From Acidobacteriota bacterium (GTDB taxonomy: Bacteria; Acidobacteriota; Terriglobia; Bryobacterales; Bryobacteraceae): DNA of 64,000 nucleotides. Shown here one piece after another: positions 1 through 64,000 of this stretch (within the stretch, counting starts at the first letter, position 1; each line of letters begins with the position of its first letter). The translations under genes were made by a program, and so were the position numbers. The stretch covers positions 62,001 to 126,000 of the forward strand of contig JAFKEE010000036.1 in NCBI GenBank assembly GCA_017307505.1, read 5' to 3'. The notes beneath the pieces were generated by a model. That model saw only the letters and a program-made list of their open reading frames with translations. It did not search any database and had not been told where the DNA came from.

Positions 1-1
1 C

Positions 2-1477
2 GGCATCCCCAACGCCCAGGGCCGGCAGAACTCTTACTCGGCCTTCGCTCAGGACGACTGGCGCGTCACCGACAAACTCACCATCAACCTCGGCGTTCGC
101 TGGGAAGGCTTCAACCGCCCCTACGACGCCCAGGATGCGCTCGGCAACCTGCTCGTCACTCGCGAGAACGGCCAGGACAAAGCACAACTCATGTGGGCCG
201 GTATCAATCCGCTGACCGACCCCGTCACCGGCCGCACCGGGGAAGGTCCCCGCACCTTCGGCTACGGCCGCACCCTCATGAAGAACCGCTGGATGAACTT
301 CGCCCCGCGCGTCGGCATCGCCTATCAGGCGAATCAGAAGACCGTCGTCCGACTCGCCTTCGGCATCTTCTTCAACAGCACCTTCATGCAGGAACTGAAC
401 GACCTCCGCAAGTTCTGGCCCTACCTGCCCCAACAGGTCTTCAGCCCGAACAACACGGGCGCCGTACCCGATACCTCGATCTCCGACGCCGGCCCGTCTT
501 TCAACAGCACGCAGGCCCTCGGCGGCTGGCCGCAGGATCCCAACAACCGCACGCCTTACTCCCAACAGTGGAATATCTTCGTGCAGCGTGAACTCATGCA
601 GGACGTCACCCTCGACGTCGGCTATGTCGGTTCCGCCAATCGGAATCAGGTCGGTTATGTCGGCTGGAACAACGCGCTCAAGCCCGTCGCGGCTGGCGTG
701 GCCAACCCCCGCCGCTTCGCCGCCTCCGGCTTCACCGGCAATCTCGATGGCGGGAGCAACGTCTTCGCCTCCGAGTACAACGCCATGGAAGTGAAGCTCA
801 CCAAACGCTTCAGCAAGGGCCTCTCCGTCCTCGGCAACTACACCTGGGGCAAGGTCATGGACGACCAGTCGTCCCTGCCCGAAGCCAAGTATCAGGACAT
901 GTTCAACCGCCGCGCCGATTGGTCACCCGCCAGCTACGACCTGCGCCACGCCTTCAAAGTCGGCTACGTCTATGACCTGCCGTTCGGCAAAGGCCGCATG
1001 ATCGGCGCCAGCTGGAACCGCTTCGCCGATTCCCTTCTCGGCGGCTGGGCTCTGGAAGGCATCGTTCAGGTGCAGACCGGACGCCCCCTCAACGTGACCT
1101 CCGGCCAGGACACCGCCCATACCGGCAAGTACATCGGCCGCGCCGATGTCAGCGGAGTCCCCATCCTCCCCATGGCACAGCGCTCCATCTACCGCTGGTT
1201 CAACACCGACGCATTCACCATGCCGGTCAACGCCTACGGCAACTCCGGAGCCAACACCCTCCGCGCCGACGGCAAGGTCGTGGCGGACATCTCGGTCGCC
1301 AAGAAGTTCAAGTTCTTCGAACGGCAGTCCCTCGAATTCCGCGGTGAATTCTACAACCTGCCCAACGTGATCAACTTCGGTAACCCGGACACCAACCGCA
1401 GCTCGGCGACGTTCGGCAGGATCACCAGTGCGGGCGCTGCCCGTCAGGTGCAGTTCGCCCTACGCTACGCGTTTTAG
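2..1477 (+). CDS. TonB-dependent receptor, Oar-like, C-terminal part (5' truncated by window edge)
   Basis: The frame is open from base 2, so the gene begins upstream and only about 491 C-terminal codons are present. The residues show outer-membrane beta-barrel features: alternating aromatic strands, 'DDWRVTDKLTINLGVRWE' near the left edge, an 'APRVGIAYQ' strand, a 'GSANRNQ' turn, a 'YDLRHAFKVGYVYDLPFG' strand pair, and a terminal strand ending in Phe (VQFALRYAF). This matches the carboxypeptidase-regulatory/TonB receptor family that is very abundant in Acidobacteriota, where it imports oligosaccharides or other large ligands with TonB energy. The N-terminal CarboxypepD_reg and plug domains would lie outside the window. 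Substrate unknown. A strong terminator follows the stop. Confidence 0.88.
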   Translation, partial: GIPNAQGRQNSYSAFAQDDWRVTDKLTINLGVRWEGFNRPYDAQDALGNLLVTRENGQDKAQLMWAGINPLTDPVTGRTGEGPRTFGYGRTLMKNRWMNFAPRVGIAYQANQKTVVRLAFGIFFNSTFMQELNDLRKFWPYLPQQVFSPNNTGAVPDTSISDAGPSFNSTQALGGWPQDPNNRTPYSQQWNIFVQRELMQDVTLDVGYVGSANRNQVGYVGWNNALKPVAAGVANPRRFAASGFTGNLDGGSNVFASEYNAMEVKLTKRFSKGLSVLGNYTWGKVMDDQSSLPEAKYQDMFNRRADWSPASYDLRHAFKVGYVYDLPFGKGRMIGASWNRFADSLLGGWALEGIVQVQTGRPLNVTSGQDTAHTGKYIGRADVSGVPILPMAQRSIYRWFNTDAFTMPVNAYGNSGANTLRADGKVVADISVAKKFKFFERQSLEFRGEFYNLPNVINFGNPDTNRSSATFGRITSAGAARQVQFALRYAF

Positions 1478-1498
1478 CCTCACCTCCAGAGGCCCCTA

Positions 1499-1538
1499 CG
1501 CCCCGCCGCACCAACCGTGCGGCGGGGCGTTTTTTTTT
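1499..1538 (+). terminator. Rho-independent terminator of the TonB receptor gene
   Basis: A perfect 13-bp stem (1499-1511 with 1517-1529) closes a five-base loop CAACC and is followed by nine T (1530-1538). The T-run overlaps the stop codon of the convergent symporter gene (TTA at 1537-1539 on the + strand). No T-run exists on the other side, so it terminates only the + strand gene. Confidence 0.93.
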
Positions 1539-3222
1539 ACCAGACCAGTGCGTAGAGCAGGACAAACGTCAACGCAACGACAACCGACAACACCCGGTAA
1601 TCCGCCAGGCCCCGGCCGCCGGCATTCCCCTCGAACGACTCGCTCCACCTCGACCACACCAGCGGCTCCGCCTCCGCCTTCAATGCCTCCGGAAACGCTT
1701 TCGACGCCGCCACCAGCACCACACAGCACACCAGGAACATCCCGAACGCCGTCAGCATGAAATCCTTCACCCCGTGCCCGGAAAAGTCCAGCACGAACAT
1801 CCCCGCCCCGAACACCGCACCCGACGTCATCGTGATGTACGCACCTTTGGCCGACGCCCTCCGCCAGAACACGCCGATCAGGAACACCGCCGTGATAGGC
1901 GGAGAAACATACGACACCAGCCGCACCAGTCCGTCGTAGATCGTGTTGTAGTGGCTGAGCAGAGGCGACCACACAATCGCCAGCACCGTCGCCACGACCG
2001 TCGTGATCTTTCCGATCACCACCAGCTTGTGATCCGTGGTCTCCGGCCGCCAGCGCTTGTAGATGTCATACGCGAACAGGGTCGCCGTCGAGTTCAGCGC
2101 CGCCGAGCAGGTCTGCATCGCCGCCGCCAGCATGGCCGCCGTCACCAGGCCCTTCAAGCCCACCGGCAGCAGGTGCGTGATCATGAACGTATACGTGTCG
2201 GCCGCCGTAGCCGGACCCTCGCCCTGGAACGCATTGTTCTGCACCAGCGCCACGCAGATCGTGCCCGGCAGCACAAAGAAGAACACCGGCAGGATCTTCA
2301 GGAACGCACAGAAAAGCGGACCCAGCCGGGCCTGTTTCTCATCCCGCGCCGCCAGCACCCTCTGCACAATCGTCTGGTCCGCACACCAGTACCAGATCCC
2401 CAGCACCGGGTAGCCCAGGATCACGCTGTACCACGGTAGTCCCGACAGGTCCGACGCATCCCGCGCCATGTTCAGGAAGTTGCCCGTCGTGGCCGGGATA
2501 TCCTTCGCCGTGCCCGCCAAGGGGTGTGCCTTGGCCGCCAGCGTCGCCGCCAGCACCTCCCAGCCGCCGAGCCTGTTCCAGGCCACCACCGTAATCACAA
2601 TCGCCCCCAGCAGCAGGAGTACGGTCTGGATACTCTCCGTCCACACCACCGCCAGCAACCCGCCCAGCATCGTGTAGATCCCGGTCAGCACACCCAGCGC
2701 GATGATAAAGAACATCAGGGCATCCATCCCCAGCACCGTCGCGCCCGGCAGCATGCCCAGGATCCCCCTCAGCACGAACGCCGCCGTGTACAGCGCGATC
2801 CCGATGTGGATCACAATGGCCGAGAACAGCGAGACCACGGCCAGCAGGTCGCGGCATCGGCGGTTGAACCGCCGCTCCAGAAAATCCGGCAGCGTCGGCA
2901 CCTTCGACCGCAGATACAACGGCGCAAAGAACAGCGAAAGCAGGATTAGTGTGAACCCCGCCATCCACTCGAAGTGCCCGAACACCAACCCGTACTTGTA
3001 GGCCGCCTCCGCCAGGCTCACCAGGTGCACCGTGGAAATATTCGCCGCGAACATCGCCAGGCCAATCACCGGCCACGTGAGCGTATTGCCCGCCAGGAAG
3101 TAGTGGCTGCCCTCTCCGCCTCCGCGCCGCCGCACAAACCCCGCATAGCAGCCAATCGCCACTACACCGCCCAGATACGCAAGGATCACGGCCAGATCGA
3201 GCCCGCCAACCGACAAGTTCAT
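1537..3222 (-). CDS. Sodium:solute symporter (SSS/SLC5 family)
   Basis: A 561-residue, strongly hydrophobic protein with about 13-14 predicted membrane segments, the usual size for SLC5 transporters. The N-terminus (LDLAVILAYLGGVVAIG), the 'YFLAGNTLTWPVIGLAMFAANIS' element after the first helix and 'VPTLPDFLERRF' near residue 105 are typical of the family, which couples Na+ influx to uptake of sugars, amino acids or carboxylates. It looks closest to the sugar-transporting (SGLT-like) branch, but the substrate cannot be read from sequence. It is transcribed convergently with the TonB receptor and divergently from the kinase-like gene, with 160 bp between the two starts. Confidence 0.88.
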   Translation of the reverse strand: MNLSVGGLDLAVILAYLGGVVAIGCYAGFVRRRGGGEGSHYFLAGNTLTWPVIGLAMFAANISTVHLVSLAEAAYKYGLVFGHFEWMAGFTLILLSLFFAPLYLRSKVPTLPDFLERRFNRRCRDLLAVVSLFSAIVIHIGIALYTAAFVLRGILGMLPGATVLGMDALMFFIIALGVLTGIYTMLGGLLAVVWTESIQTVLLLLGAIVITVVAWNRLGGWEVLAATLAAKAHPLAGTAKDIPATTGNFLNMARDASDLSGLPWYSVILGYPVLGIWYWCADQTIVQRVLAARDEKQARLGPLFCAFLKILPVFFFVLPGTICVALVQNNAFQGEGPATAADTYTFMITHLLPVGLKGLVTAAMLAAAMQTCSAALNSTATLFAYDIYKRWRPETTDHKLVVIGKITTVVATVLAIVWSPLLSHYNTIYDGLVRLVSYVSPPITAVFLIGVFWRRASAKGAYITMTSGAVFGAGMFVLDFSGHGVKDFMLTAFGMFLVCCVVLVAASKAFPEALKAEAEPLVWSRWSESFEGNAGGRGLADYRVLSVVVALTFVLLYALVW

Positions 3223-3382
3223 AGGGTTCGTCGTATTCTATCGGGAATGCCCCAACGCGGGCTCAGGCCTGCGGGTACTAGTCCGAACCCCACCGCAAAG
3301 TAATGGGACAAAGCCGCTCGCGACTACCCACGCGGTCCATTGCTACATTGCCTCCCGGCAACGATCCTAAAAATGTAGCTCT

Positions 3383-4903
3383 ATGCAACGCGCAGATCTT
3401 GATAAATGGAAGTCGTCCGAAGTCTCGCGCTTGCTGGCCCTTGTGGAAACGGAGCGACGCTATTACCAGGACATCTTCGCCCAACTGCCCCTGGCCATTG
3501 CCGTAGTCGATGGCGAATGGGGACTCAGCGCCGTCAATCGCGAATTCCGCCGCCTCTTCGGGCTCCGCAGCGCCGACCTCTCGCGCATGCGCCTGCCCGA
3601 CCTGTTGCCCGACCCGCAGTTCGAAGCCGCGCTCGTCGATGTTCTCAAAACTGGCACACCCCGCCTGAATCACCCCGTCGTGCTCGGCGGCGAAAACTCC
3701 GCCCTGCGCCTCATCGCCAATATTCAACGAGTCCCTGGATGGCAGGCCGGCGCCGAGGATGAACTGCTCCTTACCATCGGTGAGGATCACGTCTCGGTAT
3801 CCTCAGTGCCGGCTGCCTCCTGGGAGCCGCCACCGGCTCCCCTTCTGGAACGCCGTCGCCAACGCAACCTCATCGAAGAGGCCAAACGCGGCGCCATCGA
3901 GCGCCTCTCGGGCCGGCTCGCCCATGTAGCCAACAACCTCCTCATGATCATCGGCGGCTACGCCGAAGAGCTGATGGAGAGCCTGCCCGCCGAGGATAGC
4001 CGCCGCGACGATGTCGCCGAAATCATCAAGGCGTCCGCGCGCATGGGCGCCCTCACTCACGACCTGACGGTGCTCACCCGGCCGCCGGCTCCCGCCGCCG
4101 CTCCCTTCCCGCTCGCCGCCTGGGCCGCCTCGGCCGTCGATCGCTGGGAGCTCGCTTCCGCCGCCGAAACCACCCTCCACGCCCTTACAGCCCGCCAGTT
4201 GCTCGATCTCATCCTCTCCGAGACTCTGCGCCATCTCCGGCCGGAGCCCGGCACCGGCCAACTTTCTTTCGCCCGCGCCGGCGAAGACACCGTTGAGATC
4301 GCCCTCCATCTGCCTGGGCTCGCCGTCTCCGACGAGACCTGCGAGCGCCTGTTCGAGCCCTTTTCCGGACCCAAGGAAGGCACAGATCCGCCTCTGGGCC
4401 TCGCCGGCATTGTCCGCCCCTGGCAGGGCCTGGGCGGCACCATCACCTTCGAAGCCGAACCCGGAGAAGCCCCGCGGCTCCTGCTCACCTGTCCCCTTGC
4501 CGGGGAAGGCGATAACTCTGCAACCGCCGCCACCATCCTGGTGGTCGAGGATGAGGCCGGCATCCGCTCCCTCATCGTCAAAGCCCTCGATCGGCAGGGC
4601 TTCCGCGTGGTTCAGGCCTCCAGTGCTGAAGAGGCATTCACAGCCTGCGAGGAACCTGGAGCGGGCTTTGATCTCCTCATCACAGACCTCACCATGCCCG
4701 GCCAGACCGGCCGCCAGCTGGCGGAGTACGTCCGCACCAAGTGGCCGAACGCCCGCGTGCTCTTCATCTCAGGATTCACCGAGGATGCGCAGCTCGCCGC
4801 GCAGATCGGCGCCCGCAAACTGCCTGAACAGACCCGCTTCCTCGCCAAGCCCTTCCATGTGACTCAGCTCATCGCGCAAGTCAAAGAGCTGTTAGCGGGC
4901 TAG
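3383..4903 (+). CDS. PAS / histidine-kinase-like / receiver hybrid protein with degenerate ATPase
   Basis: 506 residues. A PAS-like segment spans about 23-130, with 'IFAQLPLAIAVVDGEWG' at its start. The dimerisation helix retains the acceptor His at residue 181 (LAHVANNLL, compare the usual AHDFNNLL). The next ~190 residues align with an HATPase domain by the 'ERLFEPF' box and a 'LGLAGI' box, but the N-box asparagine and the DxGxG box are absent. A receiver domain fills residues ~383-505, with 'ILVVEDEAG' and phospho-acceptor Asp435 (LLITDLTMPG). No signal peptide or transmembrane segment is seen, so it is cytoplasmic. The retained His and receiver suggest a relay function, while the missing boxes suggest weak or absent autokinase activity. 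No partner regulator is adjacent. Confidence 0.8.
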   Translation: MQRADLDKWKSSEVSRLLALVETERRYYQDIFAQLPLAIAVVDGEWGLSAVNREFRRLFGLRSADLSRMRLPDLLPDPQFEAALVDVLKTGTPRLNHPVVLGGENSALRLIANIQRVPGWQAGAEDELLLTIGEDHVSVSSVPAASWEPPPAPLLERRRQRNLIEEAKRGAIERLSGRLAHVANNLLMIIGGYAEELMESLPAEDSRRDDVAEIIKASARMGALTHDLTVLTRPPAPAAAPFPLAAWAASAVDRWELASAAETTLHALTARQLLDLILSETLRHLRPEPGTGQLSFARAGEDTVEIALHLPGLAVSDETCERLFEPFSGPKEGTDPPLGLAGIVRPWQGLGGTITFEAEPGEAPRLLLTCPLAGEGDNSATAATILVVEDEAGIRSLIVKALDRQGFRVVQASSAEEAFTACEEPGAGFDLLITDLTMPGQTGRQLAEYVRTKWPNARVLFISGFTEDAQLAAQIGARKLPEQTRFLAKPFHVTQLIAQVKELLAG

Positions 4904-5776
4904 CCACGCCAGGAACGCCTGCGCCGTCCGGTCCAGATTCTCTTCTGATCCGCCTCCCAGCAGCGGACTGCACATCTCGTACGCCAGCGGACCCTCATAC
5001 CCGCCTGCGCGCAATGCGCCCAGAAAACTCTCGTAGTCGATGAACCCCTCACCCATCGGCACCGCCTGCACCGCCGGCGTCAGCGCCTCGTAGTTCACCT
5101 GCGCCGGCACATACCGGAATCGCGGCCTGTATTGGTAATCCGCCGCTGTTGTGTGCACGGTCAACGCAGCCATCTTCCGCGCCGCCGCCCTCACGTCGTC
5201 CCCTTGCAGCGCCGGGCTCCATGCGTCAAAACAGGCCCGGCAATTCGGATGATCCACCGCGCTCAGCAGATCGTGGAACGCCAGATAGTGCCCCGCGCAG
5301 TCGTGGTGGTTCTGCACACCCAGCGTGACGCCGAAGTCCGCCGCTCGCACCGCGGCTTCCCGTAAGGTCTCCACCAGCGTATGGGTGGCGAACGACGCGT
5401 GCTCGTACGCCGTGAAGATCCTCACCACCGGAGCCCCGATGTCCCGCGCCCGCCGGCACAGCGCCTCGATGTGAGCCAGCTGGATCTCCCGCTGCGGAAT
5501 GTCCGGATGCTCGGCATCGGCAGAGAAATTGTTGTACCCGGCCACCACCGCACACCGCAGCCCCAGCATCTCCAGCTTCTCGCTCAACCGCAGGCAGGCG
5601 TCCCGGTCATAATCCAGCACCGAGAAATGTGGGCGCTTCGCCATCAGCATCACGGCCGGAAACTTGAGCTGCGCCGCCTTCTCCAGAAACCCGTCCAGGG
5701 TCAGACGCGCCTGCCCCGGCCATACGCCGGCATAGCTCACGGAATGCAATACAGGCTCAAACGGCTTTCCAGCCAT
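4892..5776 (-). CDS. Sugar phosphate isomerase/epimerase-like TIM-barrel protein
   Basis: About 294 residues from the ATG at 5776 (MAGKPFEP). An in-frame start at 5809 exists but lies deeper inside the upstream gene. The protein has the xylose-isomerase-like TIM-barrel pattern: 'FLEKAAQLKFPAVML' near the start, 'HIEALCRRARDIGAPVVRIF' in the middle, a 'GVQNHHDCAGHY' strand with metal-ligand-type His residues, 'CFDAWSPAL', and a closing 'YEGPLAYEMCSP' strand with Glu. Such enzymes isomerise or epimerise free or phosphorylated sugars with a divalent metal. Substrate unknown. It overlaps the 3' end of the metallophosphoesterase gene by 20 bp, so the two are probably co-translated, and its 3' end overlaps the kinase-like gene convergently by 12 bp. 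Confidence 0.8.
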   Translation of the reverse strand: MAGKPFEPVLHSVSYAGVWPGQARLTLDGFLEKAAQLKFPAVMLMAKRPHFSVLDYDRDACLRLSEKLEMLGLRCAVVAGYNNFSADAEHPDIPQREIQLAHIEALCRRARDIGAPVVRIFTAYEHASFATHTLVETLREAAVRAADFGVTLGVQNHHDCAGHYLAFHDLLSAVDHPNCRACFDAWSPALQGDDVRAAARKMAALTVHTTAADYQYRPRFRYVPAQVNYEALTPAVQAVPMGEGFIDYESFLGALRAGGYEGPLAYEMCSPLLGGGSEENLDRTAQAFLAWLAR

Positions 5777-6641
5777 AAGTTCGATACTCCCAGGAAATCT
5801 CTTCTCCACGCACCGTCAGCACCGCGTAGCCTTCCTTCGTGCCATAGTGCGCGCCCTTCCACCAATTGCCGCAGACCGCGCCCGTGGTGAGGTACTGCAC
5901 ACCCCGGTGCTCCACTCTCTCTGCGATATGCGTGTGGCCCTGCAGCACCGCTTTCAGATTGTATCCCTCGAACAAGCCCAGGACCTGCCTCGCATTGGTC
6001 ACGGTCAGTACCGGCCGCAATTCGGGCCGGTCGGGAAATGGAAACGTTCCGAATGCGGTCGCCAGCGGGATGTGCGTCACCACCACAAGAGGCGTGGTTC
6101 GCCCGGCCTTCTCCAGGTCTCGTTTCAGCCAGGCCATCTGCTCGTCATCCACCCGGCCTTCATACGTCTTCTGCGGAGTAATGAAAACCGAGTCCAGCCG
6201 GAGGAAGTGCCAGCCCTGATAGTCGAAGGACCCATACCGCGCGCCCAGCCGGTCTTCGTAGAACTTTTTCCCGTACAGCGGATCCGACGCCGCCACTCCG
6301 CTCTTCGTCGACACGCCAAACACATCGTGGTTCCCGGGCACCGTGTAAACCGGCCTGGCCAGATCCCGCACCGTGGCGCCATACAGGTCGAATAGCGTCT
6401 TCGCCTTTTCGTGCGGCTGCTCGAATGCATCCATCACAACATCGCCGCCGCAGATCGCAAAATCGTGCGATTCCCTGTTGATTGCCGCGAAACACGCCTT
6501 CGCCCCCGCTGCGCCGCGCAGCTCCGGCTGAATGTGGATATCTGTGAAGTGTATGAATCGAAACGAGCTGGACGCCGCCTCTGTACCCAGGCATGTAAAA
6601 GGTGCAATTGCCGCTGTTCCCAGAAAGGCGCGCCGTTCCAT
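5757..6641 (-). CDS. Exported calcineurin-like metallophosphoesterase
   Basis: 294 residues. The N-terminus (MERRAFLGTAAIAPFTCLG) is a signal peptide with a twin-arginine flavour. All metallophosphoesterase motifs are present: Asp34-x-His36 (FTDIHIQ), Gly-Gly-Asp67, Gly-Asn104-His105-Asp (VPGNHDVFG), 'VVTHIPLA' and 'LQGHTHIAE'. These ligate the dinuclear metal centre that hydrolyses phosphomono- or diesters, probably in the periplasm. It is the first gene of a two-gene unit with the TIM-barrel isomerase, with which it overlaps. It is divergent from the YihY-type gene with only 29 bp between the two starts, so their promoters must overlap or lie inside the opposite coding region. Confidence 0.87.
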   Translation of the reverse strand: MERRAFLGTAAIAPFTCLGTEAASSSFRFIHFTDIHIQPELRGAAGAKACFAAINRESHDFAICGGDVVMDAFEQPHEKAKTLFDLYGATVRDLARPVYTVPGNHDVFGVSTKSGVAASDPLYGKKFYEDRLGARYGSFDYQGWHFLRLDSVFITPQKTYEGRVDDEQMAWLKRDLEKAGRTTPLVVVTHIPLATAFGTFPFPDRPELRPVLTVTNARQVLGLFEGYNLKAVLQGHTHIAERVEHRGVQYLTTGAVCGNWWKGAHYGTKEGYAVLTVRGEEISWEYRTYGWKAV

Positions 6642-6670
6642 GATGGATAGTATCGAAGTGGAGACCGGCC

Positions 6671-7585
6671 TTGTACAAGCTGTTTGAAGAAGTTGAGGTC
6701 TCCGCCAAAGACCTCAAGGGCGATTGGCGGCACCTCTGGCATTACATCCTCGAAACGGAAGTGCACGTCTATGCCTTCGCCATCGGAGGCAACGTGCTGC
6801 TTTCGCTCTGGCCCTTCCTCATGGTGATGATCTCGCTATGCCGCAACGTCTTCCATTGGAGCGCCGCGGAAGAGGCCATCTATGTCGCTGTGAAAGACTA
6901 CTTCGCCGGCACCACCGGCGAGTTCCTCGTCTTCAACCTGCGCGCCATTGCCAGCTACACCTACCGCGTCGAGTGGATCTCGCTCATCCTGCTGCTCTTT
7001 GTTTCGAACGGTATCTTCCTGCCCCTCGAAGTCGCGCTCAACCGGGCCTGGCAGGTCAAGGTCAATCGCAGCCTGGTCAAGAACCAGCTCGTGAGCATGG
7101 GCCTCATCCTCGCCTGCGGAGCCCTCACCCTGCTCACCGCCGCCTTCACCGCCGCCAACCTGCAGTTGCTCTCCGGCGTTGAGAACTACCACGCCACCGC
7201 TTTCACCTGGATCGTCCGCCTCGCGTTCAAGATCGCCTCCATCCCCATCACCATCGTTCTGCTCTTTCTGGTCTACTGTTATCTGCCCAACACGAAGGTG
7301 TCCAAGAAACATGTCCTGCCCCGCGCCATCGTCGTGGGCCTCGTTCTGGAATCGCTCAAGTGGATCAATCTTCTCGTCTGGCCGTGGATGTATAAGAAGT
7401 TCTCGCACGAGTACGGAGTGTTCGTGAACTCCATCACCATCTTCACCTGGGGCTTCGTCGCCGGCCTCGTCGTTCTCGCCGGAGCCGAATGGACCGCCCG
7501 CAGCGTCCGCCAGGCTGTAACCAGCTCCGTCCTCAGGGCGCCAATTCAAGATAGAATAGGGGCGGAATCCGAGCCCCGATCTTAG
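6671..7585 (+). CDS. YihY/virulence factor BrkB family membrane protein
   Basis: 304 residues starting at TTG 6671, which has a GTGGAG ribosome-binding-like stretch just upstream; the frame is blocked by a TGA at 6641, so no much longer start exists. About six hydrophobic segments are visible, for example 'FAIGGNVLLSLWPFLMVMISL', 'ISLILLLFVSNGIFLPLEVAL' and 'IPITIVLLFLVYCYLP'. The arrangement and 'LNRAWQVK' motif match the YihY/BrkB (UPF0761) family of inner-membrane proteins of unknown biochemical role; the older ribonuclease BN label for this family was wrong. It sits 30 bp upstream of the oxidoreductase gene and may share its transcript. Confidence 0.82.
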   Translation: MYKLFEEVEVSAKDLKGDWRHLWHYILETEVHVYAFAIGGNVLLSLWPFLMVMISLCRNVFHWSAAEEAIYVAVKDYFAGTTGEFLVFNLRAIASYTYRVEWISLILLLFVSNGIFLPLEVALNRAWQVKVNRSLVKNQLVSMGLILACGALTLLTAAFTAANLQLLSGVENYHATAFTWIVRLAFKIASIPITIVLLFLVYCYLPNTKVSKKHVLPRAIVVGLVLESLKWINLLVWPWMYKKFSHEYGVFVNSITIFTWGFVAGLVVLAGAEWTARSVRQAVTSSVLRAPIQDRIGAESEPRS

Positions 7586-7615
7586 ACTTCCAAAATCTTC
7601 TCCGAGGTTTGCTAA

Positions 7616-9031
7616 ATGGCCGACAACAAGGATCTGACGCGTCGTGACGCCATCAAGGCTGCTGGCGCAGCTACTATCGCAGGTGTCGCCGCCTCCCACC
7701 TTCAGGGAGCGCCGGCCATCTTGAAAGCGCGTGCCGCCACGAACGCCGTCAACTATGGCATGGTCGGCACCGGTAGCCGCGGGACCTATCTGCTCAAGCA
7801 CCTGAAGGGCATCGACACCGGCCGCTGCGTGGCCATCTGCGATCTCACCGACGACGCTCTCAACAAGGCCGACCAGACCATCGGCGGCAGCCCCAAGCGC
7901 TATAAGGACTACCGCGAACTCCTCGCCGACAAGAACGTCGAAACCGTCTTCGTCACCACTCCGCTCTTCATGCACTTCCCGGTTACCAAGGACGCCCTGG
8001 AAGCCGGCAAGCACGTTTTCTGCGAAAAGAGCATGGTGTTCAAAGCCGAGGAAGTGCATGCCCTGCGCGCCCTCGCCGCCGCCCGCCCCAAGCAGACCCT
8101 CCAGGTCGGCCTCCAGCGCCGCTACAGCGCCATGTACCAGGCCGCCCGCCAGATGATCGAAAAGGGTATGCTCGGCGACGTCACCTACGTCCAGGCCCAG
8201 TGGCACCGCAATCCCGGCTGGAAGATGAAGAAGGGCGTGCCCAATGAGCGCATGGCCAACTGGCGCCTCTTCCGCGAATATTCCGGCGGCCTCGTCGCCG
8301 AGCTCGCCTCCCACCAGATCGACGTGGCGGACCGCATGCTCGGCATGACCCCCGAATCCGTCATGGGCCTCGGCTCCCACGACTTCCTGTTCGACGGCCG
8401 CGACATCCTCGACAACGTTCAGCTCATCTACAAGTACCCCAAGGGCCGCCGCCTCGTCTGGACCGGCATCCCCACCTCCTCCCACTGGGCCGGCGTCGGC
8501 GGTCAGCGCACCGAAATGGGCGAGATCATCTGCGGCACCCAGGGCACCATCCACATCACCATCGGTGACGACAACAACATGCCCATCGGTATGTGGTTCA
8601 AGGAACCCAACCCGCCCGCCAAGGTCGAAGAGGCTGGCAAGAAGAAGGAAGCCTTCAAAGCCGGCGCCACCATGGTCGCCGCTGCCGGCTCCCGCCCGCT
8701 CCCCATCCTCCTCGGCAAGGACCTCATGACCGGCCAGGAGAGCTTCCTCGAGAAGGAAATGAAGTTCGCCCGCCAGTGGCTGTATCAGAAGGGCATCATG
8801 GTGCCGCTCGAAGAACGCAACCCCGTCGACATCGAACTCGAGAGCTTCTTCAACGACATCAAGACCGGCGGCCACCCCCGCGCCGACATCGAAGTCGGCC
8901 TGCAGGACTCCATCGCCGTCATCCTGTCCAACATCGCCCTCGACGAAAACCGCACCGTCTCCTTCAAGGAAATCGAGACCATGGGCAAGGGCGGCGCACC
9001 CGCTGCCAAGCCTGCCGCCAAGAAGGGCTAA
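7616..9031 (+). CDS. Tat-exported Gfo/Idh/MocA family oxidoreductase
   Basis: 471 residues. It begins with a twin-arginine signal (LTRRDAIKAAGAATIAGVAA), so the folded, cofactor-loaded enzyme is expected in the periplasm. The Rossmann motif 'GMVGTGSRG' follows at about residue 48, then 'CEKSM', which holds the family's catalytic Lys at the EKP position. The C-terminal alpha/beta domain contains 'YSGGLVAELASHQIDVADRMLG', with the substrate-site His typical of the group. Members oxidise or rearrange sugars and inositols with NAD(P), some with tightly bound cofactor. The gene ends in an Ala/Lys-rich tail and a bidirectional terminator. The long ORF on the opposite strand (6836-8875) is a GC-rich shadow. 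Confidence 0.88.
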   Translation: MADNKDLTRRDAIKAAGAATIAGVAASHLQGAPAILKARAATNAVNYGMVGTGSRGTYLLKHLKGIDTGRCVAICDLTDDALNKADQTIGGSPKRYKDYRELLADKNVETVFVTTPLFMHFPVTKDALEAGKHVFCEKSMVFKAEEVHALRALAAARPKQTLQVGLQRRYSAMYQAARQMIEKGMLGDVTYVQAQWHRNPGWKMKKGVPNERMANWRLFREYSGGLVAELASHQIDVADRMLGMTPESVMGLGSHDFLFDGRDILDNVQLIYKYPKGRRLVWTGIPTSSHWAGVGGQRTEMGEIICGTQGTIHITIGDDNNMPIGMWFKEPNPPAKVEEAGKKKEAFKAGATMVAAAGSRPLPILLGKDLMTGQESFLEKEMKFARQWLYQKGIMVPLEERNPVDIELESFFNDIKTGGHPRADIEVGLQDSIAVILSNIALDENRTVSFKEIETMGKGGAPAAKPAAKKG

Positions 9032-9051
9032 TCCTTCTCCAGCCGGAACAA

Positions 9052-9083
9052 AAAGGGCCGTCCCACGCCAGGGACGGCCCTTT
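9052..9083. terminator. Bidirectional terminator between convergent genes
   Basis: A perfect 13-bp inverted repeat (9052-9064 with 9071-9083, loop ACGCCA) lies between the ends of the oxidoreductase gene (+) and the small secreted protein gene (-). On the - strand the hairpin is followed by five T (the A-run 9050-9054 on +), so it fits a terminator for the minus gene best. On + only three T follow. Confidence 0.85.
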
Positions 9084-9106
9084 CGCTTGCCGCTCTCCTT
9101 CTCCTC

Positions 9107-9529
9107 CTACCTCGGCAACCGGAAATTTCTCACCGCGATACTCGAAGTCAGCCCCGCCGCCGCAAAGTTCCCCGTCGCCGCCCACGCCGTCTGCTCCGGA
9201 TGTCTCTCCAGCAGCAGATACTGCGACCCCAGCAACGCCCCGGCAATCCCGAACTTTAAAGCCGCGCTTCGCGCATTGAACTGCCCGAGCGGCCCCCTCA
9301 GCATCGGATTCATCTCCGGCCGCCCCATGCTCGACGCTGTATCCATCGCCACCGACGTCATCAGCGCCGCCGCGCTCCAGGCCCAGGCCTTCTTCCACTT
9401 CGCCTGCTTTTGCTCCACCACCGGTCGCTCCACCACCAGCGAGCCGCTCGCCGCCTCCGCCGGACCGCCCAGCACGAAACTCAAAACAGCGGCGCACACC
9501 AGGCGCCCGCCCATCCTCGAACTCTTCAT
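9107..9529 (-). CDS. Small secreted or membrane-associated hypothetical protein
   Basis: 140 residues from the ATG at 9529, chosen because GGAGG sits six bases upstream; an in-frame start at 9568 lacks this. A signal peptide (MKSSRMGGRLVCAAVLSFVLGGPAEA) is followed by a short charged stretch (VVEQKQAKWKKAW). Two moderately hydrophobic segments come next, 'WSAAALMTSVAMDTASSM' and 'SAALKFGIAGALLGSQYLLL'. The arrangement resembles short periplasmic or inner-membrane proteins with paired helices, but I recognise no named family. It converges on the oxidoreductase gene and shares its terminator. Confidence 0.7.
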   Translation of the reverse strand: MKSSRMGGRLVCAAVLSFVLGGPAEAASGSLVVERPVVEQKQAKWKKAWAWSAAALMTSVAMDTASSMGRPEMNPMLRGPLGQFNARSAALKFGIAGALLGSQYLLLERHPEQTAWAATGNFAAAGLTSSIAVRNFRLPR

Positions 9530-9666
9530 CGGAAACCTCCAAACGGGATGCTTCCATCCTGCAGCCACCCCTCCGGCACTTCAATTCAATGAGTTTTGGG
9601 TCGCAAGTTTGTATTGGAGTAGTACGAAGCAGGCGACAGGAATACGATAGAGGGTCAGGCTTAACT

Positions 9667-10710
9667 ATGAGCGAGATCCTCTACCGTAACCGTCGTGCCG
9701 TCCAACTCGAAAACGAGCACCTGCAGATTGTGGTCACCCGCGAGGGCGGACACCTGGCCGTCATCCGCGACAAGGCCACCGGCGTGAACCCGCTGTGGTC
9801 TCCGCCCTGGCCCACCATCGAGCCCTCCACCTACGACGCGGCCAAACACCCCGAATACGGGGCCAACGCCGAGAGCAAGCTTCTCTCGGGCATCCTCGGC
9901 CACAATCTCTGTCTCGACCTCTTCGGCGGACCCTCCGACGAGGAAGCCGCCGCCGGCATGACCGTCCATGGGGAAGCCTCCGTCAACGAGTACGACATCA
10001 CGGTCACCGGCGACACCCTCACCCAGACCACCACGCTCCCCTGCGCCCACCTCGCCTTCCGGCGCACCATCCAACTGCCCGCCGGAGCCCGCCGTGCCGT
10101 CATCACCGAAACCGTCGAAAACCTCGACTCCTGGGACCGCCCCATCGCCTGGACCCAGCACGTCACCCTCGGCCCGCCCTTCCTCGAATGCGGCGTCACC
10201 CAGTTCCGCGCCTCCGCCACCAAATCGCAGGTCATCGATAGCGGTTTCTCCGACGTCGGCTACATGAAGCCCGGCGCTGAGTTCACCTGGCCCCTCGTCC
10301 CCACCACCCAGGGCGGCGTCGAGGATATGCAGGTTTTTACCGCCCGCAAGATCTCCGGCGCCTTCTCCACCCACCTGATGGACCCGGAACGCGAAACCGC
10401 CTTCTTCTCCGCCTGGAGCCCCACGTCCGGTATCGCCATCGCCTACATCTGGAAGCAGAACGACTTCCCCTGGATGGGGATCTGGGAGGAAAACCACGGC
10501 CGCAATGTCCCCCCGTGGAACGGCCAGGCCCTCACTCGCGGCATGGAATTCGGAGCCTCCCCCTTCCCCGAAAGCCGCCGCAAAATGATCCATCGCGGCC
10601 ACCTCTTCGGAGTGCCCGGCTACGCCTGGGTTCCCGCCAAATCTCGGGTAACCGTCCAATACGAAGCCCTGGTCCAGCCCGTAAACCACATCGACGATCT
10701 CGACCTCTAA
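9667..10710 (+). CDS. Galactose-mutarotase-fold protein (aldose 1-epimerase-like), function unknown
   Basis: 347 residues from ATG 9667 (MSEILYRNRR); an upstream in-frame ATG at 9589 only adds a non-conserved extension. The N-terminus 'LENEHLQIVVTREGGHLAVIRDKATGVNPLW' is the opening strand pattern of the mutarotase-like beta-sandwich. It continues with 'LTQTTTLPCAHLAFRRTIQLP', 'RRAVITETVENLDSWDRPIAWTQHVTLGPPFL' and 'GRNVPPWNGQALTRGMEFG', all typical of carbohydrate-binding sandwich domains. No signal peptide is present. The precise epimerase catalytic His/Glu pair was not assigned, so substrate and activity are open. A weak hairpin follows the stop. Confidence 0.65.
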   Translation: MSEILYRNRRAVQLENEHLQIVVTREGGHLAVIRDKATGVNPLWSPPWPTIEPSTYDAAKHPEYGANAESKLLSGILGHNLCLDLFGGPSDEEAAAGMTVHGEASVNEYDITVTGDTLTQTTTLPCAHLAFRRTIQLPAGARRAVITETVENLDSWDRPIAWTQHVTLGPPFLECGVTQFRASATKSQVIDSGFSDVGYMKPGAEFTWPLVPTTQGGVEDMQVFTARKISGAFSTHLMDPERETAFFSAWSPTSGIAIAYIWKQNDFPWMGIWEENHGRNVPPWNGQALTRGMEFGASPFPESRRKMIHRGHLFGVPGYAWVPAKSRVTVQYEALVQPVNHIDDLDL

Positions 10711-10717
10711 ACACGAA

Positions 10718-10748
10718 GGGCGCGGCGGAACCAATCTCCACCGCGCCC
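10718..10748. terminator. Putative terminator hairpin between convergent genes
   Basis: GGGCGCGGCGGA (from 10718) can pair with TCCACCGCGCCC (to 10748) with one G-T position, loop ACCAATC, placed between the mutarotase-fold gene (+) and the first RCC1 gene (-). The T-runs on both sides are poor, so termination efficiency is uncertain. Confidence 0.5.
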
Positions 10749-10773
10749 CTCTTTCCTAAACCCTCTGGCCGGA

Positions 10774-13700
10774 CTACGGCACCACCCAACTCCCCGTCTC
10801 CACCCACCCCGAATCCCGCTGCAGCGCATCCATCGACCGCTGGAACAGCAGCTTGCTGCCGGACATCGGAGCTCTCAGCGTAATCGGCGCCGATATCACC
10901 AACTGCCCCGTGGACGTCTGAACCGTCGTCCCCGCCGTATTGATCGAACACGCCGTGCTCTGCAGCGCCGTCGAGGTCACGCCCGGAGCCACCGGCCCCA
11001 GGAAGAACCCGACATCGCCCGAGTACATCCACAACCCGTTCCCCGCCCGGTCGTAGTGCAGGTAGCAGAACGGCAACCCGCCCCCATCCGCCGCGGCCGC
11101 CACCAGGAACTGCACCCAGCCCCCAATCGTTGCCGGCAGACCCGACGGGTCCGTATACGTCGCCGCAAACGTCACACTCGAGCCCGACCCCGCATTCGGC
11201 AGCACGCTGAACGCCGGCGCCGGAGCAGGCGTGTAGTTCCATATCCCCCCCTGGATCCAGCCGGAATCCCCTTCCGGCAGCGACCACTGCCGCAGGTACA
11301 ATTGCCGGCTTCCAGCCTGCTTGAACACCACCTCGAACTTCACGCTCACGCCGGAAGCTCCGGCCGTCACCGTCGTATTCGCTGTGTTAATCGCGCACAG
11401 CGAGTTCTGCAACAGGCTCGAAGCGGCGCCCGGCTTCACCGGACCCACAAAGAATCCGCCATCCCCGTACATCCACAACCCGTCGCCCACGACGTCATAG
11501 TGCAGGTAGCAGAACGGCTGCCCGCCCCCGTCCGGCTGCGTCGCAAACAACGCCTGCCCCCACAGCAAGGCACCCGGTCCGGCCGCCGCCCCAAAGTCCG
11601 CCTGGAACTTCTGCGTCGACGTGCTGCCGCCCTTCGGCGTAAAACTCAATGGCGAGGCCGCCAGCGGCAGACCCGGCTGGAAGCCGCTCAGAATCGGAAC
11701 CAGGCTGGACGTGGGCGTCGCAATTCCAAACACTCCGCTCAGGTTCGAACCCCAGCCCTTGTATTGCCCGTCCCGGCCCCAGGCCATCGTGTACCCGTCG
11801 CCGCCGCTCACCTCCGCCGTCCCATAAACCTGCGGAACCTTGCCGGCCACCGGCGAATCGGCCGCGCTCGCCACCCCCATGCCGAGCTCACCCTTCGTGT
11901 TCGTGCCCCACGTCCACAACGTGCCATCCGCCTTGATCGCCATCCCGTGCGTCACGCCGGCCCCAATCGAGACCACCTCCGTCAGCAGGCCGACTCGCAC
12001 CAGGCCGATCACCGGATCCGTTCCCGGCCCGCTGCCCAGGCGCCGCAATCCACCGTTCCCCCAGGCCCAGACCGTCCCGTCCTGCCGCAACGCCAGCGCA
12101 TACTCCGCCCCGGCCGCAATCGCCATGATGTTGGACAGACCGCTCACCTGCACCGGAGTCATATATTGAGGCGGACCCACTTGTCCTATACCCAGGCCCC
12201 ACGTCCAAACCGTCCCATCCGACCGCAGCGCCACGCTGAACTGATCCCCAGCCGCGATCTCCACAACATTCGCCAGCCCGGCGGCCTGCGTCGGCACCAG
12301 CGTCGGAATCGGCACACCGGTCCCCAACTCGCCCACCGCATTGCTGCCCCAACCCCACACCGTCCCATCCTGCTTGAGAGCCAGGCTATGATTCCCGCCG
12401 GCCGCCACTCGCTTCACACCGGTCAGCCCCGGCACCAGCACAGGACTCAGCCTGTTCGTAAACGTCCCATCCCCGAGTTGGCCCAGCGTATTGCCGCCCC
12501 AGCTCCAGACTCGTCCGTCCGACCCTACCGCCAGCACATGCTTGTTTCTCGTCGACACGCCGGCCATTCCGGCCAGCCCGGGCACCTGCCGCGCGGTTCG
12601 CACCGGATTGCTGATCAGCCCGATCCCCATCTGGCCCACATCATTGGAGCCCGCGCCCCAAATCGTGCCGTCGCCGCGCACGATCATCGTCAGCGTCCGA
12701 CCGTTCGAGACCCGCTGGCCCGTCGTCAACAGGTTCTGCGTGGCATAGGTGCAGCCCGGACCCGAGTCCGGCGGCACAAACAGATCGCTGCTCGTCAGAT
12801 CCGGCCGGCCCAGTTCGCTGTTCGAATTCCCGCCCATCACCTGCACGGTCCCGTCGTTCAGCAGCACCATCACATGGTCCTGGCCCACCGCCACGCCAAT
12901 CGCCGGCTTCGGCAGCACAAACTGCGTCTCTACGCCGGAAATCAGGTTCCCCCCATACCGCCCCGTCAATCCGCTGCCCAGGTACCAGACGGTTCCGTCG
13001 GCCCGCAGAATCCCGTTCAAGCCGTACTGGTTCGACACCTGGATCACGTTGGTGAACGTCACCAGCTTCTCCGGCGCCGTAACGTATTGAATGATGCCCG
13101 GACTCACCAGGCCCAGGCTCGTCCCGTCGCCCCACCCCCACAAAGTCCCGTCCGGCCGGATCGCCAATGTGTGGTTGTCACTGGCCGACACCGATGTTGC
13201 CGTGAACCCCGTCAGCCTCACCGGCGACCACCGGTCCGTCTTCGTCCCATCCCCCAGTTGTCCAAACGTGTTGTCGCCCCACGCGAACACCGCGCCATCA
13301 TTGCGCCGCGCCACGCTGTGATTCTGGCCCGCCGCGATCGAGGTGATGCCCGACAGCCCCGCCACCTGCATCGGTACGCCGCTGTCGTTCGTGCTCCCAT
13401 TCCCCAACTGGCCCGATGTGTTCGACCCCCACGCCCAAACCGTCCCGTCGCTCCTCAACGCGACGCTGTGGAGATAGCCCGACGCCACCGCCACCACACC
13501 GGTGAACCCTTGGATCTTCTTCGGCGACGCCACCACATGCGACGTCACCACCCCGTCGCCCAGTAGGCCAAAGGACCCTACCCCCCAACTCCACACCGAC
13601 GTATCCTGCATCACCGCCAATCCATGCGAACCTGCGTTCGACAACGCCTTCACGCCGCTCAACAGGCTGCACACCGGCGAGGGCTGCTCCACACCCGTAC

Positions 13701-14910
13701 CGTCGCCCAGTACGGCTCCTCCGTTGCCGCCCCACGCCCGCACCGTTCCATCCGCCCGCACCGCCAGCGAATTGTTGCCGGACGCCACCACCTGCACGAC
13801 CCCCGAGATCGCCGCTCTGCCCGGATCCTGCGAGGCCGCTGCCTGCCTCGCCGCCTGAGGAGTGGCCGCACCCGTTGCCGGCCCAGCGCCGCCTTCGGAT
13901 ACCAGCCCGTCGCCCCCTGGCGCCGCCGGCGTGCCCGTAATCACAGCCACCGCCCAGCCCGCCGCCGCATCCACCACCGGACCCGCCAGCGCGTACTGCT
14001 GCCGTGCGCCGCCTTCCGTCAAACTCAGCAGGCCGCTCTGCACCTCCACCACGCGCCCTGCCGCGGCCGCCGCCGGCCAGTCCAGGCTCTGGCTAACCGC
14101 CCCGGCCCGCGCCGCCATCAGGCGCGCCGCCACCTGTCCGGCCTCTGGCCCGCTCAGCATCTCGGGACCCGGCTCCGTACCCTCGCCACTCCGTCCAAGG
14201 GCCCAGGCGCGGCCCTGCCCGTCCAGCGCGTATACCCGCCCCTGCCGCACATCCACGGCCTGGATCTCCTGCAAGCCGTCCACGCGCACGGGCTCCGTCA
14301 GCATCTTCCGCGCATCGCGGCTCACCAGCCCGCTCCAATTCGACCCGAAGACCCATACGGACCCGTCGCTCTTTAACGCCACGCTGAACAGCGGACCCGC
14401 CGCGATCATCGAGACGCCGCTCAACCTCGTCACCGCCGCGGGCCGGGGCCGTTGGACCAGGGTCCCATCGCCCAGCTGGCCCTCGGAGTTGCCGCCCCAC
14501 GCCCACACCGTGCCGTCGCTCTTCAGAGCAAGCGAATGCTGTGCCCCCGCCGCAATCGCCGTGACGCCGGAAAGCCCTTCCACCTCAGACCAGCCGCCCG
14601 CCCCTGAGGCGCGGCCTGGGCCCAATTGCCCCTGCGCGTTCAGCCCCCACCCCTGGACGCGTCCTTGCGTGGTCAACACCAGCACGTGCCCGCCCGTCTC
14701 GGGCAGTGCGACTTTCCGGGCCCCGTCCACCTCCCCAATCGACCGCAAGGTATACGAAGCCGGGCCTTGGCCGGCTTGCCGCTCCAGGAGGGAAACGCGC
14801 TCTGTCCCGGATGCCGGTATGGCAAACAGCACAACCAAGGGAAGCGCAAAGAGGGGGGAACACCGCAAGCGGGCGCCGGCGGCGCCGCCGCTCCAGTCCG
14901 AGTTCAGCAA
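10774..14910 (-). CDS. Giant secreted RCC1-repeat propeller protein, copy A
   Basis: 1378 residues with an N-terminal signal peptide (hydrophobic run FALPLVVLFAIPASG). After a short lead ('LLERQ...YTLRSIGEVDGARKVALPETGGHVLVL') come about 17-18 RCC1-type units of ~50 residues with the pattern 'HSLALKSDGTVWAWGGNSEGQLGDG'. An Ala/Gly/Pro-rich linker (about 320-365) interrupts them after the fourth unit. The C-terminus has two copies of a ~130-residue domain with 'PFCYLHYD', 'GLWMY', 'FVGPVKPG/FLGPVAPG', a second Cys (CAINT/CSINT) and 'DSGW'. RCC1 units build seven-bladed propellers, usually for protein binding. Here the protein is extracytoplasmic, so surface binding or adhesion is inferred. It is the most divergent of three tandem paralogues. 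Confidence 0.9.
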   Translation of the reverse strand: MLNSDWSGGAAGARLRCSPLFALPLVVLFAIPASGTERVSLLERQAGQGPASYTLRSIGEVDGARKVALPETGGHVLVLTTQGRVQGWGLNAQGQLGPGRASGAGGWSEVEGLSGVTAIAAGAQHSLALKSDGTVWAWGGNSEGQLGDGTLVQRPRPAAVTRLSGVSMIAAGPLFSVALKSDGSVWVFGSNWSGLVSRDARKMLTEPVRVDGLQEIQAVDVRQGRVYALDGQGRAWALGRSGEGTEPGPEMLSGPEAGQVAARLMAARAGAVSQSLDWPAAAAAGRVVEVQSGLLSLTEGGARQQYALAGPVVDAAAGWAVAVITGTPAAPGGDGLVSEGGAGPATGAATPQAARQAAASQDPGRAAISGVVQVVASGNNSLAVRADGTVRAWGGNGGAVLGDGTGVEQPSPVCSLLSGVKALSNAGSHGLAVMQDTSVWSWGVGSFGLLGDGVVTSHVVASPKKIQGFTGVVAVASGYLHSVALRSDGTVWAWGSNTSGQLGNGSTNDSGVPMQVAGLSGITSIAAGQNHSVARRNDGAVFAWGDNTFGQLGDGTKTDRWSPVRLTGFTATSVSASDNHTLAIRPDGTLWGWGDGTSLGLVSPGIIQYVTAPEKLVTFTNVIQVSNQYGLNGILRADGTVWYLGSGLTGRYGGNLISGVETQFVLPKPAIGVAVGQDHVMVLLNDGTVQVMGGNSNSELGRPDLTSSDLFVPPDSGPGCTYATQNLLTTGQRVSNGRTLTMIVRGDGTIWGAGSNDVGQMGIGLISNPVRTARQVPGLAGMAGVSTRNKHVLAVGSDGRVWSWGGNTLGQLGDGTFTNRLSPVLVPGLTGVKRVAAGGNHSLALKQDGTVWGWGSNAVGELGTGVPIPTLVPTQAAGLANVVEIAAGDQFSVALRSDGTVWTWGLGIGQVGPPQYMTPVQVSGLSNIMAIAAGAEYALALRQDGTVWAWGNGGLRRLGSGPGTDPVIGLVRVGLLTEVVSIGAGVTHGMAIKADGTLWTWGTNTKGELGMGVASAADSPVAGKVPQVYGTAEVSGGDGYTMAWGRDGQYKGWGSNLSGVFGIATPTSSLVPILSGFQPGLPLAASPLSFTPKGGSTSTQKFQADFGAAAGPGALLWGQALFATQPDGGGQPFCYLHYDVVGDGLWMYGDGGFFVGPVKPGAASSLLQNSLCAINTANTTVTAGASGVSVKFEVVFKQAGSRQLYLRQWSLPEGDSGWIQGGIWNYTPAPAPAFSVLPNAGSGSSVTFAATYTDPSGLPATIGGWVQFLVAAAADGGGLPFCYLHYDRAGNGLWMYSGDVGFFLGPVAPGVTSTALQSTACSINTAGTTVQTSTGQLVISAPITLRAPMSGSKLLFQRSMDALQRDSGWVETGSWVVP

Positions 14911-15098
14911 GGTAAAGATCTCCGATTCCGAGACGGCAGGGCCGTAAGTGTGCTACGCACCCCGATCTTACCACCCACCCACGGATAGCTCCGACACTCA
15001 GCTCCAAGGCAAAAACCCTAGTTCCTACTAAGACTTCCACCCAGGTTCCAGCAGCGAGCCATCCCCTGCCAACGGCTCGCCACCCGTCTGGAGAGCCC

Positions 15099-18000
15099 CT
15101 ACGGCACCACCCAACTACCCGTCTGCACCCACCCCGAATCCCGCCGCAACGCATCCATCGACCGCTGGAACAACTTCTTACTCCCGGTCATCGGACTCTT
15201 CAACGTAAACGGCGATGAGATCACCAACTGCCCCGCATTATTCTGCACCGTAGTCCCGGCCGTATTGATCGAGCACGCCGAACTCTGCAGCACCGTCGAA
15301 CTCACGCCCGGCTTCACCGGACCCAGGAAGAACCCGACATCGCCCGAGTACATCCAAAGCCCATCGCCCGCCCGGTCGTAGTGCAGATAGCAGAACGGCT
15401 GGCCGCCCCCATCCGCCGCGGCCGCCACCAGGAACTGCACCCACCCGCCCGTCGAAAGAGGCAGCCCCGAACCATCGGTGAAGGTCGCCACAAACGTCGG
15501 AGCCGGCCCGCTCCCCGCATTCGGAGTCACACTCGGAGCCGACATCACCACCGCCGTGGAATCCCAAGTCCCTTCCTGGATCCACCCTGAATCGACATCG
15601 TTCTGGTCCAGACTGCGGGTAAAGATCTTCCTCGACGCTGCCTGCTTGAACAACACCTGGGCCCGCACCGTCAGGGTCGCCCCATTCTTCGTGAGCGTGG
15701 TCTTCTTCGGATCCACGGCGCAGAACGAATTCTGCAGCAGATTCGAAGCCGTCCCCGGAGCCACCGGACCCACGAAATACCCGCTCTCCCCATACAACCA
15801 GAGCCCGTTCCCCGGCACGTCGTAGTGCAGGTAGCAGAACGGCAACCCTCCTCCGTCCCACTCCGCCGCAAACAGCATCTGCGCCCACCGCAGTGTCGAA
15901 GCCCCCGCCGCCGATCGGAACCCAAAATCAAAACTCTGTACCGAGCTATCCCCCGAAACCGGCACCGCACTCAAAGGCGTGGTCCCCATTGGGAACCCGG
16001 GCTGAAACCCGCTCAGGATCGGAGTTCCACTGCTCAACGGTTGCGCCAATCCGAACTGGCCCGACTGATTCGAGCCCCACGCCAACAAACTGCCATCCCT
16101 CTTCCACGCCAGACTATGCTGGCCGCCTGCGCTGACACCCGCTACCCCATACAACCCCGCTACCTGAACCGGCTGGAACGACGGAGACGAAGCAGGCAAA
16201 CCCAACTGCGCTTGCGCGTTGTCGCCCCATGTCCAGACCGTGCCATCAGACCGCACAGCCATCGCATGTCGGTCGCCGGCCGAGATCCCTACGACGCCAG
16301 TGAGACTGTTCGCTCTCGCGATGCCTAGAACCGGGGACATGGGAACCCCGGCACCCAACTGCCCAGCTCCGCTCTCGCCCCAAGTCCAGACGCGTCCCTC
16401 CCGATCCAAAGCCAGCGAGAAGGCATCGCCTGACGAGATTGCGATGATGTTGGTCAGTCCTTCTACCGCGGCAGGCGCAAAGCGCTGTACCCGGCTCCCA
16501 TCCCCAAGTTGGCCCTTGTCGTTGCGGCCCCATGTCCAGACGGTGCCGTCGTCTTTCAGGACCACGCTGAAACCATTGCCGGCAGCCACATCCACCACGT
16601 TCTGAAGCCCGTCTACTAGCCAAGGAGAGAGCAGGTACTGCATGTTGTTACCCAGTTGCCGATAGGTGTTGTCGCCCCACACCCACACCGACCCGTCACT
16701 TCGTGAGGCCAGGCTGTGTGTCGCGCCTGCGGCGACCCGCGTCGCCAGAATCAGACCATTGACATATGCCGGGCTCAACTTATTTACTGTGGTCTGATCG
16801 CCAATCGAGCCATTAGTATTCAATCCCCAGGCTTGGACTCGCCCCAGCGGTCCCGCTGCCAGATTGTGACTGAAGTCTCCTGAGAGTGCGGTAATGCCGC
16901 TCAACCCGGGAACAGGCACGGCGCTCGTGCGATTGACAATCGTGCCATCACCAATCTGCCCCGAACCGTTGTTGCCCGCCGCCCAAACGGTACCGTCGCT
17001 TCGCAGAACCGCGGTATGGCCAGTGCCCGCTGCTATCCTCTGTCCAAGGTTCACGGGGATGGGCGCGGTTTCTGAACAGGTATCACTCAGATCCCGGGTA
17101 ACAAGTTCGGCAGTTCCTGCGTAGATCGCCTGAACTGAACTATCGTTCAGCAGTACCTCAATCTCAAACGCAGAAGCCGCCACGGCCGCGACGCCGCTCG
17201 GAGCATTCACATTGACTCCGGATCCAAACCAGGCGTCCCAGGCCCACACAGAGCCATCCGCGCGCAAGGCCACTGTAAAGAATTCGCAGGAGATCTGCAC
17301 CACATCGGTAAATGAGGCAAGCTTTACGGGGCTCAGTTCCGTGGCGCCAAATGAACTCCCCAACTGCATGTAATAGTTGTCGCCCCAGCCCCACAATGTG
17401 CCATCACTCCGGATTGCGGCACTGTGACCAGTGCCTGCTGCTACCGCCACGGCCGTGAAGGCCGGAATCTGAAAAGGAGCGCTTTTCGATACTGTTGTCC
17501 CGTCACCCAACTGGCCGAAGTAGTTCATCCCCCACGCAAAAACTGCGCCGTCGCTCCGTAAGGCAAGGTTGTGCGAATTGCCCGCCGCAATCGCCACAAT
17601 GCCTGTAAGGCCAGGCACCTGCTGCGGATGGCCTGTGTTGCGAAAAACCGAGGGTATTCCAAGCTGCCCGTCGGAATTGCTACCCCACACCCAGACGGTT
17701 CCGTCACTTTTCAATGCCAGGGAATGATAGGCACCCGCGCCAACCGCAACGACATTGCTGAGACCGGGCACGATCCGAGGAGTCAATCGCATGTGATCTG
17801 TCGTGATGTCATCGCCCAGAGTTCCATCCTTTCCTAGGCCCCAACTCCAGACGGTAGAGTCCGCTCGAATCGCCAGGGAATGGAAGTCACCCACAGACAC
17901 GGCCGTGACGTTGCTCAAGCCGATGCAGACCGGTACCGGACGGGTGATCGTCGTTCCATCACCTAATCGTCCAGAGTCGTTGAAGCCCCATGCGCGGACC

Positions 18001-19145
18001 GAGCCGTCAGGTCTGACAACCATGGCGAGCTGTCCATTTCCAGCAAGGCGCATCGACGGGGACGGCGCACTCGGAATGGTTAGTGCCCCTCTGGGTGGGA
18101 TTGCGCCCATCGTTGGAATCGCGCCGGTAGTGTTTCGTGTCTGCTTGTTGCCCTGCCCCGCTTCCCCAAGCCCGGGCTGCGCGCTGGCTGCAACAGTCAC
18201 GACAGCCCAGCCCGTGGCAACATCCAATGCAGCACCGGCAAACTCAAAGGTACGAAGGTTTCCGTTCGACGTCAGTCGCAGTTGATGATCCGTGACGGCT
18301 ACCTCGCCCATCGCATCCAACCACTCCGCCGACAACCGTGGACCTGTAAACTCGAGCCCCAACTCCGCAGGCCGTTCTTCCTCACCCAATACCCGCGGCG
18401 TCCCCGCCGCATTCTCCACGCCACGTCCCCAAACCCAAATCCGACCCTGCCCATCCAACGCATAGCCCACACCACGGCGCGTGGTCACAGCCCGAACATC
18501 GCTCAATCCCTCGACGCGCACCGGCTCCGTCACCAGCTTCCGGGCATCGCTTCCGGCAATCCCACTCCAGTTCGAGCCAAATACCCAAACCGTCCCGTCA
18601 CTCTTCAGAACAACCGTGAACAAAGCGCCCGCCGCGACCATCGACACATCGCGCAAGCCCGGCACAATACCCGGTCGCATATGGTTCACCAGCGACCCAT
18701 CACCCAACTGACCCTCGGAATTCGCACCCCATGTCCAGACCGTCCCATCACTCTTCAAAGCGACGGAATGCTGTGCCCCGGCAGCAATCGCAGTGGCGTC
18801 GGAAAGTCCCGGAACCTCAATAAATCCGGCCCTCGCAGCGCGATCGCCGGTACCCAGTTGCCCGTACAGATTCTGGCCCCAGCCCCAAACCCGGCCTAGC
18901 GAAGTCAAAACAAGAACATGACCGCCTGTTTCCGGCACGGCCGCGCGCCGCGCCCCCTCAATCTCACCCAGGGTTCGGAGGGAATAGGGCGCCGGACCCT
19001 GCACCTGCTGTTCCAGGAGATAAATCCGCTCAGCACCCCGGCTCGGGGTAGCAAAACTCAAAAGAGCCGCTATCGTGATCGGCGACAGGCAGCGGGCTAA
19101 ACTGCAAAACCGCGATTTCAATTTGCTCGAATTCAATTCGTACAT
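15099..19145 (-). CDS. Giant secreted RCC1-repeat propeller protein, copy B
   Basis: 1348 residues with the same architecture as its neighbours: signal peptide (LARCLSPITIAALLSFATPSRGA), 'RIYLLEQQVQGPAPYSLRTLGEIEGARRAA', about 17-18 RCC1-type units, a Gly/Pro/Thr linker around residues 320-360, then two copies of the C-terminal FCYLHYD domain. The first ~250 and last ~290 residues are nearly identical to copy C at protein level and very similar at DNA level, while the central units differ strongly. Two Cys in the propeller region, one just after the linker (PVCIGL) and one in the middle (SDTCSET), occur at matching positions in all three copies. A 188-bp gap separates it from the copy A start. 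Confidence 0.9.
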   Translation of the reverse strand: MYELNSSKLKSRFCSLARCLSPITIAALLSFATPSRGAERIYLLEQQVQGPAPYSLRTLGEIEGARRAAVPETGGHVLVLTSLGRVWGWGQNLYGQLGTGDRAARAGFIEVPGLSDATAIAAGAQHSVALKSDGTVWTWGANSEGQLGDGSLVNHMRPGIVPGLRDVSMVAAGALFTVVLKSDGTVWVFGSNWSGIAGSDARKLVTEPVRVEGLSDVRAVTTRRGVGYALDGQGRIWVWGRGVENAAGTPRVLGEEERPAELGLEFTGPRLSAEWLDAMGEVAVTDHQLRLTSNGNLRTFEFAGAALDVATGWAVVTVAASAQPGLGEAGQGNKQTRNTTGAIPTMGAIPPRGALTIPSAPSPSMRLAGNGQLAMVVRPDGSVRAWGFNDSGRLGDGTTITRPVPVCIGLSNVTAVSVGDFHSLAIRADSTVWSWGLGKDGTLGDDITTDHMRLTPRIVPGLSNVVAVGAGAYHSLALKSDGTVWVWGSNSDGQLGIPSVFRNTGHPQQVPGLTGIVAIAAGNSHNLALRSDGAVFAWGMNYFGQLGDGTTVSKSAPFQIPAFTAVAVAAGTGHSAAIRSDGTLWGWGDNYYMQLGSSFGATELSPVKLASFTDVVQISCEFFTVALRADGSVWAWDAWFGSGVNVNAPSGVAAVAASAFEIEVLLNDSSVQAIYAGTAELVTRDLSDTCSETAPIPVNLGQRIAAGTGHTAVLRSDGTVWAAGNNGSGQIGDGTIVNRTSAVPVPGLSGITALSGDFSHNLAAGPLGRVQAWGLNTNGSIGDQTTVNKLSPAYVNGLILATRVAAGATHSLASRSDGSVWVWGDNTYRQLGNNMQYLLSPWLVDGLQNVVDVAAGNGFSVVLKDDGTVWTWGRNDKGQLGDGSRVQRFAPAAVEGLTNIIAISSGDAFSLALDREGRVWTWGESGAGQLGAGVPMSPVLGIARANSLTGVVGISAGDRHAMAVRSDGTVWTWGDNAQAQLGLPASSPSFQPVQVAGLYGVAGVSAGGQHSLAWKRDGSLLAWGSNQSGQFGLAQPLSSGTPILSGFQPGFPMGTTPLSAVPVSGDSSVQSFDFGFRSAAGASTLRWAQMLFAAEWDGGGLPFCYLHYDVPGNGLWLYGESGYFVGPVAPGTASNLLQNSFCAVDPKKTTLTKNGATLTVRAQVLFKQAASRKIFTRSLDQNDVDSGWIQEGTWDSTAVVMSAPSVTPNAGSGPAPTFVATFTDGSGLPLSTGGWVQFLVAAAADGGGQPFCYLHYDRAGDGLWMYSGDVGFFLGPVKPGVSSTVLQSSACSINTAGTTVQNNAGQLVISSPFTLKSPMTGSKKLFQRSMDALRRDSGWVQTGSWVVP
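15101..15984 (-). repeat. 3' segment of RCC1 copy B, near-identical to 19289-20172 in copy C
   Basis: Long runs of identical bases are shared between 15101-15984 and 19289-20172, for example around 15260-15440 versus 19450-19630. They cover both C-terminal FCYLHYD domains of copies B and C, and similarity drops sharply upstream in the propeller units. Copy A carries the same domains but with many more differences. Confidence 0.85.
18391..19040 (-). repeat. 5' segment of RCC1 copy B, near-identical to 22642-23290 in copy C
   Basis: The stretch coding for the first four RCC1 units of copies B and C is almost the same, with long exact runs around 18500-18640 versus 22750-22890. The signal peptides and the linker immediately before and after are unrelated, so conservation starts and stops at domain borders. 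Confidence 0.85.
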
Positions 19146-19286
19146 TCCTGGATTCCTGAAGGTAATCCGATCCTATCATCTGTATATTGTCGCCGCTCGA
19201 GCCCCCTCCTACCGGCGAGGCCACAAACAGGCAGGGCGGCCCGAAGACAGCCGCCCCTCCATTCAACGCAGAATGTCCCTATTTCC

Positions 19287-22200
19287 CTACGGCACCACCC
19301 AATTCCCAGTCAGCACCCACCCCGAATCCCGCCGCAACGCATCCATCGACCGCTGGAACAATTTCTTGCTCCCCGTCATCGGACTCTTGAACGTAAACGG
19401 CGACGAGATCACCAACTGCCCCGCATTGTTCTGCACCGTAGTCCCGGCCGTATTGATCGAACACGCCGAACTCTGCAGCACCGTCGAGCTCACCCCCGGC
19501 TTCACCGGACCCAGGAAGAACCCAACATCGCCCGAGTACATCCAAAGCCCATCGCCCGCCCGGTCGTAGTGCAGATAGCAGAACGGCTGCCCGCCCCCAT
19601 CCGCCGCGGCCGCCACCAGGAACTGCACCCACCCGCCCGTCGAAAGTGGCAGCCCCGAAGCATCGGTGAAGGTGGCCACAAACGTCGGCGATGCCCCGCT
19701 CCCGGAATTAGGACTCACACTGGGAGGGTTCATCAGGACTGCCATGGAATCCCAAGTCCCTTCCTGGATCCACCCCGAATCGACATCGTTGAAATCCAGG
19801 CTGCGCGTAAAGATCTTCCGCGACGCTGCCTGCTTGAACAACACCTGCGCCCGCACCGTCAGAGCCGCCCCATTCTTGGTGATCGTGGTCTTCTTTGGAT
19901 CCACGGCGCAGAACGAGTTCTGCAGCAGATTCGAAGCCGTCCCCGGAGCCACCGGACCCACGAAATACCCGCTCTCTCCATACAACCAGAGCCCATTCCC
20001 CGGCACGTCGTAGTGCAGGTAGCAGAACGGCAATCCGCCTCCATCCCACTCGGATGCAAACAGCATCTGCACCCACCGCAGCGTCGAAGCCCCCGCCGCC
20101 GACCGGAATCCAAAATCGAAGCTCTGCGCCGAGCTATCCCCGGAAACTGGCACCGCGCTCAAAGGCGTGGACGCGACCGGATACCCCAATTGAAATCCAC
20201 CCAGTATCGGCGTCCTATACATGGTCTTCTCGGCCAATCCGAATTGCCCGGTCCAATTCCAGCCCGAAAACCAGAGCCTGCCATCGCGCTGCCAGATAGC
20301 ACTATACGTCTCACCCAAACTTACGGCCGCCACGCCTTGCAAGGCGACCTGGATCGGCAATAACGTCGGCTCCCCTACTATTGGAAGGGCCGTTCCCGCC
20401 TGACCATAGCTGTTGCTGCCCCAACTCCAGAGCCCGCCATCTGCTCTGATCGCCATAGCCGCACCCTGTCCGACACCGATATCCACTACGTCGGTGATGT
20501 CGACTCGCACGAGTCCCAACACCGGGTACAGGTTCGGACCATTCCCGAGAATGTCTGTGTAGTCATTCGTCAACATCCACACGGTGCCGTCACGTTTCAG
20601 GGCCATTGCTGCGTCGATATTCACGCGGACAGCGGCTACATCATTCAATCCCTCCACCTGGACAGGGACGGGGAACTCCTGCGATTGGGTGTTTCCGAAT
20701 AGCGTACCCCACATCCATACGGTTCCATCGGACTTCAAAGCCAGGCTGATTACACCACCTGCGGCGATTTCGACAACCCCCTGGAGCCCAGGGACTTGAG
20801 TAGGCACGAAACGGTCGATCTTGGTGCCATCGCCGATCTGGCCATAGTAGTTCGACCCCCAGCACCAGACGGAACCGTCGCTCCTCAGAGCCATGCTGTG
20901 CTGGCCGCCGGCTGAGATCTGAGTCACAGAGGTCAACCCGGGCACGAGCACCGGGCTCGAATGATCGGTCTGCGTACCATCCCCGAGCGCACCCGAATAG
21001 TTAGAGCCCCAACTTCTCACCAATCCGTCCAGACCCAGCGCCAGGGTGTGCATTGCACCTCCGGAGGCCGTTGCCATCTGGCTCAGGCCGGGCACTTTTG
21101 CCGGACTGGTAACATCGGGCCCGGCGAACCCGATCCCAAGCTGGCCGTAGCTATTCTGTCCGCCCGTCCATACACTGCCATCCTCGCTAACGCCAACAAA
21201 GTGAAGGCCCCCGACGGAAAGGCGGCGCTTCGGTGCCTGTGCCGCCGGAGGCGTGAACCGGCAGAATGTCTCAGCAGCAGGTAACTCGGGAGTCACGCTT
21301 CTCGTGATTCCGGGCCTGCCCAGTTGGCCCATATCGTTTGAGCCGGCCAGTCGCACCGTCCCATCGCTGAGCAACACGCCAAAGTGGGTGTAACTGGCTG
21401 CAACTCCGATGGCCACTGAAGGCAGCGCTACCTGGCTCAGGCCCGGTGATACAACGGCGCCGCTGTAGTCGTCGCTCCACGCACCTCGAAACGACCAAAC
21501 CGATCCATCCCCCCTGAGAATCAGAGTCAGAGATTCACCGCCGGACACTTGCACCACGTCTGAAAAATTCGTGATTTGCAGAGGTCCTATAATGCCATGC
21601 GCGGCTACGGGCAACACATTCACAAAACCATCGCTGGCACCCCAGCCCCACAATGTGCCGTCATTCCGGATGGCGTAGCTCACCACCATTCCAGCTGACA
21701 CCGAAGCCGCCGTCACTCCTGCCACATTGGTGGGCGCCAGGCGATTCACCGTGGTCCCGTCCCCAACCTCCCCTTGAGAATTCTGGCCCCAGGCAAAGAC
21801 TGCACCATCATTCTTCCTCGCCAGGCTGTGGTATGCACCGGCCGCAATGGATGTGATTCCAGTCAGGCCAGGCACCTGGACTGGGCTCGAACGAGTAGTT
21901 AGCGTGCCGTCGCCCAACTGACCGTTGGAATTGTCGCCCCATGCCCACACGGTGCCGTCGCTGCGCAGCGCCAGTGTGTGGTAAATCCCTGCGGCAATGG
22001 CCACCACCCCCGTCAAGGAAGGAACTCGGAACGGAGAAAACCGATGGTGCATCGCCTCCAAGCCATCGCCAAGCGACCCGTAAACCCCGAACCCCCAGGT
22101 CCAGACAGTTCCATCGGTTCTCAGTGCGACTGTATGAGCTCCCTTCGTGGATATGGCCTTTACCTCGCTCATCAACCCACACACTGGACGGTTTCTTTGG

Positions 22201-23354
22201 ACAGCCGTACCATCCCCGAGATTTCCGGTCCTGTTGTCGCCCCATACCCGCAAGCCGCCATCTGCTTGGACTGCGTATATGCTCGAATAGCCAATCACAA
22301 GCTGCTGGTATCCGCTACCGCTCGCCGCGGCATTTGAACCGGCCTGGCTCCTTGCCCCCGCCGTTCCTCCTGCTGCCGCAGCAAGCGACCTACCTGCCCC
22401 CGTCCTACTGCTCGCAGCGCCGCTCGTTCCACTTCCCCCCTCACTTGCGATCACGGCAACTGCCCAACCCGCCGCCACATCCGTCGCCGTACCCTCCATC
22501 GCAAACGTCCGCGAGACCCTGCCTTCCCTCATCCGCAGCACCCCACTCACAGCATCAATACCCGTCCCGAACCACTCCGCTGACAAACGCGGCCCCGTCG
22601 ACACCAGCCCTGACACCAACTCGCGCTGCGTTCCACTCAACACCCGCGGCGTCCCCACCGCATTCTCCACGCCACGTCCCCAAACCCAGATCCGACCCTG
22701 CCCATCCAACGCATACCCCACGCCGCGCCGCGTAGCGACGGCCCGAACATCGCTCAATCCCTCGACGCGCACCGGCTCCGTCACCAGCTTCCGGGCATCG
22801 CTTCCCGCAATCCCATTCCAGTTCGAGCCAAATACCCAAACCGTCCCGTCACTCTTCAGAACAACCGTGAACAAAGCGCCCGCCGCGACCATCGACACAT
22901 CGCGTAAACCAGGCACGATACCCGGCCGAGCCCGGTTCACCAGCGATCCATCACCCAACTGCCCCTCGGAATTCGCACCCCAGGTCCAGACCGTCCCATC
23001 ACTCTTCAAAGCGACCGAATGCTGTGCCCCGGCAGCAATCGCAGTGGCGTCAGAAAGTCCCGAAACCTCAACAAATCCGGGCTTCACCGCGCGATCGCCG
23101 GTTCCCAGTTGCCCGTGCAGATTCTGGCCCCAGCCCCAAACCTGGCCCAGTGAGGTCAGAACAAGAACATGCCCGCCTGTTTCCGGCAGCGCCGCCCGCC
23201 GCGCACCCTCAATCTCACCCAGGGATCGGAACGAATACGGCGCGGAACCCCGCACCTGCTGTTCCAGGAGGTAAATCTTCTCAGCGCTCCAAACCGGAGC
23301 CGCTACACATACCCACGCGGCGGCAATACCAATAGCCGCCCGACACATCGACAT
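19287..23354 (-). CDS. Giant secreted RCC1-repeat propeller protein, copy C
   Basis: 1355 residues and first in transcription order. The ATG at 23354 has AGGAAGG nine bases upstream. A signal peptide (RAAIGIAAAWVCVAAPVWSA) precedes 'KIYLLEQQ'. I count about 18 RCC1-type units; clear ones read 'YHTLALRSDGTVWAWGDNSNGQLGDG', while several central ones are degenerate. A Gly/Ala/Ser linker lies near residues 315-350. The paired C-terminal domains occupy about residues 1085-1355, each with the FCYLHYD and second-Cys pattern. No membrane anchor, sortase signal or type IX signal was recognised, so the mode of retention at the surface is unknown. Confidence 0.9.
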   Translation of the reverse strand: MSMCRAAIGIAAAWVCVAAPVWSAEKIYLLEQQVRGSAPYSFRSLGEIEGARRAALPETGGHVLVLTSLGQVWGWGQNLHGQLGTGDRAVKPGFVEVSGLSDATAIAAGAQHSVALKSDGTVWTWGANSEGQLGDGSLVNRARPGIVPGLRDVSMVAAGALFTVVLKSDGTVWVFGSNWNGIAGSDARKLVTEPVRVEGLSDVRAVATRRGVGYALDGQGRIWVWGRGVENAVGTPRVLSGTQRELVSGLVSTGPRLSAEWFGTGIDAVSGVLRMREGRVSRTFAMEGTATDVAAGWAVAVIASEGGSGTSGAASSRTGAGRSLAAAAGGTAGARSQAGSNAAASGSGYQQLVIGYSSIYAVQADGGLRVWGDNRTGNLGDGTAVQRNRPVCGLMSEVKAISTKGAHTVALRTDGTVWTWGFGVYGSLGDGLEAMHHRFSPFRVPSLTGVVAIAAGIYHTLALRSDGTVWAWGDNSNGQLGDGTLTTRSSPVQVPGLTGITSIAAGAYHSLARKNDGAVFAWGQNSQGEVGDGTTVNRLAPTNVAGVTAASVSAGMVVSYAIRNDGTLWGWGASDGFVNVLPVAAHGIIGPLQITNFSDVVQVSGGESLTLILRGDGSVWSFRGAWSDDYSGAVVSPGLSQVALPSVAIGVAASYTHFGVLLSDGTVRLAGSNDMGQLGRPGITRSVTPELPAAETFCRFTPPAAQAPKRRLSVGGLHFVGVSEDGSVWTGGQNSYGQLGIGFAGPDVTSPAKVPGLSQMATASGGAMHTLALGLDGLVRSWGSNYSGALGDGTQTDHSSPVLVPGLTSVTQISAGGQHSMALRSDGSVWCWGSNYYGQIGDGTKIDRFVPTQVPGLQGVVEIAAGGVISLALKSDGTVWMWGTLFGNTQSQEFPVPVQVEGLNDVAAVRVNIDAAMALKRDGTVWMLTNDYTDILGNGPNLYPVLGLVRVDITDVVDIGVGQGAAMAIRADGGLWSWGSNSYGQAGTALPIVGEPTLLPIQVALQGVAAVSLGETYSAIWQRDGRLWFSGWNWTGQFGLAEKTMYRTPILGGFQLGYPVASTPLSAVPVSGDSSAQSFDFGFRSAAGASTLRWVQMLFASEWDGGGLPFCYLHYDVPGNGLWLYGESGYFVGPVAPGTASNLLQNSFCAVDPKKTTITKNGAALTVRAQVLFKQAASRKIFTRSLDFNDVDSGWIQEGTWDSMAVLMNPPSVSPNSGSGASPTFVATFTDASGLPLSTGGWVQFLVAAAADGGGQPFCYLHYDRAGDGLWMYSGDVGFFLGPVKPGVSSTVLQSSACSINTAGTTVQNNAGQLVISSPFTFKSPMTGSKKLFQRSMDALRRDSGWVLTGNWVVP

Positions 23355-23437
23355 GTTGACCTTCCTAATTCACCGAGGCAGGTGAGCTTATTCGAACAAA
23401 AGGAAGGCCAATTCTACCAGACGTCGCCGCCACAAAA

Positions 23438-25732
23438 TCAATGGCTCGCAACACCCCAGCTCTTATTCGGCTGCGGTCCGAGTTCCACTTCCAACACTCC
23501 TCCGGCAACCAATTCCTTGTGCGTCACCCAGAACCGGCCCGTCAAGGGCTTGCCGTTCAGCTTCGTCGACTGGATGTAGACATGGCCCGGCTTGGCATTG
23601 TGCGCCACCACCGTGAACGTCTTTCCCGGATAGAACTTCGGATCCAACTGGAACGTAACCCTTTCAAATAAAGGACTTGTGATCTCATACCGGGGCTCGG
23701 CTTCCGCGCCGCCCTGCACGTCAAACAGGCCCGCCGCCATCAGCACGCCCAGTGCCCCCATCTGCCCCTGGTCCTCATCGCCGTTGTATCCGCCATTCGG
23801 CGTGGCGTTCCCAAAGACCTCATCTTTCACCCGCCGAACCCAATACTGCGTTAGCCACGGAGCCCCCGCATAACTGAACAAATGCGCCATATGGCAGGCC
23901 GGCTGATTCTCGTAATCCACCCAGTTCTCGCCATGTTTTCCATGCGGCGTAATAAACCGCGCGGGCGCGGCTTTTTCGAATTGTCCCTGCAGTTTTTCGA
24001 TGAACTTTTCCCGCCCGCCTAACGCCTCGATCAGGCCCGGGATATCCTGCATGACGTAGTAGGTATAAATGGCCGCGTTGCTTTCGACAAACCCGCGGCA
24101 GTTCGACCCCTGGCAGGTGGGCGCAAAGGGCTCCAGCCACGACCCGTCCATGTTCTTCGGCCGGATCCAACCCGTTGATTTATCAAAGAGATTTCGCCAG
24201 TTTCCCGATCGCTTCTGGAACAGAGCCGCATCGTCCTTCTTGCCCAGCGCCTCGGCAAACCGGGCCAGGGTCCAATCCTGATAGGCATACTCCAGAGTCT
24301 GCGCGGCGCCTTCTCGATGCCCGCCGGTCCCGAAGTTGCCTAACGGCACGTAACCCCTTTCGACGTAATACTTCATGCCGCCGCCTTCGGCGTTCGGGCC
24401 CGCTTCATAGCCCGCGTGATCGCGGATCCCGCCAGGAAACGCGTTCTTGCGCGACCCCTCATAGGCAGCCTTCACGTCGAAATTGCGGATACCCTTCTGG
24501 TACGCCGCCGCGATCAGCGGTACCGCCTGATCGCCCACCATCACGAAGGTGTAATTGCCGCCGCTGGGGCCCCTCGCGATCATGCCGCCGTTCGTATAGT
24601 AATCGACCAGCGACTGCGTCATGTCACCCATCAGCTTCGGGTAAGCAATAGACCACAGGACATTTAGCGTCCACTGCGAACCCCAGAAGGCGTCGGAATT
24701 GTAGGTGCTGCGCGCAGGTTGGCCCTTCGCATCCAGTTCCACCTGGCGCACCACCGGCTTGTCCCCGGTGTTGTCGATATACTTGCCATTCACATCGCTG
24801 AACGTCCGGCGGCCCAGCAGCGAATGCCACAGATCGGTGTAGAACTTCGTGCGCTGCGCCGGGGTGCCGCCCGTGATCGACACCTTGCCAAGCCACTCAT
24901 TCCATTCCTGTTTGGACTCCCGCACGACGCGTTCAAAGTCCCAGTGGGGCAACTCTGTCACTAGGTTCAGCCGCGCCTGCTCCTCGCTCACATACGAGAT
25001 CGCCACCTTCATCTGGACCTGACCGGGCTGGGCAAACTTGAAATGAACGTACGCGCTCCCGCCCTTGCTCCAGTCGCCGTAGCCATCGAAGGCCTTGTCC
25101 AACTGGACGACAAAGTACACGATGACGGGTTTCTTGCGGCGGATCGTCGGCGCCAGCACGGTATAGCCCGCGAGTTCCCGGTCGCTCACCCGGCGGATCC
25201 TGGCGTCCGGCGGCGCGTCCATCATGGCCAGCTTGGCCGCCGTATCTATATAGATATAGGCGTCTTGCGCTGCCGGGAAGCTGTAGCGATGCAGCCCGAC
25301 GCGCTTCGTCGACGTCAGCTCCGCCGTGATCTTGTAGTCCTCGAGATAGACCTTGTGGTAGCCCGCTTTTGCGATTTCCTTGTCGTGGCTGAAAGCCGAC
25401 TTGTAGGCCTCATAGCCGGCCGGGCCTTTCATCTCGCCGGTCGCTGGCATCACCGGAACCGCCGCCAGTTGCCAGTCATGCACGTGGCTGAAGCACCGTA
25501 TGTACTTCTCGCCGTAGAGGTAACCGGCATTCCAGTCCCCGTCGACGCCGGTGTCGGGACTGAGATTCACCATTCCGAAGGGGCGGCTCGCGGAAGAAAA
25601 GAAGAACCAGCGGGACTTGTGCGTGTCGATGAGCGGGTTGACCTCATCGGCGGGCGTCACCTGCGCACGGCAATCCGCCGCGGCGCCTAACAACAGGGCG
25701 GCAGCCGCCGCGCGGACACACTTGCTGAACAC
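23438..25732 (-). CDS. Secreted GH92 family glycosidase (alpha-mannosidase type)
   Basis: 764 residues, usual for glycoside hydrolase family 92, with a signal peptide (CVRAAAAALLLGAAADCRA). Family markers are clear: 'VNPLIDT' at the mature N-terminus, 'RPFGMVNLSPDTG', 'GYLYGEKYIRCFSHVHDWQ', 'LEYAYQDWTLARFAEALGK' near residue 470 and 'GDEDQGQMGALGVLMAAGLF' near residue 650. GH92 enzymes are Ca2+-dependent exo-acting alpha-mannosidases that trim mannose from glycans. The closing strand region (FTVVAHNAKPGHVYIQSTKLNGKPL) is also typical. It lies 3 bp from the end of purN's coding frame on the same strand, so purM-purN-GH92 may share a transcript, although the functions are unrelated. Confidence 0.9.
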   Translation of the reverse strand: MFSKCVRAAAAALLLGAAADCRAQVTPADEVNPLIDTHKSRWFFFSSASRPFGMVNLSPDTGVDGDWNAGYLYGEKYIRCFSHVHDWQLAAVPVMPATGEMKGPAGYEAYKSAFSHDKEIAKAGYHKVYLEDYKITAELTSTKRVGLHRYSFPAAQDAYIYIDTAAKLAMMDAPPDARIRRVSDRELAGYTVLAPTIRRKKPVIVYFVVQLDKAFDGYGDWSKGGSAYVHFKFAQPGQVQMKVAISYVSEEQARLNLVTELPHWDFERVVRESKQEWNEWLGKVSITGGTPAQRTKFYTDLWHSLLGRRTFSDVNGKYIDNTGDKPVVRQVELDAKGQPARSTYNSDAFWGSQWTLNVLWSIAYPKLMGDMTQSLVDYYTNGGMIARGPSGGNYTFVMVGDQAVPLIAAAYQKGIRNFDVKAAYEGSRKNAFPGGIRDHAGYEAGPNAEGGGMKYYVERGYVPLGNFGTGGHREGAAQTLEYAYQDWTLARFAEALGKKDDAALFQKRSGNWRNLFDKSTGWIRPKNMDGSWLEPFAPTCQGSNCRGFVESNAAIYTYYVMQDIPGLIEALGGREKFIEKLQGQFEKAAPARFITPHGKHGENWVDYENQPACHMAHLFSYAGAPWLTQYWVRRVKDEVFGNATPNGGYNGDEDQGQMGALGVLMAAGLFDVQGGAEAEPRYEITSPLFERVTFQLDPKFYPGKTFTVVAHNAKPGHVYIQSTKLNGKPLTGRFWVTHKELVAGGVLEVELGPQPNKSWGVASH

Positions 25733-25735
25733 TGC

Positions 25736-26338
25736 TTAGTCCTTTCGAATCACACGCCTGCCTTCAACGCGGTAAGCTCCGCTGAGGATCAGGGCGATGG
25801 CCTCGCTGAAGATTCGGTGCTCTTCCACCAGGATCCGGGCCGCCAGGGTATCGGCCGTATCTCCATCCAAAACAGGCACTATCGCCTGCGCCACAATGGG
25901 GCCGGTATCCAGCCCGGCATCCACGAAATGCACCGTGCAGCCGGAGAACTTGACCCCGTAGTCCAGAGCCAGCTGCTGCACATGCAGCCCCGGAAATGAC
26001 GGCAACAGGGACGGGTGGATGTTGAGAATCCGGTCGCGATAGGCCTCCAGCAGCGGAGTCCCCACGCGCCGCATAAAGCCCGCCAGGATGATCAGATCGA
26101 TCCCCAGCGGAGCCAGTTTCTCCACCACCATGGCCGCATAGGTATCGGTATCGATCCCTTTGGACGGCAGGGAAATCGCCGGCAAACCCAGTGTTTCCGC
26201 CGTTTCCAGGGCCTTAGCTGTAGGCATGTTGGCCACCACGGCGGCGATCTCCGCCTCTAATTTCCCGTCGCGGATTTGGCGCGCAATGGCCTCGAAGTTC
26301 GACCCGCGGCCCGATACCAGAATCGCCAGCTTCTTCAC
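25736..26338 (-). CDS. purN: Phosphoribosylglycinamide formyltransferase
   Basis: 200 residues, the standard length. It transfers formyl from 10-formyltetrahydrofolate to glycinamide ribonucleotide, the third step of purine synthesis. The N-terminal 'LAILVSGRGSNFEAIAR' binds phosphoribosyl substrate. The catalytic residues are in place: Asn106 and His108 in 'NIHPSLLPSFPG' and Asp144 in 'HFVDAGLDTGPI'. Its ATG overlaps the purM stop by four bases (ATGA at 26335-26338), indicating translational coupling. Confidence 0.96.
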   Translation of the reverse strand: MKKLAILVSGRGSNFEAIARQIRDGKLEAEIAAVVANMPTAKALETAETLGLPAISLPSKGIDTDTYAAMVVEKLAPLGIDLIILAGFMRRVGTPLLEAYRDRILNIHPSLLPSFPGLHVQQLALDYGVKFSGCTVHFVDAGLDTGPIVAQAIVPVLDGDTADTLAARILVEEHRIFSEAIALILSGAYRVEGRRVIRKD

Positions 26339-27378
26339 TTGTAGATCACTCGTCCCTTGCCGCGCGGCTGAGCAACGATCTTACCGATCTCATAGAACGG
26401 TTCCTTCATGTGCTTCAACAGCCGCATCGCCTTGGCGGCTTTCTTCTGTGGAATCACGAGGATCATGCCGATGCCGAGGTTAAAGGTCCGGCGGTAATCG
26501 TCGTCCGGCACGTTCCCCAGGCGGCGCAACAGTTCGAATACGGGCAGGATAGGCCAGGAGCCAAGCTTCACTTCAGCCGCCATACCCTTGGGCAGCACGC
26601 GCGGGGTATTGTCCGTGATGCCGCCTCCGGTGATGTGGGCTGCGGCGGAAAGCAGGTTTGCTTTCAATAGCTTCTGGATGGGCTTCAGGTAGCTGCGGTG
26701 CACCTTCAGCAGTTCATCGGCGAGGGTACAGTCAAGCTCCGGCAGGAATGTTTTTGGCGTATATTTGCCTACTTCAAAGAGCAGCTTGCGAGCCAAAGAA
26801 TAACCATTCGTGTGCAGACCGGTGGAGGGTAGCCCCAACAGCAGGTCGCCGGGCTGTACGTTCTTGCCGGTCAATAGCTTGGACTGCTCGGCCGCACCGA
26901 CGATGAAGCCCGCCAGGTCGTATTCGCCCGGTTGGTAGAGGCCCGGCATCTCGGCCGTTTCGCCGCCGATCAGCGCGCAGCCATTCTCCTCGCAGGCCTT
27001 GCCCAGGCCGGTCCCGATCTGTCCGGCCACCTCGGCATTCAGTTTGCCGACGGCGAAATAGTCCAGGAAAAACAAGGGCATAGCGCCCTGTACGGCGATG
27101 TCATTGACGCAGTGGTTCACCAGATCCTGACCCACCGTGTCGTGCCGGCCAGTCATAAAGGCGACTTTGATCTTGGTGCCTACGCCATCGGCTGAGGAGA
27201 TCAAGACGGGCCGCTTGTAACCTGCCAGCCGGTACATCGCGCCAAAACTACCGATATCCGTCAGCACGCCTCTCGTAAAGGTCTTCTTTGCAGCTACCTT
27301 GATGTAGCCGACAGCACGGTCCGCCTCGTCAATGTTGACGCCGGCGTCTTGGTAGCGGATGGTTTTCTTAGTAGGCAT
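26335..27378 (-). CDS. purM: Phosphoribosylformylglycinamidine cyclo-ligase
   Basis: 347 residues, as expected for PurM (AIR synthetase), which closes the imidazole ring of 5-aminoimidazole ribonucleotide using ATP. Visible markers are 'RPVLISSADGVGTKIKVAF' at about residue 55, 'VNHCVNDIAVQGAMPLFFLDY', 'ALIGGETAEMPGLY' and 'HITGGGITDNTPRVLP'. It is the first gene of the purM-purN pair. It is divergent from the first amidohydrolase gene with only 35 bp between them. Confidence 0.96.
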   Translation of the reverse strand: MPTKKTIRYQDAGVNIDEADRAVGYIKVAAKKTFTRGVLTDIGSFGAMYRLAGYKRPVLISSADGVGTKIKVAFMTGRHDTVGQDLVNHCVNDIAVQGAMPLFFLDYFAVGKLNAEVAGQIGTGLGKACEENGCALIGGETAEMPGLYQPGEYDLAGFIVGAAEQSKLLTGKNVQPGDLLLGLPSTGLHTNGYSLARKLLFEVGKYTPKTFLPELDCTLADELLKVHRSYLKPIQKLLKANLLSAAAHITGGGITDNTPRVLPKGMAAEVKLGSWPILPVFELLRRLGNVPDDDYRRTFNLGIGMILVIPQKKAAKAMRLLKHMKEPFYEIGKIVAQPRGKGRVIYK

Positions 27379-27413
27379 CGCTGAAGTACCAGTCTAAAAT
27401 ACAGGGATTCTCC

Positions 27414-28778
27414 ATGCGCCAAAGAATATTTGTCCTCACTCTATTGGCCTGCGCGTTCATACCGTTGCAGGCCGAGGTTCCCTCCTTAGTGGCGATCCAG
27501 GACGCCCGCATCGTCACCGTCAGCGGAGCCGTCATCGAGAAGGGGACGGTCGTCCTCAAGGACGGCATCATTGCCGATGTCGGCCCCAGCGCAGCCGTTC
27601 CGGCCGGGGCCTGGGTGGTTGATGGCAAAGGGCTTACGGTCTATCCGGGTCTGATTGACGCCTTCAGTACCTGGGGCCTTCCGGAGGCGCCGGTTCAGGT
27701 CTCTGCCGCCGGCGGCCGGGGCGCCCAGGCTTCTGCGACACCCGGACAGACTGCTCCTCCAAGGTCTCGTGGTCCTGAAGACCGGCCCGGCACGAACAGC
27801 TGGGTGATGGCGGCCGATCTCGTTAAAAATACTGAACGTCGCGTGACTTTAGCGCACGGCGGCGGGTTTACCACCGCGGTGACCTTCCCCCGGCAGGGCC
27901 TGGTGGGCGGGCACGGGGCGGTTGTGAATCTGGGCGGCGAGACTTCCGGGGCCATGATCGTCGAGCCTGACGCCGGTCTTTACATGTCCACAACTCCCTC
28001 AGGCTATTTGGGTTACCCGAATTCGCTGATGGGCGTGCTGGCTTACTTCCGGCAGCTCTGGATCGACGCCAACTACTACAAAATGGCCAAGGAGATGTAC
28101 GCGAAGTCGCCCCAGACGATTCCGCGCCCTGCCTACGACCGCGCCCTGGAAGGAGTACTCAGCACAAAACGGGTGCTGCTGCCAGCCGCCGGCCCGGTCC
28201 AGATGGAGCGTATGGTCAAGCTGGGCAAAGAGTTACAGACATCCGTCGTGCTCTGGGGCGTGACCGAGGGCTACCGCATGGCCGACGAATTGAAGAAGTC
28301 CGGCACGCCGGTGGTTCTGAATGTGAAGTGGCCGACGCGCGAACGGGACCGTGATCCGGATCTGATTGACACCATGAAGGTTCTGGAGCACCGGGACAAG
28401 GCTCCGACGGCCCCGATTGTCCTGGCCAAGGCCGGGGTGAAGTTCGCTGTCTCGTCCGACGGCCTGGATGCCCCGAAGGACATCCTGAAGGCCCTCAAGA
28501 AATCGATCGACATGGGGTTGCCCAAGGAAGCCGCGATTCGCGCACTGACGCTGAGCGCCGCCGAGATCTACGGTGTCGATCAGCGGATGGGTTCGATCGA
28601 CAAAGGGAAGATGGCGAACCTCGTCGTGGTCAAAGGCGACCTGTTCGACGAAAGGTTGACGATAGCAATGATTTTTGTTGACGGAGTCAAGTATTTGCCG
28701 CCGCCGGATCCACCGCAAACACCGGGCGGAAACGCGGGCGGTAACCGTCCGTCGACCGTGGATCAGGAGGAGAACTAG
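27414..28778 (+). CDS. Secreted amidohydrolase-superfamily protein lacking the HxH metal motif (first of three)
   Basis: 454 residues with a signal peptide (RIFVLTLLACAFIPLQA). The two-part beta-sandwich characteristic of imidazolonepropionase-type amidohydrolases frames the barrel: 'GTVVLKDGIIADVGPSAAVPAGAWVVDGKGLTVYPGLID' at the start and 'YGVDQRMGSIDKGKMANLVVVKGDLF' at the end. At residues 81-88, where active members have DxHxH, this one reads IDAFSTWG, so both N-terminal metal His are missing. 'HGGGFTTAVTFPRQGLVGGHGAVVNL' matches the usual post-motif segment. It is probably non-hydrolytic or works with its neighbour. Only three bases separate it from the next gene. Confidence 0.82.
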   Translation: MRQRIFVLTLLACAFIPLQAEVPSLVAIQDARIVTVSGAVIEKGTVVLKDGIIADVGPSAAVPAGAWVVDGKGLTVYPGLIDAFSTWGLPEAPVQVSAAGGRGAQASATPGQTAPPRSRGPEDRPGTNSWVMAADLVKNTERRVTLAHGGGFTTAVTFPRQGLVGGHGAVVNLGGETSGAMIVEPDAGLYMSTTPSGYLGYPNSLMGVLAYFRQLWIDANYYKMAKEMYAKSPQTIPRPAYDRALEGVLSTKRVLLPAAGPVQMERMVKLGKELQTSVVLWGVTEGYRMADELKKSGTPVVLNVKWPTRERDRDPDLIDTMKVLEHRDKAPTAPIVLAKAGVKFAVSSDGLDAPKDILKALKKSIDMGLPKEAAIRALTLSAAEIYGVDQRMGSIDKGKMANLVVVKGDLFDERLTIAMIFVDGVKYLPPPDPPQTPGGNAGGNRPSTVDQEEN

Positions 28779-28781
28779 ACC

Positions 28782-30134
28782 ATGCGAACGATCCTACTTG
28801 GCCTCCTGACACTGGTGGGCCTCTCGGCGCAGAACACCGTCGTCATTCAAAACGGAATTATCCATACGGTTACCAAGGGAACCATCACCGGTTCCGTCGT
28901 GATCGTGAATGGGAAGATCACCGAGGTCGGGGAGAAGGTGATGACCCCGGCCGGAGCGAAGATCGTGGACGCGAGCGGCAAGCACGTGATCCCGGGCATC
29001 ATCGACTGCCACACGCACATCGCCGTCGATGCGATCAACGAAGGCAGCGTCTCTGTCAGTTCGATGGTGGGGGTCGATGACGTCGTCAACAACGAGCGCA
29101 TGGACATCTATCGCGCGCTGGCCGGCGGAGTCACGACGGCCAACGTGCTGCATGGCAGCGCCAACGCGATTGGCGGCAGGAATGTCGTGTTGAAGATGCG
29201 CTGGGGCAAAGATGCGGACGGGTTGGTTTTCAAGGAAGCGAAGCCCGGCCTGAAGATGGCGCTGGGTGAGAACCCGAAGCGGCAGGGCATGCAGACGACC
29301 GGCTTCGGCGCGCAGGCCGGACAGCAGAATCTGCGCTATCCCGGTACGCGTATGGGCGTGGAGGATGTGATTCGCGAAGCCTTCACGAATGCCAAGGAAT
29401 ACCAGAAAGAGTGGAAGGACTACGAGGCGAAGAAGGCGAGGGGCGAGATGGCGCTGCCACCGCGGCGCGACCTGCAGCTGGAGACGCTGGTGGAAGTGCT
29501 GGAAGGAAAGCGCCTGGTGCATGCGCACTGCTACCGCGCCGATGAAATCCTGATGCTGTTGCGGGTCTCGCAGGAGTTCGGCTTCAAGATCGCCACCCTG
29601 CAGCATGTGCTGGAAGGCTACAAGGTGGCCAAGGAGATTGCGGCGGCGGGCGTGGGCGCGTCGACGTTCTCTGACTGGTGGTCGTACAAGGTGGAAGCCT
29701 ATGACGCCATTCCTTACAACGCCGCGGTGCTGCAGAAGAAAGGCGTGCTGGTGAGCCTGAACTCGGATGACGCAGGCGGGGCCGAGCTGATGCGGCGGCT
29801 GAACACTGAAGCGGGCAAGATCATGAAGTATGGCGGCGTGACAGAAGACGAAGCGCTGGCGATGATCACGATCAACCCCGCCAAGCAGTTGGGCATCGAC
29901 CAGTATGTGGGCTCGATTGAAGCCGGCAAGCAGGCGGATCTCGTGATCTACGACAAGGATCCGCTGTCGATCTTCTCCAAGGTAGAGAAGGTGTTCATCG
30001 ACGGGCAGCAGTACTTCGACCGGGACGGCGACATGAGCGCGCGGCCGCGCAAGGAGGCCGAGAAGAAGGGCCTGCTGGAGAAGGAAAAAGAGACCGAACG
30101 GCGGAATGCGCCGCAGACGAGGAGGCCTTCGTGA
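28782..30134 (+). CDS. Secreted amidohydrolase with intact metal ligands (second of three)
   Basis: 450 residues with a short signal peptide (RTILLGLLTLVGLSAQ). This is the only one of the three with a complete metallohydrolase set: His77-x-His79 (IIDCHTHIAVD), a 'LVHAHCYRADEI' His, an 'IATLQHVLEGYK' His and Asp in 'SLNSDDAGGAEL'. It should therefore hydrolyse a cyclic amide, imide or peptide-like substrate outside the cytoplasm. The closing 'LGIDQYVGSIEAGKQADLVIYDKDPL' strand is canonical. The Lys/Glu-rich tail (EAEKKGLLEKEKETERR) is unusual. Its stop overlaps the third gene's GTG start (GTGA, 30131-30134). Confidence 0.87.
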   Translation: MRTILLGLLTLVGLSAQNTVVIQNGIIHTVTKGTITGSVVIVNGKITEVGEKVMTPAGAKIVDASGKHVIPGIIDCHTHIAVDAINEGSVSVSSMVGVDDVVNNERMDIYRALAGGVTTANVLHGSANAIGGRNVVLKMRWGKDADGLVFKEAKPGLKMALGENPKRQGMQTTGFGAQAGQQNLRYPGTRMGVEDVIREAFTNAKEYQKEWKDYEAKKARGEMALPPRRDLQLETLVEVLEGKRLVHAHCYRADEILMLLRVSQEFGFKIATLQHVLEGYKVAKEIAAAGVGASTFSDWWSYKVEAYDAIPYNAAVLQKKGVLVSLNSDDAGGAELMRRLNTEAGKIMKYGGVTEDEALAMITINPAKQLGIDQYVGSIEAGKQADLVIYDKDPLSIFSKVEKVFIDGQQYFDRDGDMSARPRKEAEKKGLLEKEKETERRNAPQTRRPS

Positions 30135-31447
30135 GAAGCCGCGGATTGTTGGGAATCATCCTGGCCGCCAGTGTTTATGCGGGCGCGAACGATACGATGC
30201 TGATCCGGAATGCGACCGTGCATCCGGTTTCCGGGCCGAAGCAGGAGAACGTTTCGGTGCTGGTGGTGGACGGCAAGATTGCCGAAGTGGGCGCGAAGAT
30301 CGCGACGAAGGGCAAGATCAAGATCGTCGAAGGCAAGGGCCTGCATGTGTATCCGGGCATGATCGATTCTGGTTCACCGGTGGGCATGTCGGAGATCAGC
30401 TCGGTGCGCGAGACGACGGATACAGGTGAGCTCGGGGACTTCAACCCGCAGCTCCGCGCGCTGATCGCGGTGAATCCGGAGAGCGAGCATATTCCGGTGG
30501 TGCGGGCCAACGGCATCACGTCGGTGATGGTGCTGCCGGGTTCGATGGGCGGCCGCGGCGGTGGTGGTGGCAGCATCATCAGCGGCCAGGTGTCGATGAT
30601 TCACCTCGACGGCTGGACCTGGGAGGAGATGGAGATCAAGCGGGATGCCGCGCTGCAGCTGGTATGGCCGGCGATTGCCTCGCGCGGGCGTGGCGCGACC
30701 GACGACGACCTGCCTCCGGCTTTGGCCGCGCGGCGCATGACGTTTGCGCAGGCGAAGCGGAACCAGGAAGAAGAGGTTCGCAAGCTGAAGGAGTTTGTGG
30801 AAGCGGCACGGCGGTATCAGAAGGCCAAGGCGGGCAAGGAGCCGGGGCTGAAGCCGGATCTGAAGTTCGAAGCGATGCTGCCGGTGCTGGATGGCAAGCG
30901 GCCGATCATGGTGCTGGCTTCGCGGGAACGGGAGATCCGGGAAGCGGTGGATTGGGCGGAACGCGAGCGGTTGAAGATCGTGCTGGCCAATGTGCGCGAG
31001 CCCGGCAAGATGACGGAGGAGCTGGCGAGGAAGAAGATCCCGGTGATTCTGGGGTCGCCATTCACGACGCCGATCGACGATGACGCTGCTTATGATGAGC
31101 CATTCACGCTGGCGGCCCTTCTGAACAAAGCCGGGGTGAAGATTGCGTTCGCGAGTTTCGGAACGCAGTTTGCGCGGAACCTGCCGTATGAGGCGGGCCA
31201 GTCGGTGGCGTTCGGACTGCCCTATGATGAGGCGCTGAAGTCGGTGACTTTGAACGCGGCGGAGATCTGGGGTGTCGCGGATCAGTATGGGTCGATTGAG
31301 CCGGGGAAGTGGGCGGATCTCGTCGTGACGGATGGGGATCTGCTGGAGGTGAAGACGAACGTCAAGATGATGTTCATCAAGGGGGCTCCGGTGGATCTGG
31401 AGTCGAAGCACACGAAGCTGTACAAGAAGTATCTGGCCCGGCCGTAG
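30131..31447 (+). CDS. Secreted amidohydrolase-superfamily protein lacking the HxH metal motif (third of three)
   Basis: 438 residues starting at GTG 30131, overlapping the previous stop by four bases. It has a signal peptide (GLLGIILAASVYAGA). The family frame is present ('VLVVDGKIAEVGAKI', 'GLHVYPGMID', 'WGVADQYGSIEPGKWADLVVTDGDLL'), but residues 77-85 read MIDSGSPVG instead of the DxHxH motif. The barrel His ligands seen in the middle gene are also not recognisable. An inserted Gly-rich loop (GGRGGGGGSI) sits near residue 140. It may be a structural or substrate-binding partner of the middle enzyme. A terminator follows. Confidence 0.82.
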   Translation: MRSRGLLGIILAASVYAGANDTMLIRNATVHPVSGPKQENVSVLVVDGKIAEVGAKIATKGKIKIVEGKGLHVYPGMIDSGSPVGMSEISSVRETTDTGELGDFNPQLRALIAVNPESEHIPVVRANGITSVMVLPGSMGGRGGGGGSIISGQVSMIHLDGWTWEEMEIKRDAALQLVWPAIASRGRGATDDDLPPALAARRMTFAQAKRNQEEEVRKLKEFVEAARRYQKAKAGKEPGLKPDLKFEAMLPVLDGKRPIMVLASREREIREAVDWAERERLKIVLANVREPGKMTEELARKKIPVILGSPFTTPIDDDAAYDEPFTLAALLNKAGVKIAFASFGTQFARNLPYEAGQSVAFGLPYDEALKSVTLNAAEIWGVADQYGSIEPGKWADLVVTDGDLLEVKTNVKMMFIKGAPVDLESKHTKLYKKYLARP

Positions 31448-31470
31448 CGGGGTCGGGCTGGTGATTCCGG

Positions 31471-31503
31471 GGAGGCTGGCTTTCGGGCTGGCCTCCTTTT
31501 TTA
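31471..31503 (+). terminator. Rho-independent terminator of the amidohydrolase operon
   Basis: GGAGGC (31471-31476) pairs with GCCTCC (31491-31496), extended inwards by four pairs including two G-U, around the loop TTTCGG. A T-rich tract follows (31497-31503). It lies 24 bases after the third amidohydrolase stop. Confidence 0.85.
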
Positions 31504-31901
31504 TTTGTGGGAGCTTGGGGTCTTCGTTGGGATGGTGGGATTGACGTTGGGGTTTTGGTGAAGGCGTTCGCCAAGGGCGGTTCGGCGCGCATTCAGCGCT
31601 AACCGTCCAGACGGAAGTCCGCAGCCAGATTCCTGCTATCTGTGTGGATCCGTGTGAATCTGTGGCTCTCATTTACTGGCCACAGATTCACACGGATTCA
31701 CACGGATAGCGTAGCGCCATCTGCCTGAAATTCCGAATGCTGACAGCTGAGAGCTGACAGCGGAAAGCTTTTGTCTTCATCCCCAACAGAGAGAGAACCC
31801 CAGCCCCATGCCCCCTGTCGTTACCCCCGGGCAATGCCACGCCCGAGGTCAAAGTGGGAAGGCAGTTCTATGGCTTGGGCAGAGGGGAATGCTCGGGGGC
31901 G
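31504..31901. other. Non-coding region containing a long inverted repeat
   Basis: No convincing gene lies between the amidohydrolase terminator and the small repeat protein. The stretch holds a 31-bp imperfect palindrome at 31635-31710 and, just after it (about 31739-31766), a short GCTGACAG-type direct repeat pair (GCTGACAGCTGAGAGCTGACAGC). The remainder shows nothing I can interpret. Confidence 0.6.
31635..31710. repeat. 31-bp inverted repeat with internal 10-bp periodicity
   Basis: Arm 31635-31665 is complementary to arm 31680-31710 with two mismatches, around a 14-base spacer. Each arm is built from a ~10-base unit of the form CGTGTGAATC, so the element is both palindromic and internally periodic. 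Its make-up resembles the dispersed intergenic palindromes with 'GTGTGAATC/GTGTTCATC' units that I recall from many bacterial genomes. That similarity is from memory and was not searched. Confidence 0.85.
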
Positions 31902-32198
31902 TTAGTCGACTACGCCGCGCCAGGTTTTGCCCTTCTGGTCTCTTAGGATCACGCCGTAGCCGTCGGAGACTCCGGAGATGAAGTTGCCGTGGTCGTCCCG
32001 GAAGCGGTAGCGGATGGTGTCGTCCGCCATACGCTCGGCCATGCCTCGCCAGGATTGGCCGAACTCGTCTCGAAGATGGATGAACTCGCCATCCCCGGGA
32101 CCCGAGATGTTGCGGTTCATCGAGTCCGTGAAGCGGTAGAAGCCGCCGGGCACGGTTGTCTTACTCCGTCTTCTTCGGTAAATCATGTGATCTGGCAT
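31902..32198 (-). CDS. Small protein made of two ~35-residue repeats, function unknown
   Basis: About 98 residues from ATG 32198 (MPDHMIYRRRR); a longer frame reaches 32252 but runs into dtd. After a basic start, two homologous halves follow. One opens 'YRFTDSMNRNISG' and closes 'LRDEFGQSWRG'. The other opens 'YRFRDDHGNFISG' and closes 'LRDQKGKTWRG'. Conserved Tyr, Asp, Gly, Leu-Arg-Asp and Trp-Arg-Gly positions suggest a repeated beta-hairpin or a small beta-barrel. No signal peptide, metal motif or known family was recognised. It is divergent from dtd with 44 bp between starts, so the promoters are shared or overlapping. No clear ribosome-binding site was seen. Confidence 0.55.
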   Translation of the reverse strand: MPDHMIYRRRRSKTTVPGGFYRFTDSMNRNISGPGDGEFIHLRDEFGQSWRGMAERMADDTIRYRFRDDHGNFISGVSDGYGVILRDQKGKTWRGVVD

Positions 32199-32242
32199 AG
32201 TATCGGCGCTTGCCGGCCGGCACACTATAGGATGAATACCTG

Positions 32243-32683
32243 ATGCGCGCAATTCTGCAACGAGTGAGCAAGGCCAGTGTGGAAGTGGAGGGCCGGATTA
32301 CCGGAGCCATCGGCCAGGGGATCCTGGTGCTGTTGGGGGTCTCCCACCCCGACAGCGAGGCGGAGGCGGACTATCTGCTGGACCGGATTACCGGCTTGCG
32401 GATGTTCAACGATGCGGCCGGAAAGATGAACCTGAGCCTCAAGGACGTGGGCGGGAGTCTGCTGGTGGTTTCCCAGTTCACCCTGTATGGCGACACGCGG
32501 AAAGGCCGGCGGCCGAGTTTCGACCTGGCGGCTCCGACAGAGCAGGCCCGGCGGTTGTACGAATACTTCGTCCTGCAGGCGCGGGCCGCGGGTGTGCCCA
32601 CGGAGACGGGCGAGTTCCAGGCGCACATGGACGTGCAACTGGTGAACGATGGGCCGGTCACCTTCGTGCTGGAGTCGAAGTAG
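32243..32683 (+). CDS. dtd: D-aminoacyl-tRNA deacylase
   Basis: 146 residues, exactly the DTD size. It removes D-amino acids (and Gly from tRNA-Ala) wrongly attached to tRNA, using RNA-assisted chemistry in the cytoplasm. Both signature motifs are present: 'SQFTLYGD' at 77-84 with catalytic-site Thr80, and 'NDGPVT' at 135-140, whose Gly-cisPro enforces D-chirality. The N-terminus '[13 protein letters not shown]' is also standard. It is a single gene between a divergent small protein and a convergent enolase-superfamily gene. Confidence 0.96.
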
Positions 32684-32702
32684 TCGAAACCGGGCTTGCG
32701 CC

Positions 32703-33815
32703 CTATTCGCCGTACCTGGGGTCGATCTCGATGCCCAGACCGGGTCCGGTGGGCAGGGTGATGAAGCCATTCTCGGGGACCAGCGGCGTTTTCAGGATGC
32801 GCTTGCCTCCGGGCTCCATGATGAACTCCTGCGCGTAGCGGCAGACCGGCGTAGAGGCTACCATGTGCAGGCAGGCCGCCAGGCCGATGTTGTGCGAAGT
32901 GTCGTGGGGCGTGTAGCCCAGGCCGGCCGCATCCGCCATGGCTGCGATCTTCTTGCACTCGCTGACCCCGCCGGCCTTGGTGACGTCAGCCTGCACCATG
33001 TCGACGGCTCCGGCTTCGATCATCTTCTGGAAGTCGTAGCGGGTGTGATCCTGTTCGCCGCCGGCGATGAAGAGATCGAGCGCTGCATTCACCTTGGCGG
33101 TGGCCGCATAGTCAGTGAACGGGACGGGCTCCTCAAACCAGAACACATCGTACTTCTCGAGCATGCGTCCGATCTGGATGGCGCGGGGCACGCTGTAGCC
33201 GGAGTTGGCGTCGACCATGAACTCGGGCTTGGGTCCGATGGCGGAGCGCACTTCGCGCACCATGTCATGGTCAGGGTACTTGGGATCGGCGTCGAAGCCG
33301 TGGCGGGCCGCGATTTTGATCTTGGTGGCCGTGAAGCCGCTCTCGATGGCGGCGGCGCAGAGTTTGGCCTGGTCGACGGGGGCACGGTCGCGGCTGGTGT
33401 AGCTGGCGTACATGCGGATGCGGTCGCGCACGGCTCCGCCTAACAGCGTGGAGACGGGCACTCCGAGGGCCTTGCCGACTACATCGTGGAGGGCGATGTC
33501 GACGGCGGAGATGGCCATGGAGGCCGACTGGCCGCGGGTCTTGTAGAGGCCGATGTAGAGCTTCTGCCAGATCTCCTCAATGCGGAAGGCGTCCATGCCG
33601 AGGATGAGCGGCTTGAGCATCTCGGCGAAGGTGACGTTGAGCGGGCCGTTGGAAGGGCTGGGCTCGCCGACGCCGGTGATGCCGCCGTTGGTGTAGAGGC
33701 GGTAGAAGATGTAGCCGTTGGCGTTGACTGCCTTGAGGTCAGTGATTTTGAGGGGCGGCAGGCCTTTGAGGAGAGGCGCCAGGCCAAGGGCGCCGAGGAA
33801 GGCTCGACGTTTCAT
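32703..33815 (-). CDS. Exported mandelate racemase/muconate lactonizing enzyme family protein
   Basis: 370 residues from ATG 33815 (MKRRAFLGALGLAPLL), which gives a twin-arginine-type signal directly at the start; the frame is open further upstream but runs into a separate hairpin unit. Enolase-superfamily features are complete: the KxK-type base motif in 'TATKIKIAA', metal ligands Asp in 'FMVDANSGYS', Glu in 'FWFEEPVPF' and Glu in 'IAGGEQDH', Asp in 'VDMVQADVTKAGG', and a His in 'YTPHDTSHNIG'. Such enzymes abstract an alpha proton from a carboxylate sugar acid to racemise or dehydrate it. The exact substrate is unknown; sugar-acid dehydratase activity is plausible. Confidence 0.85.
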   Translation of the reverse strand: MKRRAFLGALGLAPLLKGLPPLKITDLKAVNANGYIFYRLYTNGGITGVGEPSPSNGPLNVTFAEMLKPLILGMDAFRIEEIWQKLYIGLYKTRGQSASMAISAVDIALHDVVGKALGVPVSTLLGGAVRDRIRMYASYTSRDRAPVDQAKLCAAAIESGFTATKIKIAARHGFDADPKYPDHDMVREVRSAIGPKPEFMVDANSGYSVPRAIQIGRMLEKYDVFWFEEPVPFTDYAATAKVNAALDLFIAGGEQDHTRYDFQKMIEAGAVDMVQADVTKAGGVSECKKIAAMADAAGLGYTPHDTSHNIGLAACLHMVASTPVCRYAQEFIMEPGGKRILKTPLVPENGFITLPTGPGLGIEIDPRYGE

Positions 33816-33880
33816 GCGTGAACATGATGTCACAGGTGGCGCCGGGTTGCAGAGCTGGGCACAGCCCCCAAAACACAACA

Positions 33881-33897
33881 GCCTCCCGAGGGGAGGC
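33881..33897 (-). terminator. Terminator hairpin after a short ORF
   Basis: A perfect 7-bp stem GCCTCCC/GGGAGGC with a three-base loop, followed on the - strand by a T-rich tract (TGTTGTGTTTT, 33880 down to 33870). It lies 30 bp past the stop of the 48-codon ORF and ahead of the enolase-superfamily gene. Confidence 0.75.
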
Positions 33898-33927
33898 TTC
33901 AGGCAGTGCCATATGGCGTTTCGCGGC

Positions 33928-34074
33928 TTAACAGAAAACCCCCACGAGTTGAAGAGGCAGCGCCGACTGCCTGATCGCCGCTTGCGCCGCTGCGTTGAAG
34001 TCGCGTGGGTAGCCCGTCGCTGTCGCTCCGGGATGCGCGGGCGCCTTTGCCATTTTCGCAGCCGGCAGGGCCAT
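33928..34074 (-). CDS. Short ORF (48 residues) with strong ribosome-binding site, function unknown
   Basis: ATG at 34074 preceded by GGAAGGAG five bases upstream, and stop TAA at 33928. The peptide starts MALPAAKMAKAP, is rich in Ala and Pro, has few charges and ends in a hydrophobic stretch with a terminal Cys (LQLVGVFC). The frame extends upstream to an ATG at 34146, but that start lacks a ribosome-binding site and would have to read through the leader hairpin. A hairpin leader upstream and a terminator downstream make it look like its own transcription unit. No family was recognised, and it could be a spurious ORF. Confidence 0.4.
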   Translation of the reverse strand: MALPAAKMAKAPAHPGATATGYPRDFNAAAQAAIRQSALPLQLVGVFC

Positions 34075-34078
34075 GGGG

Positions 34079-34132
34079 ACTCCTTCCGGAGTGCCGTCCG
34101 GGGCCGGGATTCGACCGGCCCCAGACGGAAGG
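34079..34132 (-). promoter_or_regulatory. Structured leader upstream of the short ORF
   Basis: On the - strand a 14-bp stem with one T-G pair (CCGTCTGGGGCCGG with CCGGCCCCGGACGG) closes a TCGAATC loop. Directly after it, ACTCC-GGAA-GGAGT forms a GNRA-capped hairpin that includes the ribosome-binding site of the short ORF. A CCTTCC stretch 5' of the large stem could also pair with GGAAGG. These alternatives are compatible with translational control, but no ligand class was recognised. Confidence 0.45.
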
Positions 34133-34163
34133 TAACCAAGTGACATCGCGTCTCAGCACGAGC

Positions 34164-34190
34164 AAGGACAGTAAAAAGTCCGCAAGCGGA
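34164..34190 (-). terminator. Weak terminator-like hairpin after the secreted beta-domain protein
   Basis: On the - strand, TCCG-CTTG-CGGA followed by CTTTTTAC lies about 25 bases past the stop at 34209. The stem is only four pairs, so the call is tentative. Confidence 0.3.
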
Positions 34191-34208
34191 GACCTGCGAA
34201 ACCAGGCT

Positions 34209-35135
34209 TTACTGCGGAGCAGGGTTGCGGTTCTGGAAGACGAGAACCGGCGACGGCTGGCCCGCGGTCCAGATGAACGAGTAGTTGGGGCTGGGTACGT
34301 TGACGAGCGCACCGTTGACATAGAGGGCGAGGAGTTGGGAGCCCTGATCCTCGGCGATCGTGTAAGAGCCGGCGCTCAGGCCGCAGACCTGCAGTTCTCC
34401 GTTGCCGTCGGCGAAGTAGCTGTTCACCACTCCCAGAGGATCCGTGACGTCGAATTGCCAGCCGGAGCCGGCCGCGTAGGCACCGCTGCTCTGGAGCAAT
34501 TGCTTGGTGACGGAGAGGCAGAACGTGGCGGTGTCGTTCTTGGCCTTGAAGTTGTCCGACTTGGACGCGGACGGCATGAAGCCGTGGAAGCAGCCGTTGC
34601 CGCAGGGGTTGTCGACAAGGGTGGGGTCGCCGACGAAATTGGCGACCGGGGTGGCCCAGACTTTATAGGCGCCGCCGTTGTTCGGCGTGGGCGCGAAGTC
34701 CGTGGGGCAGGTGGCATTCGCGAGACGGATGGTGATGGCGCCCAGTTCGGTGTGATCCTGGTCGAGACCGATGGGATGCACGGGTCCACCGACGCCGGTG
34801 TAGGCAACAATCACGCCGTTCAGAACCTGGAATCTGCGATTGGACACTACGTCTGTGCTCAGCAGAGTTTTGCCACTGGGGTCGGTGACCTGGAAGTAAT
34901 AGTCGCCATCGTCAAGGCCGGCGGCATGGGCCGGGGCATTGGGGCCCGGGCCGCCATCCAGGTACACGGCACACGTAGAGGAGTACTGATTGTGATTGAC
35001 GGCCGTGCCATCGCCAAGAGTAGTGAAAATGGCTCCGCTGGAGGCTTTGGGTTGCGCTTTCACCGTGGCGGAAAAGATGACCAATCCGGCCAGAATTGAA
35101 GCCGCGGTGAGTGTTAGGGTTCGAAGCGTTTTCAT
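34209..35135 (-). CDS. Secreted protein with prealbumin-like/SdrD-B-type beta domains, function unknown
   Basis: 308 residues from ATG 35135, with GGAAGA upstream; a longer frame to 35261 lacks a signal at its start. The signal peptide (LRTLTLTAASILAGLVIFSATVKA) is clear. The mature chain has 'GDYYFQVTDPSGKTLLSTDVVSNRRFQV', typical of proteins described as containing exported surface beta domains. Four Cys follow in 'DNPCGNGCFHGF', 'TFCLSV' and 'LQVCGLSAGSYTIAED'; the last is a SpaA/SdrD-like closing strand. A cell-surface or secreted structural role is inferred. No sorting signal or membrane anchor was seen. Confidence 0.65.
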   Translation of the reverse strand: MKTLRTLTLTAASILAGLVIFSATVKAQPKASSGAIFTTLGDGTAVNHNQYSSTCAVYLDGGPGPNAPAHAAGLDDGDYYFQVTDPSGKTLLSTDVVSNRRFQVLNGVIVAYTGVGGPVHPIGLDQDHTELGAITIRLANATCPTDFAPTPNNGGAYKVWATPVANFVGDPTLVDNPCGNGCFHGFMPSASKSDNFKAKNDTATFCLSVTKQLLQSSGAYAAGSGWQFDVTDPLGVVNSYFADGNGELQVCGLSAGSYTIAEDQGSQLLALYVNGALVNVPSPNYSFIWTAGQPSPVLVFQNRNPAPQ

Positions 35136-35368
35136 TTTGATTTGTCTTCCGTTCAAGTGAGCAAGTCCTGTAGGGAGGAGATGCGGCGGCGGGTCAGAGA
35201 CGGAAGCTGGCGTTTTCACGCACGGCTGCGACCTGGTGCGGCGACGGGGCTTTTCCTCCACAAAAGACCATCTAAGGTCTAAGCTACGGATTCAATTCTA
35301 GACGTACTAGAACCAAAGGCCCACCAGTAGAACACCGTATTTCCTCGGTGCAATCCCCGTGGAAACGC

Positions 35369-37287
<1,919 letters not shown>

Positions 37288-37291
<4 letters not shown>

Positions 37292-38475
37292 GCGGGCACC
37301 ACCGTTCCAGTGAGATCGCCGAAGCCGATGCGGTAGCCGGAACCCTGGCACCAGCCGCGCAGCGTGACGGTGTCGCCGTCTTCTAGGAAAGCTCGGGTCT
37401 CGCCGGTGTCGAGGGTGAGGGGGCGGGTGCCGTTCCAGGCGAGTTCCAGGAGGGAACCGAAGGAATCGGGCGTGGGTCCGCTGATGGTGCCGGAGCCGCA
37501 GAGATCGCCGGGGCGGACCGGGGCTCCGTTGGAGGTGAGGTGTTGGAGTTGCTGGCGCATGGACCAGTACATATGGCGGAAGTTGGTGCGGGCGAGGCAG
37601 GTGGCGCGTGGAGCACCGGCGGGCTGGAGCCAGACTTCGAGATGGATGTCGTAATTGCGGGGCTCGGGGGTCTGGAGGTGCGGCAGGGGTTCGGGCTGCT
37701 GCGGAGGGCCGTCGACGAGGAAGGGCTCGAGGGCGTCGAGGGTGACGATCCAGGGGGAGATGGAGGTGAGGAAGCTTTTGGCGAGGAAGGGCCCGAGGGG
37801 CTGATACTCCCAGCGCTGGATGTCGCGGGCGGACCAGTCGTTGAGGAGGACGAGGCCGAAGATGTCCGTATTGGAGCCGAGGAAGAAGCCGGTTTCGAGC
37901 TCGATGTCGAGGCGGCGGCAGGGGGCGTAGACGGCGGTCTGGTTGTCGGCCGTGAGCTGGCCCTTGGGGCGGCGGACGGGGGTACCGCTGAGAGCGACAG
38001 TGCCACTTTTGCCGTGATAACCGATGGGCAGCCAGCGCCAGTTGGGCAGGAGAGGATTGGCTGGGTCGCGGAACATGCTGCCGACGTTGGTGGCGTGTTC
38101 GAGGGAGGAGTAGAAGTCGACGTAGTCGCCGATGCGGGCGGGCAGGAGGAGCTCGACGTCTTCGCTGCGGTGGAGGGCGGAACCGGGCTGATCTCGAAGT
38201 TCCGGGTTTTCGGCGTTCAGGAGCCAGGAGATTTTCGCGCGCAGTTCGCGCCAGGCGGCCGGACCGCGGGCCATGAGGGCGTTGAGGGAGTCGCCTTCCA
38301 GCAGGCCCAGTGCGGCGAGGTCGAGGATGTGATCGCCGATGGCGACGCCGGGGCGGGGATCGCCTGGTTTGGGCGTGAAGATGCCGAACGGGAGGTTCTG
38401 GAGTGGGAACGGATGATCTGGCGGTACGGGGACCCAGCTCTTCAGGGTGGGGTCATTCGGTTGATAAGAAGCCAT
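37288..38475 (-). CDS. fahA: Fumarylacetoacetase
   Basis: 395 residues from ATG 38475 (MASYQPNDP), the expected N-terminus; the longer frame to 38559 has no homologous look. It hydrolyses fumarylacetoacetate to fumarate and acetoacetate, the last step of tyrosine breakdown. The catalytic block 'DYVDFYSSLEHATNVGSMFRD', with metal Asp and catalytic His, and 'LPIGYHGKSGTVALSGTPVRRPKGQ' match animal and bacterial FAH closely. 'FFLGSNTDIFGLVLLNDWSARDIQRWEYQPLGPF' holds further metal and substrate ligands. No homogentisate dioxygenase or isomerase lies in this window. It overlaps neighbours on both sides. Confidence 0.94.
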
Positions 38476-39220
38476 GGCGTTCCAGGTGCTCAATTGGTTC
38501 CAGAAAGCTGCACGAACCGAAGCCGATGACGAACTTGCGGCGCAGCGTGGCGATCTCATCGAGAGTAAACGAGAATGGGCCGGCGTGGAAGTGGGTGGCG
38601 GTGAACTGGAAGTCGCCCCAACTGGCGGCCTCGATGAACCCGGCCAGATCGGTCTCGCCGGAGTAGGCGGCGAAGGCGGCGGCGAAGATGTTGAGGAAGC
38701 CGTGGAGGCGGGCGCCGACCTGGGGGTCGTGGTGGGGGACGGGGCTATGGAGACCGGCCGTGAACTTGATGGGTAAAGCGCGGCGGGCGGCCTCTAGAAG
38801 GAAGTGTTCGACGGCTTCGGCGGGCGGAATGGTGTCGGGGGTGAGTCCGCCGGTGCGGAGTTTGACGCCGCCCGAGGTGGGGAAGCGGTTGGTGATTGAG
38901 CCGCGCCAGTCAACTTCGTGGAAGACGGGGAGGCCGGTGGGGGTGGCGAGAGATCCGGCGACTTCGAGGGTTTCGACCTGTGGGGGCAATTCGGGCAGGT
39001 GGATAGCTTCGCCGCGGCAGACGAGGGCGATGCGGGCAGGCAGGGGGTCCGCTTTGGAAAGAAGGTCGAGCGGCAGGACGAAGCGGGCCAGCATGGCGGC
39101 GCGCGGGTGGCGCTGGTAGAAGGTGTAGTTGCCAAGCGCTGTGGGCAGATCGAGCCGCGCGGGCGGGAAGAGGCCCGCGTAGTCGAGGATGCCGTCGAGG
39201 AAGGCGTTAATCGCGGACAT
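38453..39220 (-). CDS. Conserved unknown protein co-transcribed with fumarylacetoacetase
   Basis: 255 residues from ATG 39220 (MSAINAFLDGILDYAGLFPPARLD); an earlier in-frame start at 39238 lies within the upstream gene. I recall the N-terminal signature 'DYAGLFPPA' from other bacterial hypothetical proteins, but no function is known to me. The chain looks like an alpha/beta, possibly barrel, soluble protein: 'LPVFHEVDW', 'ALPIKFTAGLHSPVPH', 'FGSCSFLEPIEHL'. No signal or membrane segment is present. It overlaps the thioredoxin-like gene by 14 bp and fahA by 23 bp, so all are coupled. A role in aromatic degradation is suggested only by context. Confidence 0.6.
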   Translation of the reverse strand: MSAINAFLDGILDYAGLFPPARLDLPTALGNYTFYQRHPRAAMLARFVLPLDLLSKADPLPARIALVCRGEAIHLPELPPQVETLEVAGSLATPTGLPVFHEVDWRGSITNRFPTSGGVKLRTGGLTPDTIPPAEAVEHFLLEAARRALPIKFTAGLHSPVPHHDPQVGARLHGFLNIFAAAFAAYSGETDLAGFIEAASWGDFQFTATHFHAGPFSFTLDEIATLRRKFVIGFGSCSFLEPIEHLERHGFLSTE

Positions 39221-40130
39221 AGGGCAGGAGTTCCTCATAGCTCATCCTTCCTGGATGATAGAGGCGCACCATGCCGCGAGCGTCAATCACGGCCACGGTC
39301 GGCGTGGTACTGGCGCCCCAAAGTTTGAAGTTCTCTTCGCTGACCGGAACCGTGAGGCCCGGGATGTTCTTGTAATAGCGCTGGCGGACTTCGTCGATGT
39401 ACTTGATCTCTTCGGCGCGGGGCACTTCCATGCCGCCCGCGGCATAGCCGTAGGGTTGGGTGGGTCCGATGACCGCCATCTGCGGGTATTCGCGGGCGAG
39501 GCGGGCGACGACGCCGGCCATGGCCTTGCAGTCGGCGCACCAGTGGGCCCAGAAGAAGACGAGGACTTTCCGGCCCTTCAGGCTGGCGACGGCAGGCGGC
39601 TTGTCGCCCACGTATTCGTGGACGTCGAGGACGGGGGCCGTGCGGCCCTTCAGGGAGATGAGGTTGAGGTTCTTCTGGATGCGGGTCCGGATGGAGGTGG
39701 CGTGCCACGCCTTCACTTCCTGTTGGAGGAAAGCGACGGCTTCTGCCTTCTGGCCGCGGGCATCAAGCACCTGGGCCTGCACTTCGATGGAGGCGCCGAG
39801 GGCGATGGGCAGCGACGGTTCGGCATCCAACTGGCGGCGCTTGAGGGCTTCCAGGGCAAGCTTGCGGGCTTCGAGAGCGTAGTGCTCCGCCTGGGCGTAG
39901 TTTTTGGCGGCGAGGTAGCCGCGGCCCATCCAGGAGACGGCTTCGATGTAGGAGGGCGTGACGCCGGTGGCGGCGCGGTCGGCGGCCAAGGCTTTGGTTG
40001 CGGCAGCGAAGTCCTTGGCATCGAGGGCGTCGCGGACTTCCACGACAATGGGCGGTTTCTGGGCGTAGACGGGCGGTAACGCCACTTTCGTAATGATCAT
40101 GAGGGTGAGGAGGGGTAGGAGTCGACGCAT
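39207..40130 (-). CDS. Exported TlpA-like thioredoxin-fold protein with N-terminal helical region
   Basis: 307 residues with a signal peptide (LLPLLTLMIITKVALPPVYA). Residues ~30-155 are helical and TPR-like ('AEHYALEARKLALEALK', 'VLDARGQKAEAVAFLQQEV'). The rest is a thioredoxin/AhpC-TSA fold with the redox pair Cys198-x-x-Cys201 in 'FFWAHWCADCKAM' and a cis-Pro region 'WGASTTPTVAVIDARG'. Such proteins reduce periplasmic disulfides or act in cytochrome maturation. It starts a minus-strand run through the unknown protein, fahA and the ligase, but a functional tie is not evident. Confidence 0.8.
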   Translation of the reverse strand: MRRLLPLLTLMIITKVALPPVYAQKPPIVVEVRDALDAKDFAAATKALAADRAATGVTPSYIEAVSWMGRGYLAAKNYAQAEHYALEARKLALEALKRRQLDAEPSLPIALGASIEVQAQVLDARGQKAEAVAFLQQEVKAWHATSIRTRIQKNLNLISLKGRTAPVLDVHEYVGDKPPAVASLKGRKVLVFFWAHWCADCKAMAGVVARLAREYPQMAVIGPTQPYGYAAGGMEVPRAEEIKYIDEVRQRYYKNIPGLTVPVSEENFKLWGASTTPTVAVIDARGMVRLYHPGRMSYEELLPYVRD

Positions 40131-40138
40131 TCAGGCTC

Positions 40139-40900
40139 TCAGGTCAGCAGGAATCCGCCGTCGGCGACAACCACTTCGCCGGTCACGTAAGAGGCCCGGT
40201 CGCCGGCCAGGAGAACGGCCAGTTCCGCGATCTCTTCGGGCTGTCCCACGTGTTGGATGGGCTGGTCTTTGAAAAAGATTCGGCGGCGCTCCTCGTCCTT
40301 CCAGAAGAATTCGCTGAGCTTCGTCTGGATGAGGCCGGGCGCTATGGCGTTGACGCGGACGCCTTTAGGGCCGAGCTCCTGCGCATAGGACTTGGTCATC
40401 ATGATGAGCGCGGCCTTGGTCATGGAGTAGAGCAGGCTTTCGAACTGCGGCTTGAGTCCGGCGACCGAGGCGATGTTGAGGATGGAGCCGCGGCCACGGT
40501 CGCACATGCCGGGCGCGATGAGCTGGGTGAGGCGGAAGGTGGACTTCAGGTTCACCTCCACCATTTTGTCGAAGGCGCCTTCGTCGAGGCTGAGGCACGG
40601 GCCCTGGGCCACGTTGGTGGCAGCGTTGTTGACGAGGATGTCGATGGGTCCGAGCTGCTCTTCGACTCGGGCCACCAGGGCTTTCAGGTCGTCCGCGCGG
40701 CCGACATGCGCGGCGCAGGGCAGGACGCCTGCGCCGATGGAGGCGGCCACGGCATCGAGGGTTTCCTGTTTGCGGCCACAGATGGCGACCTTCGCACCAT
40801 CGCGATGGAAGGCAGCGGCGATGGCGGCTCCGATGCCTCGGGAGCCGCCGGTGATCAACGCGACCTTGCCGGCCAGGAGTCCTGCGGGCTGACCGTTCAT
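40139..40900 (-). CDS. SDR-family NAD(P)-dependent oxidoreductase
   Basis: 253 residues from ATG 40900 (MNGQPAGLLAGKVALITGG), overlapping the upstream stop by ATGA; the frame stays open far upstream but only as GC-rich background. Classical short-chain dehydrogenase features are present: 'TGGSRGIG' cofactor loop, 'DILVNNAATN', catalytic Ser in 'ILNIASVAG', and Tyr-x-x-x-Lys in 'LYSMTKAAL'. The last stretch 'YVTGEVVVADGGFLLT' is typical of 3-oxoacyl/glucose-dehydrogenase-like members. It is cytoplasmic, unlike its coupled neighbour, which has an export signal. Substrate unknown. Confidence 0.9.
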   Translation of the reverse strand: MNGQPAGLLAGKVALITGGSRGIGAAIAAAFHRDGAKVAICGRKQETLDAVAASIGAGVLPCAAHVGRADDLKALVARVEEQLGPIDILVNNAATNVAQGPCLSLDEGAFDKMVEVNLKSTFRLTQLIAPGMCDRGRGSILNIASVAGLKPQFESLLYSMTKAALIMMTKSYAQELGPKGVRVNAIAPGLIQTKLSEFFWKDEERRRIFFKDQPIQHVGQPEEIAELAVLLAGDRASYVTGEVVVADGGFLLT

Positions 40901-41925
40901 AGCTTGAGGAAGTCGCGGGTCCACTTCATGGAGGCTTCGAAGTCTTCGCGTTCGCGGGCGGCGACCTGGTCTTTCGCGGGCGCCGGGCGCGGTGTTTGCG
41001 GGGTTCCTTTGCCGGCCAGGTTGAGGAAGCGGGCGAAGTCGGCCGCCGGGATGCCGCGGTAGCCTTCCCAGAATTCGGGTTTGCGCCAGGTGTAGGGACG
41101 CGGGCCCATGACGATGATCTCGAGCGACATGGACTTGCCGGGGCAGAGCTCGAGGAAGCGCTTGAGCAGGCCCTCGATGCCGATGTTGCCTTCGCCCATG
41201 CGGGTCCAGTTCACCTGGGTGCCATTCTCGTCGTTCCAGAGGTAGCTGTCGCGGATGTGGCTGGTGAGGATATACGGCGCCAGGATTTCGAGGGTAAAGT
41301 TGGGATCCTCGAGAACCCAGCAGGGGTTGCCGGAGTCGAAGCAGGCGCCCACGACGTCCTTGCCGGCGCCTTCGATGAGCATGCGGAGTTCGCGGGCCTG
41401 CATGTCGCCGGCGTGGTTCTCGATGGCGATCTTCATGTTGAGGTCCTGCGCCTGGGAGCGCACGTTGCGCAGCACCTTGACGCTGTCCTCGATGCGGGCC
41501 TCGATGCCGCCGGGCGTTTTGCGGTCTGCAAAGGTCCCCTGAAACGCGCGCACCAGCTTGGAGTTGGTGAGCTTGGCGGCGCGCATCAGGCGGATGAGTT
41601 GTTCTTCGGCCGTGCCGAGCTTGGGGTCGAAGGCGGTGGAGGTGGGGCACATGGAGCGCATGCCGATCTCCACCTCGATGCCGAGTTTGGCCGCGTGTTC
41701 GCCGACTTTGCGGACGTGGTCGTCTTCGAGAGAGCCGAGGAAGCGGATCTCGGAAAAGTGCACGGTGCGGGCCCCGAATTTGGAGCAGTAGTCGAGGTAT
41801 TCGAACGCGGTCCAGTTCTGCGAGCGCAGGCTGAACAGGTCCACTCCGAGTTTGGCTCCGGCAGGCACGGCGGCCAGGGCGGCCGGCGCGGCGAGGGTCG
41901 TGGCGAGGAATTCGCGGCGCTGCAT
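40897..41925 (-). CDS. Tat-exported sugar phosphate isomerase/epimerase-like TIM-barrel protein
   Basis: 342 residues from ATG 41925 (MQRREFLATTLAAPAALAAVPAGA), a twin-arginine-type signal; an in-frame TTG at 41943 is less likely. The barrel pattern is clear: 'KIAIENHAGDMQARELRMLIE' with the metal Glu, 'VGACFDSGNPCWV' with Asp, 'LTSHIRDSYL' with His, and 'MSLEIIVMG' with the closing Glu. These match the xylose-isomerase-like metal site. It is probably periplasmic. It lies seven bases after the deacetylase gene and overlaps the SDR gene, so the three are co-transcribed. Substrate unknown, probably a sugar or sugar-like compound. Confidence 0.83.
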   Translation of the reverse strand: MQRREFLATTLAAPAALAAVPAGAKLGVDLFSLRSQNWTAFEYLDYCSKFGARTVHFSEIRFLGSLEDDHVRKVGEHAAKLGIEVEIGMRSMCPTSTAFDPKLGTAEEQLIRLMRAAKLTNSKLVRAFQGTFADRKTPGGIEARIEDSVKVLRNVRSQAQDLNMKIAIENHAGDMQARELRMLIEGAGKDVVGACFDSGNPCWVLEDPNFTLEILAPYILTSHIRDSYLWNDENGTQVNWTRMGEGNIGIEGLLKRFLELCPGKSMSLEIIVMGPRPYTWRKPEFWEGYRGIPAADFARFLNLAGKGTPQTPRPAPAKDQVAAREREDFEASMKWTRDFLKL

Positions 41926-41932
41926 TTGGCTA

Positions 41933-42835
41933 TTATCCGGCAAGTTCGCGGTAAGTATAGAGGCGAACGTTGTGCTTCGCGAGAAGGTCCTTCGCTTCCT
42001 GGCTGGTCCAGAACCGGAAATCCTCCCAGCGGTACTCCCAGGCTCCGGTGACGGCGCGGATTTCGGCGTCGTCCTTGGCCAGGTGGATGATGAGCTTGGT
42101 GACGCCGGGCTTCAGTTCGGCGATGAGTTTGCGGTAGCTGGCGGTGCGCTCTTCCCAACCCTTGCCCGGGACGCCGGTGACGAGACGGTCGAGCATCTTG
42201 TAGCCGGCAGCCGCCTTCTTGTTCAGCATGTCGGCGGTGATGGGATACTCCTTCATCTCTTTTTCGGCTTCAGGTGTGGGGCGCGGGAGCATGCAGGGGA
42301 CGTTGAACTCCTTCGCGATCTTCGTGTAGACCTCGAAGAAGTCGGGCCGGGCGTAGAGCGTGCCCATGTGGGTGTCGACGTGGGTGAACTGGATGCCGTA
42401 TTCCTTGGCTCGGATGGCCTGAGCGCGGAGTTCGGTTTCCACTTCGGCGGGCGTCGCATGGGTGGCCACGTTGCGGACGTCGCGCCAGATGTAGCCTTCG
42501 GGGTCGAGGAGGCCCTTCACCTGATCGATGGGAGCGACGGGGCGCCAGCGGTAGTATTTCCACTCGCTGGTGAGGGTGAGGTGGAGGCCGAGGTCCATCT
42601 TGGGGTTAGCCTTGGCCCAGGCGGCGAACTCGGAGACCCACGGGCAGGGCATCATGATGCTGGCCGAGCTGACGGAGCCCTTGGTGAGGGCTTCCACGGT
42701 GGCCATGTTCACGGAGTGGCACATGCCTGCATCGTCGGCGTGCACGATTAGACGCTTTTCACCGGTCTGTGACAGGGCGGATGACGCGGCCGAGGCGGCG
42801 GCCAGGGAGAGAAAACATCTGCGTTTCATCAACAC
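41933..42835 (-). CDS. Exported YdjC/ChbG-type carbohydrate deacetylase
   Basis: 300 residues with a signal peptide (RRCFLSLAAASAASSALS). ChbG-type metal and catalytic motifs are in place: 'IVHADDAGMCHSVN' (Asp pair), 'LGLHLTLTSEW' and 'FTHVDTHMGTLY'. Family members remove acetyl groups from chito-oligosaccharides or related sugars using a metal ion. It heads the deacetylase/isomerase/SDR run, and together they could process an acetylated sugar. The final 'KDLLAKHNVRLYTYREL' helix is usual for this family. Confidence 0.85.
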   Translation of the reverse strand: MLMKRRCFLSLAAASAASSALSQTGEKRLIVHADDAGMCHSVNMATVEALTKGSVSSASIMMPCPWVSEFAAWAKANPKMDLGLHLTLTSEWKYYRWRPVAPIDQVKGLLDPEGYIWRDVRNVATHATPAEVETELRAQAIRAKEYGIQFTHVDTHMGTLYARPDFFEVYTKIAKEFNVPCMLPRPTPEAEKEMKEYPITADMLNKKAAAGYKMLDRLVTGVPGKGWEERTASYRKLIAELKPGVTKLIIHLAKDDAEIRAVTGAWEYRWEDFRFWTSQEAKDLLAKHNVRLYTYRELAG

Positions 42836-42883
42836 GATTATCGTGCAAGTCAGAACTCCCTGTGGACGCCGCGCTGAAGGGTG

Positions 42884-43858
42884 TTACGCAGTCCAGGCGT
42901 CAGGGTTCAGCAGATTGGCGGGGCGCTCGCCTTTCAGGGCAGCGGCGGCGTTTTCGGCGGCCATCATGGACATGCGGCGGCGGGTGGCGACGCTGGCGCT
43001 GGCGATGTGAGGCGCGAGGACGACGTTCTGGAGGGAGAGCAGTTTCTCTTCGACCTGTGGTTCGCGCTCGAAGACGTCGAGGCCGGCGGCCCAGATGAGG
43101 CGCTTTTCAAGGGCGTCGGCGAGGGCTGCTTCGTCGACGACGGGTCCGCGGGCGGTGTTGATCAGGATGGCCGTGGGCTTCATGCGGGCGAGTTCGGCGG
43201 CTCCGATGAAGTGGCGGGTCTCGGGGGTGAGCGGGACGTGGAGGCTGACGAAGTCGGAATCGCGGAGGAGTTCGTCCTTGGACACGAAGCGGGCGTCGAG
43301 CTCGTGTTCGAGGGCGGCGGGCGCGGGTTGCGCGTCGTTATAGAGGATGCGCATGCCGAAGCCCTTGGCCCGGCGGGCGACAGCGGCGCCGATGCGGCCC
43401 AGGCCAAAGAGGCCGAGGGTGGCGCCGTGGATGTCCTGGCCGGCCAGCAGATCGATGAGCCAGGTCTTCCATTCTCCGGAATGGACGAAGGCATGGCCTT
43501 CGGGGATGCGGCGGGCGGTGGCCATCAGGAGAGTGAAGGCGAAGTCGGCGGTCGTCTCGGTGAGGACTCCGGGGGTGTTGGTGACGAGAATGCCGCGCTC
43601 GGTTGCCGCCGGGACGTCGATGTTGTCGAAGCCGACGGCGACATTGGCGATGACCTTCACGCCGTCGAGCTGAGACAGTACTTCGGCGTTCAGTTTGTCG
43701 GTGAGCTGGCTGACGATGGCGTCGCAGCCTTTGGCCCGTTCGATCAACGCCTCGGTGGTGAGACCGGCGTCGGTGCCTTCGTAGTCCACCTCGAAGTCTT
43801 TGCGAAGGAACTCCACGGCTTCGGGGTAGACGCGTTTGCTGACTAGAATCTTCGACAT
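42884..43858 (-). CDS. D-2-hydroxyacid dehydrogenase (glyoxylate reductase/phosphoglycerate dehydrogenase type)
   Basis: 324 residues from ATG 43858 (MSKILVSKRVYPEAVEFL), the expected N-terminus for glyoxylate-reductase-like enzymes; the frame is open upstream without meaning. Visible features are 'NVAVGFDNIDVPAATERGILVTNTPG', Rossmann 'LGLFGLGRIGAAVARRAKGFG', catalytic Arg in 'LINTARGPVVDE', Glu in 'FEREPQVEE' and His in 'NVVLAPHIASAS'. It reduces a 2-oxoacid with NAD(P)H; glyoxylate or hydroxypyruvate are the usual substrates. It lacks the ACT/ASB domains of long SerA. It is divergent from the hydroxyisobutyrate-dehydrogenase-type gene with 105 bp between starts. Confidence 0.88.
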   Translation of the reverse strand: MSKILVSKRVYPEAVEFLRKDFEVDYEGTDAGLTTEALIERAKGCDAIVSQLTDKLNAEVLSQLDGVKVIANVAVGFDNIDVPAATERGILVTNTPGVLTETTADFAFTLLMATARRIPEGHAFVHSGEWKTWLIDLLAGQDIHGATLGLFGLGRIGAAVARRAKGFGMRILYNDAQPAPAALEHELDARFVSKDELLRDSDFVSLHVPLTPETRHFIGAAELARMKPTAILINTARGPVVDEAALADALEKRLIWAAGLDVFEREPQVEEKLLSLQNVVLAPHIASASVATRRRMSMMAAENAAAALKGERPANLLNPDAWTA

Positions 43859-43963
43859 GGCAGAATCAGCCGCGATTGTCGCACGAGCGGCGAGCGGCAT
43901 ACAATTGAGGATCCTCCATGAATCGTTGAGCGCTGTAAAGAAAAGAGAGACAGGAGAATCTAC

Positions 43964-44866
43964 ATGGCGAAACTGGGCTTCCTCGGTCTGGGCATCATGG
44001 GCGGTCCGATGGCCGGGCATCTTTTGAAGGCCGGGCACGAGGTGGCGTTGTGGTCCCACACGGCATCGAAGGCGGCGGCATTGTCGGGCCTGGGCAAGGC
44101 CCTGGTGTGCGAGACGCCCAAACAGGTGGCCGAGAACGCGGACATCATCTTCCTGTGCGTGGGCGACACCGACATGTCGGCCAAGGTGACGCTCGGCGAA
44201 AACGGGTTGATTGATGGGATCCGGCCAGGAGCCGTGGTAGCCGACTGCAGCACGGTGGCTCCGAGCTATGCCCGCCGGGCGGCAGCGACGCTGGCGGAAA
44301 AGGGCGCTGAGTTCCTGGATGCTCCGGTGACAGGCAGCAAGCCGGGCGCCGAGGGGGCGACGCTCACCTTTATGGTGGGGGGCAGCCAGGCGGTCTATGA
44401 AAAAGTGAAGCCGTTCATGGAACTGATGGGGAAGCGGTTCTACTACTGCGGCGGAACAGGGCTCGGCCTGCATGCCAAGTTGACGCAGAACCTGATTCTT
44501 TCGAATCTGTTACAGGCGTTCAACGAGGGCATGGTGCTGGCGACCAAGGCGGGTGTGGACCCGGAGTTGATGCTGGATATTCTGGACAACTCGGCGGCCA
44601 AGAGCGGTTTGGTGTCGTTCAAGGCTCCTTATGTCTTCCGGCGCGACTTTAGTACTAATTTTTCAGTGAGATGGATGCACAAGGACATCGGCCTGATGCT
44701 GGAGACAGGCAATGAGATGGATGTTCCGCTGCCGTTGACCGCGCTGACACAACAGATGTTCCGGGCGGCGATTGCCGAAGGCGTCGGAGAAGACGATATC
44801 TGCAGCACTATCAAGGTGTTAGAGCGGTTGGCCGGGGTTGAAGTAAAAAAAATCTCCCAAAAATAG
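43964..44866 (+). CDS. 3-Hydroxyisobutyrate dehydrogenase family oxidoreductase
   Basis: 300 residues. The cofactor loop 'LGFLGLGIMGGPMAGHLLKAG' opens the protein. The substrate loop 'DAPVTGSKPGAEGATLTFMVGG' and catalytic Lys in 'GLHAKLTQNLILSNLLQAFNEG' identify the beta-hydroxyacid dehydrogenase family (hydroxyisobutyrate, tartronate semialdehyde, succinic semialdehyde or glyoxylate reduction). 'RDFSTNFSVRWMHKDIGLMLETG' is also standard. Glyoxylate/succinic semialdehyde reductase is a reasonable guess given the divergent glyoxylate-reductase-like gene. Its stop abuts the first structured repeat. Confidence 0.9.
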   Translation: MAKLGFLGLGIMGGPMAGHLLKAGHEVALWSHTASKAAALSGLGKALVCETPKQVAENADIIFLCVGDTDMSAKVTLGENGLIDGIRPGAVVADCSTVAPSYARRAAATLAEKGAEFLDAPVTGSKPGAEGATLTFMVGGSQAVYEKVKPFMELMGKRFYYCGGTGLGLHAKLTQNLILSNLLQAFNEGMVLATKAGVDPELMLDILDNSAAKSGLVSFKAPYVFRRDFSTNFSVRWMHKDIGLMLETGNEMDVPLPLTALTQQMFRAAIAEGVGEDDICSTIKVLERLAGVEVKKISQK

Positions 44867-44876
44867 TAGAAAGTTC

Positions 44877-44905
44877 TTGCAATCCGGGAATTGGTATTCT
44901 AAGAT
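44877..44905 (+). promoter_or_regulatory. sigma70-type promoter of repeat copy 1
   Basis: TTGCAA (44877-44882), a 17-base spacer, then TAAGAT (44900-44905). Both hexamers are identical in copy 2, while seven spacer bases differ between copies. That pattern of change is expected if the hexamers are what matters. Confidence 0.7.
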
Positions 44906-44910
44906 TGGAA

Positions 44911-44970
44911 TCAAGCCAGGGAGGCAACTCCCACCAAAGCGAGACTAACCTCAAAAGACCCCTGAAGCAT
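44911..44970 (-). CDS. Candidate 19-residue peptide ORF antisense to the small RNA, copy 1
   Basis: On the - strand GGGAGG lies four bases before ATG (44970), and 19 codons run to TGA (44911-44913). The peptide begins MLQGSFEV and continues with a hydrophobic stretch (SLALVGVASLA). The ORF and its ribosome-binding site are wholly covered by the + strand RNA. Because the two copies are identical here, selection on the reading frame cannot be tested from this window. No promoter was evident on this strand. Confidence 0.22.
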   Translation of the reverse strand: MLQGSFEVSLALVGVASLA

Positions 44971-45011
44971 TCAACCTCCCTGGCGCCCTCTGGGTCTTGC
45001 TTCCCTCCTCC
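44911..45011 (+). ncRNA. Candidate structured small RNA, copy 1
   Basis: The region starts about six bases after the -10 box, ends around the CCCTCCTCC motif (45003-45011), and has no ATG on this strand. GGGAG-GCAA-CTCCC (44919-44932) forms a GNRA-type hairpin. Alternatively GCCAGGGAGG (44915-44924) pairs with CCTCCCTGGC (44975-44984). AAGACCC (44955-44961) pairs with GGGTCTT (44992-44998), crossing the long-range stem as a pseudoknot would. Several C/T-rich segments are complementary to Shine-Dalgarno sequences. The 3' end is uncertain because no T-run follows. No named RNA family was recognised. Confidence 0.5.
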
Positions 45012-45014
45012 AAA

Positions 45015-45465
45015 AAAACTTAACGAACAGCTGATGAGCTGAAGTTGTGCCTGGGCGGGTTTCGTCTCCGGGCAAGGCTGAAGTGTTTTCCGGGCCGGCG
45101 TGCCGGCGGCCTGGGTGGCGAACTCGTCGATCCCCATCGCTGCGCCCTGGCATGCAGTTTGGGATAGTGCCGGCGCTGGCGCAACGGAGCTGAGAATCAA
45201 TTCTCATTTGTTCGCTCGATTGCCCTGCTCTCTTCGGCCGGAGGGTGTGGAAATCCCAAATTTGGTGGGGAATGGGCACCTCGGGCCAGTGGTGGGCGCA
45301 GATTATGAGAAACTGGAGCGGCCATGGAGTTGAGAATGAAGGGCTTGCCGGAACAGGGCCGATCCCGGCGGGGTGGATGGCTGCTTCTTTCAGAATTCAT
45401 AACCATGTGTAATCAATGACTTACGGATTCCGCACCAGTCAGTTGGATTTTTTCTACAGAAAACC
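45015..45465. other. Spacer between the two structured repeats
   Basis: No convincing coding frame was found. It contains a short palindrome TGAGAATCAATTCTCA (near 45191-45206) and, at the right edge, TTTCTAC (45451-45457) facing GTAGAAA (45466-45472), which could form a hairpin at the border of copy 2. Nothing else was interpretable. Confidence 0.5.
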
Positions 45466-45476
45466 GTAGAAAGTTC

Positions 45477-45505
45477 TTGCAATCCGCTAAACGGTATTCT
45501 AAGAT
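45477..45505 (+). promoter_or_regulatory. sigma70-type promoter of repeat copy 2
   Basis: TTGCAA (45477-45482), 17-base spacer, TAAGAT (45500-45505). It could drive a stand-alone RNA or, by read-through, dxr. Confidence 0.7.
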
Positions 45506-45510
45506 TGGAA

Positions 45511-45570
45511 TCAAGCCAGGGAGGCAACTCCCACCAAAGCGAGACTAACCTCAAAAGACCCCTGAAGCAT
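45511..45570 (-). CDS. Candidate 19-residue peptide ORF antisense to the small RNA, copy 2
   Basis: Identical in sequence to the ORF at 44911-44970. The GGGAGG element is only three bases from ATG here, one less than in copy 1, which weakens the translation signal. Confidence 0.2.
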   Translation of the reverse strand: MLQGSFEVSLALVGVASLA

Positions 45571-45611
45571 TCACCTCCCTGGCGCCCTCTGGGTCTTCCA
45601 TTTCCTCCTCC
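45511..45611 (+). ncRNA. Candidate structured small RNA, copy 2 (or dxr leader)
   Basis: It has the same crossed pairings as copy 1, with all paired segments conserved: GGGAG-GCAA-CTCCC, GCCAGGGAGG with CCTCCCTGGC, and AAGACCC with GGGTCTT. It also has the same 3' CCTCCTCC motif (45604-45611). Because it ends 80 bp before dxr, this copy might act as a leader of that gene. Copy 1, which has no gene downstream on the same strand before copy 2, argues for an independent RNA. Confidence 0.5.
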
Positions 45612-45690
45612 AAAACAGCAAGTACCGTAAAGAAATGTGCGCATCCAAATCAGTAGCAGCGCGCAGTGATAGAATTACGGGCGTTCGCTC

Positions 45691-46890
45691 ATGCAACGAG
45701 TAACCCTCCTCGGATCCACCGGCAGCATTGGTCAGAGCACGTTGGACGTGGTTCGACAGAACCCGCAGCGCTTTGCGATTCACGCCCTGGTGGCAGGCCG
45801 CAACCTGGCCAAGTTAGCCCAACAAATACAAGAATTTGAACCAGCCGTCGCGGTAGTGGCCCGGGACGAGGATGTCCCCGAGCTGGCCGCTATGTTGAAG
45901 GAAGCCGGCGTACGGGTGCCGGAGCTGCGCTCCGGTCTGGCGGCGTATACGGAAGTGGCAACGGCGCCGGAGACCGATTTCGTGATGTCGGCGATTGTCG
46001 GGGTAGCTGGAATGGAAGCTACCTATGAGGCGATCCGGCTGGGCAAGCGCATCGGGTTGGCGAACAAGGAAACGCTGGTGGCGGGCGGCAGCCTGGTGAT
46101 GGCGGCCGTGAAAGAGTTCGGGACCGAGCTGATCCCGGTGGACAGCGAGCACAATGGGGCGCACCAGTGTTTGCGGGCGGGCCGGCGGGAAGACGCGACG
46201 AAGCTGATTCTGACGGCTTCCGGTGGTCCTTTTAGGAAAACTCCTAAAGAAGATCTCGTTCTTGTAAAACCTGAACAGGCCTTGAACCATCCAACATGGC
46301 AGATGGGTCCGCGGATCACGATCGATTCGGCGACCCTGATGAACAAGGGCTTCGAAGTCATTGAGGCGTGCTGGCTGTTTGACTTCCCAACCAGGCAGGT
46401 GGAAGTAGTAGTACATCCACAGTCTACGGTCCATGCCATGGTGGAATACAATGATGGCAGCGTGATCGCGCAGGTTTGCGCGACCGACATGAGAATGCCA
46501 ATTCAATACGCCCTGACATACCCGGAGCGATTGAGCGCGCCGGTACCGCGTTTGGATTGGGCCCAGGCGAGGACCTGGGAGTTCCATGCTCCGGATCTGG
46601 AGAAGTTTCCCCTTTTGAGATTGGCCTATGAGGCGCAAAATACGGGGGGGACGGCTACTTGTACGCTGAATGCTGCCGATGAAATAGCAGTAGAGGCGTT
46701 CCTGCGGAATGAAATCTCATTCCCCGGGATTGCGGAAGTGGTCGAAGAGACATTGAACAGGGTGCCCAGCCAGCCGTGCCGGTCGATCGGGCAGGTGCTG
46801 GAGGTAGATCGGGATTCTCGGGTGACGGCGCGCCAGGTGGCGCGCGAGCGGTTGGGTGCGCGGGTGATGGCTAGCCCCGCGAAGTACTAG
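45691..46890 (+). CDS. dxr: 1-deoxy-D-xylulose 5-phosphate reductoisomerase
   Basis: 399 residues, the standard length. It converts DXP to 2-C-methyl-D-erythritol 4-phosphate with NADPH, committing carbon to the MEP isoprenoid pathway. Motifs: 'VTLLGSTGSIGQSTLDVV' (NADPH loop), 'GLANKETLVAGG', 'IPVDSEHNGAHQCL' (metal-binding Asp and Glu), 'LTASGGPFR', and 'GPRITIDSATLMNKGFEVIEACWLFD'. It is followed 14 bp later by rseP, a very common neighbour in bacteria. Structured repeat copy 2 ends 76 bp upstream. Confidence 0.97.
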   Translation: MQRVTLLGSTGSIGQSTLDVVRQNPQRFAIHALVAGRNLAKLAQQIQEFEPAVAVVARDEDVPELAAMLKEAGVRVPELRSGLAAYTEVATAPETDFVMSAIVGVAGMEATYEAIRLGKRIGLANKETLVAGGSLVMAAVKEFGTELIPVDSEHNGAHQCLRAGRREDATKLILTASGGPFRKTPKEDLVLVKPEQALNHPTWQMGPRITIDSATLMNKGFEVIEACWLFDFPTRQVEVVVHPQSTVHAMVEYNDGSVIAQVCATDMRMPIQYALTYPERLSAPVPRLDWAQARTWEFHAPDLEKFPLLRLAYEAQNTGGTATCTLNAADEIAVEAFLRNEISFPGIAEVVEETLNRVPSQPCRSIGQVLEVDRDSRVTARQVARERLGARVMASPAKY

Positions 46891-46904
46891 AAAAGGAATG
46901 GGGA

Positions 46905-48227
46905 ATGGTCTTCTACCAATTCTTCGAGAATGTGTGGTGGCTGCTGGTTCTGATCGGGGTGATGATTATCATCCACGAACTGGGCCACTATTGGGCAGCC
47001 AGATACTTTGATATCCGGGTCGACACGTTCAGCATCGGTTTTGGCCCAAGGCTGTTCGGCTTCCAGAAGGGTGAGACCGACTTCCGCGTGGCGTGGATCC
47101 CGTTCGGCGGGTACGTCCGGATGGCTGGTGAGCAACCTTCCGATGAGGTTGACCCGCGTGGTTTTCTGGCCAAGCCGCGGTGGCAGCGACTGATTGTGGT
47201 TTTTGCGGGCCCGGCCATGAACGTTGTCCTGGCGGTAGGGTTGCTGGCGGGCCTGTACATGATCCGCTACCCGAAGCTGGCGAGTGCCCAGGGACCGGCC
47301 AGCATCGGCTATGTGAAACCGGATTCACCGGCGGCGAAAGCGGGCCTGCGTGAAGGCGACGTAATTGTTCAGATTGAAAGCAAAGCGAACCCGACCTGGG
47401 AAGACGTGCTGCTGAAAGAAGTGGTGAGCGCCAGCAAGGCCCTGCCTCTGGTGATTGACCGCAAAGGCGAGCGGTTCCCGTTAACGGTCACGCCCGAGAT
47501 GGACCCGAAGGCGGGCGTGGGCCTGGCCGGTTGGGCAGAGCAGACGGACATTGAGGTCGGCGGCCTGGTGGCCGGCATGGATGCCGAGAAGAAGGGCTTG
47601 CAGAAGGGCGACATGCTCGTCAGCATCAATGGCCAGCCCATCCGCACCATCTACCGGATCCACGAAGTCCTAAAGGAATCGGACGGCCGGGCCGTGGAGA
47701 TCGCATACCGGCGCGGGCAGGAGACCCGCACGGTGAGCATCCTGCCGCACTTCAGCGATCAAATGGGTGGCGGCGGCCGCTGGCTGATTGGTGTGGAACT
47801 GGCACCTCGGGTGGTGTATTCGAAGTTGTCGCCGGGCGCGGCCATCAACGAATCGATCAAGCAGAATCTGAAGGGCGCGACCCTGATCTACCAGTTCCTG
47901 CATGCGATTCTGGAGCGCCGTTCGTCGCCGAAGTCTCTGGAAGGGCCGATCAGCATAGCGCGGCTCTCGGGTGAAGCGGCTCGCGAGGGTCCGATGTCGT
48001 TCATCAACCTGATGGCGACGGTGAGCCTGAACCTGGCGATCTTCAACCTGTTGCCGATCCCGATTCTGGACGGCGGCGTCATCCTGCTGCTGCTGATCGA
48101 GATGCTGATGCGGCGGGATCTGAGCCTGGCGCTGAAGGAGACGGTGTTCAAGCTGGGCTTCGTGTTCCTGATGATGGTAGTGGTCTTCGTGCTCTACAAC
48201 GACATCACGAAGCTGCTGCCTGGCTGA
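46905..48227 (+). CDS. rseP: RIP metalloprotease, site-2 protease family
   Basis: 440 residues. The zinc motif His24-Glu-Leu-Gly-His28 (IIHELGHYWAARYF) lies in the first membrane segment, and the third ligand Asp is in 'NLLPIPILDGG' near residue 395. Two PDZ domains occupy the periplasmic middle (about 125-200 with 'PDSPAAKAGLREGDVI', and 205-285 with 'KKGLQKGDMLVSINGQPI'). Four membrane segments are visible. It performs intramembrane cleavage of anti-sigma factors and signal-peptide remnants. Length and order match RseP/MmpA-type enzymes. A terminator follows. Confidence 0.95.
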   Translation: MVFYQFFENVWWLLVLIGVMIIIHELGHYWAARYFDIRVDTFSIGFGPRLFGFQKGETDFRVAWIPFGGYVRMAGEQPSDEVDPRGFLAKPRWQRLIVVFAGPAMNVVLAVGLLAGLYMIRYPKLASAQGPASIGYVKPDSPAAKAGLREGDVIVQIESKANPTWEDVLLKEVVSASKALPLVIDRKGERFPLTVTPEMDPKAGVGLAGWAEQTDIEVGGLVAGMDAEKKGLQKGDMLVSINGQPIRTIYRIHEVLKESDGRAVEIAYRRGQETRTVSILPHFSDQMGGGGRWLIGVELAPRVVYSKLSPGAAINESIKQNLKGATLIYQFLHAILERRSSPKSLEGPISIARLSGEAAREGPMSFINLMATVSLNLAIFNLLPIPILDGGVILLLLIEMLMRRDLSLALKETVFKLGFVFLMMVVVFVLYNDITKLLPG

Positions 48228-48255
48228 CGCAGGGTTTCCAGCGAATCAAAACAGA

Positions 48256-48286
48256 GGGCGCGCTTCGGCGTGCCCTTTTCGTTTTT
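48256..48286 (+). terminator. Rho-independent terminator of dxr-rseP
   Basis: GGGCGCGC (48256-48263) pairs with GCGTGCCC (48268-48275), with one G-U pair, around a TTCG tetraloop. It is followed by TTTTCGTTTTT. Confidence 0.88.
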
Positions 48287-49061
48287 AGCGGCCGGCCCAG
48301 CGGGGCTCGCGCTTCTGGAGGAATGCTGTAATGCCTTCCTGGGCATCGGGGGCGAGGGCATTTTCCGTCATGGTGGCGGAGGCGAACTCGTAGGCGCGGT
48401 GCTGGTCGAGGTCGAGCTGGCGGTAGAAGGCCTGCTTACCGAGGCCGACGGTAAAGCTGCTGGCTGTGACGATCTGGGCTGCGAGGGTCCGGGTTGCTTC
48501 GTCCAGCTGTTCCGGCGGAACGACGCGATTAACCAGCCCCCAGTCCGCCGCCTCCTGAGCGGAGACGAGGCGTCCGGTGAGCAGCATCTCCAGGGCGCGC
48601 TTGCGGCCGATGGCGCGGCTGAGGGGGACCATGGGGGTGCTGCAGAACAGGCCAATCTTCACGCCGGGCGTGGCGAAGGCGGCCTGCTCGCTGGCGACGG
48701 CGACGTCGCAGGCGGCCACGAGCTGGCAGCCGGCGGCGGTGGCCAAACCCTGGACCATGGCGATGACGGGCTGGGGCAGGCGCTGGAGGGTCTCCATCAT
48801 GACGGAACAGGTCTCGAAGATCTCGCGGTATTCGGCTTCGGAGCGGCCGGTCATTTCCGAGAGGTCGTGTCCGGAGGAGAAGACCTTGCCCTGGGCGGCA
48901 AGGATAATGGCTTCGACGGAGCGGTTCCCGGCAGCCGCCTGCAGGTTGGCAGTGAGATCGCGCATGAGTTGGAGGGACAGCGCATTGCGGCGTTCCGGCC
49001 GGGCGAGGGTGAGCGTGAGGACGGCGCCAACCTGTTGTGTGTAAATCATTTCAGCGTTCAT
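48285..49061 (-). CDS. Enoyl-CoA hydratase/isomerase family protein
   Basis: 258 residues from ATG 49061 (MNAEMIYTQQVG); a longer frame to 49094 has no family resemblance. Crotonase-fold markers are 'LARPERRNALSLQLMRDL', the oxyanion-hole region 'KVFSSGHDLSEMTG' and 'MVQGLATAAGCQLVAACDVAVASEQAAFATPGVKIGLF'. 'LTGRLVSAQEAADWGLVNRVVP' is also standard. The second of the two hydratase Glu residues is not obvious (GVKIGLFCSTPMV), so isomerase or other crotonase chemistry is possible. It acts on acyl-CoA thioesters in the cytoplasm and is divergent from the glutathione peroxidase gene. Confidence 0.85.
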   Translation of the reverse strand: MNAEMIYTQQVGAVLTLTLARPERRNALSLQLMRDLTANLQAAAGNRSVEAIILAAQGKVFSSGHDLSEMTGRSEAEYREIFETCSVMMETLQRLPQPVIAMVQGLATAAGCQLVAACDVAVASEQAAFATPGVKIGLFCSTPMVPLSRAIGRKRALEMLLTGRLVSAQEAADWGLVNRVVPPEQLDEATRTLAAQIVTASSFTVGLGKQAFYRQLDLDQHRAYEFASATMTENALAPDAQEGITAFLQKREPRWAGR

Positions 49062-49104
49062 TGATTTTCTGGTCCATAATGTGAGCCCTGGCATCTAATG
49101 GCGC

Positions 49105-49638
49105 ATGAAAGCTATCGCCACCGTCCTGGGAGGAGTGGTCCTCGTCGCCATGAGCGCCTTTGCCGCCAATTCCATTTACGACTTTACGATGAACAGCATT
49201 GACGGCAAGCCGACGCCGTTGAAGAAGTATGAGGGCAAGGTGGTCCTTGTCGTCAATGTTGCCAGCAAATGCGGCTTCACGCCGCAATATACAGGCCTGG
49301 AGAATCTGTACCAGAAGTATCACAGCAAGGGCTTCGTGATTGTCGGCGTTCCTGCCAACAATTTCGGCGGCCAGGAGCCGGGCACGGATGAAGAGATCAA
49401 GACGTTTTGCACGCGCAATTACAACGTGACGTTCCCGATCATGTCGAAGGTGAGCGTGAAGGGCGCGGATATGACTCCGTTGTACCAGTATCTGACGGCG
49501 GCAAAGGGCGGCGACGTAAAGTGGAATTTCACCAAGTTCCTGGTGGGGAAAGACGGCAAGGTGATTGAGCGCTTCGAGTCGAAGGTGGCACCGGAGTCGC
49601 CCGAGCTGACCTCGGCTGTTGAAAAGGCTTTGCAATAA
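49105..49638 (+). CDS. Exported glutathione peroxidase family protein (Cys type)
   Basis: 177 residues with a signal peptide (IATVLGGVVLVAMSAFAAN), so it acts outside the cytoplasm. The catalytic set is complete: Cys56 in 'NVASKCGFTPQY' (Cys rather than selenocysteine), Gln90 in 'NNFGGQEPGT', and Trp140 in 'KWNFTKFLV'. A second Cys (TFCTRNYNV, about 102) is at the position used as resolving Cys in thioredoxin-dependent members. It reduces hydroperoxides, more likely with thioredoxin-like donors than glutathione. A terminator follows. Confidence 0.92.
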   Translation: MKAIATVLGGVVLVAMSAFAANSIYDFTMNSIDGKPTPLKKYEGKVVLVVNVASKCGFTPQYTGLENLYQKYHSKGFVIVGVPANNFGGQEPGTDEEIKTFCTRNYNVTFPIMSKVSVKGADMTPLYQYLTAAKGGDVKWNFTKFLVGKDGKVIERFESKVAPESPELTSAVEKALQ

Positions 49639-49666
49639 GTTAGCCTGTTGAATCTGATAGTTTAGA

Positions 49667-49701
49667 GGGTTGGATTGCCGGCGCGGCGGTCCAACCCTTT
49701 T
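49667..49701 (+). terminator. Terminator between glutathione peroxidase and galE
   Basis: GGGTTGGA (49667-49674) pairs with TCCAACCC (49690-49697), and the GC-rich loop can fold further (GCCGGCGCGGC). Four T follow, six bases before the galE ATG. Confidence 0.75.
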
Positions 49702-49706
49702 CTCAT

Positions 49707-50687
49707 ATGGCTCGCATTCTCGTCACCGGCGGCGCCGGATACATTGGTTCGCACACGACGCACCATCTGCTTTCCCTGGGCCACGACGTTCAGGTATTGG
49801 ACGACCTTTCCAAGGGGTACGCGCACAACGTGCCTGAGGGGCGGCTGCACGTGGTGAACCTGCATGACACGGCCGCCTTGGACCGGTTGTTTGCCAAGGG
49901 CCAGTTCGACGCGGTGATTCACTTTGCGGCGTTCATTGCCGTGGGCGAGTCTGTGCGCGAGCCGGAGAAGTACTTCCGCAACAACACGGGTGGATCGCTG
50001 TCGTTGCTGGATGCGATGCGGCACCACGGGGTGCGGCGGCTGGTTTTCAGTTCGACCGCGGCCGTGTATGGGAATCCGGAGCATGTGCCGATTGTGGAAG
50101 ACCAACCGTTGAGGCCGGTGAATCCCTATGGGGAATCGAAGCTGATGACGGAGACGACGCTGCGCTGGCTGGACGAGTGCTCGTCGCTGCGGTATGTGGC
50201 GCTGCGGTACTTCAACGCCTGTGGAGCAGAGAGCAAGTTTGGCATCGGTGAAGAGCACGAGCCGGAGACGCACCTGATCCCGCTGATTTTCCGTGCGATC
50301 CGGACGGGCAAGCCGATTACGGTGTTCGGCAACGACTACCCGACGCCGGACGGGACCTGCGTGCGCGACTACGTGCACGTGTCGGATCTGGCCGAGGCGC
50401 ACCGGCAGGCGCTGGACAGCCTGCTGGCCGGCGGGCCCAGCGGGGTGTTCAATGCCGGGACGGGGCAAGGGTATTCCGTGCTGGAAGTGATCCGGGCGGC
50501 GGAAGCGGTGACGGGGAAGAAAGCTCCATACACGCTGGGCGAACGGCGCGAAGGTGACCCGGCGGAGCTGGTGGCGGATTCATCCAAGTTACAGAAAACA
50601 TACGGCTGGATCCCGAAGTACAACACCCTGGAGTCGATTGTGGAGAGTGCCTGGGCGTTCGACGCGCATAAACATGGCGCTGTCTGA
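49707..50687 (+). CDS. galE: UDP-glucose 4-epimerase
   Basis: 326 residues. It interconverts UDP-glucose and UDP-galactose with bound NAD+. The N-terminal 'ILVTGGAGYIGSHTTHHLL' cofactor loop, 'VIHFAAFIAVGESV', catalytic Ser in 'VFSSTAAVYG', Tyr-x-x-x-Lys in 'NPYGESKLMTE', and 'TPDGTCVRDYVHVSDLAEAH' identify the extended SDR epimerase. The start is chosen at ATG 49707, right behind the terminator hairpin. It supplies galactose units for surface polysaccharides or handles galactose catabolism. Confidence 0.93.
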   Translation: MARILVTGGAGYIGSHTTHHLLSLGHDVQVLDDLSKGYAHNVPEGRLHVVNLHDTAALDRLFAKGQFDAVIHFAAFIAVGESVREPEKYFRNNTGGSLSLLDAMRHHGVRRLVFSSTAAVYGNPEHVPIVEDQPLRPVNPYGESKLMTETTLRWLDECSSLRYVALRYFNACGAESKFGIGEEHEPETHLIPLIFRAIRTGKPITVFGNDYPTPDGTCVRDYVHVSDLAEAHRQALDSLLAGGPSGVFNAGTGQGYSVLEVIRAAEAVTGKKAPYTLGERREGDPAELVADSSKLQKTYGWIPKYNTLESIVESAWAFDAHKHGAV

Positions 50688-50775
50688 AAGATTGGCTCTG
50701 TAACCTCAGGAGACCAGGATTGCGCCTTTTCGTGTGTTGGCGCCTTGAGTCCAATGAAAGGCTGAGTGTGTCTGT

Positions 50776-52092
50776 ATGCCCGCGATGACGAACCCCAACC
50801 CGGATCAGCTGCCGATGCCGAAGTATACGGGCGAACCGCCGAAGAAGCCGAATCCGCTCCCTGGCATATTGGGAGGATTGGGCTTATTGGCGTTGGTGGG
50901 CGGCGGTGCGTACTACTGGAACGTCGTGCGTCCGGCGCGGGCGGCTCAGGCGGCGGTGGCGGCGGTGGCCAAGACGGCTCCGGTCCGGAAGGCCAATCTG
51001 GAGATGCGGTTGCGGGTGACCGGGCAGACTTCGGCCCGGCAGTATGCCTTCATTGTGGCGCCGCGCATCCGGTTCCGCGGCGTGGATCCGAGCATGGTGC
51101 TGCTGAAGCTGGCGGCGTCCGGTTCGATGGTCAAAAAGGGCGATGTTGTGGCTGAATTCGATCCGCAGGCCATGAAGGACCGGCTGGACGACCAGATCGC
51201 CACGATCAAGGATTACGAGAACAACATCAAGAAGCGCAAGGTGGAGCAGGAGCTCGACATGGAGAACCTGCAGCAGTCTTTGCGCCAAGCGAAAGCGGCT
51301 CTGGATAAGGCCAAACTGGACTTCCGCACGACGCAGATCCGCATGGACATCGACCGTGAGCTGCTGCAGCTTGCGGTGGACGAGGCGGAGGCTGCGTATA
51401 AGGAACAGCAGACCGATGTCCCGCAGAAGATCGCATCGCAGAAGTCCGATATGCGCATTCTGGAGATCACCAAGCGGATTGAGGATATCAACGGCGAACG
51501 CCAGCAAGGCGACCTGGCCAAGATGGTGATCAAGGCTCCGATGGACGGGATGGTCGTACTGCAGACGATGTTCCGGCCGGGCGGCGACCAGGTGACGCTG
51601 GCGGTGGGCGACCAGGTGCGCCCAGGGCAGCCGATTCTGAAGATTATCGATGCCCGGACGATGCAGGTGGAAGGGCAGATCAACCAGTCGGAAAGCAGCT
51701 CGTTCCGGATCGGCCAGACGGCGGACGTCAGCTTGGATGCGTTCCCCGGATCCCATTATCAGGCCAAGGTTTATGCGATTGGGGCGCTGGCGACCAGCGG
51801 TGGACGGCAGCAGTTCTTCATCCGCAACGTGCCGGTGCGGGTTCAGATGATCAATCCGGACAAGAACGTGATTCCGGATCTCTCGGCCTCGGCTGACGTG
51901 CTGCTGGCGAAAGCCGATAACGTCCTGGCGGCTCCGGCCTCGGCGGTGGAGCAGAACGGCGATAAAAGCTACGTGTATGTGAAGAACGGGCAGGCGTTCG
52001 AGAAACGCGCAGTGCGCCTCGGCATGAACAATGGGACGCAGGTGGCCATTCTGGAGGGTGTCCAGGAAGGTGAAGTCGTTCGGGTGAACTAA
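50776..52092 (+). CDS. HlyD/membrane-fusion-type efflux adaptor
   Basis: 438 residues. A Pro-rich cytoplasmic start (PKYTGEPPKKPNPL) leads into one membrane helix (GILGGLGLLALVGGGAYYW, about 30-48). After it come a biotinyl-lipoyl-like half ('GSMVKKGDVVAEFDPQ'), a long coiled-coil hairpin (about 135-240), the second lipoyl half ('IKAPMDGMVVLQTMF') and a beta-barrel domain ('GQTADVSLDAFPGSHYQAKVYAIGAL'). Such adaptors bridge an inner-membrane ABC or RND pump to an outer-membrane channel. No pump or channel gene is adjacent in the window, because the next genes run on the opposite strand, so the partner is unknown. Confidence 0.88.
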   Translation: MPAMTNPNPDQLPMPKYTGEPPKKPNPLPGILGGLGLLALVGGGAYYWNVVRPARAAQAAVAAVAKTAPVRKANLEMRLRVTGQTSARQYAFIVAPRIRFRGVDPSMVLLKLAASGSMVKKGDVVAEFDPQAMKDRLDDQIATIKDYENNIKKRKVEQELDMENLQQSLRQAKAALDKAKLDFRTTQIRMDIDRELLQLAVDEAEAAYKEQQTDVPQKIASQKSDMRILEITKRIEDINGERQQGDLAKMVIKAPMDGMVVLQTMFRPGGDQVTLAVGDQVRPGQPILKIIDARTMQVEGQINQSESSSFRIGQTADVSLDAFPGSHYQAKVYAIGALATSGGRQQFFIRNVPVRVQMINPDKNVIPDLSASADVLLAKADNVLAAPASAVEQNGDKSYVYVKNGQAFEKRAVRLGMNNGTQVAILEGVQEGEVVRVN

Positions 52093-53903
52093 GGTTCACC
52101 GGCGCCCAGCGTGACGGTGTGATGGCCTGCCGGCAGGATGCGCGGGACGCCACCGGGTAAAACAGCAATTGAGCGGGTTCGAGCCGTGTAAGTGAGGGTC
52201 AGGCGACCGTCACGGACCACGGCTCTTTCCATTTTGCCGTTGAAGTCGAGCAGGAGGGGGGCGGGCTGCGTTCCGGAGGGGCATGGTTCGATCCTGCTGT
52301 GCCCGGCTGACAGGAGCAGGCGGCCGCCCTGATAGATCCTCCAGGGTTCGCCATTTACAAGGGCACAACCCGTCCAGGCGACGGCGACCGGTTGAGGCGA
52401 GTCGACTTCGAGGGTGTCGCCGTTCGCCGTAAACGACGCCGGAGAGGCTGAGGCGGCCAGCAGCGGCCAATCCACAGGAAGGATCGAGTTTTCGAAGTAG
52501 AGGGCGACCTGCGGGAAGGCGCGGGCGGCGCTGTGGACGAGGCGGAACAGCTCGGTTCCTGTCTGCTGCCGGGTGGGGTAGACGTCCTGATAGCGCTCGA
52601 CTACGTTGATGTCGATGGCGAGAGGTTGCCCGCCGGACACGAGCGGGGCGTATCGGCGGGCGATCTCCTCATAGCGTTCCGGTCCCAGGTGCCACACTGT
52701 GGCCGGATCTTCCACAAGGAACGTTGCATTGTGCGCGGCGGCGGCGGGCAGGAGGCGGGCGGCATCGGCGCCGACTTTGTCGCGCATGGTGAGGTCGAAG
52801 CGGTCATCCACGTGGGTGAAGGTAAGGTCGAGCCAGGGCTTCGCTTTTCGGATGGACTCGAGGCGGTTGAGCCAGTCGGATTGGAGGCGGGCGGCGAGGG
52901 CGGCGCGGTAGTCGAGGAACAGGCGCATGGGCCGGGCGTCGCGGGGGTGATAGCGCTTCGAACGGGGGTCGTAGAGATCCCTGGGATCGAAGCCGTGCTT
53001 CTCGCGGAAGTCTTCGCGCACCTGGGCGTTGAAGGGGGTGAAGCGGGCAGGGTTCTGGTAGCCTTCCAGCGATTCGAAATAGAGCTCCCCCAGGTTGACG
53101 CCATCCCAGTCGAAGCGCTGGAGCAGGGCGTGGAGACCCTGGTCGACGGCAGCGGCGCAGTCGGGGTTATTGAGGTTCATCAGCTTGCGCCAGTCGAGGT
53201 GAGCGTCCTGGCCGGTGGCAGTCTGCTCGCGCCATTCGGGATGGTCCGTCCAGAAGCGATCGCTCACGTGAGGGAGTTCCACCCAGGCGTAGGTAACGAT
53301 GGCGTGGCGATGGCAGGCTTCGATGAGGCGCTGGAGCCAGGCGTCGCGCTCGGGATCGGGTTCCCAGTAGTGCCAGGCGGCGATGTGGAGGGCGGCGACT
53401 CCGCCGAAGCGCCAGCGGGCGGCGAGGTAGTCAGGATCGGCGCGGAGACGATAGGAAGAGTCAAAGAAAGCCCACAGACCGCGGCTCTCGACGCGGGGAT
53501 GGAGGCCCAGTTCCGCCAGAGCCTGGGGAATGTAAGGGAAGCGTTCATAGCCCTGGTCGCCAAGAGGAACGGCGGTCCAGAAGATGATCTGTTGGCCGCG
53601 CAGGTAGCCGGCGGCGAGGGGTGCTCCGGTCCAGCGTTCGCGCGTGAAGACGATGGCCACGGGCGGTACGGAATAGCGCGGGATGGACTGGGCGTCCTTC
53701 CAGACGATCTGGAGGCCGGGGCCGAAGCGGTCTGTCACGCCGCGGACATCGACGGTCTCCGGGCCCGGATGGAAGCCTTCGTTGGGGGCGGCGCCTTGGA
53801 GGACGGTGACGCGGGCGGAATCGAGACCGAGGGTCTGAAAGAGGTGCGGCCAGGAGGCCGAAGCCGTCAAGGAGAAGAACAGGAAGCTAGCGAGAAAGCG
53901 CAT
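52089..53903 (-). CDS. Secreted glycoside-hydrolase-like TIM-barrel protein, function unknown
   Basis: 604 residues from ATG 53903 (MRFLASFLFFSLTASAS), which starts a signal peptide; the start overlaps the TPR gene end by 17 bp. The middle looks like the GH10-like/DUF187-type barrel: 'FGGVAALHIAAWHYWEPDPERDAWLQRLIEACHRHAIVTYAWVELP', 'HLDWRKLMNLNNPDCAAAVDQGLHALLQRFDWDGVNLGELYFE', 'PWLDLTFTHVDDRFD' and 'LAIDINVVERY'. The Glu in 'NLGELYFES' is a candidate catalytic acid. A beta-rich C-terminal part resembles a carbohydrate-binding sandwich. Coupling to a TPR/barrel protein suggests exopolysaccharide handling, similar in layout to PgaA/PgaB. This is inference. Confidence 0.6.
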   Translation of the reverse strand: MRFLASFLFFSLTASASWPHLFQTLGLDSARVTVLQGAAPNEGFHPGPETVDVRGVTDRFGPGLQIVWKDAQSIPRYSVPPVAIVFTRERWTGAPLAAGYLRGQQIIFWTAVPLGDQGYERFPYIPQALAELGLHPRVESRGLWAFFDSSYRLRADPDYLAARWRFGGVAALHIAAWHYWEPDPERDAWLQRLIEACHRHAIVTYAWVELPHVSDRFWTDHPEWREQTATGQDAHLDWRKLMNLNNPDCAAAVDQGLHALLQRFDWDGVNLGELYFESLEGYQNPARFTPFNAQVREDFREKHGFDPRDLYDPRSKRYHPRDARPMRLFLDYRAALAARLQSDWLNRLESIRKAKPWLDLTFTHVDDRFDLTMRDKVGADAARLLPAAAAHNATFLVEDPATVWHLGPERYEEIARRYAPLVSGGQPLAIDINVVERYQDVYPTRQQTGTELFRLVHSAARAFPQVALYFENSILPVDWPLLAASASPASFTANGDTLEVDSPQPVAVAWTGCALVNGEPWRIYQGGRLLLSAGHSRIEPCPSGTQPAPLLLDFNGKMERAVVRDGRLTLTYTARTRSIAVLPGGVPRILPAGHHTVTLGAGEP

Positions 53904-55617
53904 ACCAGAGTCCAGTGCGAACATCCCAATAGCCGGGATTCCGGCGAGTGGCGGGCCTGGTGTACTTGCCATAGAGGATGTCGTAGCGAAGAACCATGCC
54001 GCGCGGCATGCCAGGCAGGCGGACGCGGAATCCGGGTCCGAATTCGGCGAAGTTGGCCCATGAGGCGCCGAGCCGGTCGGTGGTCAGGTTGAAGTTCCAA
54101 TAGGCCATGACCTGACGGTCGCGCCGGTCTTTGGCGATGGTGTAGCCGAGCTGGGTTTGGGCGTAGAGGATCATGTCGTCCCGGTGGCGGTGAAGGTAGA
54201 CGCCATCGAGAGCGGTTTCGGTGAACCAGCCGGACTCCGGGGAACCGAGGAGGCGGCCCCAGCCTTTGGACCAGGCGAGTCCGCCGCGGTAGTCGGGTGT
54301 GGCGAGACCGGCGTTTGGACGGCGGCCCAAGTAGTTGACGGCCTCTCCGGCTTCGAACCAACCGTAAGCGCGCGGGAAGAGGCGGGTCTTCAGGCCAACT
54401 GCGCCGATGATCGATGTCTCCGACAGGTAAGTATAGGGGTTGTACTTCGTGCCGCTGCGGGTGTCGCCCAGAAAGCGCAGAGAGAGGTAGGGCGTGAGGC
54501 TGGTGCGGCCCAGGCGGTATTCGAGGGTCGCCTGGGTGTAGAGAAACGGATCGTTCCAGCGGGAGGAATAGAGGGGGACGAACCAGGCGCCGAAATGGAG
54601 CCCGGGGCGAGTGGCGCGCAGGGCGGAGTAAGCCTGGGCTGCCTTGGGCGCGATTGCGGCGTTGTCCGAACGGCGGGCGAGGGCGAACCACTGAAGCGCC
54701 TCGGTGTCGCGGTGGAGCATGTTGTTGGTGACGCCGAGCTGATAGAGGACCTCAGCGTCATTGGGGTTCTGCTGGTAGGCCTGGGTGAGGTATTTCAGGG
54801 CGTCGTGGAGGTAGCTATTTTCCAGGGAGCGCGCGCCCATCTCCTTGGCCTCGAAGACGGGCGCGTCGCTTTCCTCCGATGTTGATTTGGGCTGGACCAG
54901 GGCCAGTTCCGCGGCTCCGGGCGGAGTGCCACTCATCAATTCGCGGGCCGTTTCAGCGGTGCGGGGCGAGCCGATGCGCCAGGCGGTGACCAGAGCGGCA
55001 CGGGCCTTCCCTGCCTCGCCCTGCTCGTTCCAGACACGAGCGAGGTCGAGCAGGAGGTCAGTGTTACCGGGGCGGCGGCGCCAGGCTTCCTCGAAGTGCT
55101 GGGCCGCGAGGGCGAGCTCGTCGCGCTTTTCGGCGAGGCGGGCGAGTTCTTCGTGGGCGGACCACTGGCCGGGTGCGCGGCGAAGAGCCTCCTGCCAGCG
55201 GGCGATGGCGGTGCGGAGTGGCTCGTCCACCCCTTCAAAAGCGGACGCGGCCCTGGCGCGGATCTGTGGGTCCTTCGACTCTTTCAAACGCAGGAACAGG
55301 CGGCGGGCTTCCCGCGGCCGGCCTGTTTCGAAACTGAGGAAGGCGCATTCCAGAGCGGTGGATTCGTCGGAGGGATCGAGGCTGAGGGCCTCTTCAAACT
55401 GGCGGCGGGCGGAGAGACGGTCTCCGGTACGAAGCAGAGCGTAAGCAAAGTCTTTGCGGAGGCGGGCGTTGGCCGGGTTGCAGGGCAGGGCTTGCTGGAA
55501 GGCGGAGACAGCTGCGTCGAGGCGGTTCTCGCGGAGTGCTGTGTAGGCTGCCGTGGCCGGATCGGCCGGCCATAGGGCGCAGGAAGCATCCGAGAGAAGC
55601 AACAACAACACGAGCAT
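53887..55617 (-). CDS. TPR protein with C-terminal outer-membrane beta-barrel
   Basis: 576 residues with a signal peptide (LVLLLLLSDASCA). Residues ~20-335 are tetratricopeptide repeats ('AVSAFQQALPCNPANARLRKDFAYALLRTGDR', 'YLHDALKYLTQAYQQNPNDAEVLYQLGVTNN'). Residues ~340-576 are amphipathic strands rich in Tyr and Arg ('FLYTQATLEYRLGRTSLTPYLSLRF', 'GMVLRYDILYGKYTRP', ending 'VRTGLWYALSR'). The layout is that of PgaA, PelB and NfrA-type outer-membrane polysaccharide exporters or phage receptors. It overlaps the glycosidase-like gene, and no glycosyltransferase is adjacent. Confidence 0.68.
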   Translation of the reverse strand: MLVLLLLLSDASCALWPADPATAAYTALRENRLDAAVSAFQQALPCNPANARLRKDFAYALLRTGDRLSARRQFEEALSLDPSDESTALECAFLSFETGRPREARRLFLRLKESKDPQIRARAASAFEGVDEPLRTAIARWQEALRRAPGQWSAHEELARLAEKRDELALAAQHFEEAWRRRPGNTDLLLDLARVWNEQGEAGKARAALVTAWRIGSPRTAETARELMSGTPPGAAELALVQPKSTSEESDAPVFEAKEMGARSLENSYLHDALKYLTQAYQQNPNDAEVLYQLGVTNNMLHRDTEALQWFALARRSDNAAIAPKAAQAYSALRATRPGLHFGAWFVPLYSSRWNDPFLYTQATLEYRLGRTSLTPYLSLRFLGDTRSGTKYNPYTYLSETSIIGAVGLKTRLFPRAYGWFEAGEAVNYLGRRPNAGLATPDYRGGLAWSKGWGRLLGSPESGWFTETALDGVYLHRHRDDMILYAQTQLGYTIAKDRRDRQVMAYWNFNLTTDRLGASWANFAEFGPGFRVRLPGMPRGMVLRYDILYGKYTRPATRRNPGYWDVRTGLWYALSR

Positions 55618-55684
55618 GCGAAAGAGTAGTGCTGGGGTGAGATCTTCTCTCTCACGGAATATTCAAGGACTAACATGGAGGTAT

Positions 55685-56854
55685 ATGGCTCCCTTTCGGG
55701 GTGTGGATTATCTTCACATCGATTCCCTGTTGAACGATGAAGAAAAGCTGGTCCGGCAGACGGCGCGGCAGTTCACGGAAGACCGGGTGATTCCGATCAT
55801 CAAGGATTGTTACAACCAAGGCCGCTTTCCGGCGGAGTTGATTCCGGAGATGGGTGAACTCGGTTTCTTCGGAGCGAATCTCGAGGGCTACGGTTGTGCC
55901 GGCCTGACGAACGTGGAATACGGACTGATCATGCAGGAACTGGAGCGGGGGGATTCGGGCCTGCGCAGTTTCGTCAGCGTGCAAGGCGCGCTGGTGATGT
56001 ATCCGATCCACACCTATGGAAGTGAGGAGCAAAGGCAGAAGTACCTGCCGAGCCTGGCCGAAGGCAAGCTGATCGGTTGCTTTGGACTGACCGAGCCAGG
56101 CTTCGGATCGAATCCGGGCGGCATGACGACCACGGCCCGGCGGGATGGGGACGATTGGATCCTGAACGGCGAGAAGACGTGGATCACCAACGGCACAGCC
56201 GCGGGCGTGGCGGTGGTATGGGCTCGGACTTCGGAAGGGGTTCGGGGCTTCCTGGTGGAAAAGGGGACGCCGGGCTTCACGTCGAGCGACATTCACGGCA
56301 AGTTGTCGATGCGGGCGTCGGTGACCTCTTCGCTGGCGTTCAATGACTGCCGAATCCCGGAGTCGCAGCGGCTGCCGAACGCGATCGGGCTGAAGGCCGC
56401 GCTGGGCTGCCTGTCGCAGGCCCGGTATGGCATTGGGTGGGGTGTGCTGGGCGCGGCGATGGACTGCTTTGAGACGGCTCGGCAGTACACGCTGGTGCGC
56501 AAGCAGTTCGACGACCGGCCGATTGCCACGCACCAACTGGTGCAGGAGAAGCTGGCGTGGATGGTGACGGAGATCACGAAGGGGCAGCTGCTGGCGATGC
56601 AGTGCGGGCGGTTGAAGGACGCGAAGAAGCTCGATTTCGCGCACGTTTCGATGCTGAAGCGGAACAACGTGGCCATGGCGCTGGAGTGCGCGCGGCTGTC
56701 GCGGGACCTGCTGGGCGGCAACGGGATTATCGACGATTATCCGATCATGCGGCACATGTGTAATCTCGAGACGGTGAAGACCTATGAGGGCACGGACCAT
56801 ATTCACGCGCTGGTGATCGGCGAGCGGGTGACGGGGCTGCCGGCCTATCGTTGA
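55685..56854 (+). CDS. Acyl-CoA dehydrogenase, glutaryl-CoA dehydrogenase type
   Basis: 389 residues from ATG 55685 (MAPFRGVDYLHIDSLL), which has GGAGG five bases upstream; the longer frame starts inside the divergent TPR gene. The chain closely follows glutaryl-CoA dehydrogenase: 'YGLIMQELERGDSGLRSFVSVQGALVMYPIHTYG', 'IGCFGLTEPGFGSNPGGM', 'GFLVEKGTPGF', 'KLSMRASVTSSLAF', and catalytic Glu368 in 'VKTYEGTDHIHALVIG'. Such FAD enzymes oxidise and decarboxylate glutaryl-CoA to crotonyl-CoA in Lys/Trp/aromatic degradation. Residues that distinguish glutaryl from other short-chain acyl-CoA substrates were not checked individually. Confidence 0.88.
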   Translation: MAPFRGVDYLHIDSLLNDEEKLVRQTARQFTEDRVIPIIKDCYNQGRFPAELIPEMGELGFFGANLEGYGCAGLTNVEYGLIMQELERGDSGLRSFVSVQGALVMYPIHTYGSEEQRQKYLPSLAEGKLIGCFGLTEPGFGSNPGGMTTTARRDGDDWILNGEKTWITNGTAAGVAVVWARTSEGVRGFLVEKGTPGFTSSDIHGKLSMRASVTSSLAFNDCRIPESQRLPNAIGLKAALGCLSQARYGIGWGVLGAAMDCFETARQYTLVRKQFDDRPIATHQLVQEKLAWMVTEITKGQLLAMQCGRLKDAKKLDFAHVSMLKRNNVAMALECARLSRDLLGGNGIIDDYPIMRHMCNLETVKTYEGTDHIHALVIGERVTGLPAYR

Positions 56855-56861
56855 GGAGAGT

Positions 56862-57179
56862 ATGAAACGTAGAAATTTTGTGGCGGCCGTGGCGGCCGCG
56901 GTGACCGCGGCGTGTGCGAAGAAGGGCGAAAACCGGTTCGATTATGGCGAAGCGAAGAAGAAATACGAGCTGAAGGGTGTAGTTGTAAACCTGAAGCCGG
57001 AAGATCGCGTAGTGATGGTGAAGCATGAGAAGATCGGGGATTGGATGGAAGCCATGACCATGGAATTCCCGGTGCCTTCGGCCGAGGAATTCAGCAAGCT
57101 GAAGCCGGGCGCCAAGATTCGCGCAACGGTCAACGTGAACGACATGTTCTTCTGGCTGACCGGCATTACGGTGGAGTAA
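56862..57179 (+). CDS. CusF-like copper-binding lipoprotein
   Basis: 105 residues. The N-terminus (KRRNFVAAVAAAVTAAC) has a lipobox-like TAAC, so a membrane-tethered periplasmic lipoprotein is likely. The rest is the small OB-fold copper-binding domain: 'YELKGVVVNLKPEDRVVMVKHEKIGDWMEAMTMEFPV', where the His and the Met residues of the MEAMTMEF segment match the copper ligands of CusF and of similar domains attached to SCO proteins. It lies 7 bp after the acyl-CoA dehydrogenase gene and 2 bp before the methyltransferase gene, suggesting one transcript. It may act in copper delivery or homeostasis. Confidence 0.85.
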   Translation: MKRRNFVAAVAAAVTAACAKKGENRFDYGEAKKKYELKGVVVNLKPEDRVVMVKHEKIGDWMEAMTMEFPVPSAEEFSKLKPGAKIRATVNVNDMFFWLTGITVE

Positions 57180-57181
57180 CC

Positions 57182-57838
57182 ATGCGCATTTCGTTCGTGA
57201 TTCTGTTCGTTGCAGCCTCGGGCATTCTGGCGGCGCAGACGCAAAGAAATCCAGCCGCGCGCTGGGATCAGATCTATCTCAGCCCGGATGCGAAGGTGCC
57301 GGTGAATCCCAGCACGCTGGTGCTGGAGACCACGGCGAACCTGAAGCCGGGCGCGGCGCTGGACGTGGGCATGGGCAACGGGCGGAACTCGATCTATCTG
57401 GCCCGTAAGGGCTGGAAGGTGACGGGCGTCGACATCTCCCCGGCGGCGGTGAAGCAGGCCAGCCAGGAAGCGGCCAAGCTGAAGGTGGAGTTCGATGCGC
57501 GGGCCGGCGATATCGAACGGATGGATCTGGGCCGGGACAAGTACGACCTGATTCTCTGCATGTACATCCACATGGTGCCGATCAAGAACGCGCGGAAACT
57601 GATCGACTCGCTGAAGCCGGGCGGGCTGCTGATTGTCGAAGGGCATCACGCGGACGTGCAGGCGCTGGGGCTGCGGCCGGTGTCGGGCGGGCCTCCCGGG
57701 TACATGTCGAATCAGTTGGTGCGTGCGTTTGAACGGCTGCGGATTCTGCGGTATGAAGACCGCACGATGCAGGCCGAATGGTCGAACGGGCCGGAAGGCA
57801 AAGCGCCGATCGTTCGCCTGGTGGCGCGTAAAGAGTAG
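57182..57838 (+). CDS. Class I SAM-dependent methyltransferase with an export signal
   Basis: 218 residues from ATG 57182 (MRISFVILFVAASGILAAQ), which gives a clear signal peptide; the longer frame lies within the preceding gene. The Rossmann-type SAM loop 'AALDVGMGNGRNSIYLARKGWKVTGVDIS' (Gly63-Gly67) is followed by an acidic 'RAGDIERMDLG', 'YDLILCMYIHMVP', and 'LKPGGLLIVEGHH'. This is the TehB/UbiE-like small methyltransferase fold. Export is odd because SAM is not known to be available outside the cytoplasm, so the protein may stay anchored or the signal may be uncleaved. Substrate unknown. Confidence 0.82.
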   Translation: MRISFVILFVAASGILAAQTQRNPAARWDQIYLSPDAKVPVNPSTLVLETTANLKPGAALDVGMGNGRNSIYLARKGWKVTGVDISPAAVKQASQEAAKLKVEFDARAGDIERMDLGRDKYDLILCMYIHMVPIKNARKLIDSLKPGGLLIVEGHHADVQALGLRPVSGGPPGYMSNQLVRAFERLRILRYEDRTMQAEWSNGPEGKAPIVRLVARKE

Positions 57839-57844
57839 CGGCGG

Positions 57845-60800
57845 CTACCAGTCGCACTGCGACTCGGCGTAAGCGGCCGAGCCGTCTGTGAGCCAGCCGT
57901 CGAGCTGGGCCACTTCCTTGAGCTGTTGGCCGCGCATACGGGGCACGACGGCGTAGCCGCAAGGCAGCTCCGGCAGAGCGGTCATGTCGCCCCAGAGTTT
58001 TTCGAACTGGGTGACGGGGTAGATGTCTTCCTGACCGGTGCCCCAGCGCTTCTTCACATCTTTCAGCGTGACGTATGTGGGCATGCGGGCGGCCAGATTG
58101 CGTACCGCCACGGCGGTTTTCTCATCATCGGCGAGATCGTCGACGGTGAGCTGGAAGATGCGCAAGAGAGCGTTGACGCTGATCCACATCGTGTTGCTGT
58201 TGTAGTAAGAGAGCTCGAACTCGAGCTGCTCGTCCGGCAGCGCCAGGCCCTCGATGAGGCGGACGCGGCCGTCGATGCGAGCCAGGCCGCCGCCGCGGTC
58301 CTCGACTTCACGGCCGATGACTTCGGTGGTGAGGGCGGCGCCGGAGTCGATGTGCAAGCCGAGCAGGCCAGGATCCAGCGACACGCCCATGGTGTCGATG
58401 TTGTGCAGCATCAGGTAGCGCAGGTTGGGCTGCGCTTCCAGCAGGCGGCGCAGAGTGCCATTGCGCAGCAGGTTTGGCACTTCGTACCAATGGCCAACGG
58501 GATGGAGGCACTGCTGCGGCAGGTTGTCGGTGTAGTCCGAGGCTTCGCCCAGGGAGGTGGCCCAGTTCATCAGGGCAGCGCGGCCGCTATCGCGAACCTT
58601 CTGCTTCTGCTCGTCGAGCGCCTGCTGCGGCATCTCCTGCCAGGCGAAACGGAGGTCGCGGGCGGTGGGTACGAGGCGCAGGCCGACGATGCGGCCGGGC
58701 GACAGGTGAAGCGGCCCCTGGTAGCCGAAGTTGCCCGCGTCCTGCAGGTATTGCTGCATGGGCGGGTGCGTGAGGTAGCTGGTGGTGAAGACGTGAGGGA
58801 TGGGGCGGCCGAAGCGGAGTGCGGCCTGGCGCGACTTGGCGAGATGGATCTCGACGAAGCTGCGGTGGCGGCCGGCCATCATCACGAAGGGGTTGAGCGC
58901 TTTGACGACTCCGGCGCCCTTGGTCCAGCGGCTGCCGGCGCCTCCGGCCAGGGAGATGACGGCGACCGCGCCCTCAGAGAGTGCCTGGGCGCCCAGTTCA
59001 ACAAGGCGGGCCGGCAGAGGCTGGCGGGCGTCGGTGACTTCGTCCGGGGCAACGTCTTCGATGCGGCTGCTGACCGGAAGGCGATTCTGGGCGAGCCCGA
59101 TGCGGCCGCTGCGGAGGTCGGCGCGGATCTTCTCATGCTGGACGCGATCGAAGCCGTAGTCTTCCAGCAATTGATGAAGCGAGAGGGAGGAGCCGTTCTC
59201 TTTGTTTGTGTCGCGCGGCAGCAGGCGGTCAAAGAGGGTGTGCACCATGCCGGCGAGCTCGGGTTTGTGGCGGCAGGCTTCGCCGAAGGCCATGAGGTCG
59301 CCACGCTGGGCGGGGCTGAGTTCGCGCGTCTCCCGGCGGACGAGTTCGGGCACACGCAGGGCGTAGTAGCCGGCGGGCAGGAGGCTGTCTTCGCCGGAGA
59401 GGAGTTCCGCCCAGGTGCCGCGTTCGTTGATCGTGAAGTCGTAGACGACGGGCTCCATGGCGAAGGGGACGGCGCGGTCCATGGCGCGTTTGGCTTCGCT
59501 CATGATGCCGGCCATGCGCTGCTGGGCGCGCGGTTTGGCCTCGGGTGAGAACAGGAAGCCCATGCCTCCACCGGCCATGCCGCCGAGCATCCAGAAGCCC
59601 CAGAAGTCCTCGCCGAACTCCCGGCGCGCGCCTTCGATGAGGCGGAGCGTGTACTGGTTGGCGGCCCAGGGGATGATGGTCTGGATGGGTCCGTCGAAGT
59701 TGCGCTGGGTGCAGGCGCCGACACCGCGGATGTCGCCGCGGCGCAGGCAGTCGATGATCTCGTCGAGCAATTCAATCGCCTGGAGGCGAGCTTGCCACTC
59801 TTTCTCGCCGCGCAGCAGGTACTTCTCGGTGACCATCTCGAGGATGGGGCCGACGTCCTGGGCCATGCCGCCATGGACGAGGACAAGGCTCTGCTGGAGC
59901 TTGTCGCGTGTTTCGGCGGAGATCTCTTCGAGCGGGAAGATGCGGTGGCGGGGCAGCAGGCAGCCGCGGCTGATGCCGTATTCGACATCGCCTTCGCGGG
60001 CGACAACGCCTTCAATGAGCTTCATGCCGGGCCAGACACCGCCGGAATCCTGCCAGCCGCCGCCGCTGCCGCCCAGCCATTCGCCGAGGATGGCGCGTGC
60101 GGCGACGAGCCGGCGGTCGCTTTCCTGGAGTCCTCCGGTGAGGGAGTGGATCTGGCCGGTGGCGCGCATGCAGACGGAGATGAGGCCGGCGAGCAGGTTG
60201 GTGGAGACGGCCAGGCGTGAGCCTTTGGGAATGTCGTTGACCTTGCTGGCTATTTCGAGCCCATAGCCGGCGCGTCCGGTAAGGGTCTTGAGAAGCTCCG
60301 CGAGCGACTGGCCGGAGCCCTCCATGCCGGGCGGGACGACGCCGGCGGCGATGACAGCCGCTTTGAGGAGGCCCAGATAGTCGCGGCCAAAATCGAAGAC
60401 TTCCGCGAGGGACGTGATGTCGGCGGTGGCGCCCAGGTCTACGCTGGCAAGGCGCAGGATGGGTTCATCGATGACGCGGAGGTAGGTTTCGACAGGTGGC
60501 TTGGGCGTGGGGTCCCCCGGCCCGCGGACGGCGAGATCGATGGAGGTATTGAAGACGCGGGCGCCCTCGGGGAAGTCCATGCCGAGGAAGAAGATGTCGC
60601 TCCAACCGCTGTGCGAGAGGTCCATGCGGACCGGAGTCGCTTCGTGGAGGACGGGGAACACGCGGGTGGAGGCGTCGCGACGCAGAAGCTCCGGCCGGAG
60701 GCGCAAGGGGTAGTCGGCCGGATGGCCGGTGCGAAACATCCACTGGTTGCCGCGGACGCTGCGGACGCTGCGGCGGACCTGATCGGCGAGGTTCTGGAAG

Positions 60801-61171
60801 GCGAGACTGCGATAGGTGGTGGCGAGGGCGCTGCTGACGGCCTGGTTGGGGCCCTGGTGCTGTTGGGCTTCGAGGAAGCAGCGGATGGCCTCTTCAAAGC
60901 GGCGGTGCAGCAGATGGGTGTAGCCCTCGAAAGGGACGCGGCCCTGGGGCGCCACACCGGGTTTGCCGGCCAGGTACATGCGGTGGACGGAGGAGAGAAA
61001 GAAGAGGGCGCGGACGCGAGTGTAGAGGTTGTCGCTGTCGCGGCGCAGGGCTTCGAGGTCGTCGCATTCGGCCAGCAGGGTTTCAGCGGTGGCTGCCCGG
61101 CAGAAGGAATCGAGAGAGCGGTTGCGAACCTCCTGGTCGGAGGAGAGGATGATGCGGGCGAGTTCGCTCAT
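57845..61171 (-). CDS. Fusion: GHMP-kinase-like N-terminal part and UTP-sugar-1-phosphate uridylyltransferase-like C-terminal part
   Basis: 1108 residues. A GHMP-kinase-like region has 'NDIPKGSRLAVSTNLLAGLI' near residue 314 (the Pro-x-Gly-Ser ATP loop) and 'SGGGWQDSGGVWPGMKLIEG' near residue 370, as in fucokinase and heptose kinases. The C-terminal ~380 residues resemble eukaryotic-type UDP-sugar pyrophosphorylases: 'ISLAGGAGSRWTKGAGVVKAL' near 740, 'HVFTTSYLTHPPMQQYL', 'HPVGHWYEVPNLL' and 'YLMLHNIDTMG'. Salvage of a free sugar to sugar-1-phosphate and then NDP-sugar is inferred. Domain order is the reverse of the bacterial fucokinase/fucose-1-P guanylyltransferase. Its ATG overlaps the nucleotidyltransferase stop. 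Confidence 0.68.
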   Translation of the reverse strand: MSELARIILSSDQEVRNRSLDSFCRAATAETLLAECDDLEALRRDSDNLYTRVRALFFLSSVHRMYLAGKPGVAPQGRVPFEGYTHLLHRRFEEAIRCFLEAQQHQGPNQAVSSALATTYRSLAFQNLADQVRRSVRSVRGNQWMFRTGHPADYPLRLRPELLRRDASTRVFPVLHEATPVRMDLSHSGWSDIFFLGMDFPEGARVFNTSIDLAVRGPGDPTPKPPVETYLRVIDEPILRLASVDLGATADITSLAEVFDFGRDYLGLLKAAVIAAGVVPPGMEGSGQSLAELLKTLTGRAGYGLEIASKVNDIPKGSRLAVSTNLLAGLISVCMRATGQIHSLTGGLQESDRRLVAARAILGEWLGGSGGGWQDSGGVWPGMKLIEGVVAREGDVEYGISRGCLLPRHRIFPLEEISAETRDKLQQSLVLVHGGMAQDVGPILEMVTEKYLLRGEKEWQARLQAIELLDEIIDCLRRGDIRGVGACTQRNFDGPIQTIIPWAANQYTLRLIEGARREFGEDFWGFWMLGGMAGGGMGFLFSPEAKPRAQQRMAGIMSEAKRAMDRAVPFAMEPVVYDFTINERGTWAELLSGEDSLLPAGYYALRVPELVRRETRELSPAQRGDLMAFGEACRHKPELAGMVHTLFDRLLPRDTNKENGSSLSLHQLLEDYGFDRVQHEKIRADLRSGRIGLAQNRLPVSSRIEDVAPDEVTDARQPLPARLVELGAQALSEGAVAVISLAGGAGSRWTKGAGVVKALNPFVMMAGRHRSFVEIHLAKSRQAALRFGRPIPHVFTTSYLTHPPMQQYLQDAGNFGYQGPLHLSPGRIVGLRLVPTARDLRFAWQEMPQQALDEQKQKVRDSGRAALMNWATSLGEASDYTDNLPQQCLHPVGHWYEVPNLLRNGTLRRLLEAQPNLRYLMLHNIDTMGVSLDPGLLGLHIDSGAALTTEVIGREVEDRGGGLARIDGRVRLIEGLALPDEQLEFELSYYNSNTMWISVNALLRIFQLTVDDLADDEKTAVAVRNLAARMPTYVTLKDVKKRWGTGQEDIYPVTQFEKLWGDMTALPELPCGYAVVPRMRGQQLKEVAQLDGWLTDGSAAYAESQCDW

Positions 61172-62019
61172 TTCGCGGCCGTCTCCCGCAAGGCCATCAA
61201 TTCGACCAGTTGCGAGAGGATCTCATCGCGGTCGCGGCCGCTGAGGCCCACGGCGAGCTGGGCGGTGAGCAGGCCGTAGCGGGCGCCGAGGTCGTAGCGG
61301 CGGTGGGTCATCTGAAGAGCAAGGTAGCGTTCGCGACGCGCCAGTTCAGAGAGGGCGGAGGAGAGGGTGACCGCGCCGGTTTTGGATTCGGCGAGAAGTT
61401 CCTCCAGGATGCCCATGACGGCCGGGGTGAGGACGTGCATGCCGAAGAAGCAGAGGTAGTGGCCGGCGCGCAGGCCGGGGACGACAATCCGCTGTTCGGC
61501 TTCCGTGGGGGTGGGCTTTTCCAGGACGGTGTCGATCTTATAGAGACGGTCACGGCCGGCGAGGCGCTGGCCGCCGACGGCTCCGAATTCTTTGAGGTGG
61601 CCTTCGCGGGTGGCCTGGACGGTGGAGACTGAACAGTCTTCGGCTTCGGCGACACCGATGAGTTCGGCGGCACAGCTGGCCTCGCCGCGGCTGACGTAGA
61701 GGTGATCGCTGACCAGGTGCAGGAACGGCTCGCCGGCGGTGAACTGGCGGGCGCAGTGGATGGCGTGGCCGTAGCCGCGGGGTTCCGTCTGTTCGACAAA
61801 GCGGACGCGGCCGGAGTGATCGCCGGTGACCGACGCGTAGCTTTCGGCATCGCCCGGACAGACGACAACACAGATCTCTTCCACGCGGGCGCGGACGATC
61901 TCTTCCAGCAGGATGCCGAGGACGCTGCGCTCCTGGCCATCGCGATCGATCAGGTTCTGAAGTGGCAGACGACGCTGCGCGGGCGAGGCCGCGGTGACTA
62001 CTGCTTTGCGTATCCGCAT
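61168..62019 (-). CDS. GalU-like nucleotidyltransferase with altered nucleotide-binding loop
   Basis: 283 residues. The overall pattern is glucose-1-phosphate uridylyl/thymidylyltransferase: 'KAVVTAA' first strand, 'EEICVVVCPGD', 'FVEQTEPRGYGHAIHCARQF', 'PFLHLVSDHLYV' with the metal Asp, 'KIDTVLEKPTPTEAEQRIVVPGLRAGHYLCFFGMHVLTP'. The usual Gly-x-Gly-Thr-Arg loop is replaced by a SPAQRRLP segment, and the following Lys is not clear, so catalytic competence is uncertain. It is the first gene of a coupled pair with the kinase/uridylyltransferase fusion (4-bp overlap, 61168-61171) and may be a regulatory or specialised partner. Confidence 0.75.
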   Translation of the reverse strand: MRIRKAVVTAASPAQRRLPLQNLIDRDGQERSVLGILLEEIVRARVEEICVVVCPGDAESYASVTGDHSGRVRFVEQTEPRGYGHAIHCARQFTAGEPFLHLVSDHLYVSRGEASCAAELIGVAEAEDCSVSTVQATREGHLKEFGAVGGQRLAGRDRLYKIDTVLEKPTPTEAEQRIVVPGLRAGHYLCFFGMHVLTPAVMGILEELLAESKTGAVTLSSALSELARRERYLALQMTHRRYDLGARYGLLTAQLAVGLSGRDRDEILSQLVELMALRETAAK

Positions 62020-62043
62020 AGTTTCCTATGTACCATCGTAACG

Positions 62044-62529
62044 ATGGCCGCCGCTAAGACGAATGCTGTACGTTTGCTGGAAGGTTTGAACATTGCGTTT
62101 GAGATCCGCGAGTACGAGGTGGATCCGGAGGACCTGTCCGCGGAGACCGTGGCCGAGAAAATAGGATTCCCATTGGAGCAGACCTTCAAAACCCTGGTGG
62201 CTCGGGGCGAGAGAAATGGTGTGTGCCTGGCGGTGATCCCGGGCAACGCCGCATTGGACCTGAAGGCGCTGGCCAAGGCGATGGGGGACCGCAAGGCGGA
62301 TACGGTCCCGCTGAAGGAGGTGCAACCGCTGACCGGTTATATCCGGGGCGGCGTCACCGCACTGGCCGCCAGGAAAGACTACCCTGTGTATCTCGACGAA
62401 TACGCCCAGCTCTACGATCGCATTTCGATTTCAGCGGGCCAGCGCGGCATGCAGATTCTGCTCGCGCCGGAGGATTACCGCCGGGCCGTGAATGCGATTT
62501 ACGCGCCGATCGCCAAGGACAAAGAGTAA
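62044..62529 (+). CDS. ybaK: Cys-tRNA(Pro)/aminoacyl-tRNA deacylase, YbaK type
   Basis: 161 residues from ATG 62044 (MAAAKTNAVRLLEGLNIAFEIREYEV); the longer frame runs into the divergent nucleotidyltransferase gene. The YbaK/EbsC fold is evident: 'QTFKTLVARGERNGVCLAVIPGNAALDLKALAKAMG' with the Lys that anchors the tRNA 3' end, 'VQPLTGYIRGGVTALAARKDYPVYLDE', and 'ISISAGQRGMQILLAPEDYRRA'. It hydrolyses mischarged Cys-tRNA(Pro) in the cytoplasm. Only 24 bp separate it from the divergent gene. Confidence 0.93.
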   Translation: MAAAKTNAVRLLEGLNIAFEIREYEVDPEDLSAETVAEKIGFPLEQTFKTLVARGERNGVCLAVIPGNAALDLKALAKAMGDRKADTVPLKEVQPLTGYIRGGVTALAARKDYPVYLDEYAQLYDRISISAGQRGMQILLAPEDYRRAVNAIYAPIAKDKE

Positions 62530-62535
62530 GCCAGG

Positions 62536-62856
62536 TTACTTCTGCTTAGCGACGATCAGGTCCTTGATCTTGTCGTAGGTCGCCTGGGGCAGAATGCTCT
62601 TCTGAACGAGTTCATCCTTCCGCTTGTAAGGGCGGCCTTTGATGATCTTGCCGGAGTAAGCCTCTCCGATGCCTGGCAGGGCCTTCAGGGAGTCTGCCGA
62701 GGCGCTGTTGATATCGAGCAAATCGGCTACTTTGGCGGGTGCGGCGGCGGCGGATTTGACCGCGGCCTTGGCGTCGGCCGCCTTCTTGGCGGCCCCCTGG
62801 CCGAAAGCCAGCGACAGGGCGACTATCGCTACTGGGATCAGACGGAAGAGCTTCAT
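62536..62856 (-). CDS. Secreted ComEA-like helix-hairpin-helix protein
   Basis: 106 residues with a signal peptide ([17 protein letters not shown]), an Ala/Lys-rich linker ([21 protein letters not shown]), and a helix-hairpin-helix pair: '[33 protein letters not shown]' and '[14 protein letters not shown]'. The 'LDINSAS...LPGIG' signature is that of ComEA, the periplasmic DNA receptor for natural uptake, although isolated copies occur in many non-competent bacteria. It lacks a transmembrane anchor distinct from the signal peptide. It is convergent with ybaK, with six bases between stops. Confidence 0.85.
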
Positions 62857-62865
62857 AGCGGACAG

Positions 62866-63759
62866 TTATAGCATGCCTGTCAGTCCCCGGCAAAGGGTTT
62901 GAGCGGCGCGCGCGATGAGCAGCAGGCCGGGATTGTCCTCGCTTTCATCGATCTGTTTGAGGCCGTCCACGGTGATGGCGAGGGCAACGCGGCCCTTGGG
63001 CGTATAGACAATTCCGACGTCGGAGCGGAGGGCGTCGAGTGCTCCGGATTTGCTGGCGACGGGCATCTCTCCCATGCGGCGGCCAATCCCGTCTTTGAAC
63101 TGCTGGCGTTTGAGGATCTCAATCATGGCGCGGCTGGAGGCGGCGTTCACGACTTCGCCTTTTTCCAGGCGTTCCAACAACGTGACCATTTCGAGCGGGG
63201 TGGACGAGCCGATGCCGAAACGTTTGTTCTCTTCGAGTTGGCCTGCTTTGCTCCAGCCGGAAGGGGCTTTGAGCTGATTGCCGTCGCCGCGCACTTTGCG
63301 CATGCTGCGGGTCTGCTTCAGGCCGAGGGTATCGAGGAAGGCGTTTACGGCGTCGGCGGTGATGAGGTCGAGGACGAGGTTGGTGGCAGTGTTGTCGCTG
63401 ACGACAATCATGATATTGACGACGTCGCGGAGGGGCAGGCGGAGTCCGGCGGAGAATTCGTGGAGTACGCCAGAGCCGGAAACTTTGTCCGATTCATGCA
63501 GGAGCAGGGTGCGGTCCCAGCGGAGTTCACGGCGGGCGACCTTATGGAATACGGCCGCCATGATGGGGAGTTTGATGGTGCTGGCAGTGCGGACCCGGTT
63601 GTTCTCCCGCAAGCCGAAAGATTGGCCGGTATCGAGATTCTTGGCATACAGCGAGACCTCGGCATCCACACCCAGCATGTCGCGGCGGATGGCATCCTGC
63701 AGATCTTTTGAGGGGGCCAGCGCCACAGCAGGCAAGGATAGAAAATTGCGGCGTCTCAT
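62866..63759 (-). CDS. Class-A-beta-lactamase-fold serine hydrolase
   Basis: 297 residues with a short signal (RRRNFLSLPAVALAP). The penicillin-recognising serine hydrolase motifs are present: Ser60-Thr-Ile-Lys63, Ser121-Asp-Asn123 and Lys237-Ser-Gly239 (in place of KTG). At the expected distance after SDN the class A Glu166-x-x-Leu-Asn omega-loop motif is missing, and the region instead reads RSMRKVRGDGNQLKAP. It may deacylate poorly, use another base (Glu176/177 in QLEENKR) or be a low-molecular-weight peptidase or esterase. It is exported to the periplasm and divergent from the DUF937 gene. Confidence 0.8.
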   Translation of the reverse strand: MRRRNFLSLPAVALAPSKDLQDAIRRDMLGVDAEVSLYAKNLDTGQSFGLRENNRVRTASTIKLPIMAAVFHKVARRELRWDRTLLLHESDKVSGSGVLHEFSAGLRLPLRDVVNIMIVVSDNTATNLVLDLITADAVNAFLDTLGLKQTRSMRKVRGDGNQLKAPSGWSKAGQLEENKRFGIGSSTPLEMVTLLERLEKGEVVNAASSRAMIEILKRQQFKDGIGRRMGEMPVASKSGALDALRSDVGIVYTPKGRVALAITVDGLKQIDESEDNPGLLLIARAAQTLCRGLTGML

Positions 63760-63800
63760 GTGATGATGGGTCCTCGAGTGAAAGGAGTGGTGTTCACATC

Positions 63801-64000
63801 ATGGATCTTCTGGAGAACATGCTGCAAGGCGGCGGCGGGGATCTGGTCCGCCAGTTAGCGGGACAATTCGGCCTGGACGAGGGTCAGGTAAGTTCGGCGG
63901 TGGGTGCGCTGCTGCCTGCGCTGCAGGGCGGAGCGGGCCATGAAGAAGCGGCGGCCCAGGCAGCAGCGAGCACAGGGCTGGATAGCGGACTGCTGCAGCA
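63801..64000 (+). CDS. DUF937 family protein (3' truncated by window edge)
   Basis: The first 66 codons from ATG 63801, with AAGGAG upstream at a somewhat long spacing of 13 bases. The start 'MDLLENMLQGGGGDLVRQLAGQFGLDEGQVSSAVGALLPALQGG' shows the pattern of DUF937: a short helix, a 'LAGQFGLDEGQV' helix and a Gly/Leu/Pro-rich 'GALLPALQGG' helix that recurs in this family. Function unknown. No signal peptide is present. Confidence 0.8.
   Translation, partial: MDLLENMLQGGGGDLVRQLAGQFGLDEGQVSSAVGALLPALQGGAGHEEAAAQAAASTGLDSGLLQ

Follow-up and report, generated by a model that had tools for sequence, protein, structure and literature searches.

The 64,000-nucleotide stretch of an Acidobacteriota bacterium genome analysed here (hereafter, the window) contains two near-identical elements in a gap between two genes, which a sequence-only reading of the DNA had put forward as a candidate pair of new small RNAs. 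The locus raises the question of whether these elements are genes for an RNA in their own right and, if so, how widely such an RNA is distributed and how it might act.

Two copies of the element lie between a dehydrogenase gene and dxr

A repeat search of the window recovered near-identical repeats of 121 nt at 44853-44973 and 45453-45573 (93% identity, spacing exactly 600). These are followed by a second block of 25 nt at 44974-44998 and 45573-45597 that is 100% identical at a spacing of 599, because one base has been deleted between the copies. The search bore out the earlier description of a near-identical pair 600 bp apart, with its coordinates right. Both copies are on the + strand, in the gap between a 3-hydroxyisobutyrate dehydrogenase-like gene upstream (43964-44866, + strand; NAD_binding_2 and NAD_binding_11) and dxr, encoding DXP reductoisomerase, downstream (45691-46890, + strand); an M50 protease gene comes after dxr. 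The gap had been called gene-free, and this held: the longest ORF between those at 43964-44866 and 45691-46890 has 129 codons, and the five gap ORFs compared with Pfam at an E-value of 0.01 (69-129 codons) gave no match. Elsewhere in the window, the - strand carries three ORFs in a row (10774-23354; 1378, 1348 and 1355 codons), each with a strong match to RCC1-like repeat domains; giant RCC1-repeat proteins are thus encoded in tandem here, in a bacterium.

Comparison of the two copies showed five differences in the 24 nt 5' of the -35 hexamer, none in the -35 hexamer itself and four in the 17-nt spacer that follows. From the -10 hexamer through 44973 (74 nt) the copies are identical, and divergence starts at 44999. 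Placing the start from the -10 hexamer, the conserved transcribed core would span 44912-44998 in copy 1 and 45512-45597 in copy 2, both on the + strand.

Several copies occupy the same gap in the window's genome (two), in G145 (two) and in G100 (three). By eye, the dehydrogenase-side and dxr-side copies each resemble their counterparts across genomes in linker and flanks. Because each copy resembles its positional counterpart elsewhere, the duplication seems to predate these species and to have been retained as a pair. Two or more matches were found in 16 of 200 genomes of the window's family, some of them at contig ends. The contigs of loci L007, L029, L030, L033, L034, L039, L057 and L058 begin or end within or just beside the element, as would happen if tandem copies had interrupted assembly.

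The promoter is conserved along with the RNA

Both copies share the promoter layout TTGCAA-17-TAAGAT. In copy 1 the -35 hexamer lies at 44877-44882 and the -10 hexamer at 44900-44905, which would place the transcription start near 44912. The corresponding hexamers of copy 2 lie at 45477-45482 and 45500-45505, with a start expected near 45512; all are on the + strand. Across the order, TTG at -35 together with TAnnnT at -10 was present in 86 of 88 copies, and 86 of the 87 copies in which a promoter was scored have a spacer of 17 nt; these counts come from a script that sought TAnnnT 6-13 nt before the stem P1 described below and preferred a 17-nt spacer. One of 89 rows, which had short flanks, was left out of these and of the tail and terminator counts. 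In addition, an A/T-rich stretch is found upstream of the -35 hexamer across copies. A generic sigma-70 scan of the window reported no promoter at either copy, because it requires at least 9 matches out of 12 and the promoter of the element has 8. The suggestion that the promoter is maintained as the spacer drifts was upheld, both by the unchanged hexamers beside four spacer differences and by the 86 conserved copies. Thus, as is characteristic of free-standing noncoding RNA genes, the element has a promoter of its own that is conserved along with the RNA.

A covarying stem closes the ends of the RNA

The core contains a 10-bp long-range stem, P1, whose arms lie at 44915-44924 (5') and 44975-44984 (3') in copy 1 and at 45515-45524 and 45574-45583 in copy 2, all on the + strand. 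In 87 distinct rows, 99.4% of 870 cells were paired, and 43 cells were doubly changed compared to a shuffled mean of 5.6, with none of 500 shuffles reaching 43; this alignment had been fitted to the P1 structure. Sliding the partner by one to three columns lowered pairing to 50-67%. In a free MAFFT alignment of 58 copies, the nine main P1 pairs were 100% paired and two pairs were doubly changed, a number reached in 13 of 500 shuffles. The minimum-energy fold predicted for the window copies also contains P1. Taken by itself, the folding energy did not stand out over 103 nt (z -1.4, with 19 and 16 of 200 shuffles equalling it), but in copy 1 the 85-nt core gave a clear signal (z -3.0, with none of 200 shuffles equalling it). 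The long-range stem had been proposed from the window alone, and the compensatory changes that we looked for were found in seven of its ten pairs. P1 thereby gives the element the conserved secondary structure with compensatory changes that marks a noncoding RNA gene.

Two further pairings proposed for the window copies fared less uniformly. The local hairpin P2 (GGGAG/CUCCC with a GCAA loop) is present in both copies and shares its 5' arm with P1; its partner strand CUCCC, also the first C-rich strand, lies at 44928-44932 of copy 1 (+ strand), and the complementarity is largely kept. No double or compensating changes were found for P2 in alignment A1. A helix of at least four pairs with the 5' arm is possible in 75 of 89 rows, and the P2 loop is GNRA in 54 of 89 by a hand count from the hairpin listing, the scripted figure of 15 of 89 arising from a choice between two tied registers. 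The GNRA-capped hairpin therefore exists in the window copies but is not general. Similarly, the crossing pairing AAGACCC/GGGUCUU is present in the window copies, and the variable 3' part (GCCCUCUGGGUCUU, 44985-44998, + strand) can pair with AAGACCC in some lineages. Across the alignment, the best pairing between the inner segment and the 3' tail, sometimes a duplex other than AAGACCC/GGGUCUU, was stronger than 95% of shuffles for 38 of 89 rows; the 19 rows from families f2 and f3 include no such case. As judged from the alignment, the crossing stem is lineage-specific, so that it stands for the window copies and not as a general feature.

Two weak terminator-like sites were listed at the element (shuffles, mean 1.1). 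In a strict scan, a terminator-like site was found in 3 of 17 f3 copies and in 1 of 71 copies outside f3. The f3 copy L101 folds an imperfect terminator-like stem, of a kind that the strict scan misses.

The loop is strongly conserved and rich in C-rich strands

The loop enclosed by P1 is highly conserved: in 29 of its 50 columns, identity across the order is 95% or more. In copy 1 it includes the conserved unpaired segments CCACCAAAGCGAGACUAACCUC (44931-44952) and AAGACCCCUGAAGCA (44955-44969), both on the + strand. Two linkers within the loop vary in length, from 3 to 13 and from 3 to 12 nt. Two short helices predicted inside the loop showed zero variation in 58 rows and, because they never vary, are without covariation support. 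Since these helices lack such support and the linker lengths vary, the loop fits better as separate single-stranded modules than as one rigid fold. The varying linkers also bear on coding potential: the length of the first linker takes every residue modulo three (41, 30 and 18 rows). We rejected a small protein as the product, because linker lengths change by amounts that are not multiples of three and one window copy lacks a base that the other has.

Several unpaired C-rich regions are found in the loop (CUCCC, ACCUC and GACCCC), and CCUCCCC lies in the 3' arm of P1. It had been suggested that repeated CCUCC-type segments are complementary to ribosome-binding sites. CCUCC or UCCUC occurred within 55 nt 3' of P1 in 29 of 88 copies, compared to a mean of 14.4 and a maximum of 25 in single-base shuffles, and in 9 of 88 further downstream. 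In a pilot comparison with 38 ORF starts from the window, the loop showed no advantage, 133 of 200 shuffled loops pairing at least as strongly. The difference in pairing between the starts and the insides of these 38 ORFs was reached in 56 of 200 shuffles, indicating no preference for starts. This pilot is a weak one, as the start codons are uncertain and an SD-like tetramer is present in 12 of the 38. The anti-Shine-Dalgarno proposal is thus unproven.

The RNA is found throughout the order and matches no Rfam family

Searches of related genomes, as the sequence-only reading had suggested, showed that the element is widespread. A DNA search found it in 182 of 200 genomes of the window's family. 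In the order, which many record names give as Bryobacterales, a covariance model detected it at an E-value of 0.01 in 143 of the 150 genomes searched, in all three sampled families and with one match per genome in most genomes. This first model was built from 58 copies picked out of 68 distinct full-length cores, and a second from 89 copies. A pattern scan of named genomes returned at least 119 stretches; among the 80 listed, 79 carried acidobacterial names, 38 of them with Bryobacter. One locus carrying the RNA, L175 (VFZE01000003.1), is labelled Acidimicrobiia, a label that looks wrong.

Outside the order, the first model found none in 294 genomes of the phylum. The second, searched at an E-value of 0.1 per genome, gave weak matches in 3 of 224 genomes of the class and 7 of 393 of the phylum. 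Among these, L268 (G555, f87; ~1501-1595) had an E-value of 2e-4, where about 0.05 such matches would be expected among 224 genomes, the E-values being rough; 8 of its 10 P1 pairs are preserved with different letters, as is much of the loop, but the TTG-17-TAnnnT promoter is absent. L262 (G752; ~1501-1599) has an E-value of 0.027, a level at which 393 genomes would yield about ten matches by chance; it preserves 7 of 10 P1 pairs and is the sole one of the ten outside matches with TTG-17-TAnnnT at the usual distance. By eye, L267 (~1501-1590; E-value 0.08) shows an outer stem of 8 bp and, apart from it, a GGAG-GAAA-CUCC hairpin. These three loci are possibly distant relatives and possibly chance matches, and, on the two borderline cases L268 and L262, the RNA may be older than the order.

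At the gathering cut-off, Rfam 15 gave no match in the window or in 19 loci, and permissive scans returned three eukaryotic families, all far below cut-off. We therefore rejected a known Rfam family, in line with the earlier failure to recognise a named one. The literature matches listed, as far as their available text extends, name no small RNA of this order besides the uncertain Solibacter-1. That candidate motif is described in the accessible part of its source as occurring in Solibacter usitatus only, carries a question mark as an RNA and has no Rfam number (PMC2864571, Weinberg 2010). By the record names, its source organism belongs to the same group; compared by description rather than by sequence, Solibacter-1 and the acidobacterial RNA could be identical. 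We regard the element as a new RNA family that spans the order and is well supported by comparison. The prediction of a new small RNA thus stood, and that of a local pair gave way, since the distribution is that of an order-wide family.

6S RNA is likewise compact and free-standing, with paired ends. The element gave no match to it (RF00013), and a separate 6S-like locus is present elsewhere in the window's genome (G000:C28; 40.1 bits, below the cut-off of 46.4), so we rejected 6S RNA as its identity. At an E-value of 0.1, RF00013 was found in 12 of 13 genomes of f1, six of which pass the cut-off, and in none of 8 genomes of f2 and f3. Bacterial small SRP RNA (RF00169) resembles the element in its length of about 100 nt and in its presence nearly throughout the group; it was rejected in turn, being a locus of its own in 19 of 21 genomes, on contig 55 in the window's genome. 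No rRNA was found in the window's assembly.

The element is independent of its neighbours and of Hfq

We fetched 110 loci, of which 96 have at least 1000 nt on both sides (full flank). At these 96, both neighbours were on the same strand as the element in 59, the dehydrogenase gene alone in 12, dxr alone in 6 and neither in 19. A same-strand dehydrogenase gene thus precedes the element in 71 of the 96 loci, and a same-strand dxr follows it in 65. Where dxr follows, it does so after 43-934 nt, and after 43-205 nt in 67 of 72 loci (all flanks); in L025 and L046 it is 930-934 nt away. At 17 of the 96 full-flank loci, neither gene was found within the ~1.5 kb of fetched flank. These 17 include all ten loci of genus g78, eight of which have another upstream gene in common. 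The element is inverted relative to dxr in L029, L034, L036, L039 and L041 (genera g9, g50 and g68); L036 and L041, with dxr on the opposite strand, are two of the 19 loci with neither same-strand neighbour, and L029, L034 and L039 are at contig ends. In L036, from a two-contig genome, the dehydrogenase gene, an inverted element and dxr lie in that order, both genes being opposite to the element. Such inverted and relocated copies show an independence from neighbouring genes that is typical of noncoding RNA genes, and the comparison shows that the element is a free-standing RNA gene, not a leader of dxr.

Hfq (PF17209) was found in 38 of 51 genomes examined. No Hfq was detected by PF17209 in the other 13, comprising 11 genomes of g78 (G201, G203-G206, G208, G209, G214, G215, G218 and G219) together with G210 and G217; completeness is 74% for G217 and 87-98% for the others. 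The RNA is kept in 12 of these 13 genomes. Because 12 genomes without detectable Hfq retain the RNA, we rejected Hfq as a requirement, and the RNA is unlikely to depend on it as a partner. No rule connected the loss of Hfq with changes in the loop: g78 combines the absence of Hfq with an altered loop, but G210 (g81) has no Hfq and the usual loop.

Possible modes of action

Taken together, these results make it almost certain that the element encodes a functional, free-standing RNA. In the mechanism that we propose, a sigma-70-type promoter would start the RNA about 3 nt before P1. P2 could form first during transcription and then give way to P1, an order that is possible because P2 uses the same 5' arm. 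P1 would lock the ends of the RNA, and would close and display the strongly conserved loop. The C-rich strands (CUCCCACC, ACCUC and GACCCC, with CCUCCCC once P1 opens) could then pair with G-rich sites in mRNAs. A comparable system is RoxS/RsaE, presented in the accessible text of its source as a trans-acting sRNA conserved from B. subtilis to S. aureus, with four C-rich regions for G-rich mRNA sites (PMC5419742). The acidobacterial RNA resembles it, as so described, in standing alone and in having C-rich unpaired regions for such sites, but differs in that one long stem closes the whole RNA; nor does it match any Rfam family. We put the chance that the RNA acts by base pairing in trans, in the manner of RoxS/RsaE, at about even. 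The pilot on ORF starts counts against trans-pairing, as does the extent of loop conservation: the 29 of 50 loop columns that are at least 95% identical exceed what a short seed needs, and may reflect the binding of a protein or a tertiary fold.

A protein-binding RNA, in which the closed loop titrates or scaffolds an RNA-binding protein as in 6S RNA and CsrB/RsmZ-type RNAs, would account for this loop conservation, and the A/T-flanked promoter and repeated C-rich modules with variable linkers agree with it. The lack of a supported helix within the loop, the 6S-like gene elsewhere in the genome and the dispensability of Hfq tell against it, and we hold it as a possible reading well short of an even chance. 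A core RNA of the order with a mechanism not previously described, in which the end-closing stem presents the loop and a switch between P2 and P1 may control access to the C-rich 3' arm, is a similarly tentative proposal. Somewhat less probable still is a housekeeping RNA with a tertiary fold that acts on the ribosome or another machine and is of a kind not yet described. Near-universality in the order, mostly at one copy per genome, and retention despite the loss of neighbours or of Hfq speak for such an RNA, but its confinement to one order, borderline matches aside, and the varying linker lengths do not.

The remaining two readings are far less probable. A cis-acting leader or riboswitch of dxr or the neighbouring operon would explain why a same-strand dxr follows the element in 65 of the 96 full-flank loci and why, where it follows, it is mostly close by, but has been largely refuted: we rejected a dxr leader because of the five inverted copies and the 17 loci without either gene, and the tandem copies and the gaps of 930-934 nt also speak against it, so that this reading is very improbable. 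Scarcely credible at all is a functionless mobile or repeat element, despite the tandem copies and the 16 family genomes with at least two matches. It is refuted by the covariation, that is, by the compensation in P1; the promoter kept as its spacer drifts and the position conserved in 59 of 96 loci are also contrary to it. Searches of viral contigs, plasmids and phages returned no match, and a mobile or phage origin was accordingly rejected.

Acidobacteria are among the most abundant soil bacteria. The RNA was found in nearly all of the order's genomes that were examined, and with its promoter kept and its clear covariation it is a strong candidate for a core regulator. As the RNA and its promoter are present in most of those genomes, it probably does something important there. 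The RNA could enter RNA catalogues at once, and its role is testable in cultured members.
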